Below are positions 1 to 64,000 of a stretch of DNA of 64,000 nt, piece after piece; position 1 is the first letter of the stretch, and every line of letters begins with the position of its first letter. The translations under genes were made by a program, and so were the position numbers. The stretch is from Thiohalobacter sp. IOR34 (GTDB taxonomy: Bacteria; Pseudomonadota; Gammaproteobacteria; Thiohalobacterales; Thiohalobacteraceae). The notes under the pieces are model-generated. The model had not been told where the DNA came from. It saw nothing but the letters and a program-made list of their open reading frames with translations, and did not search any database. Location: assembly GCF_030406045.1 (NCBI RefSeq), contig NZ_CP128988.1, positions 2,019,438 to 2,083,437 of the forward strand, read 5' to 3'.

Positions 1-140
1 TTACCACGTCGGTCGATATAGATTGCCGATGGCGTCACATCATTCTGTTCGGGACTCTTCCAGATGCGGGTCTCGGAACCGTCATAGGAGCAGATCGCGC
101 TATTTGTGGTACCCAAGTCAATTCCGACAAAATTTTTCAT
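1..140 (-). CDS. Hsp70/DnaK-family protein, N-terminal fragment
   Basis: Only the first ~46 codons are in the window. The peptide opens MKNFVGIDLGTTNSAICSYD, the phosphate-1 loop of the Hsp70 ATPase domain, so the gene encodes an ATP-dependent chaperone or Hsp70-like protein. The ATG at 138-140 overlaps the TGA of the upstream GrpE-like gene (ATGA), so the two are translationally coupled. The gene continues left of position 1, so it cannot be told whether the C-terminal substrate domain is present. It sits beside conjugation genes on an ICE, which suggests an accessory paralogue rather than housekeeping dnaK (inference). Confidence 0.85.
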   Translation of the reverse strand, partial: MKNFVGIDLGTTNSAICSYDGSETRIWKSPEQNDVTPSAIYIDRRG

Positions 141-517
141 AATTCCACCTTCCTCAATGTGACGGTTCCTGTCTTCACCAAGCCTTCTTTTCCCATAATG
201 ATCGGCTCGAGCATCTGGTCGACTATCAAGGCATCCTTCGCGTCGAATTCTTCGATGTTCAGGGGAGTGGCGGCCATGCCGGGATCAAAGGGATGTCCTT
301 CGACGTTTACGATCCTGAGCTCGGCCTGCTCAAGGGCCTCTTCGACCTTTTTGATGAACCACCGGAACTGGCTCTTGTACCGGTTTTGTTCTCCGGCATC
401 GAGTTTTGTCAGCAGACGGTCGAACACCCGGCCAAAGCGCCAGGATTCAACTGCCATACTGATCACTGCATCCCTCATGGCCTCAGGGGTGGTTGTCGTT
501 TGTTCAGAATCGGCCAT
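137..517 (-). CDS. GrpE-like small protein coupled to Hsp70
   Basis: 126 residues. Residues 1-70 are helical and charged; residues ~68-126 resemble the beta-rich head of GrpE, the Hsp70 nucleotide exchange factor. The run VEGHPFDPGMAAT matches the GrpE pattern G-x-x-F-D-P-x-x-H/M-x-A, and the end (GTVTLRKVEL) resembles the conserved R-P-A-x-V strand. It is shorter than GrpE (~190-200 residues) because the long N-terminal coiled coil is mostly missing. The start has a strong GGGAGG ribosome binding site. It overlaps the Hsp70 start by four bases, which supports an exchange-factor role. It could also be an unrelated co-chaperone; the assignment rests on a short motif and context. Confidence 0.5.
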   Translation of the reverse strand: MADSEQTTTTPEAMRDAVISMAVESWRFGRVFDRLLTKLDAGEQNRYKSQFRWFIKKVEEALEQAELRIVNVEGHPFDPGMAATPLNIEEFDAKDALIVDQMLEPIIMGKEGLVKTGTVTLRKVEL

Positions 518-824
518 ACGCCCCTCCCTTTTTTAGCTCATCCCACTACCGCCACATCTGAGGTAACCCTGGATACCTGTTGGCAGAACATCCCGCTCCG
601 CGGTGGTTAGTGATTTTCCTTTTTAGGATCAATAGATTACCCAAAGTAAGGAAGAGATTCCACATCATGCATGGGAATAGAGGCGCCCCAAACACCTCAT
701 GCCTTTTCTTCGCGTATTTTCAATAAGTTACACTCCATCGAGCCTTTGAACCGTCAGAAATTCCATTGAAAAGGATATAAGGTTTTTCCTTCCCCAAGCG
801 CCCAGTTCGCTCAACGATGGGCGC
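518..824. other. Divergent intergenic region, GrpE-like / traU
   Basis: About 300 bp between the leftward GrpE-like/Hsp70 pair and rightward traU. It is more AT-rich than its flanks and should hold the divergent promoters. No convincing -35/-10 pair, terminator or repeat could be fixed by eye, and no clear ribosome binding site precedes the traU ATG. Confidence 0.4.
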
Positions 825-1829
825 ATGAAGCGCCCGTCAATCCACTACACTCTGCCGACTGCATACCTAATCGTGCTACTGCTGTGCCTGACATCCACCC
901 AGGCACAGGCCGAGCAGCCCTGCTACGGGCGCTTCCCCAACCCGTTCACCGACGTGTGCTGGAAATGTGTGTTCCCGATCAGCATCGGTCCGCTCAGAAT
1001 CGACATGGGGATGGAGGATTCCGGGGACAGCGTGCCGCTGATCTGCACCTGCCCCGCGCCGCCGCCCGTATTTGTCCGCATCGGCTTCGGGGCGGGATTC
1101 TGGGAGCCGGCCCGGGTGGCCGAGGTGGTGCGCACGCCATTCTGCTCCCCCCTGCTGGGTGGTGTCACCCTGGGCTCACTGGCCGCACCGTCGGGCACCA
1201 ACATCAAGACGAGCAACAACCGGGACGCCTTCTATCACGTCCACTGGTACATCTACCCCTTGCTGGCGTGGATGAACCTGCTGACGGACCTGGCGTGCGT
1301 GACGCCGGAGTCCTTCGACATCCTGTATATCACGGAGCTGGACCCGCTCTGGGAGGATGACGAACTCGCCTTCCTGATCAATCCCGAGGCGGCCTTGTTC
1401 GCCAATCCCATTGCCCAGGCCGCCTGCGCCGCCGATTGTGCCGCGGCCACCCTGGGCTTTCCGCTCGATCCGCTGTTCTGGTGCGCCGGCTGCCAGGGTT
1501 CCATGTACCCCATCGACGGCAACGTGAAACATCACGAAGGCGGCGTGGACAGCTCGCTGCTGCTAGTACAGCGCATGGCGGCCAAACTGCACCGGCAGCT
1601 CATCGCTCGGGACACGTCCAGTCGTGACGCCATGTGCCTGCCCCTGCCGCTGCCCATCCTGCGCAAGTCCCAGTACAAGACGCAGATGCTCTACCCCGTC
1701 CCCTTCACGCTCAATGCGCAGCCTTTCGGCAGGGTCACCATCCCCTGGGGCGCCGGGCGTGAGTATCCAGTGCGCGGCGAAGACTGGGCCTATCTAATCT
1801 GGAGGAAGAAGGCATGCTGCGCATTCTGA
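825..1829 (+). CDS. traU: TraU, F-type conjugation pore protein
   Basis: 334 residues, close to family length. An N-terminal signal peptide (hydrophobic run ~12-25 ending AQA/E) sends it to the periplasm. The mature start, CYGRFPNPFTDVCWKCVFPI, is the conserved opening of the TraU family, and the body is rich in Cys and Trp, as expected of a disulfide-dependent protein. In F-type systems TraU acts with TraW, TrbC and TraN in pilus assembly and mating-pair stabilisation. It is the first of six co-directional tra genes, and its 3' end overlaps trbC by 16 bp. The family assignment is secure; the exact start is less so. Confidence 0.93.
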   Translation: MKRPSIHYTLPTAYLIVLLLCLTSTQAQAEQPCYGRFPNPFTDVCWKCVFPISIGPLRIDMGMEDSGDSVPLICTCPAPPPVFVRIGFGAGFWEPARVAEVVRTPFCSPLLGGVTLGSLAAPSGTNIKTSNNRDAFYHVHWYIYPLLAWMNLLTDLACVTPESFDILYITELDPLWEDDELAFLINPEAALFANPIAQAACAADCAAATLGFPLDPLFWCAGCQGSMYPIDGNVKHHEGGVDSSLLLVQRMAAKLHRQLIARDTSSRDAMCLPLPLPILRKSQYKTQMLYPVPFTLNAQPFGRVTIPWGAGREYPVRGEDWAYLIWRKKACCAF

Positions 1830-2740
1830 GACTGTTGCCGCTCGCCAGCCTGTACCTGGCGACAGCGCCGATACTCCCAGCGGCGGAACCGGGCGCCGAC
1901 GACCTGGACAGCGCGAGCACCCGTTCACGGGATGCGGTGGAACAGGCACAGCGCCTGAGCCGGGATGCCCGTTTCAATCGCAGGATTCGCCGTGAAGGCG
2001 AACGTGCCTTGTCGTCCGCCGGCCAGGCCGGTAGCAATGCACCAGCCGGTCTAGCCGGCATCGATTTTCCCGAGATCGACCAACAGACACTGGCCAAGGC
2101 CAGGGAAGACATCAAGGCCCTGCTGTCCGACCCCCGGCTGGCCACACCGGCTGGTTCGCCTTCTGATGGCAACGAGCCCCATCCGCTGGTCTTCGTCTCA
2201 TTCTCGATGCCTGAAGTCTCTCTACGGTCACTGCTCGTGGAAGCCGCGCGAGTAGAGTCGCCGGTGGTGTTACGGGGACTGGTGGATAACTCCATGAAGC
2301 GCACCGTGGCGCGCCTCGGCGAACTGCTGGGCACGGGAGACAGTAGTGAGACGACGGGTGAACCCGCCCCGGAGCACGGGCGCGCAGCGGAGGTGCGAGC
2401 GACTGGGGCGCAGCGGCCGGACCCCACCATCACAGGGGCCGGGACGCAGCGGCCGTCTCCGCAACTGGCCTTCGGCCCCGTGAGCCGGCCGCTCCCATCG
2501 CTGGCCATCGATCCCACCCTGTTCGAGCGTTTCGGCGTGGACAAGGTGCCGACCTTCGTGCTGCCGCTGGACACTATCGCTCCCTGCACACCAGAGAGCT
2601 GTCCGGTACCCACACATCTGAAAGTGGCAGGTGACGTAAGCCTGGTTTACGCCCTGGGCGTCATGGCGCGGGAGGCTGACAGCACCACACTGGGAACCCG
2701 TGCCGAGCAGTGGCGGGAGCGGCTGGAGGCGCGGCCATGA
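1814..2740 (+). CDS. trbC: TrbC-type pilin assembly protein
   Basis: 308 residues with a signal peptide (hydrophobic ~3-22, AEP cleavage region). The central segment LVFVSFSMPEVSLRSLL and the later FGVDKVPTFVLP are the two halves of the thioredoxin-like TrbC fold found in F-type pilus assembly proteins. A proline/arginine-rich, low-complexity stretch (~178-225) interrupts the fold and is probably a lineage-specific insert. A GGAGGAAG ribosome binding site lies inside the end of traU. The stop forms an ATGA with the reconstructed original start of traN. No CXXC motif is seen, so a structural role is more likely than redox activity. Confidence 0.88.
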   Translation: MLRILRLLPLASLYLATAPILPAAEPGADDLDSASTRSRDAVEQAQRLSRDARFNRRIRREGERALSSAGQAGSNAPAGLAGIDFPEIDQQTLAKAREDIKALLSDPRLATPAGSPSDGNEPHPLVFVSFSMPEVSLRSLLVEAARVESPVVLRGLVDNSMKRTVARLGELLGTGDSSETTGEPAPEHGRAAEVRATGAQRPDPTITGAGTQRPSPQLAFGPVSRPLPSLAIDPTLFERFGVDKVPTFVLPLDTIAPCTPESCPVPTHLKVAGDVSLVYALGVMAREADSTTLGTRAEQWRERLEARP

Positions 2741-2741
2741 C

Positions 2742-3005
2742 ACCAAGACAATTGATGGCAAAGCCTCGTTCAGCGGGTGTCTGGGCGGTCAGCCGCAAGG
2801 CGCGGTGGCGCCGCCATAGCACTCCTATGGCAAGCCGACGCAACACCGCGGATGGCTGCCCAGACGCCCGCCCGCAGGGAGCGCCCCACGCGTCCCGGCT
2901 CGGCGTTGCGGCCCTTGGCAAGGGCCAGCCATTCCCTGCGGTCCGCGCCTTGATCCGGGACGCGTGGAGTGCTCTGAACGAGGCTTTGCCATCGATTGTC
3001 TTGGT
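2742..3005. mobile_element. 264-bp MITE-like element with 32-bp terminal inverted repeats
   Basis: Positions 2742-2773 and 2974-3005 are inverted repeats matching at 31 of 32 bases (outer bases accaagacaat, inner bases gcctcgttcag). The ~200 bp between them code for nothing recognisable and are partly palindromic. The element sits exactly between the trbC stop and the traN signal sequence. It is 264 bp, a multiple of three, and leaves the reading frame open across itself. No transposase is encoded. A 2-bp AC duplication at the edges is possible but not convincing. Confidence 0.75.
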
Positions 3006-3009
3006 ACGT

Positions 3010-4950
3010 ATGCCCATCCTGCTTCTGGCCTGTCTCACGCTTCCGCTCGCAGCGACAGCGGCGGACCTCACGCGCGATCAAGCCCTGCAGCTCGGCAAGG
3101 ATTTCGGCAACGCGAACAACACCGGCGTATCGAATGCGGCTGCCAGCCCCGACCTGACCACGGTGCCAAGCTACCAGGGCACCAGCGTCCCGGAAACCCA
3201 GTACTACGGCTCGGGCCTCGGCATCGAGGACGCCGCGCGGCAGGCCCTGCCCAACAGCGAGGTCGGCAGCTTCGTACAGGACAGCGCCTTGAGCCGCCCG
3301 CGCTTCAACATCGACCGCAACGATCCCATCGTCCAGCGTGGCGACACCATCAGCGCCGATCCGGAGACCCTGCTCGGGCAGCAGCTCACCGGCCAGTACA
3401 GCGGCTGCCAGGAGGTCACGACGACCACTGCCCCGGCCACCTGGTCGGAGGAATACTGCACCGAGTGGGGCATGGACCAGCAGGTTGGCTGCCAGAAGAC
3501 CCTCAACCTGTCCTGCAACCGACCCATCGAATGCGACGCCGGCGGCATCAACCTGGATTCCGTGCAAAGTGACATGCGCTGGACCTACACCTACCCCTAT
3601 CTGACCATCGGCACCATCAGCGACAACTACTGGAGCGGTTATTGCGCCGTCTTCGATCGGAGCACCACTTTCACCATCGAGGACATCAACAAGGTCCAGG
3701 AATTCACCCTCATCCAGGCCGGCTTCGACGACTGGATCAAGGTCGTCGTCAACGGGACCCTGGTCTATGTCGGGCCTTACGGCGGCGACCGGCTGGAGGT
3801 AGTCACCACCGGCCGGTTCCGCCGCGTGCAGTACGGCGCTTCCAGCTACGGCTGGTGCGAACTCAGCACGAGCTGGAACAAGTCCCTCAATATCGACATC
3901 AAGCCCTATTTGCGCACCGGCCTCAACACCATCGACATGCGGGTGATCGTCGCCGGCGGCGGCGAGGGCTGGATCAAGTTCAAGGCCACGCAATATTGCG
4001 ACTGCCAATGGTCGGAGACCTGGGAGAGCACCTGCGGTGCGCTGGAACAGCAGGCGCAGGCCGGCATGTGCGTGCAGCAATCCCAAACCTGCCTGGAGCC
4101 GGGCGAGACGCGCCTCATCGACGGCATCGAGGTCTACCGCGACTGCTGGCGCTATGACCTGTCCTACCTGTGCGCCACCGGTGAGACCCGCGAGGAGCCC
4201 TATTGCCAGGAACTGCGCGACCGCGGCTGTAGCCAGGTCAATTCCACCTGCGTGAGCACCCTGCCGGACGGGAGTTGCTACGAGTACCAGCAGACCTACC
4301 GCTGTCCCCAAGGCAATGCCGCCACTCAGACGGTGATGAACTGCGGCGGCCAGACCTTCTGTCTCGACGGCGACTGCTTCGATGCCGGCTATACGCCGAA
4401 CCAGGACTTCGGCCTGGCCGCGAGCCATCTGGGAGCGCTGGAATCGGCGGCGAACGATTTCGACACCACCAACATGGTGGTCTTCAAGGGCCAGGACATG
4501 CGCTGCAAGAAGACCGTCCTGGGTTTCTCCAACTGCTGCAAAGACAGCGGCTGGGGGTTGGACCTGTCGCTCGCCCAGTGCTCCGAACAGGAGCAGGTCC
4601 TTGGCCAGAAGCGCGAGGCCGGACAATGCCACTACGTCGGCTCCTATTGCAGCGACAAATCCATCTTCGGCTGCCTGGCGCGGAAGTACACCTACTGCTG
4701 CTTCAACTCCAAGCTTGCCCGCATCATCCACGAACAGGGCCGCCCCCAGCTCGGCATCGACTGGGGTTCCTCGAAAAACCCCAACTGCCGCGGCCTCACG
4801 CCCGAGGAGCTGACACAGATCGATTTCGCGAGCATCGACTTCACCGAGTTCTACGCCGATGCCTTTGCCGCCGCCGACAATGCCGACCGGCCTTCCGGCA
4901 ACCAGATGCAGCAGATCATCGAACAGCGCATCCAGAGGTTGCTGCCGTGA
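3010..4950 (+). CDS. traN: TraN, mating-pair stabilisation protein
   Basis: 646 residues from the ATG that opens a clear signal peptide (MPILLLACLTLPLAATAADL). The protein is very rich in cysteine, with many C-x(3-8)-C spacings (for example GNAATQTVMNCGGQTFCLDG and SNCCKDSGWG), typical of TraN, the outer-membrane adhesin that contacts the recipient cell. The open frame extends upstream through the inserted inverted-repeat element to ATG 2737, which overlaps the trbC stop. Without the element the start would read M-T-R-M-P-I-L, so 2737 is probably the ancestral coupled start. Initiation at 2737 today would put 91 residues ahead of the signal peptide. No good ribosome binding site precedes 3010. 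Confidence 0.9.
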   Translation: MPILLLACLTLPLAATAADLTRDQALQLGKDFGNANNTGVSNAAASPDLTTVPSYQGTSVPETQYYGSGLGIEDAARQALPNSEVGSFVQDSALSRPRFNIDRNDPIVQRGDTISADPETLLGQQLTGQYSGCQEVTTTTAPATWSEEYCTEWGMDQQVGCQKTLNLSCNRPIECDAGGINLDSVQSDMRWTYTYPYLTIGTISDNYWSGYCAVFDRSTTFTIEDINKVQEFTLIQAGFDDWIKVVVNGTLVYVGPYGGDRLEVVTTGRFRRVQYGASSYGWCELSTSWNKSLNIDIKPYLRTGLNTIDMRVIVAGGGEGWIKFKATQYCDCQWSETWESTCGALEQQAQAGMCVQQSQTCLEPGETRLIDGIEVYRDCWRYDLSYLCATGETREEPYCQELRDRGCSQVNSTCVSTLPDGSCYEYQQTYRCPQGNAATQTVMNCGGQTFCLDGDCFDAGYTPNQDFGLAASHLGALESAANDFDTTNMVVFKGQDMRCKKTVLGFSNCCKDSGWGLDLSLAQCSEQEQVLGQKREAGQCHYVGSYCSDKSIFGCLARKYTYCCFNSKLARIIHEQGRPQLGIDWGSSKNPNCRGLTPEELTQIDFASIDFTEFYADAFAAADNADRPSGNQMQQIIEQRIQRLLP

Positions 4951-5759
4951 AGGGTTGGGTATTGCTGTGGGGGATCCTGGCAATGAGCGGCACATATGCC
5001 GCCCCCGGTGAGCCGGTGGTCTACTACGAACGCCACAGCGAGGGCTGGTTCTGGTACCAGGATCCCGAACCGGAACCCGAGGCTGAAGAACCCGAGACTC
5101 CGTCGCCTGTGCCCGCCGATCCCGTGGCGGCGTTGTCGGCCTTCCAGGAGGAACTGGAAGTCGCCAAGGCCCGCGCGATCCTGGAGCCCACGGACGAGAA
5201 CCTGAAAACCTACCTGCGCCTGAACCAGCTCGCCATGAAGCGCGCGGGCAACTTCGCCCAGGCCTGGCAGCGCGTGGTGTGGACCACACCGGCGTTGGAC
5301 AGTCGTTTGATCCACCCGGTCAACGACCAGGCTGTGCAGGTGTTCAACGACGAAAAACTTCGCCTGGTCGACGGCTTCCTCGCCAAGACCGCGCGCAGTC
5401 ACGGGCTGTTTTTCTTCTTCAAGGGTTCCTGCCCGTTTTGCCACAAGTTCGCCCCTATCCTGAAGGCCTTCGCCGAGGCCTACGGTTTCCACGTCATCCC
5501 CATCAGCCTGGATGGCGGCACGCTGCCCGACTTCCCGAACCCCCGCAGCAATGCGGAGGTGGCGATCAAGCTGAACGTGGACACGGTACCCGCCGTGTTC
5601 CTGGTCAACCCTCGCGACCGGGCCATTCATCCCGTCGCCTTCGGCTACGTGAGCTGGTCCGAGCTGCGGCGGCGCATCTACACCCTGATGAACGGGCAGC
5701 CGCCGAACCCGCTGTTGCAGGCGCAACTCTCAGGAGGGCAAATCGATGCCAACGAGTAA
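4947..5759 (+). CDS. traF: TraF, thioredoxin-like pilus assembly protein
   Basis: 270 residues from a GTG that overlaps the traN stop (GTGA). It has a short signal peptide (to ~residue 18), a Pro/Glu-rich linker (YQDPEPEPEAEEPETPSP), a helical middle and a C-terminal thioredoxin-like domain. That domain carries GSCPFCHKFAP, an active-site CXXC, and a cis-proline context, VDTVPAVFLV. Many TraF proteins lack the CXXC pair, so this one may still be an active periplasmic disulfide oxidoreductase helping the Cys-rich TraU and TraN to fold (inference). Confidence 0.9.
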   Translation: MKGWVLLWGILAMSGTYAAPGEPVVYYERHSEGWFWYQDPEPEPEAEEPETPSPVPADPVAALSAFQEELEVAKARAILEPTDENLKTYLRLNQLAMKRAGNFAQAWQRVVWTTPALDSRLIHPVNDQAVQVFNDEKLRLVDGFLAKTARSHGLFFFFKGSCPFCHKFAPILKAFAEAYGFHVIPISLDGGTLPDFPNPRSNAEVAIKLNVDTVPAVFLVNPRDRAIHPVAFGYVSWSELRRRIYTLMNGQPPNPLLQAQLSGGQIDANE

Positions 5760-7152
5760 GCTCCACGCGTTCATGTCGGGCCTGTGTCTCGTCCTGACGG
5801 TATTCAGCGCCCGGGCCGACCTCGCCACGGACATGGACACCTTCTTCAACGATCTCAACTTCAGCAACGTCACCCGGCCGGGCGTCTACGAGGGCCAGAG
5901 CGCGGGGTACTTCACCGGCGGCGGCGTGTTCATGCGCGTGCCACAGCGCAACTACACCCTCTACTCGGTGCAGTGGCCGCGCTTTCGCGCCGGCTGCGGC
6001 GGTATCGACTTCTTCAGCGGCGGGTTTTCCTTCATCAACGCCCAGGAGTTCGTGGCCATGCTCCAGAACATCGGCTCGGTGGCCGTGAGCCAGGCCTTCA
6101 TGCTGGCGCTGCGCACCATCAGCCCCCAGATCGCCTCCACCATGGAGCAGATCCAGACCTGGGCGCAGAAATACGGGCTGAACAGCATCAACGCCTGCGA
6201 GGCCGGATCGGCCCTGGTGGGCGGGGCGCTCAAGACCTTTGGCATGTCCAAGCAGGCCTGCATCATGGAGCGGGTGAACAGCCGGGGCGAAACCTGGTCC
6301 GAGGCCGAGGTCGCCTGCACTACGGGCGGCGAGCGCATGAGCACCCTGCAGAACAGCCAGATGAAGCGCCTGATGGTGACCGAGGGCAACCTGGCCTGGC
6401 GTGCCATGATGCGCAATCCCTTCTTCGTGAGCGACAAGGATCTCGCCCAGGTGATGATGAACCTCTCGGGCACGGTGATCATGCGGGTGGACAATCCCGG
6501 CAACGAGGACACCACCATGACCTACCAGGTGATCCCCTCCATCCTGGCGGACAACACCGGCCGGGACCTGCTCCGGGTGTTGCTCGAGGGCGGCAGCGTC
6601 ACCGTGAAGGCCTGCTCCAACGGCACCGGGGACGAGTTCGCCTGCACCGAAATGAACGCCTCGCAGACCGTCACCATCAACCAGGGCCTGATCGCCAAGG
6701 TGCGTGCCATCCTCAACGACATCGTGGTGAACATCCAGAACGACACCCGCCTCGATGCCGTGCAGCAGGGGCTACTGGCCTCCACCTCACTGCCGGTCCA
6801 CAAGTACCTGACCGTGGGCGTGGCCTACATTCCCGGCACGCTGCAACCGGAGATCGAGAGCTACGCCACACTTATCGCCAAGGACATCCTCTACACCTAC
6901 CTGAACGACCTGCTCGGCAAGCTGGTCGCCTCGGTGCGTGCCCTGGAGAACAAGGAGGACGACAAGATCCGCGACTTCCTCGACGGCGTGATCAAGGCCC
7001 GGCGCGAGATCCGCACCTACAAGGACGACGTGCGCCGGGGCTTCGACGAGACGCTGGTGTTCACCCAGCGGGTGCGCGAATACGAGAAGGCGCTGGTCGG
7101 CAAGCTCTCACCGGGCATGTTCCGCAGCCTGGTGTGGGCGTCCGCCCAGTAA
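5746..7152 (+). CDS. traH: TraH, F-type pilus assembly protein
   Basis: 468 residues, the usual TraH size. It has a signal peptide (~1-24, SARA/D) and then the conserved GCGGIDFFSGGFSFINAQEF block near residues 85-105. The C-terminal ~100 residues are charged and helical, as expected of the coiled-coil tail of TraH. It starts 14 bp before the traF stop. In F, TraH is a periplasmic/outer-membrane pilus assembly factor that works with TraF and TraU. Nothing odd was seen. Confidence 0.92.
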   Translation: MPTSKLHAFMSGLCLVLTVFSARADLATDMDTFFNDLNFSNVTRPGVYEGQSAGYFTGGGVFMRVPQRNYTLYSVQWPRFRAGCGGIDFFSGGFSFINAQEFVAMLQNIGSVAVSQAFMLALRTISPQIASTMEQIQTWAQKYGLNSINACEAGSALVGGALKTFGMSKQACIMERVNSRGETWSEAEVACTTGGERMSTLQNSQMKRLMVTEGNLAWRAMMRNPFFVSDKDLAQVMMNLSGTVIMRVDNPGNEDTTMTYQVIPSILADNTGRDLLRVLLEGGSVTVKACSNGTGDEFACTEMNASQTVTINQGLIAKVRAILNDIVVNIQNDTRLDAVQQGLLASTSLPVHKYLTVGVAYIPGTLQPEIESYATLIAKDILYTYLNDLLGKLVASVRALENKEDDKIRDFLDGVIKARREIRTYKDDVRRGFDETLVFTQRVREYEKALVGKLSPGMFRSLVWASAQ

Positions 7153-7163
7153 GGTAGTGCCCT

Positions 7164-10037
7164 GTGAACTGGGAGGTGTTCACCTACGGCGGCGGCGAGT
7201 TCCTGCGCCTGGTGTTCAACGGCGTGGCCGCCATCACCGGCAACGGCGGCTACATCACCGCGCTCAAGATGACCGCCATCATCGGCCTGCTGTGGGTGCT
7301 GATCGAAGGCGCCTTCAAGCACCGGGCCATGAACCTGCAATGGCTGCTGGGCGTCATCCTCGTCTACAACGGCTTCATGGTGCCGAAGGTGGACGTCATC
7401 ATCACCGACCGCATCGACCCCACGCAGTCGTCGGTGGTATCCAATGTACCGCTTGGGCTGGGCGCCGTGGCAGGCACCGCCAGCCTGGTGGGCGACTGGC
7501 TGACCCGCGCCTATGAGACGGTGTTCAGCCTGCCCAGCGACATGCAGTACCAGCAGAACGGCATGCTGTTCGGTCAGTACCTGGTGGAGGCCTCCACCCG
7601 CTTCGAGATCACCGACAGCCGACTGGCCGCCAATTTCAGCGAGTTCTGGCAGTCGTGCGTGTTCTACGACATCCTGCTCGGCCTCTACGACTGGGACGAT
7701 CTGTTCGTGGCTCCGGACCTGTGGGCCTTCATCCGGGCGAACACCTCGGTCTCGCGCAGCTTCGCCTACCGGGACGCGGCCAACAACCGTCTCATCCTGG
7801 GCTGCCGCGACGGCGCCAACAACCAGCTCGACACCGACCTGACCAACGACGTCGACCGCGCCAGGCAGTACTACGGTGAGAAGCTGGTGAAGGCCCCCAC
7901 CGCCAATGCCGCGGTAGCAAAGTTCGCCGCCGCCATGCCGGTATCCTATCAGTACCTGACGGGCCTGAGCGTCAGCGCCGAGGAGATCATCCGGCAGAAC
8001 GCCCTCTCCAATGCGCTGCGGCGAGGCTTGAGCCAGTTCGCCTCCAGCGCCGGGGCGCCGGCGGCGGCCCAGGACTTCGCCCTGGCGCGGGCAGAGCAGG
8101 AGCGGCGCACCACCTATGCCGCCCTCGGAGAGATGGCCGGCCGCACCCTGCCCATCCTGCGCAACCTGTTCGAGGCCTTCATCTACGCCGTGTTTCCCAT
8201 CGCCTTCCTGCTGGCTATGCTGCCAAGCGTGGCGAAGGTGGCGCTGACCTACCTGAAGAGCTTGGTCTGGATCCAGTTGTGGGCGCCGCTCTATGCCGTG
8301 CTCCACTTCGCCATGAGTCTCTACAGCCAGAACCCCGCATCCAGCGCCCTCCTGCTGCCCGACGGCAGCAGCGCCCTGTCGCTGGCCAACTACACGGCCC
8401 TGGGCCAGGTGATGAGCGACGCCGCACTCATCGCCGGGTATCTCAGCCTATCCATCCCGATGATTTCATACCTCGTGGTCAACCAAGGCGGCGCCATGAT
8501 GGCGAGCCTCGCCAGCCGTGTCGCCCAGAGCTACGAAGCCCCGGTGGGCAAAGCCTCCGACGAGGCCTCCACGGGCAACATCAGCCTTGGAAACACCAGC
8601 ATCGGCAACGCCGGCTGGTGGCAGCAGAACCAGAGTCCGAGCTGGCGGGCCGGTACCTCGACCATGGCCCACCCGGCCACGGGCGCGATGTACACGACCA
8701 CACCGGAAGGGCGGTACGTCGACGTGCCGCAATCCAATCTCCCCTTCTCCGCCAACATCGGCGACGCCGTCAAATCCTCGGTCCACACCCAGGCCACCGA
8801 GTCGCTGCAGGCTGCACGGACACAAGTAGCCGACTACGCAAACCTGGTGTCGGCCAACTACAGCAACATGGAACGCTTCACCGGCCAGACCGCGACGGAG
8901 ACCGGCGTAAACCTCGACTGGAACCGGGCCGAGATGGCCGCGTTCCGACGGGAGTTCGGTGAAACCCAACGGCTCGCCGACGAGTTCGGCAAGAACCGCG
9001 GCTACAGCGCGAGCCAGGCCGCCGAAATGTTGGGGCTGGCCTCCCTGGCCGCCCAGAATCCGAAATTACTCGACTTGGTAAGCCCGGTATCACTACGAGC
9101 AGAACTGAACCTTCGCGGCAGGAGTGACGCCCAAATCAAGGAAGACTGGCAAGATGCATTGCGATATGTCCAGGACACCCAGTACGGCAAGCACTGGCAG
9201 GCCGCCATCGATGCCGGGCATACCGCGGCCGCCGGCGTCCACCAGCGCACAGGTGACAGCCTGGCCGAGGAACTCTCCGGTGGCTTACAAGAGCAGATCA
9301 GTCATCGCCACGCCACCATCGCCACCCTCCAGGAAGCCGCTGCCTGGCAGGAGGCCCGGTCCCGAGTCGAGGAGCAGGGCTTCGCCTTCAGCGCCGATGT
9401 GGCCATGCAGGTGCGTGATCACATGATCGGTGCGGAAAAAGGGGTTTTCGCCCGCCCCGGCAGTCTCGACCCGACCTGGAGCGAACGCGACGTGGATGCC
9501 CTATTCGCCCGAGCAGCGGCCGGAGACGCCATGGCCATGCGGGTCATCGCCCACTACGCCGACGAATATGGCCGCCAAGAAGGACTGGAACTCACCGGGG
9601 TGCAGGATATGCCAACCAAGGATGCCGTTTTCCAGAAGAACGAAGCCTATATGGGCGAGGTCTACAACAAGGAAACCGACCCCGGGGGCATTCGGGACAG
9701 AGCTGCCGGCTTCAGGGAGGCCGCCCGGCACGCAGCGGAACATGCCGGCGTTCCAGCCGATGGGCAGGTCCGGAGAGGATTCGCCGACATCCAGAAGGAG
9801 GCCGAAGAAGACCGCGCCGCCCACGCGCAGAAGGTCGACCAGGGCGAGCGCCGTATCCGGACAGACGGCGCCGCACTCCAATCCGACACCGAGGCACGCA
9901 CCGACCCCGAAAACCAGACCCTGCTGGCCGACTCTATCAAGAACGGGGTTACGCAGGCGTTGCCCAGTAAGAAGCAGCTAGGTCAGTTAAAAGATCGGTT
10001 TTTCAGGGAAGACGACGAGGAGTCGACGAACAAATAA
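7164..10037 (+). CDS. traG: TraG, inner-membrane mating-pair stabilisation protein
   Basis: 957 residues from a GTG start. The N-terminal half is the TraG_N membrane region, with hydrophobic spans near ~28-48, ~60-75, ~335-360, ~370-395 and ~410-440. The remainder is a long soluble domain rich in Ala, Gln and Glu that reaches the periplasm or recipient in F TraG, where it serves pilus assembly, mating-pair stabilisation and entry exclusion. It starts 11 bp after traH and closes the co-directional pore operon; the next gene runs the other way, marking the edge of the cargo. Confidence 0.9.
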   Translation: MNWEVFTYGGGEFLRLVFNGVAAITGNGGYITALKMTAIIGLLWVLIEGAFKHRAMNLQWLLGVILVYNGFMVPKVDVIITDRIDPTQSSVVSNVPLGLGAVAGTASLVGDWLTRAYETVFSLPSDMQYQQNGMLFGQYLVEASTRFEITDSRLAANFSEFWQSCVFYDILLGLYDWDDLFVAPDLWAFIRANTSVSRSFAYRDAANNRLILGCRDGANNQLDTDLTNDVDRARQYYGEKLVKAPTANAAVAKFAAAMPVSYQYLTGLSVSAEEIIRQNALSNALRRGLSQFASSAGAPAAAQDFALARAEQERRTTYAALGEMAGRTLPILRNLFEAFIYAVFPIAFLLAMLPSVAKVALTYLKSLVWIQLWAPLYAVLHFAMSLYSQNPASSALLLPDGSSALSLANYTALGQVMSDAALIAGYLSLSIPMISYLVVNQGGAMMASLASRVAQSYEAPVGKASDEASTGNISLGNTSIGNAGWWQQNQSPSWRAGTSTMAHPATGAMYTTTPEGRYVDVPQSNLPFSANIGDAVKSSVHTQATESLQAARTQVADYANLVSANYSNMERFTGQTATETGVNLDWNRAEMAAFRREFGETQRLADEFGKNRGYSASQAAEMLGLASLAAQNPKLLDLVSPVSLRAELNLRGRSDAQIKEDWQDALRYVQDTQYGKHWQAAIDAGHTAAAGVHQRTGDSLAEELSGGLQEQISHRHATIATLQEAAAWQEARSRVEEQGFAFSADVAMQVRDHMIGAEKGVFARPGSLDPTWSERDVDALFARAAAGDAMAMRVIAHYADEYGRQEGLELTGVQDMPTKDAVFQKNEAYMGEVYNKETDPGGIRDRAAGFREAARHAAEHAGVPADGQVRRGFADIQKEAEEDRAAHAQKVDQGERRIRTDGAALQSDTEARTDPENQTLLADSIKNGVTQALPSKKQLGQLKDRFFREDDEESTNK

Positions 10038-10044
10038 CTGGCCC

Positions 10045-10314
10045 TCAATCCCGCCATTCGTACGGCCCGATCTGCCAACGCCTCATGTCGTCATGCCATT
10101 CTTCAAGCCACTCTCCAGATTCCTCCTCTTCCATGATCTGTCTCTTGGGAGAAAGTAATGATGGGCGTTTGTTCATCTGGCGGAACACAATTACCAGGCC
10201 AATGAGAAACACTGCTGCGCCTATCCACCAAGAAAATAGCGCGCCGATGACAAGCGCGATCAGACACGCCACCAAGATGTCCGCTATTTTCCAAGTTGAT
10301 TCAGACATATTCAT
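10045..10314 (-). CDS. Small two-helix membrane protein, unknown
   Basis: 89 residues. Two hydrophobic segments (~12-28 and ~30-45) form a tight hairpin around SWWIG, and the C-terminal half is soluble and acidic, with a Trp-rich end (EEWHDDMRRWQIG). It is not a family I recognise. It lies convergently 7 bp from the traG stop and 17 bp downstream of the SecB-like gene, so it may be the last gene of the hicAB-SecB transcript. A role as a small effector or as an ICE entry-exclusion protein is possible, but nothing in the sequence decides. Confidence 0.6.
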   Translation of the reverse strand: MNMSESTWKIADILVACLIALVIGALFSWWIGAAVFLIGLVIVFRQMNKRPSLLSPKRQIMEEEESGEWLEEWHDDMRRWQIGPYEWRD

Positions 10315-10331
10315 CGTCGTCCACCTATTTT

Positions 10332-10853
10332 CTACTGCCCTACGCTACCAGCACTTTCATTGTTATTCGCCGCGAATTGCACGGCAGGCAGCGCAATTTT
10401 TGGCAAGTTCATTCGCATGCTCTGGTTCATCAGGTATTCGCGCCAATAAGGCCAGACATGATAACTGGCATTCTTGAGGGCAAATGCATCCAGTGCATTC
10501 TGCCCCGGTTCATTCTCCATTAGATATTCGGCAAGAAACGTCGCCTCGATAACCGCTTTGACATCCGCTTCATCGTCACTCTCGTCAGATCCATTTTCGG
10601 ATGTGGATTCAGGCAAAACAACCCATCGTGCGCCAAGATCGATGTAGACGCGAAAAATCCTTATGTCCGCATCATCTTCTTTCAGCGCAAGAACTTCTCC
10701 CCGGGTGACGACGTGCTTGAACTGAACAGCCAGATCATTCGCCTCTGGCGAATATTTCGGATCAAAATCATCTACCAGGTAACTGCTTGAGCTACGCAGA
10801 TAGACGTCGCGAATGCGCAGACAATCGATCGCCTTTTGCAGTTCGGCGCTCAT
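10332..10853 (-). CDS. SecB-like chaperone of a toxin–antitoxin–chaperone system
   Basis: 173 residues from the ATG that overlaps the hicB stop (ATGA). The C-terminal part, PYWREYLMNQSMRMNLP followed by LPAVQF, matches the SecB signature (P-Y-x-R-E … R-x-G-F-P … L-P-P-V-N-F). The N-terminal half gives the alternating strands of a SecB fold (RIRDVYLRSSSSYL; VVTRGEVLALKE; DIRIFRVYIDLG). An acidic low-complexity insert (SENGSDESDDEAD) lies near the middle. SecB-like proteins next to HigBA, MqsRA or HicAB operons act as dedicated chaperones without which the antitoxin is unstable. Position directly after the antitoxin supports this role rather than general secretion. Confidence 0.75.
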   Translation of the reverse strand: MSAELQKAIDCLRIRDVYLRSSSSYLVDDFDPKYSPEANDLAVQFKHVVTRGEVLALKEDDADIRIFRVYIDLGARWVVLPESTSENGSDESDDEADVKAVIEATFLAEYLMENEPGQNALDAFALKNASYHVWPYWREYLMNQSMRMNLPKIALPAVQFAANNNESAGSVGQ

Positions 10854-11341
10854 CCCGCTTTCTGCCACTCCACACGTCGGTTCAAATCGGCCGAGTAAAC
10901 CAATTGGACATTCGGACGCGACGAAGCCTTCCCGCCAGTAGTTCTGCTAACGGTCCTCCATTCTGAGGCTTCTGATATGTGCATGGCACCCGCCGCAAAA
11001 CCGGAGAAGTAGGCAAGGATATTCACCAAGTGCTGGTTGAGGCTGACTCCTTCTTCCTCGGCAGACTCGGCCAACGCGCGGTGCAGGGATTTCGGCAACC
11101 GCAGGGTCACGCGGCCACTGTAGTCATCCGCCACCTCCTGCGGCACGGGCATGGGCTTCCCCTTTTCAGCGAACACCTCTGCCGTGGTTTCAATGGCATC
11201 GATGGCCAGCGCATAGGCTTCTTCAAACGTATCCCCGTATTCAGCCAGATCGGGCAATTCCTTGACCCGCGCCTCGAAGCACACTTCACCCTCGAACTCG
11301 CTCCGTCGCACCGTGATGTTGTAGGCATGTGGATCAATCAT
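10850..11341 (-). CDS. hicB: HicB antitoxin with C-terminal extension
   Basis: 163 residues. Residues ~1-60 form the HicB partial RNase-H-like fold (FEARVKELPDLAEYGDTFEEAYALAIDAIE). Residues ~75-110 are a ribbon-helix-helix DNA-binding domain (GRVTLRLPKSLHRALAESAE … SLNQHLVNILA). About 45 further residues follow, longer than an ordinary HicB. In chaperone-dependent systems such a tail is the chaperone-addiction segment, so this one is a candidate binding site for the adjacent SecB-like protein. ATGA overlaps join it to hicA upstream and to the SecB-like gene downstream. Confidence 0.85.
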   Translation of the reverse strand: MIDPHAYNITVRRSEFEGEVCFEARVKELPDLAEYGDTFEEAYALAIDAIETTAEVFAEKGKPMPVPQEVADDYSGRVTLRLPKSLHRALAESAEEEGVSLNQHLVNILAYFSGFAAGAMHISEASEWRTVSRTTGGKASSRPNVQLVYSADLNRRVEWQKAG

Positions 11342-11637
11342 GATTCTATCCTCTCCAGGAAGTCGATAATTTCGTCTTCGTACTGCCGCAGTATTCTCAG
11401 GACCTTGCCAATGTAGGCAGGCTTGATCTCTGGATTCCTGCCATGGCCACAGTTGTAGCTACCGGAGGTAAACGCAGAAATGCCATCATGGAAAAACACC
11501 TTGTGGCCACCCCGTTTACCGTCCCGGACCTCGAAGCCCAACCGCGCAAGCTGTTCAGCCAGCGTGTCACAGCGGATGTTGGCCTTCGAGGCCTGAAGCG
11601 TCTCGACGACCTCCGTGTATAACAGTTTAGCCGACAT
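11338..11637 (-). CDS. hicA: HicA toxin, mRNA interferase
   Basis: 99 residues with a small double-stranded-RNA-binding-like fold. The motif GGHKVFFH holds the catalytic histidine of HicA (usually G-S-H), followed by the strand-turn DGISAFTSGSYNCGHG. It is longer than many HicA proteins (60-80 residues) because of extra residues at both ends. It is the first gene of hicA-hicB-SecB-like. The ATG lies only one base from a palindromic, -10-like sequence, so there is no room for a ribosome binding site and the mRNA may be leaderless. Confidence 0.85.
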   Translation of the reverse strand: MSAKLLYTEVVETLQASKANIRCDTLAEQLARLGFEVRDGKRGGHKVFFHDGISAFTSGSYNCGHGRNPEIKPAYIGKVLRILRQYEDEIIDFLERIES

Positions 11638-11638
11638 G

Positions 11639-11658
11639 TGACATCATATATAGTGTCA
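11639..11658 (-). promoter_or_regulatory. Palindromic operator overlapping the hicA promoter
   Basis: The sequence TGACATCATATATAGTGTCA has TGACA/TGTCA arms around an AT core. On the minus strand the core reads TATATATGAT, a good sigma-70 -10 region that would place the transcript start at or beside the hicA ATG. It is the obvious site for autoregulation by the ribbon-helix-helix domain of HicB. No strong -35 hexamer is visible. Confidence 0.55.
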
Positions 11659-11989
11659 TATTGTGGAATTTCTTTAGGGATTTCAACATTTTTCTCAGCC
11701 AATTTCTTGTATGTTTTATGTGGTCTTTAGGCTCCAACTGCTTGACAATTAGACACTATCCGTTTGTTTTTACGTGGTTTTTAATGTTTCCGCCATATCA
11801 AACGCGCCTGGCAGCAGCCAGCAGTCAGATCGGCCGCCAGTGACGGCTAGGTGGTATTCAAGTGGTTATGCACCGCTCCACCAGACACGCCCCGGAATAA
11901 TGCCGGTCAACCCCTCGCACGCCAGGAATTGGGCACTGCCCCGCTATGGAGGGGGCTGTGAGGCACTCTAAGCTGGGAAGGTCGCCTAC
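11659..11989. other. Intergenic region upstream of hicA
   Basis: About 330 bp between the hicA promoter and the stop of the DUF4236–TPR gene. The part nearest hicA is AT-rich (promoter side); the rest returns to high GC. No open frame, hairpin terminator or repeat could be supported, so the end of the long leftward operon is not marked by an obvious intrinsic terminator. Confidence 0.4.
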
Positions 11990-13033
11990 CTACCGAATCC
12001 CGAGCCGCACCGCGACGTCTTCATAATCCGGGGACTCTGCATACAGCTTTTCCAATTCACTGCGAGCACGTTTGCGTTGCCCCAGTTCTTCGTACACCCG
12101 CGCCCGCTCATAGCGCAGTGCCCGAAGCAGCTCGTCGGATCGGTCCTTCTTGCGGCGTAACGCCTGGGTCAGCACGTCACGGGCGGCCTCATACAGCCCC
12201 AGGCCGTACAGAGCCCTGGCCTTGTACAATAGCAGCGTCGCATGGACCGGGGTCTTGTTCTCGATACTTTCTGCCAGACGGACCACCTTCCTGCAGGCGT
12301 TCCTGTCGCCCGGGCGGGCGTCCAACAGCAGCTCCGCAAGGGACAGTTTCACCACCACGTCGTCGGGTTCGAGCCGCCGCGGCCTCTCCAGGCAGGCAAT
12401 CGCATCCTCCCAGCGCTCCTGACGCTGATAGACCTCCACCAGCCCCAACAGCACGCCGCGGAGATCCGGGCCCACATGCGCGGACACCTCGTCCGTGATG
12501 GGGAGGCTCATGGTGGCGGAGATGCCGTACTTGGAGAAGTAGCGGCCCAGGCGGCTGTGCTTCTCGGCGGCCGTCGCCAGGTAGGTCGCCGCTTCTTCCA
12601 GCTGCTCCTGCTTGAGCGCCAGGAAACCGGCAAGGTACGCGCCGTCGGCCAGGTGGACGGCCTTCTCGAGGTGTTCGAGGGCCTTCTCTTCGTTGCCAAG
12701 GACCAACTCCCGGCACCCGTCCACCAGGGCCTCCTCGTCGTCCGGCGTGATGAGCCGCTTGAAGAAGCCCAGGGTCAGGCGGTCTTCCGGGCGGACCGTT
12801 GGGACGGCCGGAGCGGAGTAGGTCGCGCTTCTCCTGCTATCTGACCTCCCGCTCGGAACTGTAGTCGTGTAGAAAAGACCCGTTCCCGGAATGCCCACCG
12901 TGGCCCGCTTGCCCCTCGGACCGATAGTAAACTTCGCACCGCGCGGCCCGAATGAGAGGGACCCGCCCGACTTGCTCAGGTTGAGCGTAACACCAGGAGC
13001 GAGTTGGATACGGCGCCAGAAACGAAAAGCCAT
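11990..13033 (-). CDS. DUF4236 domain plus TPR-repeat protein
   Basis: 347 residues from MAFRFWRR. Residues 1-55 are a DUF4236 domain: RRIQLAPGVTLNLSKSGG, then repeated SFGPRG/TIGPRG strands and VGIPGTGLFYTT. A Ser/Pro linker (~58-80) leads to at least five TPR-like helix pairs (for example EEKALEHLEKAVHLADGAYL and ERWEDAIACLERPRRLEPDD). DUF4236 is a small domain of unknown function, often fused to signalling or effector modules; TPRs usually bind peptides. It follows the PLD-like gene by 4 bp and is the last gene of the block. It may be a scaffold or sensor for the ATPase/PLD pair, which is inference from position only. Confidence 0.75.
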   Translation of the reverse strand: MAFRFWRRIQLAPGVTLNLSKSGGSLSFGPRGAKFTIGPRGKRATVGIPGTGLFYTTTVPSGRSDSRRSATYSAPAVPTVRPEDRLTLGFFKRLITPDDEEALVDGCRELVLGNEEKALEHLEKAVHLADGAYLAGFLALKQEQLEEAATYLATAAEKHSRLGRYFSKYGISATMSLPITDEVSAHVGPDLRGVLLGLVEVYQRQERWEDAIACLERPRRLEPDDVVVKLSLAELLLDARPGDRNACRKVVRLAESIENKTPVHATLLLYKARALYGLGLYEAARDVLTQALRRKKDRSDELLRALRYERARVYEELGQRKRARSELEKLYAESPDYEDVAVRLGIR

Positions 13034-13037
13034 CGTT

Positions 13038-13943
13038 TTAATCCCTGTCACCTACAACAGTCATGTCTATAACAAAATCAAAGGCAGCCGTCTCGCTCTG
13101 AAGATCACTCCAACGCTTTTCATATAATCCTCGATCCAACAGACCCACATCAGTAGTTTGGTTCTCTCCATCAACCTGATGATCGAGACCAACGTCAAAT
13201 CGGACACCTCCAATATCCGTGAGAACATATCTGGCATGGAATCTTTCGCCATCTTCTTTTTCACGCCATCCAACAAATCTCACACATATTCCTTTTGGGA
13301 TATCTCCCCTCAGGCGATCGCAGTGCCTGTGAAATTCATCACATGTAAATTCATCCTTCCACTGAAAATGATATTCACAGCGAACAACCCGATGCTTGCC
13401 ACTCACGGCTGCCTGCAAAAATTCACGCAATACACTTATCCATTTGGGCCTCGTCGGTTTGAAATGAGGGTCAAGAAAAAGAATTTCTTTGCTGTTCTGC
13501 AGTATATCAGCGACAGCCGCCGCCAACTCTCTTGCCGTACGCCTTACGGCCTTCTCACGAGAGACTTTGAGTAACGGGTGATTCTCATCAACATCGTCCG
13601 CAGGAACGATATATTCTGCTCCTGTTGCGTTTTCCCTAGCGATGATTGCCTTGAATGGGCGCTGCTCGTGCTGCGAAATAGCGTTCTCCATCCAGTTCTT
13701 TTCACCACTATATGGTCTGCCCGATGCAACCAGCTTTCGATTTATGTGCCTGAGGCTCTCTTCTACGCGCTTCCGATTAAGAGGGGATAATCCGCTGGCG
13801 GCTTCATAAACCATCTTAGTCCATTTCTTAGGGAAGCGAGAAATAACGCGACCATTTTCGACGTTGAATAGAGAAACAAGAAATCGAAATCTATCCCAAC
13901 TTTCACCCAGAGCTTCCGGCTCCAAGGCATACTCATTCAGCAT
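13038..13943 (-). CDS. PLD-like (HKD-type) putative nuclease, partner of AAA ATPase
   Basis: 301 residues. Residues 1-125 are helical and unrecognised. Residues ~130-255 look like one phospholipase-D-type domain: strand ILFLDPHFKP (157-163), then ERFHARYVLTDIGGVRFDVG (~233-252). The latter is a variant H-x-R/K-x(4)-D motif with Arg in place of Lys, as seen in some bacterial PLD-like nucleases. A single HKD motif would require dimerisation. The start overlaps the stop of the upstream ATPase gene by 3 bp (TGATG), so the pair is almost certainly one functional unit. Codon usage is more AT-rich than in the neighbouring housekeeping genes. The PLD call is motif-based. Confidence 0.6.
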   Translation of the reverse strand: MLNEYALEPEALGESWDRFRFLVSLFNVENGRVISRFPKKWTKMVYEAASGLSPLNRKRVEESLRHINRKLVASGRPYSGEKNWMENAISQHEQRPFKAIIARENATGAEYIVPADDVDENHPLLKVSREKAVRRTARELAAAVADILQNSKEILFLDPHFKPTRPKWISVLREFLQAAVSGKHRVVRCEYHFQWKDEFTCDEFHRHCDRLRGDIPKGICVRFVGWREKEDGERFHARYVLTDIGGVRFDVGLDHQVDGENQTTDVGLLDRGLYEKRWSDLQSETAAFDFVIDMTVVGDRD

Positions 13944-15607
13944 CAGAAAATCTCCTGGGCTCGCTCCTCAAAAAATCCTTCAGGCCAGGCACCTTCAAAG
14001 TCCCCCTCCTCCGTAACAGGCAGATGAATAACCTCAGAGCCTGACTTAGTGGGCTGAACGTATAATACTGAAATATGGTCCGGCGCAATCGGCGTTGCAT
14101 TCTCAGGAAGATCACCTTCTGTGGTTTCTCGAATGCGTCGGAGGATTCGCAAAATGAGATGCTCGCTATGAGTCTCAAGAATAAATGTATTCTTTTGTTT
14201 GCCAAGAGCGGCCTCAATGAAGACATCACCAAGCTCTGCCTGTAATGCCGGGTGCAAGTGAATCTCGGGCTGTTCCATGGCAATAATTTTATCTCTTGAT
14301 GCGTATGCCATAACCAACACGGGTAGCACCTGGGTAATACCGATTCCGACATCACGGTGAGTAACGACCGTATTGGAACGCCTGTCGATGAGCACCAGTT
14401 CCTTGAGCTTTTCCACGTCCGAATTTTTTATCAGATCCTGGAGACGGCGCGCTTCTTTCTCTGAATCCTGGAGCACCGGATATGCACCGCCAATCGTGTA
14501 CTCGGTATCAGGCTCGTATTCAATCTCCACCCCTTCATCGACAATCGACTCAAGGCCTTCCATGAGCACAGGGTCGAGATCATCGACACCCACCAACTGC
14601 CTGACCACTAGCTCATACGGCGTTTTCAACGCTTCTGAACCAAGCCATTCGTTCACTGCCGCGCGCACTGCATCATCCCTGCGCACAACATCCCAGGCAT
14701 AACCACCGCCGGCGTACCAGTTCGCATCCTCGTGCTCGGAAAAGGCCAGATGCCGCGGCGGGAAGGACCGCAGGGGCCCAAGGTACTGCAGTTTTCTCAG
14801 TTCCTCCGCGATGGCCTGGCTGGTTCCCTCGATCAGCTCATCGAGAGTCCGGGGGAAGAAGAACTTGATGGCATTGGCCAGATCCTCCCGGCGGTTGCCG
14901 CGGCTGACTGGAAAAAGCGTCTGTTGCTCCGCCTCCTCGACATCCGAGCTGCGCTGCGACAGGCCTTCCGGAAACAATCGCTCCACGCGACTGCTGAGTT
15001 CCGGCACCAGCGCATCGATGGCCGCGCCGATGCCCTCGTAGTCCTCGGGCGTGACGGTGTCCGTGGTGGTGGCGGTGGTGACGATGGCCTTGAGCACTTC
15101 CCGGAACACCGGATGCTCGTGATTCAGGCGATCCATCCGCAGGCGCCCGTCGCGCCGCCGGCTCATGCGCAGCAACAACTCGTCGTCCGCCGACAGCTCA
15201 TAGGCCGTCACCGCCGGCTCCGCCCCCGCGACGGGCCGCTCCTCGTTGTCCAGCTCGATACCGACGGATAATGACACCTTCAGTGTCGCGACCGACGCCA
15301 GCAACTCCGCCAACCGTCCCCGCAGGGCGCTCACATCCAGCTCCGCGCCCCACTCCATGCGGCGCTTCGCCTCGGCACGATGGATATACTGGCGGAAACC
15401 GCCCAGATCGATCGCACTGCCGCCGAGTTCTGTCTTGAATATATCCAGCCGCCCGGTGCGCTCCGCCTCGCAGGCCAGGGCCAGGCTGTGGATGAAACTG
15501 GATTTGCCCGCGCTGTTGGGGCCGAAGATCAGGGTGATGGGCCGAATGGGGATCGCCTGGGTTTCGGCGAAGGCCTTGAAGTTGCCTACATATAGCGATT
15601 TGATCAT
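13943..15607 (-). CDS. OLD/AAA15-type ABC-like ATPase
   Basis: 554 residues from MIKSLYVGNFKAFAET. The N-terminal strand and Walker A (LIFGPNSAGKSS, 27-38) are typical of RecF/OLD-like ATPases. The C-terminal half has the Walker B IIAMEQPEIHLHP and the switch ILETHSEHLILRI. A long insert between the two holds helices and a variable DNA- or partner-contact region. There is no TOPRIM nuclease domain, so it is not a full OLD protein; the nuclease activity would be supplied by the coupled PLD-like gene. Such ATPase + effector pairs are common in phage defence (Septu, PARIS, Gabija). It lies 21 bp after herA. Confidence 0.85.
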   Translation of the reverse strand: MIKSLYVGNFKAFAETQAIPIRPITLIFGPNSAGKSSFIHSLALACEAERTGRLDIFKTELGGSAIDLGGFRQYIHRAEAKRRMEWGAELDVSALRGRLAELLASVATLKVSLSVGIELDNEERPVAGAEPAVTAYELSADDELLLRMSRRRDGRLRMDRLNHEHPVFREVLKAIVTTATTTDTVTPEDYEGIGAAIDALVPELSSRVERLFPEGLSQRSSDVEEAEQQTLFPVSRGNRREDLANAIKFFFPRTLDELIEGTSQAIAEELRKLQYLGPLRSFPPRHLAFSEHEDANWYAGGGYAWDVVRRDDAVRAAVNEWLGSEALKTPYELVVRQLVGVDDLDPVLMEGLESIVDEGVEIEYEPDTEYTIGGAYPVLQDSEKEARRLQDLIKNSDVEKLKELVLIDRRSNTVVTHRDVGIGITQVLPVLVMAYASRDKIIAMEQPEIHLHPALQAELGDVFIEAALGKQKNTFILETHSEHLILRILRRIRETTEGDLPENATPIAPDHISVLYVQPTKSGSEVIHLPVTEEGDFEGAWPEGFFEERAQEIF

Positions 15608-15628
15608 CTGCAATATCCGTGTTGCGGA

Positions 15629-17845
15629 CTACCCGTCTTGATCGTTCTGATCAGCCAAACCATTTTTCTCAGGCTCTGGACCACGATCGGATTTGCCTTT
15701 CCCTTCCCAGTTGGCGCAGATTTCCTCCACTGGCACATCTGGCGCATCATCACGTAACCAATATTCGTAGAACTTTGGATCCCGACTCCGTGGAACCGGA
15801 CGTGCCTCACGGATTGACACCAGTGCGGGCGCCGCAACGCACTCTCCAAGAACAAGCGCCGTCTGCGGTGCAAGAGCCGAGAGTTGGTCCAACATCGGTC
15901 CATATATCCCAGGGACGATCTCCTTGAAGTAACGGAGATCTTCCGGGTTCTGAAGACGGTGAACGATGAAGCTGCTGCATTGCGAGAGGACAGTTTTCGA
16001 CAGCTCGCTCGGGCGTTGCGAGGCAACGACAAGGCCAAGACCATACTTCCTGCCCTCGCGCGCAATCCGCTCGAATACCGCGCGGGCGATCGACTCCTCC
16101 TCGGCGAAGTGGGCTTGCTGGATATAGTTCTGGGCCTCTTCGAGCACGAGAACGACCGGGAGCGACCCCCGCGCTTCTTCCCCGCCATATTCGCCGAGGC
16201 GCTGCAGGAACTCCAGGGTAAGGCGGCCAATCAGTGCGGTAACGTTCTCAAGAACCTCGGAGGCAAGGAGACTGAGATCGAGAATGACGACATTGACAGG
16301 TTCAACTCCATTGCGCTGACGGTCATAAAACGGGAAGGTCTGCTCCGGCACTGTGTCCGTGTCCGAGAGATCAGCGTCATTCTTACTGCCAATCCCAAGC
16401 ATGTCTCGCAGAAACGCCGCAAGAATCTGCTCTGCATCCGGCCAACTTTCCCCCACAGGTCCGAACAGAAACTGGAATCGCTGATCGGAAAACAGCCGAT
16501 CGATACGAAGCAACATCGTTCCCGAGAAGTCACGGGCGCGAGCACCCCCTGACTCCTCACGGCGCAGCACTTGCTCGATATGTCGTGAGCGGAAGCGGAG
16601 CTTGTCGAAATACGAAGGTGCGTCTGCCGTGCACCCGGCTGGCGCTCCACCTTCCCCCAAGTGCGTACCAGTGAGCTTCTCATAAATTGGTTCAATGGCA
16701 TCCCGTATGGTCTTCCTAGCGTCGGCAGGCAATATCTTTGGATAAGTTCCGTTATCAATGTGTTTCTGTGCTTCAGCCGAAACAACGGCTAGCACCTGAA
16801 TCAAGGAATCCTTCGTAAGGTGGTAATGGTGTTCTGCCTCGTCCCAAGCCGCTTCAAGGTCGTGCTGTTGAATCCTTTTCTTCAGCCCCTCCGAGAGATC
16901 CCGCACATCCTTAGATGTCTTTTCATCCTTTCCCGATAGCGACCAGATCCGGTTGAGTTCTTGGATAAGCTCATCTCGCAGCACGGCAAGAGGTGACGCT
17001 CCCTGTTGATCATTGCGCGCCAACCGCAGCGCCTCAAGAAGCACAGGACGCTGAACTCCCTTGGAGGCCTGAAATAGTCGGACAAAGTCCTCGGCATTCA
17101 GAAACCAATATGGAATCACAAGGCCATCGGTTTCGTGACCTGTTCCAGAGGGAATATAGAGACTCTGGCGTTCGTTGTCCCCACTCTTCCAACTGTCGGG
17201 AAATGCGCTTCTGTATTCCCCATTCGTGTCCAGAATAACGATCGTTGTCCGCTTGACGGCGGGCTGATCCAGCACCGACTGGATAAGGCTGGCGATCGTG
17301 CAGGATTTCCCCGATCCCGTACTTCCAAGCACGGCCGCGTGCTTCCCGAAAAACGCATCCGGGTCGATACGGATGGTCCGACCGGGCACCACTGCTGAGT
17401 CTCCGATCGGGATGCAAAACCCAGGCTTGTCAGGCTTCGGCTGTAATGTCGCTTGGTCAGCTGGCCCGAAGATCGCATCGAGGTCCTGCCTCTGTGCAAG
17501 ATGAACAGGGCTGTCCAGCACCGGAAACAGAGATACCCCTTGACGGAACCGCTCGCCATCAATGGTGCCAATCAGTGTCGCCTTCATGAGCCGCCGAGCG
17601 GCAGGCAGGGCCACCATCGTCCGGTCGGCCTTCATCTCAGCCTCTTCGACAAGGACGACACGAGTCACCATCGCAACAAGCCGGCGCGCGCCTACAGGGA
17701 TAGTGATGTAGCCATTGATGCGGCCCACCTCCTGTGGGCCTTCGAAGGTGGTCCGAGTCATCCCCTTCAGGTCGCGGTTGAGTTCGATCGTGACCTGTGC
17801 CGTATCGACCGCCACCACCCGTCCGATCTCACTATCCGCCGCCAT
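15629..17845 (-). CDS. HerA-type hexameric ATPase/translocase of a SIR2–HerA system
   Basis: 738 residues from MAADSEIG, preceded by an AAGGAGGC ribosome binding site. The N-terminal ~120 residues are the HerA beta-barrel (HAS) domain. Walker A is GSTGSGKS (174-181), followed by the DTNGEYRSAF strand; Walker B is VVLVLEEAQNYI. The later GLVVASQRPSELSKTVLSQC is the conserved HerA/FtsK sensor region. HerA forms a hexameric DNA translocase. Next to a SIR2 gene it forms the SIR2–HerA (Nezha) anti-phage complex, in which HerA assembles with the SIR2 NADase. It overlaps the SIR2 gene by 14 bp. Confidence 0.92.
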   Translation of the reverse strand: MAADSEIGRVVAVDTAQVTIELNRDLKGMTRTTFEGPQEVGRINGYITIPVGARRLVAMVTRVVLVEEAEMKADRTMVALPAARRLMKATLIGTIDGERFRQGVSLFPVLDSPVHLAQRQDLDAIFGPADQATLQPKPDKPGFCIPIGDSAVVPGRTIRIDPDAFFGKHAAVLGSTGSGKSCTIASLIQSVLDQPAVKRTTIVILDTNGEYRSAFPDSWKSGDNERQSLYIPSGTGHETDGLVIPYWFLNAEDFVRLFQASKGVQRPVLLEALRLARNDQQGASPLAVLRDELIQELNRIWSLSGKDEKTSKDVRDLSEGLKKRIQQHDLEAAWDEAEHHYHLTKDSLIQVLAVVSAEAQKHIDNGTYPKILPADARKTIRDAIEPIYEKLTGTHLGEGGAPAGCTADAPSYFDKLRFRSRHIEQVLRREESGGARARDFSGTMLLRIDRLFSDQRFQFLFGPVGESWPDAEQILAAFLRDMLGIGSKNDADLSDTDTVPEQTFPFYDRQRNGVEPVNVVILDLSLLASEVLENVTALIGRLTLEFLQRLGEYGGEEARGSLPVVLVLEEAQNYIQQAHFAEEESIARAVFERIAREGRKYGLGLVVASQRPSELSKTVLSQCSSFIVHRLQNPEDLRYFKEIVPGIYGPMLDQLSALAPQTALVLGECVAAPALVSIREARPVPRSRDPKFYEYWLRDDAPDVPVEEICANWEGKGKSDRGPEPEKNGLADQNDQDG

Positions 17846-19214
17846 TTTCGCCTCCTTGCTCCTCTGATCGGCTCTTGGAGAGGGCGCGCTGAGTAGCGAT
17901 AACTTTCTTACGGATATCTTCCTCCCGGAGATCAGGCAGCACGTCCTGGACAAAACCGGAAAATGTGCCAACATCTCCTTCCGCAATCCATACCCGCTGA
18001 TCCTGCTGTTCTTTCAGCCTTTTTACAAACTCGCTCTGCGGAGCGGGATCCACGACCACGAGTGTAAAACTGGGCACCGAGAGCGCCTGGCGGATAATAG
18101 CGTTCACGTGATCGTCGCCGAATCCGTAACCGATCGTGAAAAGGACGGATTGCGGGCGCACGAGCGCCCCCGCAAATCGGCGGAAGAGTTCCGAATACGG
18201 CATCCCTAGAGTCTCGCCATACTTGGCCGGCGTCGGGTAAATGAGCAGATGGCCCCCTTCGCTCGCCATTTCGCCTGCGCTCGCCGTGATACCGTACGGA
18301 TTTTCAATGGAGGGCTCCTCGACAGCCCAGCTGATCGAGCCATGCAGCTTGTACAAATGCACTACCCGGTCAAAGCGATGAACGCGTCCCTCGGTGGTCT
18401 CCGCCGGAAAATAGAGGTCCTGCTCATAGCTTTCCGGCCGGAAGATGCGACGCTGCGTGCCAACACAGCCGTCGAGCAATACAATCCCTTCCGCATCCGC
18501 CGCTTGCTCCACCAGAGTGTCGTAGTTCAACGTGAAGAGGTTCACACGCTTCAGGTTGAGTGGCCGGGTCAGGACCTTGCGAAGAAAGTTCTTGTACGTG
18601 ATAAATCCAGCCTGCTTGTCCGGCGCTGGCAGGTGACACGCCTCGGCAAGCGCCCGTACCGCGACCGCTAGGCAGGATTCAAGATCCTCAGCTGTAACAT
18701 CGACACCCGGATCGCCTTCGATCCGCAGACGTCCCCCCTTCTCTGGAAGCGCCGCCCTCCAGCGGTAGAGCTGAGAAAGCACCTGCTCAAAGTTAGCGGC
18801 TAGCGGTTCGGCGCCGCCATCCTGGATTGCTTTATGCCGCTCCAAGATGTGATCGCGGCTAGTCGGAACCGATCCGTTGTCAACGACATGTTGAACGGAA
18901 AGGTAAAACATCTTGAGCCAGCGGCGGAGCCGAGGGCTATCGCCGCCGTATATTCCCTCTTTGTGGATAGCCTGCTCGATGGCAATGGGAACCTTCCCGA
19001 GTAACGGCCCGCCACAGTCTACCGAGGTGCCCGCCCCCAGTAAGAAGGACACAGTCTCGGTTTTTAGCAGTGTCCCTACCCGAATCCGAACCTCCTCAAG
19101 CGCAGCCTGCTGGGCGCCGTCTTCTGAGCCCTCGGCTACTGCGAGCAAGTTGTCTCCACCCACCCAAAAGGCTGGGCTGATCTCATCACCAGATTTTTGG
19201 ACATCGTCTGTCAT
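17832..19214 (-). CDS. SIR2-family NAD+ hydrolase of a SIR2–HerA defence system
   Basis: 460 residues from the ATG overlapping the hsdS stop (ATGA). SIR2 hallmarks: FLLGAGTSVDCGG (~57-69, NAD-binding loop), FTLNYDTLVEQ, the catalytic-histidine strand VHLYKLHGSISWA, and the C-terminal GYGFGDDHVN. Defence SIR2 proteins deplete NAD+ on phage infection and stop the infected cell. The pairing with herA immediately downstream is the known SIR2–HerA architecture. Unusually, it is read through directly from a type I restriction operon, so the two systems are co-expressed. Confidence 0.93.
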   Translation of the reverse strand: MTDDVQKSGDEISPAFWVGGDNLLAVAEGSEDGAQQAALEEVRIRVGTLLKTETVSFLLGAGTSVDCGGPLLGKVPIAIEQAIHKEGIYGGDSPRLRRWLKMFYLSVQHVVDNGSVPTSRDHILERHKAIQDGGAEPLAANFEQVLSQLYRWRAALPEKGGRLRIEGDPGVDVTAEDLESCLAVAVRALAEACHLPAPDKQAGFITYKNFLRKVLTRPLNLKRVNLFTLNYDTLVEQAADAEGIVLLDGCVGTQRRIFRPESYEQDLYFPAETTEGRVHRFDRVVHLYKLHGSISWAVEEPSIENPYGITASAGEMASEGGHLLIYPTPAKYGETLGMPYSELFRRFAGALVRPQSVLFTIGYGFGDDHVNAIIRQALSVPSFTLVVVDPAPQSEFVKRLKEQQDQRVWIAEGDVGTFSGFVQDVLPDLREEDIRKKVIATQRALSKSRSEEQGGENGGG

Positions 19215-20473
19215 GATATCGCCTGCGCCTGGCTTTCCATTTCTCGGAGTAATTCCTTCGTGTGCGCTTTGCGCCAACCCGCAGTCAATTCGCCCGAAAA
19301 CGCGCTCCTCATAAGCGAATTGAACAAAGATTCTAGAAACTGATGGGCATTCATCATACCTACCGACATTTTTTCCATTTCGTTATAGCGACAGGCAAAT
19401 TCCTTCTGCATCTCCACTGGTGGGATTGGAACCGGTATCTTCTCTAGATTCCTTCGTGTAATTCTCCCTCTTGTAGTACCGGATGCTGCAGCCTGCGCCT
19501 TCCCCAGAAAAAATGGCATGTTGCACAGGCAGACAACATATTCTGGCAATGCCACACTTTGGCCCACCCTTACAATAGTGATATCCACCGCTGTAATTGC
19601 GCGTTGTTCTAGCTCCGGCACTATGCAGGCTCGGCCAATAGGCTCCGCCATCCGTGAGACGAGCACGTCTCCCGCTAATACTTCCGTGCAACCAAGCTCG
19701 TCGAACTTCTCATCGGTTATAAACTTCCTTGATTTGTCAAGAAAGCGGCCAATCCCGATATCTGCTAGCTGGAGAAGCCGAACATTGCCCGACTCGTCCA
19801 TATTTTCTGAGAGGATCCAATCCCCGTCAGTGACGAGGCCCGTCTCACCCTTCAAGGCACCGAATGGCTGAACATCCCAGCCACGTGGATTCAAAAGAGG
19901 ATCACCGAACATCTGATAGAACAGTGCGGGAAGGATACGGGCGGCCTTTTTGTCGGCGTCGGCGCGTTGTTTGCGCAGGGCGTCGGCTTGGTCGAGGATT
20001 TCGACGATGCGGCGTTGCTCCTTGAGTGGAGGCAGCGGTAGTTCCGTATTCTTTACGTCACGATCCGATACTGCCGGATAATGCGCGCCACGCACCTTCG
20101 ATGTTAACGCATCAATAAATTCCGCAGTTCTGACAAAATAGAACAGATAACGCTCATCCACGAGTTCCCTGTCCGGGCGCAGCACACAGAAGCCTGTTGA
20201 GGCTATTTGACCATCCAACTCGGGCGGGACAATAGCAACCGTGTTCAGGTTTGGTCTTACGGTAGATACGAGAATATCTCCGGCTTTGACTACTTTCCTC
20301 GCACGGCTTGGTGCATCGGCGCCCTTTAGCTCGGCAGCCTGTACAATCTCCTTTTGATCCCGGTCAATCGATGCAATATCAATGTATTGAAACAAGTCGT
20401 TCGGGCGAGCACGTGGGTCGCGCGTACTGGTGCGTTGCGTAACGGATGCAATTGTCGTGAAGGGCCAGTTCAT
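19211..20473 (-). CDS. hsdS: Type I restriction–modification specificity subunit HsdS
   Basis: 420 residues with two target-recognition domains (~1-150 and ~195-350), each ended by the conserved helix region. The first is LPLPPLKEQRRIVEILDQAD, followed by a charged coiled-coil spacer (ALRKQRADADKKAA); the second is PVPIPPVEMQKEFACRYNEM. HsdS sets the DNA sequence methylated by HsdM and restricted by HsdR. ATGA overlaps join it to hsdM upstream and the SIR2 gene downstream. The target sequence cannot be read from the protein. Confidence 0.93.
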   Translation of the reverse strand: MNWPFTTIASVTQRTSTRDPRARPNDLFQYIDIASIDRDQKEIVQAAELKGADAPSRARKVVKAGDILVSTVRPNLNTVAIVPPELDGQIASTGFCVLRPDRELVDERYLFYFVRTAEFIDALTSKVRGAHYPAVSDRDVKNTELPLPPLKEQRRIVEILDQADALRKQRADADKKAARILPALFYQMFGDPLLNPRGWDVQPFGALKGETGLVTDGDWILSENMDESGNVRLLQLADIGIGRFLDKSRKFITDEKFDELGCTEVLAGDVLVSRMAEPIGRACIVPELEQRAITAVDITIVRVGQSVALPEYVVCLCNMPFFLGKAQAAASGTTRGRITRRNLEKIPVPIPPVEMQKEFACRYNEMEKMSVGMMNAHQFLESLFNSLMRSAFSGELTAGWRKAHTKELLREMESQAQAIS

Positions 20474-22122
20474 CCCGAAGCCTCAATCTCTCGCAACAAC
20501 CTTTCGAGTCCATTTGCAATATCTTTCTCGATAACCAATACCTCCTTGATCAGCTCTACCGGGTCCTCTTCCGGTGCCGCTTCCGCCACCTGCGGCTTGT
20601 ACCGCCCCGCCGCCAGGTTGTAATCGTTGGCGGCCAGGGTCTTGACGTCCGCCCACCAGCAGCGCGGTGGTTCGCTGCCGGGCTCCAGTACGCTGTTCGC
20701 CTCGACACCCGGCGGCTTGGTGAATTTGGATGCCTTGTATTCCTGCCACCTGGCCAGCAGGTCGGGGATGTCGTTGCGCTCGGGGGTTTCCACGCGGCCG
20801 CCGCCGGAGATCTTGTCCGGGTCGTAGCCGTCATTGGCGACCTCGTAGAACCAGACCTTTCTGTTTTTGGTCTTTCTGGCACCTTCGGCGGGCTTGCGGA
20901 ACACGAGCACGCCGGTCTTGACGCCGGCGTAGGGCTTGAACACGCCGGCGGGCAGGGAGACCACGGCGAGCAGGTCGAAGTCCTCGATGAGTTTCTTGCG
21001 CAGCTCCTTGTGCGCCTTGGTGGAGCCGAACAGCAGGCCCTCCGGCACCACCACGGCACAGCGCCCGCCGGGTGCCAGGTGCTCCATCATCAGGCCCAGG
21101 AACAGCAGCTCGCTCTTCTTGGAGCGGGTCGGCAGGTCGGCGCGGATGGAGTCCTTGGGGATCTGGCCCGCGAAGGGCGGGTTAGAGAGGATCACCTTGT
21201 AGCGGCGTGTGAGGTCTTCCTCCGTCAGGCCGCCATGCTCGGACAGGGCGTTGCCTCGCTTGAGCCGGGCATGGCGGATGCCATGGAGAATGAGGTTCAT
21301 CATGCTGATGCGCATCATCTGGCGGGAGACGTCCACGCCATAGATGGAGGTCTCCAGCAGGCCCCAGTCCGGTATCTTTTCACCCGCGCCCTTCTTGTAG
21401 GTCTGGAGGTTGGGAACGGCCTTTTTGGCCTCTTCCAGGGTCTGGCCCCGCCGCTCCAGCCAGTCTTCGCCGTAGATGGGGTATTCCTTGACTTCCTCGC
21501 TGTACTTGGCCAGCAGGTAATCCACGGTGTCGATGAGAAAACCGGCCGTGCCACAGGCGGGGTCGAAGACGGTGTCGCCCAGCTCCGGATCGACCATCTC
21601 CACCATAAAGGCGCGGATCTGGCGCGGGGTGCGGAACTGGCCATTGAGGGCCGACTGCCCCAGATGGGTGAGCATGTACTCGAAGATGTCACCCTTGACG
21701 TCAGGCCCCAGCTTGCGGAACTCAAAGGCGTCGATCTCGTCCACCACCTGCTTGAGCACGTTCGGGTCCACAATCTCCAGCACCGCGTCGCGAAAGTACT
21801 CCGCCACCTCCGGCTCGTCCTTGGCCAGCGAGGCCATGTAGGGAAAGACCTCGTCGCGGATGAAGTCGCGCAGTTCCGGGCCGCTCTTGAAACGCCACTT
21901 GGACCAGCGGTAGCGCTCGGCCTGCTGCGGGAACAGCAGTTTGCTGTTGCCGTTTTCGCCGCCCAGGCGCGCGCGCAACTCGCGGTCCTGTTCTTCTTCA
22001 TCCAGCAGCTTGAGGAAGATGAGATAAGAGATCTGCTCGATGTAGGTGACCGGATTGGTCACACCGCCGGCCCAGAGGGTATCGGTGATGTGGTCGAGCT
22101 TTCTGCGCAGTTCGTGGTTCAT
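20470..22122 (-). CDS. hsdM: Type I restriction–modification methyltransferase HsdM
   Basis: 550 residues. The N-terminal helical HsdM_N region is followed by motif I, DPACGTAGFLI, and motif IV, NPPFAGQ, the N6-adenine signature. The C-terminal part forms the HsdS-binding helices. It starts 18 bp after hsdR and overlaps hsdS by 4 bp. It methylates adenine in the target sequence and protects the host DNA. The gene appears intact. Confidence 0.95.
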   Translation of the reverse strand: MNHELRRKLDHITDTLWAGGVTNPVTYIEQISYLIFLKLLDEEEQDRELRARLGGENGNSKLLFPQQAERYRWSKWRFKSGPELRDFIRDEVFPYMASLAKDEPEVAEYFRDAVLEIVDPNVLKQVVDEIDAFEFRKLGPDVKGDIFEYMLTHLGQSALNGQFRTPRQIRAFMVEMVDPELGDTVFDPACGTAGFLIDTVDYLLAKYSEEVKEYPIYGEDWLERRGQTLEEAKKAVPNLQTYKKGAGEKIPDWGLLETSIYGVDVSRQMMRISMMNLILHGIRHARLKRGNALSEHGGLTEEDLTRRYKVILSNPPFAGQIPKDSIRADLPTRSKKSELLFLGLMMEHLAPGGRCAVVVPEGLLFGSTKAHKELRKKLIEDFDLLAVVSLPAGVFKPYAGVKTGVLVFRKPAEGARKTKNRKVWFYEVANDGYDPDKISGGGRVETPERNDIPDLLARWQEYKASKFTKPPGVEANSVLEPGSEPPRCWWADVKTLAANDYNLAAGRYKPQVAEAAPEEDPVELIKEVLVIEKDIANGLERLLREIEASG

Positions 22123-22140
22123 GTGTTTTCCGACCTTCTG

Positions 22141-24420
22141 TCAAGTTTTGCTTCCACTGAATAGTGTTTCGTTCATTTCGTCCACCACCTTCTTGAGGCC
22201 TTGCTCGCCGAAAAGCTCGATCCCCAGGTTTGCCGCGTTCAGGATGGATAGTGGTGGCTGGAACAGGTCATCCAGCGTGAGCCTGCCCCGGGCAATGCCG
22301 CGGTTCTTGAGGAGCGCAAGATACTGGGCCTGCTCCGGGCTCAGGTTACGCGTGACCAGCCAGGCACGGAAGTTTTCCTCGACTACTTCCTCGCGGCTCT
22401 TGATCTTCTGCTGGCCGAGGGCGGCACGGATGAAATCCACCAGCGTCCCGCCCGGATTGCGGTAGGCCCTGCGCAGGTTTTCTTCGTTGAAATATCGTTC
22501 CGGCTGGTTAAGCCGGTCGGCGAGCTGTTGCTCTTCATCTTCGGATAGCGGTTCGCCTGATTTGACCTTATTGATAATCGGGTCACGTTCCACGGCTTCA
22601 CGGATGGCCTGTTCCCAATCGGTGACATACTCGCGTTTGTCTACGCGCTCACCTTCCGGCCCGACCTCTACGTAGTTGACTGCCTCCAACCATTCGTCTT
22701 CGAGGCCCAATTCCACCAGCTCGCGCGGGGACACCCCTTTTGGTTTGCTGACCGCCGGCGCATGCCCACCGCCTGCGCCGGTGAAGATATCGGTGTCACT
22801 GTCATTGAAATACTGATGGTTACGGAAGAAGTCGTAGATCACGAACTTCTCTTTGCCAATATGGGGCGCAGTGCGTGTGCCCCGCCCTCGCATCTGCTGA
22901 TACAGAATAGGACTGCGTACCCGCCGGCACATGACCAGATGCAGGACTTCGCGGCAGTCAAAGCCGGTATCCAGCATACCGACACTTACGGCAACCATGG
23001 GGTAGTCTTCGCGCTTGAACTTGCGAATTAACTCATCGGCATTGGGCACGTCGCTGGTAATCACTTCGGCGTACCGGCCCTGATGCTCGGGATGCAGCTC
23101 GTTGAGATATTGCGCCAAACGCGCGGCATGATGCTTGGTGATGGCGAAGACAACGGCCTTGCCCGGCCCCACCTTCTGCCCAGGGGCCAGTTCCTTGTAG
23201 TTCTGCCACGCCAGGCGATCGAACTCTTCCATCATGAGCCGGTTGGTCTGCTCATTCGTCCATTTACGCTCGAACTCAGCTGGGTCGTAGTGTTCCTCCT
23301 CAACATCTGCGCCTTCCGCGATGATCTCGGTGATACCCTCAGCGAACCGATAGGGCACCAGATAACCGTTCTTGAAGGCGTCCTGGATGGGATAGGAGAA
23401 ATCCGGCGTGTCGTCCTTGCACTGATAGAATTTGAATGTGTTGCGTTCGATGTAGGCGGCCGGTGTCGCCGTCAGGCCGATGTGAATGGCATCGAAGTGC
23501 GTCAACGCCGTCTGCCAAGCGCCATAAATAGAACGGTGGCACTCATCAGCAATGACCACATCGAAATATCCGCTCGTATATTCGTGGTAGCGACCGATCA
23601 TGGTTTGCAGCAGACATACCGTGATCTGCTGCTCAGTGCGCACCATGCCCGGCTTGAGCCAGTAGTGGCTGTATTGGCCCAGCAGGTCGCTGATCGCCTC
23701 CAACGCCTGCTTGGCGAGCTGTTCGCGGTCCACCAGGAACAGCACGCGCTCGGCATGGCCCGCCTGCATCAGGCGCTTGATATACTGGCAGATGAGGTCG
23801 GTCTTTCCGGTGCCAGTAGGCAGCTCGATCAGAAAACGACGTTTCCCGAGTTCGAGCGCTCGATCCATGGCACGCATGGCGTCCTTTTGATAGGGACGCA
23901 GTTCACGGGTCTCGCCCTGGCGGGTGTAATAGTCAGGGATCTCAATGGTAGCAAGCGGCTTGCGCTCGGTGCGCATGTGCACGAGGCGTTCCATGTCGCG
24001 CCGCGAGAAGAACGAATTGACGATGCGCGCATCGTCATTCTGGTAGTCCCAGAAATAGATCAGCTCCCCATTGGTCAAGAAGATGAAGGGCGCCTTGAGC
24101 TGCTTGGCATAGGGCAGTGCCTGCTGCTTGGCCACATAAGGATGAATGGCCTTCTTCTTGGCCTCGATCACCGCCAGAGGGCGGCCGCGCTGGTCAAGCA
24201 GCACATAGTCGGCTCGCCCAGTGGGCACTTCATCCCCGTCCGACGTGCGCAGAGCGCCGGCATCGCCATCGGCACCTGGGTACGCGACACCACTAGAACC
24301 GCCACCGGCCTTGACCTCGGTCAGAACCTGGGACTTATCCGCAGGATCCCATCCCGCCTGGCGCAACCAGTCATCGATAACAATCCGGGCATCGGTTTCC
24401 TTGGTGGTGTCTTTTGCCAT
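22141..24420 (-). CDS. hsdR: Type I restriction endonuclease subunit HsdR (EcoEI-like)
   Basis: 759 residues from MAKDTTKE, preceded by GGGGAGAT. Domains in order: N-terminal endonuclease (RADYVLLDQRGRPLAVIEAKKK, the D…ExK core); SF2 translocase with Walker A region ELPTGTGKT, DECHRS (motif II) and LTATP (motif III); helicase C-terminal part with QMRGRGTRT (motif VI); and an EcoEI_R_C-like C-terminal domain. ATP-driven translocation leads to distant cleavage of unmodified DNA. Length matches the short EcoEI branch rather than EcoKI (~1,100 residues). It starts 13 bp after the nuclease-like gene. Confidence 0.95.
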   Translation of the reverse strand: MAKDTTKETDARIVIDDWLRQAGWDPADKSQVLTEVKAGGGSSGVAYPGADGDAGALRTSDGDEVPTGRADYVLLDQRGRPLAVIEAKKKAIHPYVAKQQALPYAKQLKAPFIFLTNGELIYFWDYQNDDARIVNSFFSRRDMERLVHMRTERKPLATIEIPDYYTRQGETRELRPYQKDAMRAMDRALELGKRRFLIELPTGTGKTDLICQYIKRLMQAGHAERVLFLVDREQLAKQALEAISDLLGQYSHYWLKPGMVRTEQQITVCLLQTMIGRYHEYTSGYFDVVIADECHRSIYGAWQTALTHFDAIHIGLTATPAAYIERNTFKFYQCKDDTPDFSYPIQDAFKNGYLVPYRFAEGITEIIAEGADVEEEHYDPAEFERKWTNEQTNRLMMEEFDRLAWQNYKELAPGQKVGPGKAVVFAITKHHAARLAQYLNELHPEHQGRYAEVITSDVPNADELIRKFKREDYPMVAVSVGMLDTGFDCREVLHLVMCRRVRSPILYQQMRGRGTRTAPHIGKEKFVIYDFFRNHQYFNDSDTDIFTGAGGGHAPAVSKPKGVSPRELVELGLEDEWLEAVNYVEVGPEGERVDKREYVTDWEQAIREAVERDPIINKVKSGEPLSEDEEQQLADRLNQPERYFNEENLRRAYRNPGGTLVDFIRAALGQQKIKSREEVVEENFRAWLVTRNLSPEQAQYLALLKNRGIARGRLTLDDLFQPPLSILNAANLGIELFGEQGLKKVVDEMNETLFSGSKT

Positions 24421-24433
24421 ATCTCCCCGTGAC

Positions 24434-24718
24434 CTATTGGTATTCGGTAAAATAGTCCGCCAGATTGCGACCGTTGAAATACACATCACAAACCAGCCGC
24501 CCCCGGTCAATCTTGTATGCCTTGGCAAGATTAACGACCTCGCCCTGGATCAATCGCGCCAGTTTCTGCTTTGCCTGCTGCCCGGCTATCGTATTGATCT
24601 CAGGGGCATCGTAGCCCGTCGGCCGTACCCGAGACCCGGTCTGGCCGTTCCATTTCCAGCCGTTTGCCACTTCGAACGTATCCCCATCAATCACTACTGA
24701 AACTGTGAATTGCGTCAT
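24434..24718 (-). CDS. Staphylococcal-nuclease-like (TNase) protein
   Basis: 94 residues. The SNase core is visible: VIDGDTFEV (first metal-site Asp), RVRPTGYDAPE (Arg and the D-x-P-E acidic residues) and DRGRLVCDVYFNGRNLADYF (second active-site Arg). All catalytic positions of the family seem kept, so an active non-specific nuclease is likely. It is shorter than secreted SNases and has no signal peptide, so it acts in the cytoplasm. It is the first gene of the nine-gene operon, with an AGGAG ribosome binding site ~8 bp upstream and the sigma-54 promoter about 45 bp before the ATG. It could be an extra effector or a regulatory-pathway nuclease. Confidence 0.8.
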   Translation of the reverse strand: MTQFTVSVVIDGDTFEVANGWKWNGQTGSRVRPTGYDAPEINTIAGQQAKQKLARLIQGEVVNLAKAYKIDRGRLVCDVYFNGRNLADYFTEYQ

Positions 24719-24760
24719 TGGCCTTACTCCTCTGGATTCGGTTGTGGTAATCCAGATAGA

Positions 24761-24775
24761 GCAAGCGATATGCCA
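24761..24775 (-). promoter_or_regulatory. Sigma-54 (-24/-12) promoter of the defence operon
   Basis: On the minus strand the sequence reads TGGCATATCGCTTGC, then T. It has the invariant GG and GC exactly 10 bp apart and agrees with TGGCAC-N5-TTGCW except at the C. The predicted transcript would start near 24,749 and run into the nuclease-like/hsdR gene block, leaving a ~30-nt leader that holds an AGGAG ribosome binding site. The gene immediately upstream encodes a sigma-54 activator, which makes a chance match unlikely. Confidence 0.75.
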
Positions 24776-24805
24776 TCACCCGCAACGACCCACGTTCACG
24801 TTAAC

Positions 24806-24818
24806 ATTCAAATACTTA
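24806..24818. promoter_or_regulatory. Possible IHF site
   Basis: ATTCAAATACTTA differs at one position from the IHF consensus WATCAANNNNTTR. It lies in an AT-rich stretch between the -24/-12 promoter and the upstream palindrome, the usual position for the DNA bend that lets an enhancer-bound activator touch sigma-54 polymerase. A single near-match in AT-rich DNA is weak evidence alone. Confidence 0.35.
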
Positions 24819-24852
24819 TGATACGATTCCTCGTCCTCTTGTGATCAAGGCC

Positions 24853-24891
24853 TTTCAACCAAAGTTTAACCAATTTAAACCCGGGTTGAAA
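24853..24891. promoter_or_regulatory. 39-bp nested palindrome, candidate activator binding site (UAS)
   Basis: Two nested inverted repeats share one centre: the outer arms TTTCAACC / GGTTGAAA and the inner arms GTTTAA / TTAAAC, with 3-bp gaps between them and a 5-bp middle. The centre (24,872) is about 123 bp upstream of the predicted sigma-54 start, a normal enhancer distance. It directly follows the activator's stop codon. An intrinsic terminator is unlikely because the stem is AT-rich and interrupted and no T run follows. Confidence 0.6.
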
Positions 24892-26388
24892 TTATTGTTT
24901 TGTCTTCCGCAGGAACTTGTGTACCGCTTGCGGCGTCACCCCCAACAGCCGCGCCGCCTCGCTCTGGTTCCCCTGACTGATTTCGAGCGCCCGTAACACC
25001 AGCTGCTTGCGCGCACTGGACAGGAATTCCTCCAGCGAAAAGCCTTCAACCGGTTCCGGCAATGCTGCCAGCGGATCGGCATGACCCACCGGTTCGCTGA
25101 GCAGCAGGTCATCTGCATCCAACACGGGCGAACGTGCCAGTCGCGCAGATCGTTCGATGACGTTCGACAGGTCACGGATGTTGCCCGGCCAGTCATGCGC
25201 CTGAAGTCGCTGCAATGCCGCCGTGGTCAGCCGCTTCGGCTGCTTGAGACTGGCATTCACTCTATCCAGAACGGCGAGCGCCAGCTTAGGGATATCACTG
25301 CGCCGATGCCGGAGTGCTGGCAGGCGGATCTCACCGACGTTCAGGCGATAGTAGAGATCCTCACGAAACTTACCCCGCCTGATGGCGCGAGCCAGATTGG
25401 CATTGGTTGCTGCGATCAGGCGCACATCGACATCAATGGGTTTCCCGGCACCCACCGGCTCGATTTGGCCCTCCTGCACAACGCGCAACAACTTCGCTTG
25501 CGTCTCCAGAGGTAGTTCGCCGAGTTCGTCCAGAAACAGCGTTCCACCATCCGCCTGAGCAAACTTGCCCTCCTGGTCGGATATGGCACCAGTAAAGGAT
25601 CCCTTGCGATGACCAAATAGTATGCTCTCAACAAGATCCTTTGGGGTCGCGGCGCAGTTGATAGCCACGAAACGTTCCGCCGGCCGACCACTGGCCAAGT
25701 GGACGAAGCGCGCCAGCAACTCCTTTCCGGTACCTGTCTCCCCCAGAATCAGAATCGGGACATCCGAGGATGCGAGCGTGGCCGCGATCTCAAGCGCCTT
25801 TTTCAACTCGGGGTGGTCACCCACGATGCCCAATGAACGGATGATCTCACCGGTATCTATCGGTGCATAATAAGGCTCCGGTTCCGACACCTGGGCGCTG
25901 CGAACCTCTGGAAATTCTCGCGACAAAAGATCGACTTCACTGACAAGCGGCTTATCAGCGGTCACAAAGCGAGGCGGCCTGATGTGGAGAATCCGCGCAG
26001 GCAACTCACCGCTGGCAACCATCAGGAGCCAGGCTGCGTGCATTTGCGGGGTGCCGGAAGCAACAGCTACCGAAAGATCCATCCGGGCACCATAGGATTC
26101 CAATGTTGGCCTGACCTTTGTGCGAAGTACGCGCAGGATTTCAATGTAATCCGTGGGATCGCTCAGCGCCGCGTCGATGATGGAAATTTCAATTCCCGGA
26201 TTCGACGCCCTGAGTGCTGATTCGGTTGCCGCGGTGTTTTCCCGCGTATTCAACGTTGAAATCAATACAACGTGGTCAAAGGGCCTTGCCTTCACCAGGG
26301 AAAGAATCGGGCCTGCCTGTTGCTCCTCCCCAACCAAGCCAAGGCTGTAAGGGTCATGAAAACCAGTAAATGTGAGGAGAATCTTCAT
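24892..26388 (-). CDS. CARF-domain sigma-54 transcription activator (RtcR-like)
   Basis: 498 residues. Residues 1-~165 are a Rossmann-like CARF/RtcR sensor domain (opening MKILLTFTGFHDPY; DHVVLISTLNTREN; SVAVASGTPQMHAAW, the ligand-side loop). Residues ~185-420 are the NtrC-type AAA+ domain: Walker A GETGTGKE (216-223), sigma-54 loop GSFTGA (263-268, Ser instead of the usual Ala), Walker B LFLDE (284-288). The end is a Fis-type helix-turn-helix (NQSEAARLLGVTPQAVHKFL). CARF domains bind cyclic or linear oligoadenylates or RNA-end signals; ligand binding would release the AAA+ ring to activate sigma-54 promoters. It overlaps higA by 4 bp and sits directly upstream of the -24/-12 promoter of the defence genes. 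No CRISPR polymerase (Cas10) gene is in the window. Confidence 0.88.
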   Translation of the reverse strand: MKILLTFTGFHDPYSLGLVGEEQQAGPILSLVKARPFDHVVLISTLNTRENTAATESALRASNPGIEISIIDAALSDPTDYIEILRVLRTKVRPTLESYGARMDLSVAVASGTPQMHAAWLLMVASGELPARILHIRPPRFVTADKPLVSEVDLLSREFPEVRSAQVSEPEPYYAPIDTGEIIRSLGIVGDHPELKKALEIAATLASSDVPILILGETGTGKELLARFVHLASGRPAERFVAINCAATPKDLVESILFGHRKGSFTGAISDQEGKFAQADGGTLFLDELGELPLETQAKLLRVVQEGQIEPVGAGKPIDVDVRLIAATNANLARAIRRGKFREDLYYRLNVGEIRLPALRHRRSDIPKLALAVLDRVNASLKQPKRLTTAALQRLQAHDWPGNIRDLSNVIERSARLARSPVLDADDLLLSEPVGHADPLAALPEPVEGFSLEEFLSSARKQLVLRALEISQGNQSEAARLLGVTPQAVHKFLRKTKQ

Positions 26389-26675
26389 CCGACCTTCTTC
26401 AAAGGTGGCACCTTTTTATGGGAATTCATGGCATGCCAAAGGTCCCAGTCCCGCTGCAGGTTGAGCCAGAATTCCGGCCCGGTCTTAAGCGCCTCGCCTA
26501 ACGCCAAGGCAGAGTCCGCGCTGACATTCCGCCGGCCGTTGATGATTTCGTTCAACCGGGCATAGGTCCAACCAAGATGTTGGGCGAATTCCTTTTGCGT
26601 GACACCTAGTGGTTCAAGAAATTCCTTGAGAAGCATCTCACCGGGATGGGTAGGTGGTCGTTTCTTCGGAAGCAT
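26385..26675 (-). CDS. higA: HigA-family antitoxin
   Basis: 96 residues. The opening RPPTHPGEMLLKEFLEPLG and the helix-turn-helix VTQKEFAQHLGWTYARLNEIINGRRNVSADSALAL are the HigA/VapI xre-type signature. It binds and neutralises the toxin encoded 6 bp upstream and normally represses its own promoter. Its stop overlaps the ATG of the CARF activator (ATGA), so antitoxin and activator are translationally coupled, which is not the usual two-gene higBA arrangement. Confidence 0.93.
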   Translation of the reverse strand: MLPKKRPPTHPGEMLLKEFLEPLGVTQKEFAQHLGWTYARLNEIINGRRNVSADSALALGEALKTGPEFWLNLQRDWDLWHAMNSHKKVPPLKKVG

Positions 26676-26681
26676 CTCGTT

Positions 26682-26975
26682 TCACCCATGGTAATCAGTA
26701 ATTTTTACATCCTGCGCATCATTCCCTTTCCAGCGGAAAATAATGCGCCACTGGTCATTGATGCGAAGGCTCCAGAAACCTGCCAGATCACCGTGCAGCT
26801 TCTCCAGGCGATTGCTCGGCGGTATTCGCAATACCTCCAGTGATGATGCCGCATTAATCTGGTCCAGCAGGCGTCTGGCCTTGCCATGCGATTCACGCGG
26901 TAATTTGCGGGCGTACCGGCTATTGACCCCATCGTAGATATCCAGGGTTGCCTTGTCCGCCACACTTCGCAACAT
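26682..26975 (-). CDS. higB: HigB/RelE-family toxin
   Basis: 97 residues from MLRSVADKATLD. The RelE-fold end is clear: KLHGDLAGFWSLRINDQWRI and FRWKGNDAQDVKITDYHG, with the basic/aromatic residues (R…F/W…H) of ribosome-dependent mRNA interferases. HigB cleaves translated mRNA. It precedes the antitoxin, the reversed order typical of hig. As first gene of the operon, its promoter lies between 26,976 and about 27,060. Confidence 0.92.
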   Translation of the reverse strand: MLRSVADKATLDIYDGVNSRYARKLPRESHGKARRLLDQINAASSLEVLRIPPSNRLEKLHGDLAGFWSLRINDQWRIIFRWKGNDAQDVKITDYHG

Positions 26976-27027
26976 GCATTGAAGATATCGGTTATCGATA
27001 TATCGGGCAAGCAGTAATTTGGAAAAC

Positions 27028-27042
27028 TGACCAATTTGGTCA
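27028..27042. promoter_or_regulatory. Perfect 15-bp palindrome upstream of higB, candidate HigA operator
   Basis: TGACCAATTTGGTCA is a perfect palindrome with 7-bp arms around one base, 53 bp upstream of the higB ATG. A second imperfect palindrome (GATATCG … CGATATA, about 26,982-27,001) lies closer to the gene. HigA proteins bind such sites to repress the operon. No unambiguous -35/-10 pair could be assigned. Confidence 0.45.
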
Positions 27043-27079
27043 TGAAAACACCAGAAAAATGGTCTGATAGGGCTCACCA

Positions 27080-27256
27080 AGGGAAGGGGTTGGTAACGGC
27101 AAAGGCCCTACCCGAAAGGGCCGCCGCGCTCGAAGGGGCGCGCGGCGATGAAAGGGTTACGCAAAGGGCGGCGCATCCGCCTCTGGAAAATCCGCCCGGA
27201 ACGGTAATCACGTTTTCCATGGTGTGACCCGGTCGGCGTTGGCACAGTGCCGACGC
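27080..27256. other. Hairpin-rich region before the relaxase genes, candidate oriT
   Basis: About 180 bp without a gene, between divergent higB and the mobilisation block. Four inverted repeats lie in a row: GGCCC/GGGCC (27,104-27,122), GCCGCGC/GCGCGGC (27,123-27,146), GGAAAA/TTTTCC (27,186-27,218) and GTCGGC/GCCGAC (27,232-27,254), the last containing the perfect GGCACAGTGCC. Transfer origins of MobH elements lie near the relaxase genes and carry such repeats. The hairpins could instead be terminators or a promoter-proximal RNA structure, so the call is tentative. Confidence 0.35.
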
Positions 27257-27661
27257 ATGAGCACGCCACCTGTATCCCGCATCACCCTCGCCCACATCCA
27301 CGAAGCAGGTCTCGGCCCATGGATAGAGCCTTGCCGGGTCCTGCTCGAGCATCTCAGGGGTCTGGAAAGGGTCATCGAGGACCCGGACGAGCTTCCCTCG
27401 GCCGTCGTGCTGGGCGCCCTGCGGGCGGCAATCGCGGCGCCGCTTCCGCGCCAGGCGGCCATCCTGCGCCATCAGCTCTGCCGCCTGCCCCTGTTCGAGT
27501 ACCGGGCAGCCGCCGCCGGCGAGATGTGGAATCCGCTCGTGCTCCCGCTCGAGGATTTCCTGAAACGGCACGGCAACGCCGTGCATTTCTGGCGCGACTG
27601 GGCACCCTGGCCCCGTCCCGAAGAGGTCTCGGAATGGCTGGACCAATGGGTGCGCTGCTGA
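27257..27661 (+). CDS. Small conserved-context protein upstream of MobH, unknown
   Basis: 134 residues from MSTPPVSRITLAHIHEAG. It is helical, rich in Leu, Pro and Trp (HFWRDWAPWPRPEEVSEWLDQW), with no signal peptide or membrane span. I do not recognise the family. Its end overlaps the relaxase start by 16 bp, so the two are co-translated, and the candidate oriT lies immediately upstream; an auxiliary relaxosome role is plausible. Base composition and frame fit the surrounding mobilisation genes. Confidence 0.65.
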   Translation: MSTPPVSRITLAHIHEAGLGPWIEPCRVLLEHLRGLERVIEDPDELPSAVVLGALRAAIAAPLPRQAAILRHQLCRLPLFEYRAAAAGEMWNPLVLPLEDFLKRHGNAVHFWRDWAPWPRPEEVSEWLDQWVRC

Positions 27662-29277
27662 GCCTCTGGGGCAGAAGACGCCATGTCGACCCGCCGGTAG
27701 AGGGGGCTCTGCCGGTGCTGGACGCCGGTGCCCTGCTCCGCCCGCACCGGTCTCAGCTGGCCACCATCCGACAACTGGTCGGGGTGCCCCGCGCCCACTG
27801 GGTGGCGTTCTACGCCACGGTCTTCGAGGCCTACGCCGGCTTCGTCCAGCAGCTGCCGGCCTCGGAGGCCCACCACCACGCCGGCCCGGGCGGCATGCTG
27901 GTCCACGGGCTGGAGGTGGTGCGCGAGGCCCTGAAACTGCGCCGGGGCCGGCTGCTTCCCCCGGGGGCTGCCGCCGAGGAGCTGGCCGCCCGGCAGGACC
28001 TCTGGACCTACGCCACGGCCACCGGCGCCCTGCTCCACGACCTCGGCAAGCCGGTCACCGACCAGCGGGTGCGGTTGTACGACCGGCAAGGCCGGGAACT
28101 CGGACACTGGGATCCCTGGGCCGGCCCCCTCCCCGCCGTGGCGGGCTGGTACCGGGTGGAGTTCGTGCGGGAGCGACGCTACCGGTTCCACGAACGGGTC
28201 CCGCCCCTGCTGGTCCGCTTCATCCTGCCCCAGCGGGGCCTGAGCTGGCTGGCCTCCGATCCGGAGGTCTTTGGGGCCTGGCTGGCCGCCATCTCCGGGG
28301 ATGCCGACCGCGCCGGCGTCCTCGGCGAGCTGGTGCACCGGGCGGACGGCCTGTCGGTGGCGAGCGACCTGGCCGGGGTGCCGGCCCGCATGTCCTCGGC
28401 CCGGCGCAAACCCCTCGTCGCCCGGCTGCTGACCGGCCTGCGATACCTGCTGGACCAGGGCAGCCTGCCTCTGAACCGCCCGGGCGCCGCCGGCTGGCGG
28501 CTCGACGACGACCTGTGGCTGGTCAGCAAACGCGTGCTGGATGCCCTGCGCGAACACCTGAGCCAGGAAGGCCAGGAGGGCGTACCGACACGCAACGACC
28601 GGCTGATGGACGAGCTGCAACAACACGGGTTACTGACGCCCAACGGCGATCGGGCCGTCTGGATCGTGCAGGTGACCACCGGTGACTGGTCGCAACAGCT
28701 CACCGTGCTGCGCTTTCCCCTGCAAACCCTGTGGCCGGACCCGGACGCCCGGCCGCCGGTGTTCGATGGCAGTGTCGCGCCCGTGGGAGAAAACCGGGAC
28801 GACACGACAAGTGAGGACCCAAAGTCCACACCAGGGCCGGAACCATCACCTCCGGATGCTGATGACGCATCGGAAGCACCCGTTGAGGCATCGCCTTCGG
28901 AACCACGAGAGACAGAGATCTCCGAAGAGGACGATCCCGGCCATCGCTTCCTTCACTGGCTGAAGGAGGGACTCGCTTCCGGGTCTCTTCTCATCAATGC
29001 GGTGAACGCCCGCGTCCATGTGGTTCCTGAAGGCCTGCTGCTGGTGAGCCCCGGCATTTTCAAGGATTTCGACCGGGAGAACTGGACGCGGGTACAGAAG
29101 CGTTTCCAGAAGCTCAAACTGCACAAGCGCACTCCACAGGCCACCAACATCTGGTCTTATCAGGTCAAGGGCGATCGCAAGCAAAGCCGCATCAACGGCC
29201 TCCTGATCACCGAACCCGAGCAGGTCCTCGGCCTGCAACTGCCACCGCCCAACCCTCACCTGACGCAGAAGGCGTGA
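27646..29277 (+). CDS. MobH-family (TraI_2) relaxase
   Basis: 543 residues. The N-terminal TraI_2 domain carries the three-histidine/HD motifs of MobH relaxases: HHHAGPGGMLVHGLEVV (~83-99) and ALLHDLGKPVTD (~140-151). The C-terminal domain (LINAVNARVHVVPEGLLLVSP … LKLHKR) is the DUF1528 region of ICE relaxases of the SXT/clc type. An acidic, Pro/Ser-rich linker (~395-435) joins them. The enzyme nicks oriT and pilots the strand to the coupling protein. ATG 27,646 is used here; ATG 27,634 is possible. TraD follows 6 bp downstream. Confidence 0.88.
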   Translation: MGALLSLWGRRRHVDPPVEGALPVLDAGALLRPHRSQLATIRQLVGVPRAHWVAFYATVFEAYAGFVQQLPASEAHHHAGPGGMLVHGLEVVREALKLRRGRLLPPGAAAEELAARQDLWTYATATGALLHDLGKPVTDQRVRLYDRQGRELGHWDPWAGPLPAVAGWYRVEFVRERRYRFHERVPPLLVRFILPQRGLSWLASDPEVFGAWLAAISGDADRAGVLGELVHRADGLSVASDLAGVPARMSSARRKPLVARLLTGLRYLLDQGSLPLNRPGAAGWRLDDDLWLVSKRVLDALREHLSQEGQEGVPTRNDRLMDELQQHGLLTPNGDRAVWIVQVTTGDWSQQLTVLRFPLQTLWPDPDARPPVFDGSVAPVGENRDDTTSEDPKSTPGPEPSPPDADDASEAPVEASPSEPRETEISEEDDPGHRFLHWLKEGLASGSLLINAVNARVHVVPEGLLLVSPGIFKDFDRENWTRVQKRFQKLKLHKRTPQATNIWSYQVKGDRKQSRINGLLITEPEQVLGLQLPPPNPHLTQKA

Positions 29278-29283
29278 TCCCCC

Positions 29284-31314
29284 ATGGGACCCATCTTCGA
29301 CAACCGGCTGCGTCCCGTCATCGAGTTCATTCCGGCCACCGTGCTCGTCGGGCTGGCGGTGGTGCTGCTCCACGACCCCGTGCTGTTCTTTCCCCTCCTG
29401 CCGGGCCTGGCCGAAGTGACCGCGGCCGGATTCGGTGCGCTGGGTCTGCTCCGCGCCTGGCAGGGCTTTCGCCTCGTGCGCTACCGGCGGCAGCTGCGGC
29501 GCCTGCCCCGTTACGTGCTGCCCGCGAAGCGTATCCCCCTTTCCCGGCACAAGCTGTTTCTGGGCCGGGGCTTCCCATGGGACCAACGCCACAGCCAGCG
29601 CCTGGTGGAGGTGCGCTCACCCCAGGCCCGGCGCTGGCTGGAACCGGGCGTGTTCTATCGGGCCGCCCGGGCGTTCGAGCTGCGCTTCGAGCACTCGGGG
29701 CTGCTCGGCTGGCTGACCCGGCTCACGCGCACCGATGCCTGGTGGAACCCGGTGCGTCCCCTGCCGCCCCTGGGCGGCGATCCGGCCCTGCACGGCGTCG
29801 GCCTGGAGGACGAGCGTGCCATCTGGATGGATCTGGGCGACCGGGTGGGCCACACCTTGGTGCTGGGCACCACCCGCGTGGGCAAGACCCGCCTGGCGGA
29901 GCTGTTGGTGAGCCAGGACATCCGCCGCGGTGAGACGGTGATCGTGTTCGACCCCAAGGGTGACGTGGACCTGCTGCGCCGCATGTTCGCGGAGGCCAGG
30001 CGTGCCGGCCGGCTGGACCAGTTCCACATCTTCCACCTGGGGTTCCCGGAGATCTCGGAACGCTACAATCCGGTGGGCGAATTCGGCCGCATCACCGAGG
30101 TGGCCACCCGCATCGCCTCCCAACTGCCCTCCCAGGGCAATTCCGCCGCCTTCCGTGAGTTCGCCTGGCGCTTCACCAACATCGTGGCGCGGGCGCTGGT
30201 GGGGCTGGGACGCAAGCCCGACTATGCCGCCGTCGCCCGCTACGTCACCAACATCGAGCCATTGCTGGTGGACTACTACCACCTGTGGCTAGAAAGCGAG
30301 GCCCCCGGCGACTGGCGGTCGGGGGTGCAGACCATCGAGGGCAACATCGACGACAAGAAGCTGCCCCTGGCCCTGCGCGGCCGGGACCGGCACGCGGTGG
30401 CGCTGGTGAAGTTCGCCAAGGAGCGCAACCTCTACGACCCCGTCGCCGACGGCCTGCGCTCCGCCTTCGAGTACGACAAGACCTACTTCGACAAGCTGAC
30501 TGCGAGCCTGCTGCCGCTGCTGGAGAAGCTGACCAGCGGCAAGAGCGGCGAGCTGCTGGCGCCCGACTACGGCGACACTCGCGATCCCCGCCCCATCCTG
30601 GACTGGATGCGGGTGATCCGCCAGCAGGGCATCGTCTACGTGGGACTGGACGCGCTGTCGGACGCCGAGGTGGCCGGGGCGGTGGGCAACTCCATGTTCG
30701 CGGACCTGACCTCTATCGCCGGTCAGCTCTACAAGCACGGCGACACCCTGGGCCTGCCCGAAGTCGCCGGGCACCGCCGCGCCCGTATCGCCATCCACGC
30801 CGACGAGTTCAATGAGCTGATCGGCGACGAGTTCATCCCCCTGCTCAACAAGGCGGGCGGCGCCGGGGTGCAGGTCACCGCCTACACCCAGACCGCCTCG
30901 GACATCGAGGCCGGGATCGGTGACCGGGCCAAGGCGGGCCAGGTGAGCGGCAACCTCAACACCCTGATCATGCTGCGGGTCAAGAACGAGGAGACCGCCG
31001 CCATCCTCACCGACCAGCTCCCCAAGGTGCGGGTCTACACCAAGGTGGCCGAGTCCCGCACCACCGACAACAACGACCCGGACACGCCAGTGGATTTCGT
31101 CGCCCAGAACGCGGACCGCCTGACCGAGATCGAGACCGAGATGCTCACCCCGGCGGACCTAGTACAGCTGCCCAAGGGGCAGGCCTTCGGGCTGCTCGAC
31201 GGGGGACGGCTCTACAAGCTGCGGCTCCCCCTGGCCGGGGACGACCCCCTGCTGCCGCGGGACATGGATGAGATCAGGGCCTGGGTAGAGCGTTGCCGCG
31301 GGGAGCAGCCATGA
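29284..31314 (+). CDS. traD: TraD-type conjugative coupling ATPase
   Basis: 676 residues. Two N-terminal membrane spans (~15-34, ~38-58) are followed by the VirD4/TraD ATPase: Walker A LGTTRVGKTR (~198-207), VIVFDPKGDVDLLRRM just after it, Walker B-region ARIAIHADEFNELIGDEF, and QVTAYTQTASDIE (motif III). It is hexameric and delivers the relaxosome to the type IV pore. It ends in an ATGA overlap with the DUF4400 gene. The mobH–traD–DUF4400 order is that of SXT/R391- and clc-like ICEs. Confidence 0.94.
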   Translation: MGPIFDNRLRPVIEFIPATVLVGLAVVLLHDPVLFFPLLPGLAEVTAAGFGALGLLRAWQGFRLVRYRRQLRRLPRYVLPAKRIPLSRHKLFLGRGFPWDQRHSQRLVEVRSPQARRWLEPGVFYRAARAFELRFEHSGLLGWLTRLTRTDAWWNPVRPLPPLGGDPALHGVGLEDERAIWMDLGDRVGHTLVLGTTRVGKTRLAELLVSQDIRRGETVIVFDPKGDVDLLRRMFAEARRAGRLDQFHIFHLGFPEISERYNPVGEFGRITEVATRIASQLPSQGNSAAFREFAWRFTNIVARALVGLGRKPDYAAVARYVTNIEPLLVDYYHLWLESEAPGDWRSGVQTIEGNIDDKKLPLALRGRDRHAVALVKFAKERNLYDPVADGLRSAFEYDKTYFDKLTASLLPLLEKLTSGKSGELLAPDYGDTRDPRPILDWMRVIRQQGIVYVGLDALSDAEVAGAVGNSMFADLTSIAGQLYKHGDTLGLPEVAGHRRARIAIHADEFNELIGDEFIPLLNKAGGAGVQVTAYTQTASDIEAGIGDRAKAGQVSGNLNTLIMLRVKNEETAAILTDQLPKVRVYTKVAESRTTDNNDPDTPVDFVAQNADRLTEIETEMLTPADLVQLPKGQAFGLLDGGRLYKLRLPLAGDDPLLPRDMDEIRAWVERCRGEQP

Positions 31315-31982
31315 CCCGCAGGCGGCTGACCGGGGTGCTCTGGACGCTGAAGTGGTTCTTCATCGTGTGCCTGCTGGTGCTGGCGGTGGACATGCTCTAC
31401 GTGCTCTGGCCCTATCCCGACGGGGCGCGGGGCGTGGCCGCCCTCAAGGCCAATCTCGCGGCCGAGGTGGACCTGATCGGCCGGCTGGCCGACGACCGCG
31501 CCTGGACCATCATCCGCACCCTGGCCGACGGGGCCTACGAGACCATCTTCGTCTGGACGGGGCTGGACGAGTTCATGCGCCGGGCGGTGGACCCGGCACC
31601 GCTTTCACCCCTCAACGAGACCATGCGCCGGTTCGTGCTCGGCAACTGGGTCTTTCTGGAGACGGCGGCCTCCGGCCTGCAGCTCTTCGCCCTGCGCCTC
31701 GGGGTGCTGGTCCTGGCCATGCCCCTGTTCCTCATCACCGCCTGTGCCGCGGCCGCCGACGGCCTGATCACCTGGTATCTGCGGCGCACCGGCGCCGGCC
31801 GGGAATCCGGCTTCATCTACCACCGCACCAAGCGCGGCCTGGCCCTGTCCGTCCTCGCCCTCTGGCTGATCTACCTGGTACCACCCATCCCGCTGGACCC
31901 GCGCTGGGTGATTCCACCCTTCCTGTTCATCTTCGGCATCACGGTCCGGGTGACGGTGGCGTACTTCAAGAAGTATCTGTAA
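31311..31982 (+). CDS. DUF4400 integrating-conjugative-element membrane protein
   Basis: 223 residues with four hydrophobic spans (~12-32, ~130-155, ~175-193, ~198-213) around a soluble segment (~40-125). This topology and its place directly after traD match the DUF4400 / ICE membrane-protein family found with TraD in MobH-type elements. Its function is not established; it may assist the coupling protein or entry exclusion. About 215 bp without a gene follow before the excisionase-like gene; they hold a GGCAC…GTGCC inverted repeat (32,131-32,157) but no clear terminator. Confidence 0.8.
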   Translation: MTRRRLTGVLWTLKWFFIVCLLVLAVDMLYVLWPYPDGARGVAALKANLAAEVDLIGRLADDRAWTIIRTLADGAYETIFVWTGLDEFMRRAVDPAPLSPLNETMRRFVLGNWVFLETAASGLQLFALRLGVLVLAMPLFLITACAAAADGLITWYLRRTGAGRESGFIYHRTKRGLALSVLALWLIYLVPPIPLDPRWVIPPFLFIFGITVRVTVAYFKKYL

Positions 31983-32197
31983 CACTTTGTGGTTTCCCGG
32001 AAAAAACCGCCCGTCCTGGGCAGGAAATGGAAAAATCGGCGCTCGGTTTCAAGCTCGAAAGCCCCGCTCTGCATACGCGCTTTCTTGGATTTTTTTCTAC
32101 CTCACCAAAGCTAGTATGGGCCGCATGTTAGGCACTTTGGAGCACAAATCCTGTGCCAAACAGCAATACCGACCCATTTACGCTCCGTGGTAACTAA

Positions 32198-32563
32198 ATG
32201 AGAACACTCGACCTTAAGGAAGCAGCGGTATTCCTAAAGATGCACCCCCAGACGGTCAGGCGACTCGCCAAAGAAGGGAAAATCCCCGCTGCGAAACCCG
32301 GAAAACACTGGTGTTTCATTGAGGAGGATCTTGCCGCCTATTTGCGGTCGATGTACTCTCATGTGCGGCAGGTGCCGCAAGGGAGCACACAGGAGGCAAC
32401 CTTATGGCACTGTACAAAAGGCCGAACTCCCGTTATTGGTGGGTCCGTTTCACGGCCCCCGACGGACGGCAAATACGCGAGTCTACTCAGACTGCCGACA
32501 GGAAAGCCGCCCAAGAGTACGAAGACCGACGGAAAGCGGAACTCTGGCGGCAACAGAGACTAG
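32198..32563 (+). CDS. Excisionase-like HTH_17 (MerR-type) DNA-binding protein
   Basis: 121 residues. Residues 1-50 are a winged helix of the excisionase family: LKEAAVFLKMHPQTVRRLAK … GKIPAAKPGKHWCFIEEDL. The remaining 70 residues are low-complexity and basic, and the last 160 bp of the gene overlap integrase in another frame, so the tail may be unconstrained. It probably acts as the recombination directionality factor for the ICE. No strong ribosome binding site was found before the ATG. Confidence 0.75.
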   Translation: MRTLDLKEAAVFLKMHPQTVRRLAKEGKIPAAKPGKHWCFIEEDLAAYLRSMYSHVRQVPQGSTQEATLWHCTKGRTPVIGGSVSRPPTDGKYASLLRLPTGKPPKSTKTDGKRNSGGNRD

Positions 32564-33459
32564 GTGAGAGACCGCGTTACCGCTGGCAACAGGCAGTTGA
32601 ACGGTGGCTGATCGAATCTGAAGGAAAAGCCAGCCTTGAGGATCTGAAGATTCACCTGCGATGGGTCCACACACATCTGTATGACCTGTATCTGGACACC
32701 ATCGACAGGGACTTAATCGACAGGATCACAAGGATGCGACTCCAGGAAGGCGTATCGAATGCTACCGTCAACCGCATGCTGGAAGTCGTACGAGCGATTC
32801 TGCGACGGGCAGCTAACGATTGGCAATGGATCGATCGAGTTCCCGCCGTAAGAATGCTCCCGGAGCCAAAACGAAGGATACGTTGGCTCACGCGCGAAGA
32901 AGCCGATCGGTTACTTCAGGAGCTTCCTGAGCATCTTGAAGCAATGGCACGTTTCAGCCTTGCAACGGGACTGCGAGAAAGAAACGTCACGCGTTTGGAA
33001 TGGTCACAGGTGGATCTATCACGCCGCATGGCATGGATTCATCCGGATCAGGCCAAAGCCAGAAAACCGATTGCGGTACCGTTGAATAACGAAGCAGTAC
33101 TGGTACTTCGTCGCGAGTACGGCAAACATCCTGTGCGCGTTTTCACGTACAGGGGACGACCGGTGGACAAAGCGAACACCCGTGCTTGGAGGCAAGCGTT
33201 GGATCGTGCTGGTATCGAAGACTTTCGTTGGCACGACTTGCGCCACACATGGGCATCGTGGCATGTGCAGAACGGCACACCGCTACATGTCTTGCAGGAA
33301 CTTGGCGGGTGGTCATGCTACTCGATGGTTCAACGCTATGCCCACTTGTCAGCAGAACACCTGGCGGGATACGCGGATAACATTTCCCGAATTTGCGCTG
33401 TTACTAGCACATTTTCGGGCACACATGGAGAGGATGAGAAAGAACAAGCGGCTGGATAA
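32404..33459 (+). CDS. int: Tyrosine recombinase (ICE integrase)
   Basis: 351 residues. The N-terminal SAM-like core-binding domain (~50-150) precedes the catalytic domain with its pentad: Arg in ATGLRERNVTRLEW, HDLRHTWASW (H-x-x-R), and the nucleophile Tyr in MVQRYAHLS. The His/Trp-position residue before the Tyr is in LGGWSCYS. It catalyses site-specific insertion into the tRNA-Arg gene, whose 3' end is 31 bp beyond the stop. A GGAGG site lies 7 bp before the ATG, inside the excisionase gene. Confidence 0.95.
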   Translation: MALYKRPNSRYWWVRFTAPDGRQIRESTQTADRKAAQEYEDRRKAELWRQQRLGERPRYRWQQAVERWLIESEGKASLEDLKIHLRWVHTHLYDLYLDTIDRDLIDRITRMRLQEGVSNATVNRMLEVVRAILRRAANDWQWIDRVPAVRMLPEPKRRIRWLTREEADRLLQELPEHLEAMARFSLATGLRERNVTRLEWSQVDLSRRMAWIHPDQAKARKPIAVPLNNEAVLVLRREYGKHPVRVFTYRGRPVDKANTRAWRQALDRAGIEDFRWHDLRHTWASWHVQNGTPLHVLQELGGWSCYSMVQRYAHLSAEHLAGYADNISRICAVTSTFSGTHGEDEKEQAAG

Positions 33460-33490
33460 CACCATAACCGCTTGTATTTTCTTGTAAAAA

Positions 33491-33530
33491 TGGCGCGCCC
33501 GGAAGGATTCGAACCTCCGACCACCTGGTT
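33491..33530. other. Probable att site of the ICE (3' end of tRNA-Arg)
   Basis: Tyrosine integrases of this class recombine in the 3' half of a tRNA gene, and the integrase lies directly beside this end. The tRNA is intact, so the crossover restored it. The exact core cannot be fixed because the matching repeat at the other end is outside the window; no second copy was found inside it. Confidence 0.45.
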
Positions 33531-33567
33531 CGTAGCCAGGTACTCTATCCAGCTGAGCTACGGGCGC
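33491..33567 (-). tRNA. tRNA-Arg (ACG)
   Basis: 77 nt. It folds as a full cloverleaf: acceptor GCGCCCG pairs with CGGGCGC, discriminator G, then an encoded CCA at 33,493-33,491. The anticodon loop CTACGAA gives anticodon ACG; the T-arm reads GGTTCGAATCC. The order csrA–tRNA-Ser–tRNA-Arg is as in E. coli (serV-argV). The 3' end faces the integrase, which marks it as the ICE target. Confidence 0.95.
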
Positions 33568-33611
33568 CTGAGAGCCGGCAATTATCCAGAAATCTGCGCA
33601 TAATTCAAGCT

Positions 33612-33733
33612 CGGTCTTGCGGCCACTCCGTCAAACCCACCATTCTGAATCGAGGGTTCGAATCCAACTGACTGATCCATTGAAAAAGGCCCCACAAGGG
33701 GGCCCTTTTCGATGGATGGCGGAGAGAGAGGGA
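33612..33733. repeat. Diverged partial copy of the 184-bp tandem repeat
   Basis: It matches the 3' two thirds of the two following units, with scattered changes (for example GGGTTCGAATCC against GGGTTTGAATCC). It includes the hairpin of the terminator and ends in the 17-bp tRNA-Ser 3' sequence. It is the most distal copy from the tRNA-Ser gene. Confidence 0.85.
33683..33709. terminator. Intrinsic terminator hairpin, copy 1
   Basis: AAAAAGGCCCC, a short loop, then GGGGCCCTTTT; a GC stem with A/T tracts on both sides, so it can work in both directions. A duplicate of the tRNA-Ser terminator. Confidence 0.65.
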
Positions 33734-33917
33734 TGATTCGGGGCTACGCCCCTCACCCTACGGGCCGCCTCCGCTGCGCTGCGGCGTTCTCCACGGCCTT
33801 GCGGCCGCTCCGTCGAACCCGTTTTTTCTGACATCGAGGGTTTGAATCCAACTGTCTGATCCATTGAAAAAGGCCCCGCAAGGGGGCCTTTTTCAATGGA
33901 TGGCGGAGAGAGAGGGA
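33734..33917. repeat. 184-bp tandem repeat, copy 2
   Basis: Nearly identical to the next unit. It starts TGATTCGGGGCTACG, contains a GC-rich segment and an AAAAAGGCCCC/GGGGCCTTTTT hairpin, and ends with TGGCGGAGAGAGAGGGA, the last 17 bases of the tRNA-Ser gene. Open frames across it are not genes. Confidence 0.9.
33867..33893. terminator. Intrinsic terminator hairpin, copy 2
   Basis: Same hairpin as the tRNA-Ser terminator, carried in the second repeat unit. Confidence 0.7.
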
Positions 33918-34101
33918 TGATTCGGGGCTACGCCCCTCACCCTACGGGCCGCCTCCGCTGCGCTGCGGCGTTCTCCACGGCCTTGCGGCCGCTCCGTCGA
34001 ACCCGTTTTTTCTGACATCGAGGGTTTGAATCCAACTGTCTGATCCATTGAAAAAGGCCCCGCAAGGGGGCCTTTTTCGATGGATGGCGGAGAGAGAGGG
34101 A
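33918..34101. repeat. 184-bp tandem repeat, copy 3, fused to tRNA-Ser
   Basis: Same unit as the preceding copy with a period of exactly 184 bp. Here the terminal 17 bp are the real 3' end of the tRNA-Ser gene (34,085-34,101), so the array grew from the tRNA end. Confidence 0.9.
34051..34077 (-). terminator. Intrinsic terminator of tRNA-Ser
   Basis: Stem AAAAAGGCCCC / GGGGCCTTTTT around a GCAAG loop, 8 bp after the tRNA-Ser CCA end on the minus strand. The A/T flanks make it bidirectional. Confidence 0.8.
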
Positions 34102-34177
34102 TTCGAACCCTCGATGGAGCTTTTGACCCCATACTCCCTTAGCAGGGGAGCGCCTTCAGCCGCTCGGCCATCTCTCC
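34085..34177 (-). tRNA. tRNA-Ser (GCU)
   Basis: 93 nt, with the long variable arm of class II tRNAs. Acceptor GGAGAGA pairs with TCTCTCC, discriminator G, encoded CCA. Anticodon stem CCTTA region with loop CTGCTAA gives GCT (GCU). The position between csrA and tRNA-Arg is conserved in Gammaproteobacteria. Confidence 0.95.
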
Positions 34178-34265
34178 GGATACACCGTCTGCTGCAAACA
34201 GGGTGGGTAGGATACCTGCGAGACTGGCCTGCGTAAAGACTGCCCTCCCCTTTCGACCGCCGCTC

Positions 34266-34463
34266 CTACTTGTCTCCGGCGGCCACGCCGTTTTCTTCCT
34301 GTTCCTGACGGATGCGCTCGTAGATTTCCTCACGATGCACGGCCACCTCCTTCGGGGCATTGACGCCAATGCGCACCTGATTGCCCTTCACACCGAGCAC
34401 GGTCACCGTCACGTCATCGCCGATCATAAGGGTCTCACCAACCCGACGAGTCAAAATCAACAT
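34266..34463 (-). CDS. csrA: Carbon storage regulator CsrA
   Basis: 65 residues, full length. [24 protein letters not shown], then [22 protein letters not shown], is the complete CsrA dimer with both RNA-binding faces (L4/R6 and the VHREE/R44 region). It is a global post-transcriptional regulator that binds GGA motifs in leaders. Transcribed away from lysC with its own ~220-bp upstream region. Confidence 0.98.
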
Positions 34464-34682
34464 GTGTGAATCTCCTTAACCCAATCCACGTCCGAGCAAA
34501 TCTCCCGTCCCTAGTCAGCGTGCCGAACATAGTTATAAAAGTCGTCTCGGCCGGCCTGACATAACCTGCTTGTCGGCCAATGCCGGCGAAACTATAGCCG
34601 TTCACTTAATCACCAGTTGTCTTCGGGATAGTACCGACCGGCAGCCACCCTGGTCGTGGCCAACGGGAGACCGGGCGCTGGC

Positions 34683-35912
34683 CTATTGCTGAGGCGCCTG
34701 GTCGAGCTGGAAGGCGTCGTGCAGGGCACGCACGCCCAGTTCGAGATACTTCTCGTCCACCACCACCGAGATCTTGATCTCGGAGGTGGATATCATGCGA
34801 ATGTTGATGCCTTCCCGGGCCAGGGTCTCGAACATCTCCGAGGCGATGCCGGCATGCGAGCGCATGCCCACGCCCACCAGCGAGATCTTGACGATCCGGT
34901 CATCGCCCGATACCTCCCGTGCCCCCATTTCGCCGGCCACCTGCCGCACGATCTCCAGGGCCCGGGGATAGTCGTTGCGGTGTACGGTGAAGGTAAAGTC
35001 GGTAGTACCGCCATCCGGAGCGACGTTCTGGATGATCATGTCGATCTCGATGTTGGCCTCCGCCACCGGCCCCAGCAGCTTGTGCGCCACACCCGGCTGG
35101 TCGGGCACGCCGAGGATGGTCAGCTTGGCCTCGTCGCGATTGAAGGCGATGCCGGAAATCAACGCGTTTTCCATAGTTCCTTCCTCGTACGTGATCAGCG
35201 TACCCTCGCCCTCTTCAAAGGAGGATAGTACACGCAGCGGCACATTATACTTGCCGGCGAACTCGACGGCGCGGATCTGCAACACCTTGGAGCCGAGGCT
35301 GGCCATCTCCAGCATCTCCTCGAAGGTGATGCGCTCCAGCCGCCGGGCCTGGGGCACAACCCTGGGGTCGGTGGTATAGACGCCATCGACGTCGGTGAAT
35401 ATCTGGCACTCGTCGGCGTTCAGCGCCGCGGCCAACGCTACCGCGGTCGTGTCAGAGCCGCCGCGACCCAGGGTGGTGATGTTGCCCTGCTCGTCGACCC
35501 CCTGGAAACCGGCCACCACCACCACCCGGCCGGCGTCGAGATCCTGGCGCACACGGCTACCGTCGATGTCCTGAATCCGGGCCTTGTTGTGGGCGCTGTC
35601 GGTCAGGATGTGGACTTGGCTGCCGGTATAGGATCGGGCCGGACAGCCGCGCTTTTCCAGCGCCAGGCTGAGCAGGGCAATGGTCACCTGCTCACCGGTG
35701 GAGAGCAGCACGTCGAGCTCACGCGGCACCGGCTGGTCGGTGATCGCCCGTGCCAGGCCCAGCAGCCGGTCGGTCTCGCCGCTCATCGCCGACACCACCA
35801 CCACCAGGTCGTGGCCGGCATCGCGGTAGCGCTTGATCTTGTCGGCCACCGCCTCGATGCGCTCCGTCGTGCCCACCGAGGTGCCACCAAATTTTTGAAC
35901 GATCAACGACAT
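34683..35912 (-). CDS. lysC: Aspartate kinase
   Basis: 409 residues from MSLIVQKFGGTSVG, the aspartokinase substrate motif. The N-terminal kinase domain (SGETDRLLGLA; ALLSTGEQVTIALLSLAL; GRGGSDTTAVALAA) is followed by two ACT domains (~265-400) that sense lysine/threonine. First step of the aspartate family pathway. Length matches the monofunctional Pseudomonas-type enzyme. The csrA–lysC–alaS order is common in Pseudomonas and relatives. Confidence 0.97.
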   Translation of the reverse strand: MSLIVQKFGGTSVGTTERIEAVADKIKRYRDAGHDLVVVVSAMSGETDRLLGLARAITDQPVPRELDVLLSTGEQVTIALLSLALEKRGCPARSYTGSQVHILTDSAHNKARIQDIDGSRVRQDLDAGRVVVVAGFQGVDEQGNITTLGRGGSDTTAVALAAALNADECQIFTDVDGVYTTDPRVVPQARRLERITFEEMLEMASLGSKVLQIRAVEFAGKYNVPLRVLSSFEEGEGTLITYEEGTMENALISGIAFNRDEAKLTILGVPDQPGVAHKLLGPVAEANIEIDMIIQNVAPDGGTTDFTFTVHRNDYPRALEIVRQVAGEMGAREVSGDDRIVKISLVGVGMRSHAGIASEMFETLAREGINIRMISTSEIKISVVVDEKYLELGVRALHDAFQLDQAPQQ

Positions 35913-36013
35913 GCCACACCCGTCACCGGCACCGGTGTGCCGGGTCACCGAAAGCCGGGCATTGTACCCGTAAACGGCCGGCAGAATCCACAGAATACAC
36001 CCCCGCCGAGGGG

Positions 36014-38647
<2,634 letters not shown>

Positions 38648-38715
38648 GGGTCTTCTGCGTTGAAGCATGGCTATGTGTCTGATCGCGCGAAGCTTACCCC
38701 ATGGCGGGGCGCCAG

Positions 38716-39189
38716 TCACTCATTACGGAACACGGCCTGGATCTGCTCATGGGTAAAGCCGCGGTTGAGCATGAAGCGCTGCTGGCGAGCGCGCTCGCGG
38801 TAATCCGCCGGCGGGCGCCCGGCGAAGCGCTTGTGCCAGGCCTCGGCCGCCAGGCGTGCCCAGTCGACACCGGCGTCCGCCAGGCTGGCCTCGATCAGCC
38901 CGTCGTCGATGCCGCGCTCGCGCAGCTCGGCGCGAATGCGCTGCGGCCCGAAGCCGCGGCCGCTGCGGCTGTAGACGTAGCTCTCGGCGAAACGGCTGTC
39001 GCTCTGCAGCCCCTCGGCACCCAGGGCATCGAGCACCCCCTCGACAAGCGCCGCCGGGTAGCCGCGCTGGGCCAGCTTGCGCCCGAGTTCCAGGCGGCTG
39101 TGCTCACGCCGCGCCAGCAGGCCGAGCGCCGTCTCCCGCGCCGCGCGGCGCAGCTCTTCATCATCAGCAGATTCAGACGCTGCCTGCAT
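38716..39189 (-). CDS. recX: RecX, regulator of RecA
   Basis: 157 residues with the three helical RecX repeats: [39 protein letters not shown], and [11 protein letters not shown] … [15 protein letters not shown]. It binds RecA filaments and inhibits them. Located ~210 bp after recA; the gap lacks a clear terminator, so read-through from recA is likely. Confidence 0.95.
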
Positions 39190-39398
39190 GCCGAGGTTTC
39201 ATGCCATGCCCACGAAAGACCTGGCAGGCTGTTGAAAAACCCGCTGACGGCACGATACGGCGTTCCGGCCCTTGACCAGGAGACCGACCCTTGCCGGCGG
39301 GCCGCGCCTTGTCCCGGCACAGGCCTGATGCCCTGAACTCGGCATGTTCAGTTGCCGGGTCAATAGCGCACATTTTTCGTGGGTTTCGTGGCCAACGT
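39190..39398. other. recX–recA intergenic region
   Basis: 209 bp with no supported gene. It contains GGCAGGCTGTTGAAAAAC, a motif that resembles insertion-sequence ends, and TTTTTCGTGGGTTTCGTGGCC, also seen in similar form near 62,180-62,235. It may be a remnant of a small mobile repeat. No terminator could be defined. Confidence 0.4.
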
Positions 39399-40445
<1,047 letters not shown>

Positions 40446-40553
40446 GCGTTCTCCCCTGTCTGCTGCGGCCGCCGCACGGCCCTCGAATCGGATCGGAAAT
40501 ACTGCGCAGAGTTATACTGGATGTTTATCCAGTTGTCCAGGGCGGGGGATCGA

Positions 40554-41111
40554 TCAGGCGTCGCCGGCCAACGGCCAGCACTCCAGCAGCTCGTAGCGCA
40601 CCCCGTTGTCGGTGGAACGCGACTCGACCAGGCAGAAGCGGTCCACGGCCCAGTCGATGGGCACGACCTCCTCCGGCACCCGCCGCCGCCGCGCCTTGCG
40701 GGCCAGGGTGACATGGACCGCGAAGGGACGCGGATCGGGCTGGTGGCCGCATTCGGTCGCCAATGCCTCGTTGAGCCGCCGGACCAGCGACGACAGCGCC
40801 TCGGGCACCTCGCCCGCCCCCAGCCAGGCGATCCGCGGCCGCTGCCAGTAGCCGTACTGGTCGAGCCGCAGCCGGAAGGCTGAACCCCCCACCCCGGCCG
40901 CGGCGCGGCGCAGGCAGTCGCGCTGCTCGGCATCCACCGGCCCGATGAAGGCCAGGGTCAGGTGCAGGTTGTCCGCCGCCACCGGCCGGCCGTTGCCGCG
41001 GGCCACCGCCCGCGCCACCCGCGCCAGGGCGCTGCGGGTGGCGGCGTCCGGCCAGAGGGCGAAGAACAGCCGCTGCCGGGGCGGGCCTGCCGGCTCAGTC
41101 ACCGAGGGCAT
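40554..41111 (-). CDS. thpR: RNA 2',3'-cyclic phosphodiesterase
   Basis: 185 residues with the two H-x-T-x motifs of the 2H phosphoesterase fold, HLTLAF (~51-56) and HVTLAR (~131-136). RLFFALWPD is the usual ThpR/LigT opening. It overlaps pncC by 17 bp, so the start could be the GTG at 41,102. It hydrolyses cyclic phosphates at RNA ends. The pncC–thpR–recA order suggests co-expression with DNA-repair genes by location only. Confidence 0.9.
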   Translation of the reverse strand: MPSVTEPAGPPRQRLFFALWPDAATRSALARVARAVARGNGRPVAADNLHLTLAFIGPVDAEQRDCLRRAAAGVGGSAFRLRLDQYGYWQRPRIAWLGAGEVPEALSSLVRRLNEALATECGHQPDPRPFAVHVTLARKARRRRVPEEVVPIDWAVDRFCLVESRSTDNGVRYELLECWPLAGDA

Positions 41112-41601
41112 CGAGCAGGCCATGCAGGGCATAGCCGACCGCCTGCAGGCGCACCGCCTCGCGGTCGCCGATGAAGTACTCGGTCTCGCTGCGCGGCGGC
41201 CGGCCCTCGCGGGCGAAGGCGAAACAGACCATGCCCACCGGCTTGCCCGGCGTCGCCCCGCCCGGCCCGGCGATGCCGCTGATGGCGACAGCGAGCTGCG
41301 CCCGGCTGTGGGCCAGGGCACCGGCGGCCATCTCGGCCACGGTCGCCTCGCTGACCGCCCCCTGCGTCTCCAGGGTGGCGGCACTCACCCCGAGCATCTC
41401 CTGCTTGGAGGCATTGCTGTAGGTGACGAAACCGCGCTCGAACCAGGCGGAGCAGCCGGGGACGTCGGTGATCACCTTGGCCAGCCAGCCACCGGTACAG
41501 GACTCGGCAGTGGCCAGCTTCACCCCGGCCGCCTGCGCCGCTTCGCCCAGCGCCCGGGCGAGCCCGGCGATGTCCCGTTCCCTGCCGCTCTCTCCAGCCA
41601 T
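41095..41601 (-). CDS. pncC: Nicotinamide-nucleotide amidohydrolase (CinA C-terminal type)
   Basis: 168 residues. TAESCTGGWLAKVITDVPGCSAWFERG … YSNASKQEMLGV … SGIAGPGGATPGKPVG are the hallmark motifs of the PncC/CinA C-terminal domain. It deamidates NMN to NaMN in pyridine-nucleotide recycling. The stand-alone form next to recA is standard for Gammaproteobacteria. Confidence 0.95.
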   Translation of the reverse strand: MAGESGRERDIAGLARALGEAAQAAGVKLATAESCTGGWLAKVITDVPGCSAWFERGFVTYSNASKQEMLGVSAATLETQGAVSEATVAEMAAGALAHSRAQLAVAISGIAGPGGATPGKPVGMVCFAFAREGRPPRSETEYFIGDREAVRLQAVGYALHGLLDALGD

Positions 41602-41652
41602 GACCGTCTCCCGGGCGTGCGCCCCTGCTGCCGCCGGCGCGGCCGGCGTGCC

Positions 41653-41952
41653 TCAGCGATAGGCGAGAATCCGCGCCCCGTGGCGGAACCCGCCCCCTGG
41701 CCCGGCCGGCTCGACCCGCAGCACCTCGACCTCGGCATGCAGCGGCGGCACCAGGGCCCGTTCCGGCTCGATGCGCACCTCCAGCCGGTCGCCCGGCGCG
41801 AAGGACCGCTCCAGGCTGAAGGCCAGCCCCTCGCTGCTCAGGTCATGGGCCCGGCCCAGCAGCCGCTCCCCGCTGACGACATCCTGGCACTGCAGCTCGC
41901 AGTCCAGCAGCATGCGCATGAATTCCCGCTTTTCCTCGTAGCCCCGTGCCAT
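41653..41952 (-). CDS. PilZ-domain protein
   Basis: 99 residues from [14 protein letters not shown]. The PilZ fold is seen in DLSSEGLAF (the D/N-x-S-x-x-G motif) and the strands of the barrel ([25 protein letters not shown]). The usual R-x-x-x-R c-di-GMP motif near the N terminus is only partly kept (KREFMR), so binding is uncertain. It runs antiparallel to mutS with about 95 bp between starts. It may be an output of the c-di-GMP made by WspR in the same region (inference). Confidence 0.75.
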
Positions 41953-42046
41953 GGTCCAGCCCTCGTCCGTTCGAGCCTCCTTGGTACCAAAGCCGCCCGT
42001 CCGGTGCAAGTGGGCCGGCAGGCGGATTTCCATTAGACTTCCGCCG

Positions 42047-44626
42047 ATGTCGACCGCCAGCAAGCCAGCCACCGCTCACACCCCGATGATGCAGCAGTAT
42101 CTGCGCATCAAGGCCGAGCATCCGGACATCCTGGTCTTCTACCGGATGGGCGACTTCTACGAGCTGTTCTACGAAGACGCCCGCCGCGCCGCCCGGCTGC
42201 TGGACATCACCCTGACCCGCCGCGGCCAGTCGGCGGGCGAACCCATCCCCATGGCCGGCATCCCGGTGCATGCCGTCGATCAGTACCTGGGGCGGCTGGT
42301 GCGCCAGGGCGAATCGGTCGCCATCGCCGAGCAGATCGGCGACCCGGCGAAGAGCAAGGGGCCGGTGGAGCGCAAGGTGGTGCGCATCGTCACTCCGGGC
42401 ACGGTGACCGAGGAGTCCCTGCTCGAGGAGCGCCGCGACAACCTGCTGGCCGCGCTGCAATTTGCGCCGGGGGGGGCGGTCGGCATCGCCGCCCTGGACC
42501 TCGCCAGCGGCCGCTTCACGGTCCAGGAGGTGGACGGCGACGAGGCCCTGTCCGGCGAGCTGGAGCGACTCGCGCCGCGGGAGCTGCTGGTCAGCGAAAC
42601 GGCCGAGCACCCGCTGCTCGACGACGAGACCGCCGGCCTGCGCCGCCGCCCCCCCTGGCACTTCGACACCGAGAGCGCCGAGCGGCTGCTCTGCGAGCAG
42701 TTCGGCACCCGTGACCTGTCCGGCTTCGGCTGCGAGGGGCTGGCGCTGGCGGTGGCCGCCGCCGGCGCCCTGCTGCAGTACGTCCGCGAGACCCAGCGCA
42801 CCGCCCTGCCCCACCTGCGAGGCCTGCGCCACGAGCGCCGTGAGGAGACCCTGATCCTGGACGCCGCCAGCCGCCGCAACCTGGAGCTGGACAGTACCAC
42901 CTCGGGGCGCAGCGAGCACAGCCTGGCCTGGGTCATGGACAGCACCGCCTCGGCCATGGGCAGCCGGCTGCTGCGGCGCTGGATCCACCGGCCGCTACGC
43001 GACCAGGCCCTGCTGCGCCGCCGTCACCAGTGCGTCGCGGCGCTGCTCGACAACCACCGGCACGAGGAGATCCACGAGGCCCTCACCGGGCTGTGCGACA
43101 TGGAGCGCATCCTCGCCCGGGTGGCCCTCAAGTCGGCCCGGCCACGCGACCTGTCCGGCCTGCGCGACAGCCTCGGCCGCCTGCCGGCCCTGCAGCGGCT
43201 GCTGGCCGCCATCGACGACCCGCTGCTCGGCGAGCTGGCCGGGCGCATCGGCGAGCACCCCGAGGTGCAGGCGCTGCTGCAGCGGGCGCTGGTCGAATCG
43301 CCGCCGGTGCTGACCCGCGACGGCGGCATGATCGCCGAGGGCTACGACCCCGAACTGGACGAACTGCGCCGGCTGTCGCAGAACGCCGACCAGTACCTGA
43401 TCGAGCTGGAGGCACGGGAGCGCGAGCGCACCGGCATCGCCGGCCTCAAGGTCAGCTACAACCGGGTGCACGGCTACTATATCGAGGTCAGCAAGGCCCA
43501 GGCGGCGCAGGTGCCCGATGACTACCAGCGGCGCCAGACCCTGAAGGGCGCGGAACGCTACATCATTCCCGAGCTCAAGGCCTTCGAGGACAAGGTGCTG
43601 TCGGCGCGGGAACGCGCCCTGGCCCGCGAGAAGGCCCTCTACGAGGCCCTGCTGGAACGGCTGCTGGGGGATCTGCCGGCCCTGCAGGGCTGCGCCGAGG
43701 CGCTGGCCGAGCTGGACGTGCTGGCCTGCTTCGCGGAACGCGCCGAGCGCCTGGACTTCAGCCGGCCGCAGCTCGACGAGGCCCCCGGGCTGGAGATCGA
43801 GGCCGGGCGGCATCCGGTGGTGGAACAGGTCACCGACAACCCCTTCGTCGCCAACGATTGCCGCTTCGACGACGAGCGGCGGATGCTGATCATCACCGGA
43901 CCCAACATGGGTGGCAAGTCCACCTACATGCGGCAGACGGCGCTGATCGTGCTGCTCGCCCACATCGGCAGCTTCGTCCCCGCGGACCGGGCGCGGATCG
44001 GCCCCATCGACCGCATCTTCACCCGCATCGGCGCCTCCGACGACCTGGCCTCGGGACGCTCGACCTTCATGGTGGAGATGACCGAGACGGCCAACATCCT
44101 GCACAACGCCACCGGGCAGAGCCTGGTACTGATGGACGAGATCGGCCGCGGCACCAGCACCTACGACGGCCTGTCCCTGGCCTGGGCGGTGGCCGCCGAC
44201 CTGGCGCGGCGGATCCGTGCCTTCACCCTGTTCGCCACTCACTATTTCGAATTGACCCGGCTGCCCGAGCACTACCCGGGCATCGCCAACGTGCACCTGG
44301 ACGCCATGGAACACGGCGACAGCATCGTCTTCCTGCATGCCGTCAAGGACGGCCCGGCGGACCGCAGCTACGGCTTGCACGTTGCCGCCCTGGCCGGCAT
44401 CCCCGCCGAGGTTCTCCACCAGGCAAGGGAACGCCTCAAGGAACTGGAGGCGCAGACACTCGAAACAAGCCGCCGCAATGACGACAGCGGCGGCCAGCTT
44501 GGCCTGTTCGAGAACTACGCCGAACACCCCATCCTCGAGGCCCTGGAAGGCATCGACCCCGAAGAGCTGAGCCCGCGTCAGGCCCTGGATGTGCTGTTTC
44601 AGCTGCGTGGACTGCTGGACGGCTGA
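42047..44626 (+). CDS. mutS: DNA mismatch repair protein MutS
   Basis: 859 residues from [18 protein letters not shown]. Mismatch-binding domain I with [15 protein letters not shown] (the F-x-E loop), the lever/clamp domains ([17 protein letters not shown]), and the ATPase with Walker [32 protein letters not shown] and [12 protein letters not shown]. The C-terminal dimerisation part ends [10 protein letters not shown]. Full length. The mutS–fdxA pair of Pseudomonas is interrupted here by chemosensory genes. Confidence 0.98.
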
Positions 44627-44699
44627 GCCGTCTGCCCCCTGGCCCGAATGTGGCGCCAAGGCTTCGATTCTCAGGACAGGTCAATGTGCAACAGCTGAA

Positions 44700-46319
44700 C
44701 TACACCTTGAATTGCCCGACCAGGCTCTGAAGCTGCGCCGCCAGGTGAGCCATTTCATTACTGGACGAGGCTGTCTGCTGCGCACCAACAGCAGCTTGGC
44801 TGGCAACTTCGTTGATGCGCGTAATATTACCGTTGATCTCCTCTGCCACGGCACTCTGTTCCTCAGCCGCGGTAGCAATCTGGGCATTCATCTGGTTTAT
44901 GGATTCCACCGCCTCGGTAATGGCAGTGAGGGATTCGCCGGCCTTGCCCGCCTGCTCCACGCTGGCCTGCGCCTGCTGCCGCCCCTGATCCATGACTTCG
45001 ACAGCCTGTGCAGCACCGATCTGGAGCCGCTCGATCATTTCCTGGATCTCCCGGGTCGACTGTTGGGTTCGCCCTGCCAAGGTGCGGACTTCGTCAGCCA
45101 CCACGGCGAAACCGCGACCCTGCTCACCGGCACGAGCCGCCTCGATGGCTGCATTCAAGGCCAACAGGTTGGTCTGTTCGGAAATCCCCCGGATAACCTC
45201 AAGGACCAACCCTATGTTTTCGCTATCATTCTCCAGTTTGTGAATGACTTCTGCTGCACGCTCCACCTCGGCAGCCAACCCATTGATGGAGGAAATAGTC
45301 TGATCAACAACTTGCCGGCCACTTTCAGCCTCGCTAGTCGCCTTGTAGGCGCCTTCGGCAGCAGCTGCAGCATTACGCGACACCTCGTGCACCGTGGCCG
45401 TCATCTGATTCATCGCCGTCGCAACCTGTTCGGTCTCGCTCAGTTCCAGGTCAACGCTTTTGCGGCTCTCGGCAGAGATGGTTGACATTTCCTCGCTTGC
45501 GGATGCCAGCTGTGCGACCGCTGCAGCGACCTCAGCAATGATACTCTGCAGTTTGGCGACGAAAGTATTGAAACCACCTACCAGTTGGCCGATCTCGTCA
45601 TCGCCGCTCACCTTCAAACGTCGGGTAAGATCCCCTTCACCACTCGCGATCTCCTGCAGGGAATGCGCAACATCAAGAATACGCCGGCTGACAACTGCGC
45701 TAACCAAATAGCCAATCACTCCGACAAGCGCCGCCACCAACAGACTGATAATCAACCCAACCTGCAGTGCATTGTCGGAGGCTTCATTGGCTGCTTCGAT
45801 AGCACCGGTAAAACGTTCATAACCCGCGGTTCGAAACGAAGCCAACTGGTTGCTGAACTCAGCCAAGGCCTTGCCCATGCGGTCCGCCATCGGCTTGATG
45901 CGGGCCATATCAATGGAGCCCTCAACCATGCCCACGGTGAGCTTGCGTGCCGTGGCGTAGTATTCGTCGAACAATGACGCCAACTGCTCGGTACTGGCTG
46001 CAATACCTGGATCAAATCGTGCTATTTCCTTAAAGGCATCGCGCATTCCTTTTGCCAATTCATCCGCATCGGCAATCATCTCCAGCTCACCACTGTCCAC
46101 CGCTGAATTCAGCGTCACCTTGATACTGTCAAGCCGTACACGATTGGCATCGATACGTTCCAATGTCGGGAAATAGACATCGCGAACGTTGTGTAATCGC
46201 TCTGCATTGCCCTGGGTAACGCTGTAATTGAAGACGAGATTGCCCGTGAAGCCAACAATGGCCAATACCACCACCAGCAAAATCTTGAAACGTACTGAAA
46301 GCGAACTCAGCCACCCCAT
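44700..46319 (-). CDS. Methyl-accepting chemotaxis protein
   Basis: 539 residues. TM1 (~10-32), a four-helix-bundle periplasmic domain (~33-185), TM2 (~188-212), HAMP (~213-265) and the MCP signalling domain with the hairpin tip [39 protein letters not shown]. No C-terminal CheR-binding pentapeptide is seen. It binds CheA/CheW arrays; the ligand cannot be told from the sequence. It is convergent with mutS. Its promoter region contains a MITE-like element. Confidence 0.92.
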
Positions 46320-46798
46320 TGTTGGTTCTCCGTTGTCTAACAGGACCCATTCACTTATTCAGCCCTTGCGCATTCCGCATGCGCCAGCTTATTTCGCCCC
46401 TGGCGATTAATAGCGACACAGCAAACATGGACTTTAGCCCGCATAGTGCCTGGGGATACGATTTTCCCGCGCATGGCAGGCCGGCCGATTGCCAGCGAGG
46501 CCCACAGTCACCAGGCCATTCTTGCGTCCGGCCGCGGGACATCGCCCAGACGCATCCAGCGCCTGTCGAGTCAGCCGGTGGGACCACTCAGGCTTTGTAT
46601 AACAACCTGAACCAAGCGCGTGCAGCCCCCTCGATGCGACCGGCGGACCACTCCACCCGGTCAAACATGAAACGGCACACGGAAAACTGCCCACACGCAG
46701 CTGGCCGACGGTCATCCGAACCAGCCTTGTAGCGCGCCTGGTCCAAGCTGCCTTGCCAGCCTCGCCCTGAGCATCGAATCCTTGGTGCAATATCCGGG
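46320..46798. other. Intergenic region upstream of the chemoreceptor, mostly a MITE-like element
   Basis: About 480 bp. Positions 46,435-46,801 form a TAGCCCG-ended inverted-repeat element; 46,320-46,434 should contain the receptor promoter. Long open frames read across it come from the repeat and are not genes. Confidence 0.55.
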
Positions 46799-46801
46799 CT
46801 A
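46435..46801. mobile_element. TAGCCCG-ended MITE-like element, copy 1 (367 bp)
   Basis: The ends read TAGCCCGCATAGTGC (left) and, as reverse complement, TAGCCCGGATATTGC (right), 13 of 15 identical. If TA is a duplicated target, as in IS630/Tc1-type MITEs, the element proper is GCCCG…CGGGC. The right-hand 56 bp (46,743-46,798) recur with two differences at 62,552-62,607. The rightmost bases supply the TAG stop of the PstS-like gene. Confidence 0.6.
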
Positions 46802-47230
46802 GGGAATCGTCAGCAGCACTTTCACCGAGCCGTCCGCCTGACTGGCATCAATGTAGCCCAAGGCATCCTTGTGTCGCGAAACCCACGCCTTGACCTCGGC
46901 ATCATTACCGATCACCTGTGGAGGACTGGCCTTGCCGCTAAAGACCATCTTCGACCAGTACGACTTGAGTTTGGCACCCCGTTTACCTACCACCTTGTCA
47001 TAGAACTCGGCATGCACCGGACTCTCTTCCTTCTGGTCGACCGGCTTGACTGCCATACCTCCGGGAAAGGTTTTCTTCTTGCCAAGATAGATCAGTTTGA
47101 CCTGCTTCTTGGTGAGCCCCGCCTCCGGGTTGTCTGGATTGGTGATAACGGCCAGCTCGGCCTGGGCAACACTGGTGGCCAACCCCAGCAGAGTGGCCAT
47201 GAGCCAGAGACAACTTTTACTAGACTTCAT
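46799..47230 (-). CDS. Small PstS-like periplasmic binding-domain protein
   Basis: 143 residues from the ATG with an AGGGGG ribosome binding site. A signal peptide (~1-22, AQA/E) is followed by ITNPDNPEAGLTKKQVKLIYLGKKKTF, a sequence typical of small phosphate-binding-like proteins, and an end VKAWVSRHKDALGYIDASQ typical of the same family. About half the size of PstS, one lobe only. It follows the porin by 10 bp. It may bind phosphate or another oxyanion; substrate unproven. Its TAG stop comes from the inserted element, so the last residues may differ from the ancestral gene. Confidence 0.75.
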   Translation of the reverse strand: MKSSKSCLWLMATLLGLATSVAQAELAVITNPDNPEAGLTKKQVKLIYLGKKKTFPGGMAVKPVDQKEESPVHAEFYDKVVGKRGAKLKSYWSKMVFSGKASPPQVIGNDAEVKAWVSRHKDALGYIDASQADGSVKVLLTIP

Positions 47231-47240
47231 ATCCAACCCC

Positions 47241-48344
47241 CTAGAACACCAAATTCAAAGCGATGCTAAACATATCGACCTCATCTTTCGGGGTATCGCC
47301 TCGTTCGAAAAGGCCATACTGACTCTTGAGCATCATGGGGAGATTTGATGCCGAGGCGGCCACCTCCGGTTTTATCCTCTGCCATTCCAGTTTCAGGGCC
47401 GCTGCGCTGGCAACTTCATAGCGGAGACCTACCATCACCGATGTTTGTTCCAGACCACCATTACTGTGTTTCAAAGACTGATAGGTGACATGCGGCATTA
47501 CTTTGCCAAAACGGTGTCCCAGCGTTGCGTACCAGGCATCGATATCGACCGTGCGGGTATTAGACGAGGCATCAAGGTAATCACTCTGGGAGCGCGCATA
47601 CTCTGCGTAGCCGACGATATCGTTCCAGTCCAATGTTCCACCCACCGATGCGACGACCATCGGCTTGTCATCGAACACCGCCATCATTGCATTCGTCGTA
47701 TCTGTGGACATAGTCGACCAGTTCATACCCGCCTGAATACTCGCATAGTCGTTGGACAACTTGCCCACGAAGCCATACATCTTGTCAAAATCCATGGCGT
47801 CAGTGCTGCGACCACCGGCATATATCTGGACGCTGTATTCTGATTCGTCGCCATAACCCTCGAACACCGCCGCAGCACCATCGTATGACACCAACCCCAT
47901 GTTTGGCGCTGCCATGTCATCCGAATACACCACTTCAGGCGGCCTGATCCAAGGATACGAATAACCAACGTCATGATATTCAGAGACCAGACTGCCAGCG
48001 TATTTATTACGTCCAGCCTTTATCGAAACAGCATCGCTCAAACGGAAGCTTGCAAAACCCCAGTCCAGCACAATATTCTCGCCACCGGGCTCGATGGCCA
48101 ACTGGCCAGCAACACTCAGATTGGATGCAACATCTGCCGACACACTCAGGCCGAAGGTTGTTTCCTCGAAACTGCCTCGCTCATCAATAGAACCCTCGTC
48201 AGCCAGGTATACCGCTTCCGAGTCAGTGACTGATCCCACGGCGTTGACAAATCCACTCCAGCGCACCTCGGCATTAGCACCCTGCATCACCGCCAGCGCC
48301 GGAATGCCAGCAAGCAAGGCCAGTTTGAACCGCTTTTTATCCAT
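47241..48344 (-). CDS. Outer-membrane porin-like beta-barrel protein
   Basis: 367 residues from [15 protein letters not shown] with a signal peptide cleaved near GANA/EVRW. The mature chain has alternating amphipathic strands ([49 protein letters not shown]) and ends in FSIALNLVF, with the terminal aromatic residue needed for outer-membrane assembly. Its GGAGAAC ribosome binding site is clear. Co-transcribed with the PstS-like gene, so the two may import the same solute (inference). Confidence 0.85.
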
Positions 48345-48806
48345 GACGTTCTCCTTGCATTCTCCACTCACTCCAGGTTCTCCTGCTGGTCCAGCGTCGT
48401 GGCAAACGTCACTTCACGCCCTTCCCCTCGACCTACAGTCATCCCTGCCAAAAAAATGGCCCTGAGTCATGCCATTGCAAAAGTCACGCCATCCAAACAT
48501 GTTCACGACGACTCGAACCTTTCACCTCGCTCTTCATGCCGCCTGAAGAAACAAAGAATCGCTGCACATGGTGACGAGCAATACACAGCCTGCGCCTCCG
48601 TGCCCGCCAACAACCCGACACGAAACTTCCCGGCCACTCCTCCACATGTCCGCACAGCCTCACAACATTCTATTTTTTATTGCTTTATTTACATAAAGTT
48701 AGAATCCCAACCCCCTAAGACAGCCGCATACAAACATGACAGATGGCACCCTTCTTGCTATCCAGGCCCCATAACCTTTAAGAACGTAATGGGACGGCCC
48801 ACATCC
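48345..48806. other. Divergent intergenic region, porin / wspA
   Basis: About 460 bp. A sigma-54 promoter for wspA lies at 48,744-48,758 and an AT-rich stretch (48,660-48,700) just upstream of it could hold activator or IHF contacts. Nothing resembling a gene is supported; the frame running into wspA from 48,399 has no coding character. Confidence 0.55.
48744..48758 (+). promoter_or_regulatory. Sigma-54 (-24/-12) promoter of the wsp cluster
   Basis: TGGCACCCTTCTTGC, followed by TA, matches TGGCAC-N5-TTGCW fully, with GG and GC 10 bp apart. The predicted start is near 48,770, 20-37 bp before the possible wspA start codons. No other promoter is obvious for the seven-gene cluster. Confidence 0.75.
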
Positions 48807-50846
48807 ATGAAGCTGCGCACCCGATTCATCCTCCTCACCCTGGTCACTACCCTGCTGGCCGCCAGTTCCGTATTCGTCACCGGTTGGCTGATCCAGCAGG
48901 CGGCCGAAAAACGCTTCAGCGAGATCACCCTGCACGGCAAGCGTGTCCTCTGGGACAAGATCGTCTCCAATCACCTCGAACAACTGGCCATGGCGACCCC
49001 CAACCTGACCCGTGACATGGCCATCCTTGAATCGCTAAAGGATGGCGACCAGGAGATGCTGGCCGCCACCACGGGCGGGGTCTTCGAGCTGCTTGGCAGT
49101 GGCATCCTCACCCGCCTGGCTCTCATCGATACGGAGGGCCAGACCCTCTATGCCAGCGACGGGAAGATGCCGTCCGGCAAGCTGCTGGCCCGCGCCCTGC
49201 AGCAGCAAAAATCAATTCGCGGCATCGAGAGACGCAGCGATGGTTCCGTGGTGGCCGCCGTCGCCCTGCCGCTGTTCCTCAAGGAACGGCTGATCGGTGC
49301 CGCGGTCCTCGAGACCGATCTGCGCTCGGCACTCGACGAATTCGCCAGGGCCGACAACTCGGTCGCCTTGCTGCTCACCAACGACGGTCGCCTGCTCCAT
49401 GCCACCGACAGCAGTCTGGTCGAACGGTTGTTGCCAGCCCTGGACGACAGCGCCAAGGAACAACTGATCAACCGCCATATCGGCGATCGCGCCTACACCC
49501 TCACCAGCGTGCCGTTGACCGACGCCAACGGCCAGGACATCGCCCGCCTGGTCAGCGCGGCAGACATGACCGAGAGCCTCGCCGTCCAGCGCCGTCTCGA
49601 GCTCGGCGCCCCCTTGCTGATCTTCGCCATCCTGGGGCTGGCCCTGTACGGCATGGTCTGGTATCTGCGCCGCGCCCTGTCGCCACTGAACGAGCTGGCC
49701 GAAGGGGCCAGCCGGCTCGGCAAGGGCGAGACCTCGGTACGGATCCGGGAAGAGGGTGACGACGAGGTGGCCACCCTCGCCAAGGCCTTCAACAAGATGG
49801 CCCAGCGGGTCGAGGATCTGATCGAGAGCGAGCGCCAGCATGCCGAGGACCTGACCGGCAAGGTGGAGCTTATCGAGGAGGTGGTGGAACTGGCCGCCAA
49901 GGGCGACCTCACCGGGCAGTTGATGATCTATCGCGACAACGATGTGGTCTCCGAGCTGGCCAGCGGTATCCAGGCCATGCTCGACAGCCTCAACAACCTG
50001 GTGTCGCGCATCCAGCAGTCGGGCATCCAGGTCACCTCCTCGGCCACCGAGATCGCCGCCACCGCCCGCCAGCAGGAGGCCACGGTCAGCGAGCAGGCCG
50101 CCACCACCAACGAGATACGCAACACCGTCACCCGCATCTCCGCTACCGCCAAGGAGCTGGTCAACACCATGAACGCGGTCACCGACGTGGCGCTGCAGAC
50201 CTCGGCCCAAGCCAACCAGGGACGCAGCTCGCTGGGCCGCATGGAGGAGACCATGCGCCATATGATGGAGGCCACCGGCAACATCAACGCCAAGCTGGCG
50301 GTGCTGAGCGAGAAGGCGGCCAACATCAACAGCGTGGTGACCACCATCAACAAGGTTGCCGACCAGACCAACCTGCTGTCGCTGAATGCGGCCATCGAGG
50401 CCGAAAAGGCCGGCGAATACGGTGCCGGCTTCGCCGTGGTGGCCACCGAGATCCGCCGCCTCGCCGACCAGACGGCAGTGGCCACCTGGGACATCGAACA
50501 GATGGTCAAGGAGATGCAGAGCGCCGTCTCCGCCGGGGTCATGGGCATGGAGAAGTTTTCCACCGAGGTGCGCGAAGGCGTGGAAGAGGTGCGTCAGGTC
50601 GGCACCCAGCTGACCCAGATCATCGGCCAGGTGGAGAACCTGATCCCCCACTTCGAGGAGGTGCACGAAGGCATGCAGTCCCAGGCCCAGGGGGCTCACC
50701 AGATCTCCGAGGCCATCGTGCAGCTGGCGGAATCCGCCCAACAGACGGCGGAATCGCTGCGTCAGTCCAACGGCGCCATCCAGCAGCTCAACGAGGCCGC
50801 CCAGCAGCTGCAGGAGGGGGTTTCCCACTTCAAGGTCAGCGCCTAG
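48807..50846 (+). CDS. wspA: WspA-type membrane chemoreceptor
   Basis: 679 residues from MKLRTRF (ATG 48,789, six codons earlier, is also possible). TM1 ~7-28, periplasmic domain ~29-255, TM2 ~265-285, HAMP, then the signalling domain with [32 protein letters not shown] and the WspA-like [21 protein letters not shown]. In Pseudomonas WspA senses surface contact and envelope stress and controls WspE. It is longer than the ~540-residue Pseudomonas protein because of a larger HAMP-proximal/linker region. Its TAG stop lies in the end of a MITE-like element. Confidence 0.85.
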
Positions 50847-51094
50847 CCCGCATATTGCACGAAGGCGGCCTTGAAAGCGTAATTTTTCCGGTATTTATCA
50901 AGGCAGTGATTCCCTATGCGAACAATTGTGCCCAGTTACAGTTTGTGCCTATCCGAGTTCAGACCAAATCTGGCGTCGCATTCTGCCCGATCCCCCTTGA
51001 ACCATAGCTACGGCTATGCTTCGGCGGACGATCGAACAGACTGCTTGGCCAGATTCGCCCTGAAACTCGAATCCTTCGTGCAATATGCGGGCTA
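50844..51094. mobile_element. TAGCCCG-ended MITE-like element, copy 2 (251 bp)
   Basis: Positions 50,844-50,865 and 51,073-51,094 are perfect 22-bp inverted repeats beginning TAGCCCGCATATTGCACG. It lies exactly between wspA and wspB. Its first three bases are the wspA stop codon. TA at both ends fits a TA target duplication. It encodes nothing. Because wspB to wspR have no other visible promoter, transcription presumably reads through it. Confidence 0.75.
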
Positions 51095-51115
51095 GGAGGG
51101 AGAGGAGCCGGCCCC

Positions 51116-51571
51116 ATGCTGTACCTAGCCCTGCAACTCGGTGAAGAACGCTACCTGCTGACGGTACGGCCGATCGTCGAGATCCTGCCCTTCGTGCGCC
51201 TCCGCCGGCTGCCCCAGGCCGATCCGCTGCTGGCCGGCCTGCTCGACTACCGCGGCACCGCCCTGCCGGTGCTCGACCTGGTCTGGCTGGCCGTGGAACG
51301 CAGCAGCCGGCCGCTGCTCACCACCCGCATCATCCTCGTCGACCTGCCGCTGGCCGACGGCGGCCGGCAACGCGTGGGACTGCTGGCGGAACAGGTGGAA
51401 GAGACGCTGGCGCTGGACGATTCGGCCTTCCAGGCGAGCGGCGTGAAGGCCCGCAATGCCCCCTGGCTGGGCCCCGTCGCCCAGCATGGCGGCGGCCTGA
51501 TCCAGCGCATCGAACTCGACCGACTGCTCTCGCCTGCCGAGCAGCAGGCCCTGTTCGCGGACGCTGACTGA
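51116..51571 (+). CDS. wspB: WspB, CheW-like coupling protein
   Basis: 151 residues forming one CheW domain (LQLGEERYLLTVRPIVEILPF; LLDYRGTALPVLDL; VGLLAEQVEETLAL). It links the WspA receptor to the WspE kinase. AGGAGGGAGAGGAG upstream gives a strong ribosome binding site at the edge of the inserted element. Its stop overlaps wspC by one base. Confidence 0.88.
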   Translation: MLYLALQLGEERYLLTVRPIVEILPFVRLRRLPQADPLLAGLLDYRGTALPVLDLVWLAVERSSRPLLTTRIILVDLPLADGGRQRVGLLAEQVEETLALDDSAFQASGVKARNAPWLGPVAQHGGGLIQRIELDRLLSPAEQQALFADAD

Positions 51572-52827
51572 TGTCACTGGAACAGATCGCACAGTTGCTG
51601 CAGCAACGCATGGGTCTGGATGCCAGTACCGTCGGTCTCGGCGTGGTCGAGCACGCCGTGCTGCAGCGCATGACCCGCCAGCGACTGGATACGACCGAGG
51701 CCTATCTGCTGCAGCTGCAACAGGATGCAGAGGAGCTGCAACAGCTGATCGAGGAGGTGGTGGTGCCGGAGACCTGGTTCTTCCGCGACCTGCACCCCTT
51801 CCAGGCCCTGGCCCAGTCTCTGGAAAACGAACTGCAGCGGCGTCCCCTGCGCCTGCTCAGCCTGCCCTGTTCCACCGGCGAGGAGGCCTATACCCTGGCC
51901 ATGACCCTGCTCGATGCCGGGCTGGAGGATGGGGACTTCCACATCGACGGCATCGACATCAGCCAGCGCAACCTGGCCGCGGCGCGCACCGCGCGTTACC
52001 GACCCAACGCCTTCCGCGGTGACCAGCTGGGCTTCCGTGAGCGCTATTTCAATGCCATCGGCGGCATCTACGAGCTTGACCCGAGGGTGCGGCGGACGGT
52101 GCATTTCGAATGCGCCAACCTGCTGGAAACGGACCTCGGCACGGGCCGCGATCCGTATGACGTCATCTTCTGCCGCAACCTGCTCATCTATTTCGACCGC
52201 CCGACCCGCGAGCGGGCCCTGGACGTACTCGACTCCCTGCTGCACGACGACGGGCTGCTGTTCCTGGGCCATGCCGAGGCCAACGCACTGCAGGGTCGGC
52301 CCTTCCAGCCACTGCCTCAGCCACGCTGTTTCGGCTTTCGCCGGCTCGCCGACAGGCCCTCGCCGCGCGAGCCGCAGCCCGTGGCGCGCCCGCTCGACTG
52401 GACACCGTCATCCCGGCTCCGCCGGCCTCGGCCAGCCGCACCCGCCCTGGCGACGGCCGCCGCGCTCAGCCAGCCCGAGCCTCCGGCCGAAACCGCCCCC
52501 AGCCTCGAGCAGCGGTTGGCCGAAATCGAGGGGATGGCCGACCAGGGGGCGCTGGAAGACGCGGCGGCGGCCTGCGAGGCCCTGTTGCAAACCGAGGGGC
52601 CCGTTGCCCGGGCCTTCTATCTGCTCGGCCTGATCCGTCATGCCTCCAACCACATCGAGGCCGCCGATGCCCTGCTGCGCAAGGCCCTCTACCTGGACCC
52701 CGACTACTGCCCGGCGATCTCCCAGCTCGCCCTGCTCTGCGAACGCCAGGGCAAGGCAGCCGAGGCCGGGCGGCTGCGTCAGCGGCTGGCACGCTGCCTT
52801 GAACGCCATCCGGAGCCCAGCTCATGA
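51571..52827 (+). CDS. wspC: WspC, CheR-type methyltransferase with TPR tail
   Basis: 418 residues. The N-terminal helical CheR_N part is followed by the SAM-binding domain (SLPCSTGEEAYTLAMTL; IDGIDISQRNLAAARTARY; DVIFCRNLLIYFDR). A Pro/Ala-rich linker (~265-315) leads to TPR helices (~320-410, AFYLLGLIRHASNHIEAADALLRKAL). It methylates WspA glutamates. The TPR tail is typical of WspC. It overlaps wspD by 4 bp. Confidence 0.92.
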   Translation: MSLEQIAQLLQQRMGLDASTVGLGVVEHAVLQRMTRQRLDTTEAYLLQLQQDAEELQQLIEEVVVPETWFFRDLHPFQALAQSLENELQRRPLRLLSLPCSTGEEAYTLAMTLLDAGLEDGDFHIDGIDISQRNLAAARTARYRPNAFRGDQLGFRERYFNAIGGIYELDPRVRRTVHFECANLLETDLGTGRDPYDVIFCRNLLIYFDRPTRERALDVLDSLLHDDGLLFLGHAEANALQGRPFQPLPQPRCFGFRRLADRPSPREPQPVARPLDWTPSSRLRRPRPAAPALATAAALSQPEPPAETAPSLEQRLAEIEGMADQGALEDAAAACEALLQTEGPVARAFYLLGLIRHASNHIEAADALLRKALYLDPDYCPAISQLALLCERQGKAAEAGRLRQRLARCLERHPEPSS

Positions 52828-53513
52828 GCAGGCCGGACCCTGCACGACCCGCCATCGACGACTGCTGGAACCGGATCGGCGTCTGGCGTCGCGGGGAGAC
52901 CGCCTGTCCGCAGCTCGAGCACGTCATCCACTGCCGAAACTGCGAGGTCTACGCCCGCGCCGGGCGCGAACTGCTGCAGCACGCCATTGACCCGCAGGAT
53001 CGCGAGGAATGGACGCTCAACTACGCCCGGCCACGCCCCCACAAGGAGCGCGGCCGAGACAGCGCCCTGATCTTCCGCCTGGGAGACGACTGGCTGGCGC
53101 TGCCCGGCCCGGTGATCCGCGAGATCACGCGCAGCAGCACCGTCCGCCGCCTGCCGCACAACCGCAACCCGCTGCTCAAGGGGCTGGTCAATCTGCGTGG
53201 CGAACTGCAGCTATGCCTCTCCCTGGGACGCCTGCTCGGCCTGAACAAGGGCCAGGAACCGGCCGCCTACGGCAGCATGGCCATCGCCGAACGCATGCTC
53301 TTCATCGGCCGCGAGGAGCAGCGTTACGTGTTTCCGGTCACCGAGGTCAGCGGCATCCACCACTACGCGGACACCGAGCTGCACGAACTGCCGGCGACGC
53401 TGGACGCAACCCGCAGCCGCTTCAGCCGCGGCATCCTCCACTGGCGCGAAGCCCAGGTGGCCCTGCTCGATGCCGACCGCCTGTTCGACCACCTGGGACG
53501 GGAACTGGGATGA
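52824..53513 (+). CDS. wspD: WspD, CheW-like coupling protein
   Basis: 229 residues. A Cys-containing N-terminal part (DCWNRIGVWRRGETACPQLEHVIHCRNCEVYAR) is shared with other WspD proteins and might bind a metal (inference). A CheW domain follows (FRLGDDWLALPGPVIREITR; LLKGLVNLRGELQLCLSLGRLLG). It provides a second receptor–kinase link. ATGA overlaps on both sides place it firmly in the operon. Confidence 0.9.
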   Translation: MSRPDPARPAIDDCWNRIGVWRRGETACPQLEHVIHCRNCEVYARAGRELLQHAIDPQDREEWTLNYARPRPHKERGRDSALIFRLGDDWLALPGPVIREITRSSTVRRLPHNRNPLLKGLVNLRGELQLCLSLGRLLGLNKGQEPAAYGSMAIAERMLFIGREEQRYVFPVTEVSGIHHYADTELHELPATLDATRSRFSRGILHWREAQVALLDADRLFDHLGRELG

Positions 53514-56203
53514 ACGACACGCAGCGACCGCACGCCGATCTGTCGATGCTGGCCCTGTTCCGCCAGGAGGTCGAGGCCCAGGCCCGCCTGCTCAGCGACG
53601 GCCTGCTGCAACTGGAACAGACCCCGACCGACAGCGGCTGCCTCGAAGGCCTGATGCGCGCCGCGCACTCGCTCAAGGGCGCCGCGCGCATGGTCGGCGT
53701 CGATACCGCCAGCCGGGTGGCCCATGCCATGGAGGACACCTTCGTCGCCGCCCAGCAGGGCAGCCTGCAGCTCGGCCCCGCCCAGATCGACCGTCTGCTG
53801 CAGGCTCTCGACCTGCTGCAGGCGATCGCCAGCCATGCCGAGGACCCGGCCTGGATCGAACGGCAGGACCAGCAGATCGAACAGTGCATCCATGACCTGG
53901 GCCAGCTCGACAGTGCCACCACCGAAACGACAGCGGCCGGGGAAACGAATGCCGCGGCAGAGGCCCCGGCCGTCCCGGCCGCCATCGATCCAATCCCCCT
54001 GGCCCTCTATCAGTCGGAGGCGTCACGGCACCTGGCGACGCTCGCCGAGGGCCTGCCGGCCTTGGCCGAAGACGGTGACACCAGGCGGCTGGATTCGCTG
54101 CTCGAGGCCTGCAACGCGCTGCAGAGCGCGGCCGGGCTGGTCGGCCTCGAAGGTGTGGAACGGCTCACCACCGCCATGCAGCAGCGTCTGCAGCAGGCCC
54201 GCCAGGCGGACAGCCGGGACGAGGACGGGCTCGAAGCCCTGCTGGCCGCCCATTCGCTGCTGGCCGGACTGGACCCGGCCACGGATACGGCTGCCATAAC
54301 CGGCGGCGGGGCGATCGAGGCCCTGTGCCGCCGACTCGGCGGGCAACGAGAGGAGATGGCCGCCACCCAAGTCAGCCAGGCGGACACCCCACCGCCTGCC
54401 GCCCCCTCAGCGACGGCGGATCCGGCTCCCGGAGCACCCCCAACCGAAGCGGACAATGCCGACAACGCGGTGCGCATCTCCGCCGAGAACCTCAACCGGC
54501 TGATGGGGCTGGCCGGCGAGGTCCAGGTCGAGAGCCGCTGGCTGCGCCCCCATGCCGATGCCCTGCTGCAACTCAAGTACCGGCAGAGCGAACTGGTCGG
54601 CCTGCTCGACCGCCTGCGCGAACAGCTCGACGAAGCCGGCACCGGCAACGATTATCTGTACAGCACCCTGCAGGACGCCCAGCGCAAGGCCGATCAGGGA
54701 CGCCAGCTGCTCAGCGAGCGGCTCGGCGAGCTGGAGGACTTCGAGCGCCGCAGCCACAACCTGGCCGAACGCCTCAACCGGGAGGTCATCGCCAGCCGCA
54801 TGCGGCCCTTTGCCGACGGGGTGCACGGCTTCCGCCGCATGGTACGTGACCTGGCGCGCGAACTCGGCAAACAGGTCGAGTTCGAGATCCAGGGCCTGGC
54901 CACCCGGGTCGATCGCGATATCCTCGAACGCCTGGAGGCCCCGCTCACCCATCTGCTGCGCAACGCCCTGGATCACGGCATCGAGACCCCTGAGGAACGC
55001 GAGGCTGCCGGCAAGCCGCCGCGGGCCCGGCTGCGGCTGCAGGCCATGCACAGCGCCGGCATGCTCTCCATCCTGGTGGAGGACGACGGTCGGGGCATGG
55101 ACCTCGAGGCGCTGCGCCGCAAGGTGGTGGAGCGGGGGCTGCTCGAGGCCGGCCTGGCGGACGCCCTGTCCGAGGCCGAGCTGATGGAGTTCATCTTCCT
55201 GCCGGGCTTCACCACCCGCAACACCGTGACCGACCTCTCCGGCCGCGGCGTCGGACTGGACGTGGTGCACAGCGTGGTGCAGGAGATGCGCGGCGTGGTC
55301 CATGCCCACAGCCAGCCCGGCCAGGGCATGCGCTTCCATCTGCAACTGCCTCTGACCCTGTCGGTGATGCGCACCCTGCTGGTGGAGATCGGCGGTGAAC
55401 CCTATGCCATCCCGCTCGCCCAGATCCATCACACCCTGAAGCTGGCGGCGGACAAGGTGGAACACATCGAGGGCTATCCCGGCTTTCTCCTCGGCGACCA
55501 GCACATCGGCCTGATCGAGGCCGGCCAGGTCCTGGAGCTGCCGGCGGCGGAACGCGAGGAGGACACCCTCTGTGTCGTGGTCCTGGGCGAGCACCGCAAA
55601 CGCTACGGCTTCGTGGTCGACGCCTTCCGTGGCGAGGCCAGCCTGGTGGTGCGACCGCTCGATCCGCGGCTCGGCAAACTGCAGGACATCAGCGCCGCCG
55701 CCCTGCTGGAGAACGGCGATCCCTGCCTGATCATCGATGTCGACGACCTGCTGCGCTCGGCCGAGGTGCAGATCGCCGGCGGCCGGCTGAGCAGCCTGCA
55801 GGCGGCCGGCAAGGGACAGCACAGGACCGACGGCAAACGCATCCTGGTGGTCGACGACTCGATCACGGTACGCGAGGTGGAACGCAACATGCTGGCCAAC
55901 CGCGGCTACTGGGTCGACGTCGCCGTGGACGGCATGGACGGCTGGAACGCAGTGCGCAGCGGCGACTATCAACTGGTGATCTCCGACATCGACATGCCGC
56001 GCATGAACGGCTTCGAACTGGTCAGTCATATCAAGAACGACCCGAATCTGAAATCCCTTCCAGTAATGATTGTCTCCTACAAGGATCGCGAGGAGGACCG
56101 ACAGCGCGGACTGGAGGTCGGCGCCGACTATTACCTGACCAAGGGCAGCTTTCATGACGAAACGCTGCTCGAAGCGGTCGCCGATCTGATAGGCGAGGCA
56201 TGA
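53510..56203 (+). CDS. wspE: WspE, hybrid CheA histidine kinase with receiver domain
   Basis: 897 residues. HPt1 (~1-110) carries the phospho-His in LMRAAHSLKGAARMVGV. A second HPt-like bundle (~160-245) reads LLEACNALQSAAGLVGL and lacks His. After a Pro-rich linker come the dimerisation helices (VRISAENLNRLMGLAGE), the HATPase domain (HLLRNALDHGIETPEER; GRGVGLDVV), the CheW-like domain (~600-740) and a C-terminal receiver (ILVVDDSITVREVER; ISDIDMPRMNGFEL; SYKDRE). It phosphorylates WspR and WspF. The start is the ATG overlapping the wspD stop. Confidence 0.93.
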   Translation: MNDTQRPHADLSMLALFRQEVEAQARLLSDGLLQLEQTPTDSGCLEGLMRAAHSLKGAARMVGVDTASRVAHAMEDTFVAAQQGSLQLGPAQIDRLLQALDLLQAIASHAEDPAWIERQDQQIEQCIHDLGQLDSATTETTAAGETNAAAEAPAVPAAIDPIPLALYQSEASRHLATLAEGLPALAEDGDTRRLDSLLEACNALQSAAGLVGLEGVERLTTAMQQRLQQARQADSRDEDGLEALLAAHSLLAGLDPATDTAAITGGGAIEALCRRLGGQREEMAATQVSQADTPPPAAPSATADPAPGAPPTEADNADNAVRISAENLNRLMGLAGEVQVESRWLRPHADALLQLKYRQSELVGLLDRLREQLDEAGTGNDYLYSTLQDAQRKADQGRQLLSERLGELEDFERRSHNLAERLNREVIASRMRPFADGVHGFRRMVRDLARELGKQVEFEIQGLATRVDRDILERLEAPLTHLLRNALDHGIETPEEREAAGKPPRARLRLQAMHSAGMLSILVEDDGRGMDLEALRRKVVERGLLEAGLADALSEAELMEFIFLPGFTTRNTVTDLSGRGVGLDVVHSVVQEMRGVVHAHSQPGQGMRFHLQLPLTLSVMRTLLVEIGGEPYAIPLAQIHHTLKLAADKVEHIEGYPGFLLGDQHIGLIEAGQVLELPAAEREEDTLCVVVLGEHRKRYGFVVDAFRGEASLVVRPLDPRLGKLQDISAAALLENGDPCLIIDVDDLLRSAEVQIAGGRLSSLQAAGKGQHRTDGKRILVVDDSITVREVERNMLANRGYWVDVAVDGMDGWNAVRSGDYQLVISDIDMPRMNGFELVSHIKNDPNLKSLPVMIVSYKDREEDRQRGLEVGADYYLTKGSFHDETLLEAVADLIGEA

Positions 56204-57264
56204 ACAGACCGACCCGCAGTCCTGAACACTTCCACAAGCGGCGCCTGAAGGTGGCCGTGGTCAACGACTCGGTGATGGCCAGCGAGCTGCTGTGCCGCAC
56301 CATCGAGGCCGACGGCCGCCACGAACTTGCCTGGCTGGCGAAGGACGGCGCCGAGGCCCTGCAACGCTGCCGCCGTGACCGCCCGGACATCCTGCTCATG
56401 GATCTGCTCATGCCGAACATGGACGGGGTGGAGGCGACCCGGCGCATCATGGCCGAGGCCCCCTGCGCCATCATCGTGGTCACCACCAGCATCGACGACA
56501 ACGCCGCGCGGGTCTTCGAGGCCATGGGCGCCGGTGCCCTGGATGCGGTCAACACCCCGGTGGCCGGTCCCGATGCCGGCAGCCAGCTGCTGGACAAGAT
56601 CGACTTGGTGGCACGCCTCATCGACCCCCGCCCCTGCCGCGGTGCCCGGCAGCAGGCCAGGGAGACCCCGCTCGACGCGGAAACCGACTGGCTGGTGGCC
56701 ATCGGCGCCTCCAGTGGCGGCCCGGCGGCGGCCAGCGCCCTGCTGGCCGGGTTGCCGGCTGATCTGGAGGCCGCCTACGTGCTGGTCCAGCACCTGGATC
56801 CCGCCTTCGCCCCCGCCTTCGCCCGCTGGCTGGATACCGAGCTGCCGCTGGAAGTACGGCTGGCCCGGGCCGGAGACCGCCCCCGAGTCGGCACCCTGCT
56901 GGTGGGCAACGGGCCGCACCACCTGGTGCTGAACGCCGACGGCCGCCTGGCCTACGACCGGGAACCCGTCGACTGCCCCTACCACCCTTCGGTGGACGCC
57001 CTGTTCAGCAGCCTGGCCCGGCGCCGGCGGCGGCGCTGCATCGGCGTGCTGCTGACCGGCATGGGCCGTGACGGCGCCCGCGGCCTGCTGGCGCTGCGCG
57101 AGGCCGGGCATGCGACCATCGCCCAGGACGAAGCCAGCAGCGCCATCTACGGCATGCCCAAGGCCGCCGCGGAACTCGATGCCGCCGGCGCCATCCTCCC
57201 CCTGGAGGATATCGGCACCGAACTTGTGCGCCTGATCCGGGGCAAAGGGTTCAAAAAACAATAA
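56200..57264 (+). CDS. wspF: WspF, CheB-type methylesterase
   Basis: 354 residues. Receiver domain (~12-130; phospho-Asp in DILLMDLLMPNMDG) followed by the methylesterase (~165-345) with IGASSGGPAAASALLA (Ser), YVLVQHLDPAFAPAFA (His) and GVLLTGMGRDGARG (Asp). It removes methyl groups from WspA and damps the pathway; loss of WspF gives high c-di-GMP in Pseudomonas. ATGA overlap with wspE. Confidence 0.94.
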   Translation: MNRPTRSPEHFHKRRLKVAVVNDSVMASELLCRTIEADGRHELAWLAKDGAEALQRCRRDRPDILLMDLLMPNMDGVEATRRIMAEAPCAIIVVTTSIDDNAARVFEAMGAGALDAVNTPVAGPDAGSQLLDKIDLVARLIDPRPCRGARQQARETPLDAETDWLVAIGASSGGPAAASALLAGLPADLEAAYVLVQHLDPAFAPAFARWLDTELPLEVRLARAGDRPRVGTLLVGNGPHHLVLNADGRLAYDREPVDCPYHPSVDALFSSLARRRRRRCIGVLLTGMGRDGARGLLALREAGHATIAQDEASSAIYGMPKAAAELDAAGAILPLEDIGTELVRLIRGKGFKKQ

Positions 57265-57287
57265 ACTAATCCGGAAATCGACCGATA

Positions 57288-58349
57288 GTGACGGTTATGG
57301 AACCAGAATCGACAGAATCTGCCTCCCGGCTGGTGGTGCTCCTGGTCGACGACCAGGCCATGGTCGCCGAGGGCATCCGCCGCATGCTGGAGGACGAAGC
57401 GGACATCGATTTCCATTACTGCCAGGATCCGCGCGAGGCCCTGCAGATGGCGACCGAGGTCGGTGCCACCACCATCCTCCAGGATCTGGTGATGCCCGGC
57501 ATCGACGGCCTGATGCTGGTCCGTTTCTACCGTTCCAATCCGGACACCCGCGACATCCCGGTGATCGTCCTCTCCAGCAAGGAGGATCCGAACACCAAGA
57601 GCGAGGCCTTCCGCAACGGTGCCAACGACTACCTGGTCAAACTGCCGGACAAGATCGAGCTGGTGGCACGCATCCAGGCCCACTCGCGCAGCTACCTGGC
57701 CCACCGCGAGCGCGACGAGGCCTATCAGAAGCTGCGCGATATCCAGCGCCAGCTGGAACACAGCAATGCCCGCCTCGAGGAGAGCAACCGGGAACTGCAG
57801 CGGCTGTCCTCCCTGGACGGCCTCACCGGCATCGCCAACCGCCGACAGTTCGACAAGACGCTGGAACAGGAATGGCGGCGGGCCAGGCGCAACCGTTCCC
57901 AGTTGTCGCTGATCATGCTCGACATCGACTATTTCAAGCACTACAACGACCACCTCGGCCACCAGTGTGGTGACGACTGCCTGCGCTCGGTGGCCCGCGC
58001 CCTGGACGAGGTCGTGTGCCGCAACGGCGACCTGATCGCCCGCTACGGTGGCGAGGAATTCGCGGTGATCATGCCGGACACGTCCCTGAAGGGCGCCCAC
58101 CAGGTGGCGGAGAACATCCGCCAGGCGATCACCGATCTGCAGATCGAGCACCCGGCCTCGGACATCGGCCGACACCTGACCCTGAGCATCGGGGTCGCCA
58201 GCGCCGAGCCCAGCGAACAGGGTTCCCCGGCCGCCCTGCTGACCCGCGCCGACCAGGCGCTCTACCAGGCCAAGGACAAGGGCCGCAACCGCATCGAACT
58301 GGCGGCCCCGCTGGCGGGGCCGCGCCCGGCCAGCGTCGGCCAGGCCTGA
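57288..58349 (+). CDS. wspR: WspR, receiver–diguanylate cyclase
   Basis: 353 residues from GTG 57,288, or 350 from ATG 57,297. Receiver domain ([15 protein letters not shown]; phospho-Asp in [11 protein letters not shown]) joined by a coiled-coil linker (~140-175) to a GGDEF domain with an active GGEEF and an upstream RNGD inhibitory site. Phosphorylated WspR makes c-di-GMP, favouring attachment. Gene order wspA to wspR matches Pseudomonas exactly. About 150 bp of non-coding sequence follow before fdxA. Confidence 0.94.
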
Positions 58350-58504
58350 ACCAACGCCTCGCCAAACGCCCGCCCAGGCCCTATCATTGCCCTGGCCGCA
58401 CAGCAATCCGCCACCCCGGTGGGCCATCCAACCCGCCCCGGCACCCGGGACCGGAGCGCGGCGGCATCCGCTACTGGACAACTCAAGCAGGGGGCACGCA
58501 GCTC

Positions 58505-58828
58505 ATGACCTTTGTCGTTGGCGATAACTGCATCAAGTGTAAATACACCGATTGTGTCGAGGTCTGTCCCGTGGACTGCTTCCACGAGGGGCCGAACTTC
58601 CTGGTCATCGACCCGGAGGAATGCATCGACTGTACCCTCTGCGAGCCCGAGTGCCCGGCGGAGGCCATCTTCCCCGAGGACGATTTGCCGGCGGATCAGC
58701 AGCAGTACCTCGAACTGAATGCCGAACTGGCCCAGCAGTGGCCGGTGATCACCGAGAAGAAGGATCCGCTGCCGGATGCCGACGACTGGAACGGCGTCGA
58801 GGACAAGCTCAAATACCTGGAGCGCTGA
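58505..58828 (+). CDS. fdxA: Ferredoxin FdxA (7Fe type)
   Basis: 107 residues. [20 protein letters not shown] and [19 protein letters not shown] give the cysteine pattern for a [3Fe-4S]/[4Fe-4S] 7Fe ferredoxin of the Azotobacter FdI type. Electron donor in the cytoplasm. It normally follows mutS in Pseudomonas; here it has been separated from it by ~14 kb. It runs into the nuclease gene after 9 bp. Confidence 0.96.
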
Positions 58829-58837
58829 TCCCTGCCC

Positions 58838-61765
58838 GTGAACCCGCGGTCCGCCGGTGCCATCCAGATCCTTCCCTATGAGCAGGATCTGCTGGCCACC
58901 GCCGCGCTCCAGGTGGTCGCCGACCAGGCCGAGCGGCTGCCGGATCTGAGTGCGGTCAGCCTGCTGCTGCCGACCGGACTCGCCGCCGCCCCCCTGCGAC
59001 GTGAACTGCTGGCCGCCGCACGCCAGGCCGGGCACGCGGCCCTGCTCGGCCCGCGTATCGAGTGCCTGCGCGACTGGGTGCTCGCCGCAGCCCCGGATGG
59101 ACCTCGCGCCCTCGGCAAGGCCGCCTGCGAACTGGCGCTGGTCGAGGCGCTGCGCGGTCACGCCGGGCTGTTCGGCGAAGAGGATCCCTGGCACATCACC
59201 ACCCCCCTCTGGCGGCTGCTGCAGGAACTCAGCCTGCATGGCGGACTGCTGCCCGACGACCCGGCAGAGCTGGCCGCCCGCCTGGCCAGCGGCTATGGCG
59301 TGGAGGACAGCGAGGCACTGCCACCAGCGCTGCAACACGAGGCCGAGATCGTCCATCGCCTGTGGCAGGCGTGGAACCAGCAGCTCCAGGCCGAGGGGGT
59401 GACAGACCCGGCCGGCCTCTACCGGCAGGCCCTGGAGGAACTCGGCCGCCAGGGCCCGCCGGGCCCGGTCTACCTGATCGGCCTGCACGACCTCAGCGCG
59501 GCCGAATGGAACTGGCTGGGCCCCTGGCTGGAAGCGGGCCAGGCCCGCTGGCTGCTGCACGGCAACCCGGAGTACAGCCAGGGACCCGGCGCCGCCCTGG
59601 CCGATCTCGCCGCCCGGGACGCGAGCTGGCGCGTGGCGGAGCCGACGGATGCCCCCTACGCGGCCTTCCTCGATGCCCTCCACCCCCGCCCCGGCGAGAC
59701 CCTCGCCCACCGCGCCGCGATCCTGCGCCAGCAATGGCCCCAGAGCCCGGCCACCGGGCGCCTGCACGTCTTCGCGGCCGACTCGGCCGAGCAGGAGGCA
59801 CGCGCCATCGAGCTGCAGGTGCGGCGCTGGCTGCTGGAGGACCTGGCGCCGGTCGGTGTCGTCACCGAGGATCGCCGGCTGGCCCGACGGGTGCGGGCAC
59901 TGCTGGAACGGGCCGGCATCACGCTGCAGGACAGCGGCGGCTGGGCGCTGTCCACCACCAGTGCCGCCACCACCCTGGAGCGCTGGCTGGAATGCATCGA
60001 GGAGGACTTCGCCCACCAGCCACTGCTCGACCTGCTCAAGTCGCCCTTCAGCTTCGCCGCGGAGGACCGGGATGAGCACCTGGCGACCGTCTACCGTCTG
60101 GAACAGGACATCATCCTCCACGAGAACGTCGCCCGGGGCCTCGACCGCTACCGACATCACCTGGAGTATCGCCGGCGGCGCCTCGCGCCGGGCGGCGGCG
60201 AGGGCCACTACCAGGCGATCCTCGATCTGCTCCGCCGGCTGGAGGGCGCGGCCACGGGGCTGCAACAGCTGCGCCTGGGCGAACACCCGGCGGCGGACTT
60301 CCTGCTTGCCCTGCGCGAGGGCCTCGAACAGCTCCAGGTCTGGCCGGCACTGGAGGCAGATCCCGCCGGCCAGCGCATCGTCCAGCTCTGGGAGGAGCTG
60401 CACAGCGCAGCCCGCGAGCAGCCCCTGGATCTGGACTGGGACGGCTTCCGCACCTGGCTGGGACGCAGCCTGGAACAGGGACACTTCCAGCCGCCGGCCG
60501 ATGCCGGGCCGGTCCGGCTGCTCAACCTGGAACAGGCCCAGACCCAGCGTTTCGCCGCCCTGGTGATCGGCGGCTGCGACCGCGACCGGCTGCCGGGCAC
60601 CCCGCCACCCAGCCCCTTCTTCAACGAGGCGGTGCGCGCCGAGCTGGGCCTGCCCGGCTGGCAGCGGCAGCAGACGCTGTGCCTCTACCGCTTTCGCTGC
60701 CTGCTCTCGTCGGCACCGCGCCTGCTGCTCAGCCACCGCCGCGAGGAGGCTGGCGAACCCGTGCTGCCCAGTCCCTGGCTGGAGGCGCTCGAGGCCCTGC
60801 ACCGCATGGCCTGGGGACAGGGCCTCGAGGATCCAACCCTGGCGGCCCTGGTCGAGGATCCGGCCACGGCCGTGGCGGCCCCGCAGCCGGCGCCCCGGCC
60901 GCCGGTGCCGGCCCGACCGGCACCGGCCATCCCCGCCGCCCTGCGCCCTCGCCGGGTCAGTCCGAGCAGCCACCAGCGCCTGATCGACTGCCCCTACCGC
61001 TGGTTTGCCGCTGACTGCCTGACCCTGCGCGCCCCCGAACCGGTGCGCGAGGCGTTGCAGAAGTCGGATTACGGCGAGCGGGTGCACCGTTGCCTGGAAG
61101 CCTTCCATGGCGAGGTGCGGGGGCTTGCGGGGCCCTTCCGGGGCCCCCTGGACAAGGCGCATCGCGATCTGGCCATCGGCCTGCTGGAGCGGATCGCCCG
61201 GCAGGTATTCGCCGCCGACCTGGAGGACAACTTCGAGCATCGCGGCTGGCTGAAACGCTGGCAGCGGCTGATCCCGGCCTATATCGACTGGCAGATCGCC
61301 CAGCAGGCGCAGTGGCGGGTGGTGGCCGTGGAGCAGCAGCGCGAGCAGCCGCTGGACGAGGGGCTGTCGCTCAAGGGCCGGCTGGACCGGCTGGACCGGG
61401 GGGACGACGGACTGTGCATCATCGACTACAAGACCGGCGGCCTGCCCGCCCAGGCCGAGGTGGAGGCCGGGGAGGCGGTGCAGTTGCCGCTGTACGCGGC
61501 GCTGGCCGGGGACGAACCGGTGGCCCGCGTGCTCTATCTCAGGCTGGACAACGACAAGGTCAGTGCCCCGGTCGAACTAGCGGACGAGAAGCTGGCCGAA
61601 CTGAGCGAGGCCGTGCTCCGGCGCCTGCGCGAGACCACGACCGCCATCGACGCAGGGGCCAGGCTGCCGGCCTGGGGAGACGCCGGGACCTGCCGCCACT
61701 GCGATATGGGCGGCCTGTGCCGGCGCGAGGTCTGGTGCGAGGAAGAGGAAAAAGTCGGCGACTGA
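58838..61765 (+). CDS. addB: AddB-like helicase–nuclease subunit (PD-(D/E)XK)
   Basis: 975 residues from GTG. The N-terminal ~600 residues are a degenerate UvrD-like fold (no Walker A). The C-terminal nuclease has SLKGRLDRLDRGDDG and CIIDYKTGG (D…D-Y-K catalytic residues). An iron-sulfur staple is formed by Cys in LIDCPYRW plus CRHCDMGGLC. It works with the downstream AddA-like helicase to resect double-strand breaks, the AddAB counterpart of RecBCD. It is followed by an intrinsic terminator and about 850 bp before addA. Confidence 0.88.
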   Translation: MNPRSAGAIQILPYEQDLLATAALQVVADQAERLPDLSAVSLLLPTGLAAAPLRRELLAAARQAGHAALLGPRIECLRDWVLAAAPDGPRALGKAACELALVEALRGHAGLFGEEDPWHITTPLWRLLQELSLHGGLLPDDPAELAARLASGYGVEDSEALPPALQHEAEIVHRLWQAWNQQLQAEGVTDPAGLYRQALEELGRQGPPGPVYLIGLHDLSAAEWNWLGPWLEAGQARWLLHGNPEYSQGPGAALADLAARDASWRVAEPTDAPYAAFLDALHPRPGETLAHRAAILRQQWPQSPATGRLHVFAADSAEQEARAIELQVRRWLLEDLAPVGVVTEDRRLARRVRALLERAGITLQDSGGWALSTTSAATTLERWLECIEEDFAHQPLLDLLKSPFSFAAEDRDEHLATVYRLEQDIILHENVARGLDRYRHHLEYRRRRLAPGGGEGHYQAILDLLRRLEGAATGLQQLRLGEHPAADFLLALREGLEQLQVWPALEADPAGQRIVQLWEELHSAAREQPLDLDWDGFRTWLGRSLEQGHFQPPADAGPVRLLNLEQAQTQRFAALVIGGCDRDRLPGTPPPSPFFNEAVRAELGLPGWQRQQTLCLYRFRCLLSSAPRLLLSHRREEAGEPVLPSPWLEALEALHRMAWGQGLEDPTLAALVEDPATAVAAPQPAPRPPVPARPAPAIPAALRPRRVSPSSHQRLIDCPYRWFAADCLTLRAPEPVREALQKSDYGERVHRCLEAFHGEVRGLAGPFRGPLDKAHRDLAIGLLERIARQVFAADLEDNFEHRGWLKRWQRLIPAYIDWQIAQQAQWRVVAVEQQREQPLDEGLSLKGRLDRLDRGDDGLCIIDYKTGGLPAQAEVEAGEAVQLPLYAALAGDEPVARVLYLRLDNDKVSAPVELADEKLAELSEAVLRRLRETTTAIDAGARLPAWGDAGTCRHCDMGGLCRREVWCEEEEKVGD

Positions 61766-61771
61766 AAAAAG

Positions 61772-61797
61772 AAAGGCGGCCCGAAGGCCGCCTTTTC
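61772..61797 (+). terminator. Intrinsic terminator after addB-like gene
   Basis: AAAGGCGGCC, loop CGAA, GGCCGCCTTTT: a 10-bp perfect stem followed by T's, 6 bp after the stop. It would end the fdxA–addB transcript. Confidence 0.85.
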
Positions 61798-62048
61798 CTC
61801 GCGGGCAATCCTGCCCGATTCCGTTCCCTCGGAGGTCGCCGTCCCTGGAACCCTTCCCTGCCCGCTTCCTGAAGACACGAGAGGGAACGGCAGACACCGT
61901 CCCGTTCCCGGGACAGCCCTCGCCACACCCCTACGAGCTTGGGCCTACCCTACCATCGGGTTTGTTCCGGGACAGCCCACCTACAAGGATTTCAGAAAAT
62001 TCTTACAGGCGTGGCAAAGCCAGGTGAGGATTCGTTAACACGCCCCCG

Positions 62049-62119
62049 ATCGCGGCCTGGAGGCCGCTCCTACGGGGCATGGCAGCACAATGTGGCAGGA
62101 GCGGTCTCCAGGCCGCGAT
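62049..62119. repeat. REPIN-type palindrome, copy 1
   Basis: 25-bp inverted arms (62,049-62,073 and 62,095-62,119; 23 of 25 match) of the GTAGGAGCGGCCTCC… type around a ~21-bp spacer. The sequence resembles the GTAGGAGC-class REP elements of Pseudomonas, which are moved by RAYT transposases. Confidence 0.75.
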
Positions 62120-62332
62120 TGCCGCCGTGGCGGTGAGAATCCGCCCTACCGGCCATAGCGCACCAGCCAGGGAAGCTTCCGTGTTTTCCGTGGGTTCCGT
62201 GGCCATCAATCTTTTTGTGGATTCCGTGGCCATCCTTGGTTCCGCCTGATGGGGCCACGGCGAATGACGCCTATCCTCGATCGCGGCCTGGCGACTGCGC
62301 CTACGGGCTAGGGCCTGGTTGGCCCTACACCA

Positions 62333-62403
62333 ATCGCGGCCTGGAGGCCGCTCCTACGGGGCATGGCGGCACAATGTGGTAGGAGCGGCCTCCAGGCCGC
62401 GAT
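62333..62403. repeat. REPIN-type palindrome, copy 2
   Basis: Perfect 25-bp inverted arms (62,333-62,357 and 62,379-62,403), same family and spacing as the copy 214 bp upstream at the arm level. A diverged half copy lies between them at 62,279-62,304. Confidence 0.8.
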
Positions 62404-62551
62404 CCCCGGCGGGCGCTGCCCTCCGCCCTTCGGGCCAGCCTTGCGGCTGTTCAAAATCGCTCCCGGCGATTTTGTCAGGCCGAATCGGACTGTGCATCTT
62501 GAGCGATCCCCCTCGAATCGGGGCGACGGCCATGCTTTTTCGGCCGATCGC

Positions 62552-62610
62552 CCAAGCTGCCTTGCCAGCCTCGCCCTGAGCATCGAATCCCTGGTGCAAT
62601 AGCCGGGTTA
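62552..62610. repeat. Half copy of the TAGCCCG-ended element family
   Basis: 56 bp identical to 46,743-46,798 but for two bases, ending GCCGGGTTA, equivalent to the GGGCTA end of the complete copies. No matching left end was found upstream, so this is a solo end or truncated copy. Confidence 0.6.
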
Positions 62611-62647
62611 TTCCCAGAGCGACGTTCAGAACGTATGCTTGTCCGCC

Positions 62648-64000
62648 ATGAGCGACCCGCTGATTGCCACCGACCCGGCCCGCAACGCCACGGTGCATGC
62701 CTCGGCCGGAACCGGCAAGACCTGGCTGCTGGTCACCCGCATGCTCCGCCTGCTGCTGGCCGGGAGCCGTCCGGGCGGCATCCTCGCGGTGACCTTCACC
62801 CGCAAGGCCGCGACCGAGATGCTGCAGCGCCTCAACGAGCGCCTGGCGGAACTGGCGGCGGCCGACGACAGCCACCTCGATGCGTTGCTGGCCCAGATCG
62901 GCCTGCAGGCCGACCCCGGGCTGCGCGAGCGGGCCCGCGGCCTGTACGAGCAGCACCTGTTCTGCGACCAGCCGCTGCGAGCCACCACCTTCCATGCCTT
63001 CTGCCAGAGCCTGTTGCAACGCTTTCCACTGGAGGCCGGCGTGCCACCGGACTTCGAACTGGCCGACAACGAGTCCGAACTGCGCGAGGCGGCCTGGGAG
63101 GCACTCTATGCCGAGGCCAGCGCCGATCCCGAGGGCACAACGGCCCGTGCCCTGGAGACCCTGTTCGATGCCTGCCGCGGCCTGCACAACAGCCGCCAGG
63201 CGCTGGAGGCCTTGCTGGCCCAGCGCATCGACTGGTGGGCCTGGTGCGGCGACAAGCAGGATCCCCCGGCCTGGGCCAGCCAGGCGCTGGCCAACCAGCT
63301 CGGGATCGATCCGGGGCAGGACCCGCTGGCGGCCTTCTTCACACCCCCGCGGCTGAATACCCTGCGCGAATTCAGCAGCCTGCTCGGCCGGCATCCGATC
63401 CAGAGCCATCTGCAACAGATAGAGGCCCTGGAGTCGGCCCTGCAACTGGACGTTCCCGGCGAACAGCGGCTCGCCGCGCTGCGCCAGGCCCTGCTCACCA
63501 AAGATGGCCGGCCGCGCAGCCGCAAGGCCAGCAAGACCCTGATCGCCAAGCTCGGCGAGAGCGGCACCGAGCGGCTGCTGGAACTGCACGAGCAGCTCTG
63601 CGCCGCGCTCCTCGAACTGCTCGATCTCCGCGCCCGTCTCGACCACTGGCGGCTCAGCCGCGCCTGGTACCGGGCCGGCCAGCAGTTGCTCAGCCACTAC
63701 CAGCGGATCAAGCGCGAACGGCGTCTGCTCGACTTCGCCGACCTGGAATGGAACGCCTACCGCCTGCTCAACCGCAGCGGCCATGCCCACTGGATCCAGT
63801 ACAAACTGGACGCGCGCGTCGACCATCTGCTGGTCGACGAGTTCCAGGACACCAACCCCACCCAGTGGCGCCTGCTGCTGCCGCTGCTGGAAGAACTGGC
63901 CGCCGGCAGCGACGCCGGGCGGCCGCGCAGCGTTTTCCTGGTCGGCGATGCCAAGCAGTCCATCTACCGCTTCCGCCGCGCCGACGCGCGCCTGCTGGAC
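62648..64000 (+). CDS. addA: AddA-like UvrD-family helicase–nuclease, partial
   Basis: The first 451 codons, open at the window end. Walker A HASAGTGKTWLLVTRM (~17-32), motif Ia AVTFTRKAATEM, motif Ic TTFHAFCQSLL, motif II LLVDEFQDTNPTQW and motif III FLVGDAKQSIYRFRRADARL are all present. It is the motor (and probably second nuclease) subunit of the AddAB complex with the upstream gene. ATG 62,648 has no strong ribosome binding site. The C-terminal nuclease domain lies outside the window. Confidence 0.93.
   Translation, partial: MSDPLIATDPARNATVHASAGTGKTWLLVTRMLRLLLAGSRPGGILAVTFTRKAATEMLQRLNERLAELAAADDSHLDALLAQIGLQADPGLRERARGLYEQHLFCDQPLRATTFHAFCQSLLQRFPLEAGVPPDFELADNESELREAAWEALYAEASADPEGTTARALETLFDACRGLHNSRQALEALLAQRIDWWAWCGDKQDPPAWASQALANQLGIDPGQDPLAAFFTPPRLNTLREFSSLLGRHPIQSHLQQIEALESALQLDVPGEQRLAALRQALLTKDGRPRSRKASKTLIAKLGESGTERLLELHEQLCAALLELLDLRARLDHWRLSRAWYRAGQQLLSHYQRIKRERRLLDFADLEWNAYRLLNRSGHAHWIQYKLDARVDHLLVDEFQDTNPTQWRLLLPLLEELAAGSDAGRPRSVFLVGDAKQSIYRFRRADARLLD

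Follow-up and report, generated by a model that had tools for sequence, protein, structure and literature searches.

The window, a stretch of 64,000 nucleotides from Thiohalobacter sp. IOR34, carries the neighbouring genes traU, trbC, traN, traF, traH and traG of an F-type conjugation system. On the forward strand trbC (Pfam TrbC_Ftype) occupies positions 1814-2740, and its stop codon overlaps the ATG of traN (Pfam F_T4SS_TraN). Read from this conserved ATG, traN extends from 2737 to 4950 on the same strand and includes an in-frame extension encoded by an inserted element. The insert (2742-3005) lengthens the trbC/traN junction by 264 bp and is bounded by terminal inverted repeats (TIRs) of 32 nt, a left one at 2742-2773 (forward strand) and a right one at 2974-3005 (reverse strand), which are 200 nt apart and complementary at 31/32 positions (97%). 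Folded as DNA, the 264-bp insert reaches -108.5 kcal/mol compared with -60.2 ± 3.6 kcal/mol for shuffled sequences (z = -13.3). The window copy is flanked by CA on the left (2741-2742) and by TA on the right (3005-3006), whereas the flanks of the other genomic copies are TA on both sides; the left flank corresponds to the site of the TA duplication in those copies with one base changed, and the right flank is the presumed target duplication. Reckoned by the TA flanks of the other copies, the element proper comprises 2743-3004 (262 bp, forward strand) plus a 2-bp duplication.

The first-pass annotation described this segment as a 264-bp inverted-repeat element inserted at the start of traN, a description that agrees both with the ends and with the relatives. 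Six records with TraN relatives were found (L082-L087), and the insert was absent from all six. In three of them (L082, L084 and L086 from Sedimenticola hydrogenitrophicus, with TraN 98%, 88% and 85% identical to that of the window, respectively) the junction equals the window sequence minus exactly 264 bp: trbC ends with GCGGCCATGA, and the overlapping ATGA is followed by 5 nt and a second ATG. The other three (L083, L085 and L087) also lack the insert, but the bases upstream of traN are more divergent. A segment of trbC (window 2371-2493) did not align to L082 and L084, whose trbC is shorter there.

Absence from all six relatives rules out that the insert is an integral part of traN. Because relatives lack it, and because 23 further full-length, TA-flanked copies were found in the genome, segment 2742-3005 is, as judged by these comparisons, a mobile insertion. 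These are the opposite of the observations named beforehand as speaking against an insertion, namely the same sequence within traN of relatives and no other genomic copies. With terminal inverted repeats, TA flanks (CA/TA in the window), empty junctions in relatives and 24 dispersed full-length copies, 20 of the 22 examined having no open frame, the element has the features of a MITE. Comparisons of inverted ends, copies, flanks and relatives identify the window copy as one of a diverged subfamily.

Genomic copies and mobilisation

The 24 full-length copies, the window copy included, are in a closed genome of 2.96 Mb. Most host copies are near-identical among themselves and share 74-81% identity with the window copy. 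A 23-nt end is present at both termini of 22 host copies; all matches to this 23-nt TIR (44/44) are ends of paired MITE copies, occurring as facing pairs at element spacing. Every host copy with intact ends has TA on both sides, and one copy (L019) is located at TTA within a sequence that is seen uninterrupted in L016 and L017. In three copies (L016, L017 and L039) an IS5-like end (GGGC[CG]TGTTAACACTA) truncates the right tip at CTTAG, and in L019 a host copy is inserted into such an IS5-like end.

Where the TIR of the window copy departs from that of the host copies, each change at one end has its counterpart at the other. This excludes simple decay of a host copy, and the window copy therefore represents a distinct subfamily. 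It may be an older resident of the genome, or it may have arrived with the conjugation cluster. At G000:C1:1028868 there is a solo end similar to those of the window subfamily. DNA similar to the window copy was not found on plasmids or phages; viral contigs scanned with an exact pattern contained one match.

The arrangement suggests that the trbC/traN overlap of the F-type conjugation cluster received a non-autonomous transposon (MITE) at a TA dinucleotide. Judged by the flanks, it would have been moved in trans, the most likely enzyme being a DDE transposase that targets TA and belongs to the IS630/Tc1-mariner group. The TA target duplication is that expected of this group, and it is also compatible with other TA-duplicating families; a TIR shared with an autonomous IS630 element was not seen. 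The closed genome yielded no autonomous element carrying this TIR, every close TIR match being a MITE end, and a looser search with 14 nt of the TIR added just chance-level singles and altered MITE tips. A search for IS630 (DDE_3) genes in the genome recovered genes with other ends or none recognisable: the multi-copy IS630 (five copies) has different ends (TATTGAGCCTTGCATAAATG / TATTGAGCCTTGC), and two further DDE_3 genes have no TIR match nearby. Thus, neither the TIR searches nor the DDE_3 search revealed a parental IS in the genome. In the other genomes examined, searches for autonomous partners with the TIR TAGTGTCCTGTC or GGGCCTGTTGACGTTT gave none: what matched was a pair of MITE size or of TIRs alone, a lone end, or an end truncated at the edge of a contig. 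Since the closed genome holds no non-MITE TIR match and its IS630 ends differ, the element was not filed as an IS630 derivative.

The start of TraN

As the first-pass annotation had noted, the insertion left the frame open: from ATG 2737 across the element to the stop at 4950, traN is free of stop codons. About 13% of mononucleotide shuffles of the element are stop-free in a given frame, and the open frame is therefore by itself unremarkable. The length of the element together with a chance lack of stops would have preserved the traN frame.

Two ATG codons come into consideration as the start. ATG 2737 overlaps the trbC stop and has GGAGG in front of it. ATG 3010 (3010-3012, forward strand) encodes the first residue of the signal-peptide-like sequence MPILLLACLTLPLAATA, and three relatives have a corresponding ATG downstream of the overlapping one. 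No Shine-Dalgarno sequence is evident upstream of ATG 3010. Because the overlapping ATG stands behind GGAGG in L082, L084 and L086 as well as in the window, it is most likely the native start of traN; ATG 3010 is the second methionine codon of that open frame. With the conserved start behind GGAGG, and with no evident ribosome site at ATG 3010, TraN probably carries 91 additional residues at its N-terminus. Translation would begin at the original overlapping ATG, traverse the element and yield a basic 91-residue extension ahead of the signal peptide, the predicted product being MTPRQLMAKPRSAGVW...VLVR followed by MPILLLACLTLPLAATA.

The new start at 3,010 that the first-pass annotation had offered as an option is, on the same grounds, unlikely to be the main one. 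If it were, the protein would be unchanged and the element would merely uncouple traN from trbC. The position of ATG 3010 at the opening of the signal-peptide-like segment, together with the equivalent second ATG in L082, L084 and L086, is consistent with this reading, but the trbC stop lies 270 nt upstream, the GGAGG stands before ATG 2737 instead, and a very stable RNA structure (361 nt, -229.6 kcal/mol, z = -10.7) can form between the trbC stop and ATG 3010; we regard it as rather unlikely. That the open frame is under selection and the element carries a peptide, like the Rickettsia palindromic elements, is very improbable: the genomic copy most similar to the window copy (L002) has the same length, 264 bp, is open in the same frame and lies just before a signal-peptide gene, but none of the other 20 genomic copies examined has a frame open throughout, and related families do not retain the frame. 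The open frame conserved across copies that characterizes the Rickettsia palindromic elements is thus not seen, and a conserved peptide in the element was ruled out by copies closed in all frames and by the frame's lack of conservation in related families. In L002 (1501-1764 and 1385-2551), roughly 10 bp separate this copy from the downstream start codon, an ATG, of a multihaem-cytochrome-like gene whose product has a signal peptide.

The two-hairpin interior and its distribution

Each arm of the element contains one hairpin of about 77 nt, and the copy in the second arm is inverted. The covariance model of this hairpin module, R1, was used for genome searches. In the window copy, module 1 (arm 1) is at 2784-2860 on the forward strand (79.1 bits with R1), and module 2 (arm 2) lies in the opposite orientation at 2889-2964 on the reverse strand (78.9 bits). 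Between the arms, at approximately 2869-2881 (forward strand), is the linker CCCGCAGGGAGC, which is conserved and contains a short CCC/GGG hairpin. Members of the family share a fixed anatomy: a TIR stem, in most cases with TCAG at its end, a hairpin arm, the linker hairpin, an inverted hairpin arm and the second TIR.

In an alignment of 34 modules from eight genomes the unpaired letters CAAGGC and AAC are invariant, and 22 of 25 pairs show compensatory change. Paired cells amount to 91%, compared with 62% in shuffles and 34-46% with slid partners, and the covariation score is 0.75, whereas shuffles score 0.22 and the slid controls no more than 0.15; relatedness inflates the contrast with the shuffles, and the slid control is not independent because this alignment was also used to derive the structure. 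When whole elements were aligned (14 elements, nine genomes), compensatory change was seen in 78/103 pairs, which include the TIR stem and the short linker hairpin.

Searches with R1 detected 82 modules in this genome. There are 37 convergent module pairs 104-126 bp apart and no same-orientation pairs at that spacing. A lone module in the window (39247-39323, reverse strand, 42 bits) is probably a remnant of a second element family, which has the ends TATTAACCCGGCAAC and whose 29-nt end matches 37 times in the genome. Among 398 Pseudomonadota genomes, R1 matched in 96, about a quarter of the sample. At the 29 best loci in other genomes a second, inverted module was located 90-108 bp away in 17 cases, several of the remaining loci being cut by contig ends. 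The TIRs of the elements that carry the module differ widely (e.g. TACTAAGACAAACG, TAGTGTCCTGTCCCG, GGGCCTGTTGACGTTT and GAGCCTGTTGATGATC); we take some of them to resemble IS630-type ends and others IS5-type ends. Related elements with other TIRs are present on plasmids of Azotobacter, Pseudomonas aeruginosa, Halomonas and Variovorax. The related element on the Pseudomonas aeruginosa plasmid (L139, 3001-3270) and one element end on the Azotobacter plasmid (L138, 4001-4042) are in unannotated intergenic gaps. Derivatives of about 50 bp that run from TIR to TIR and lack both hairpin arms were seen in one genome (G242; L195 and L197).

Since the internal loops are conserved while the stems change by compensatory substitution, the hairpin fold is probably under selection, which most likely would serve the element's own propagation. 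As to the form in which the fold acts, recognition of folded DNA during mobility is slightly favoured over an RNA role in read-through transcripts, because there is one sense module on each strand. Selection of the fold as RNA, for instance as a device for processing or attenuation in read-through transcripts, appears somewhat doubtful: on the module strand several positions often have G-U pairs and A-C mismatches are rare, and known MITEs change mRNA stability and processing (PMC10969869), but with one sense and one inverted module per strand either would serve, so that a DNA role fits equally, and Rfam gave no family match above the gathering score. Strand switching in replication can hold palindromes complementary without selection, yet it should not preserve conserved mismatched loops. 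This bears on whether the element is an ordinary MITE whose hairpins are a decayed piece of the parental IS and whose palindromes are kept by template switching. Stable stem-loop folds are common among MITEs (PMC10969869), and the TIR-only derivatives imply that the hairpins are unneeded for the persistence of copies. Against this, CAAGGC, AAC and the internal loops persist across families, where template switching would erase mismatched loops, and the same module is found under many different TIRs. We therefore judge the ordinary-MITE explanation unlikely, and selection on the fold remains the preferred one.

Relation to known elements

The fusion to traN is not without precedent. In-frame palindromic elements are established for RPE and ERIC/RU (PMC10969869; PMC2759123), which also lie in frame within protein genes, and therefore the traN fusion alone is a further instance of a known phenomenon. 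In contrast to RPE and ERIC/RU, most copies of the present element have no open frame, and the fusion looks incidental. The TA-duplicating bacterial MITEs (IS630/Tc1-mariner type; more generally Correia/NEMIS, Nezha and Chunjie) share with it the short, non-coding, multi-copy form with a stable fold, as well as long TIRs and TA flanks. The present element differs from them in being GC-rich, in having a covarying two-hairpin interior common to differing TIRs and in having no autonomous genomic partner. REP/REPIN elements, with RAYT, are also paired inverted hairpins spread by a transposase in trans, whereas the present element has long TIRs, TA flanks and 77-nt modules. The R0, R2, R6 and R200 repeats of Pseudomonas fluorescens, compared by description and not by sequence, are likewise intergenic and hairpin-bearing, and two of them, R0 and R2, have ends in common with IS elements (PMC2718517). 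Integron attC sites are likewise imperfect hairpins with conserved unpaired bases; no attC core motif was recognised by eye in the present hairpins.

A description of the two-hairpin architecture was not found in the literature searched, to which subscription papers and ISfinder did not belong, and the elements constitute a widespread mini-transposon type that appears not to have been described before. The proposal of a new MITE class is thus better founded than it was when first put forward, with the difference that the class is defined by the conserved internal two-hairpin fold and not by the TIR. Taken as a whole, an explanation in which a trans-mobilised MITE inserted at TA, TraN is probably extended, and the element belongs to a family with a conserved fold appears likely. 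A broader view is put forward tentatively: the elements could form a phylum-wide superfamily in which an inverted hairpin pair is passed between TIR sets, is recognised in folded form (ssDNA or RNA) and is needed for mobility or persistence, so that the interior, and not the TIR, would be the heritable core.

The traN case provides a clean natural example in which a MITE has been added, in frame, upstream of the signal peptide of a conjugation gene. The covarying fold common to MITEs with different ends suggests that the interior of a MITE can be structurally selected and need not be inert filler, and the covariance model offers a route to finding and testing such elements.
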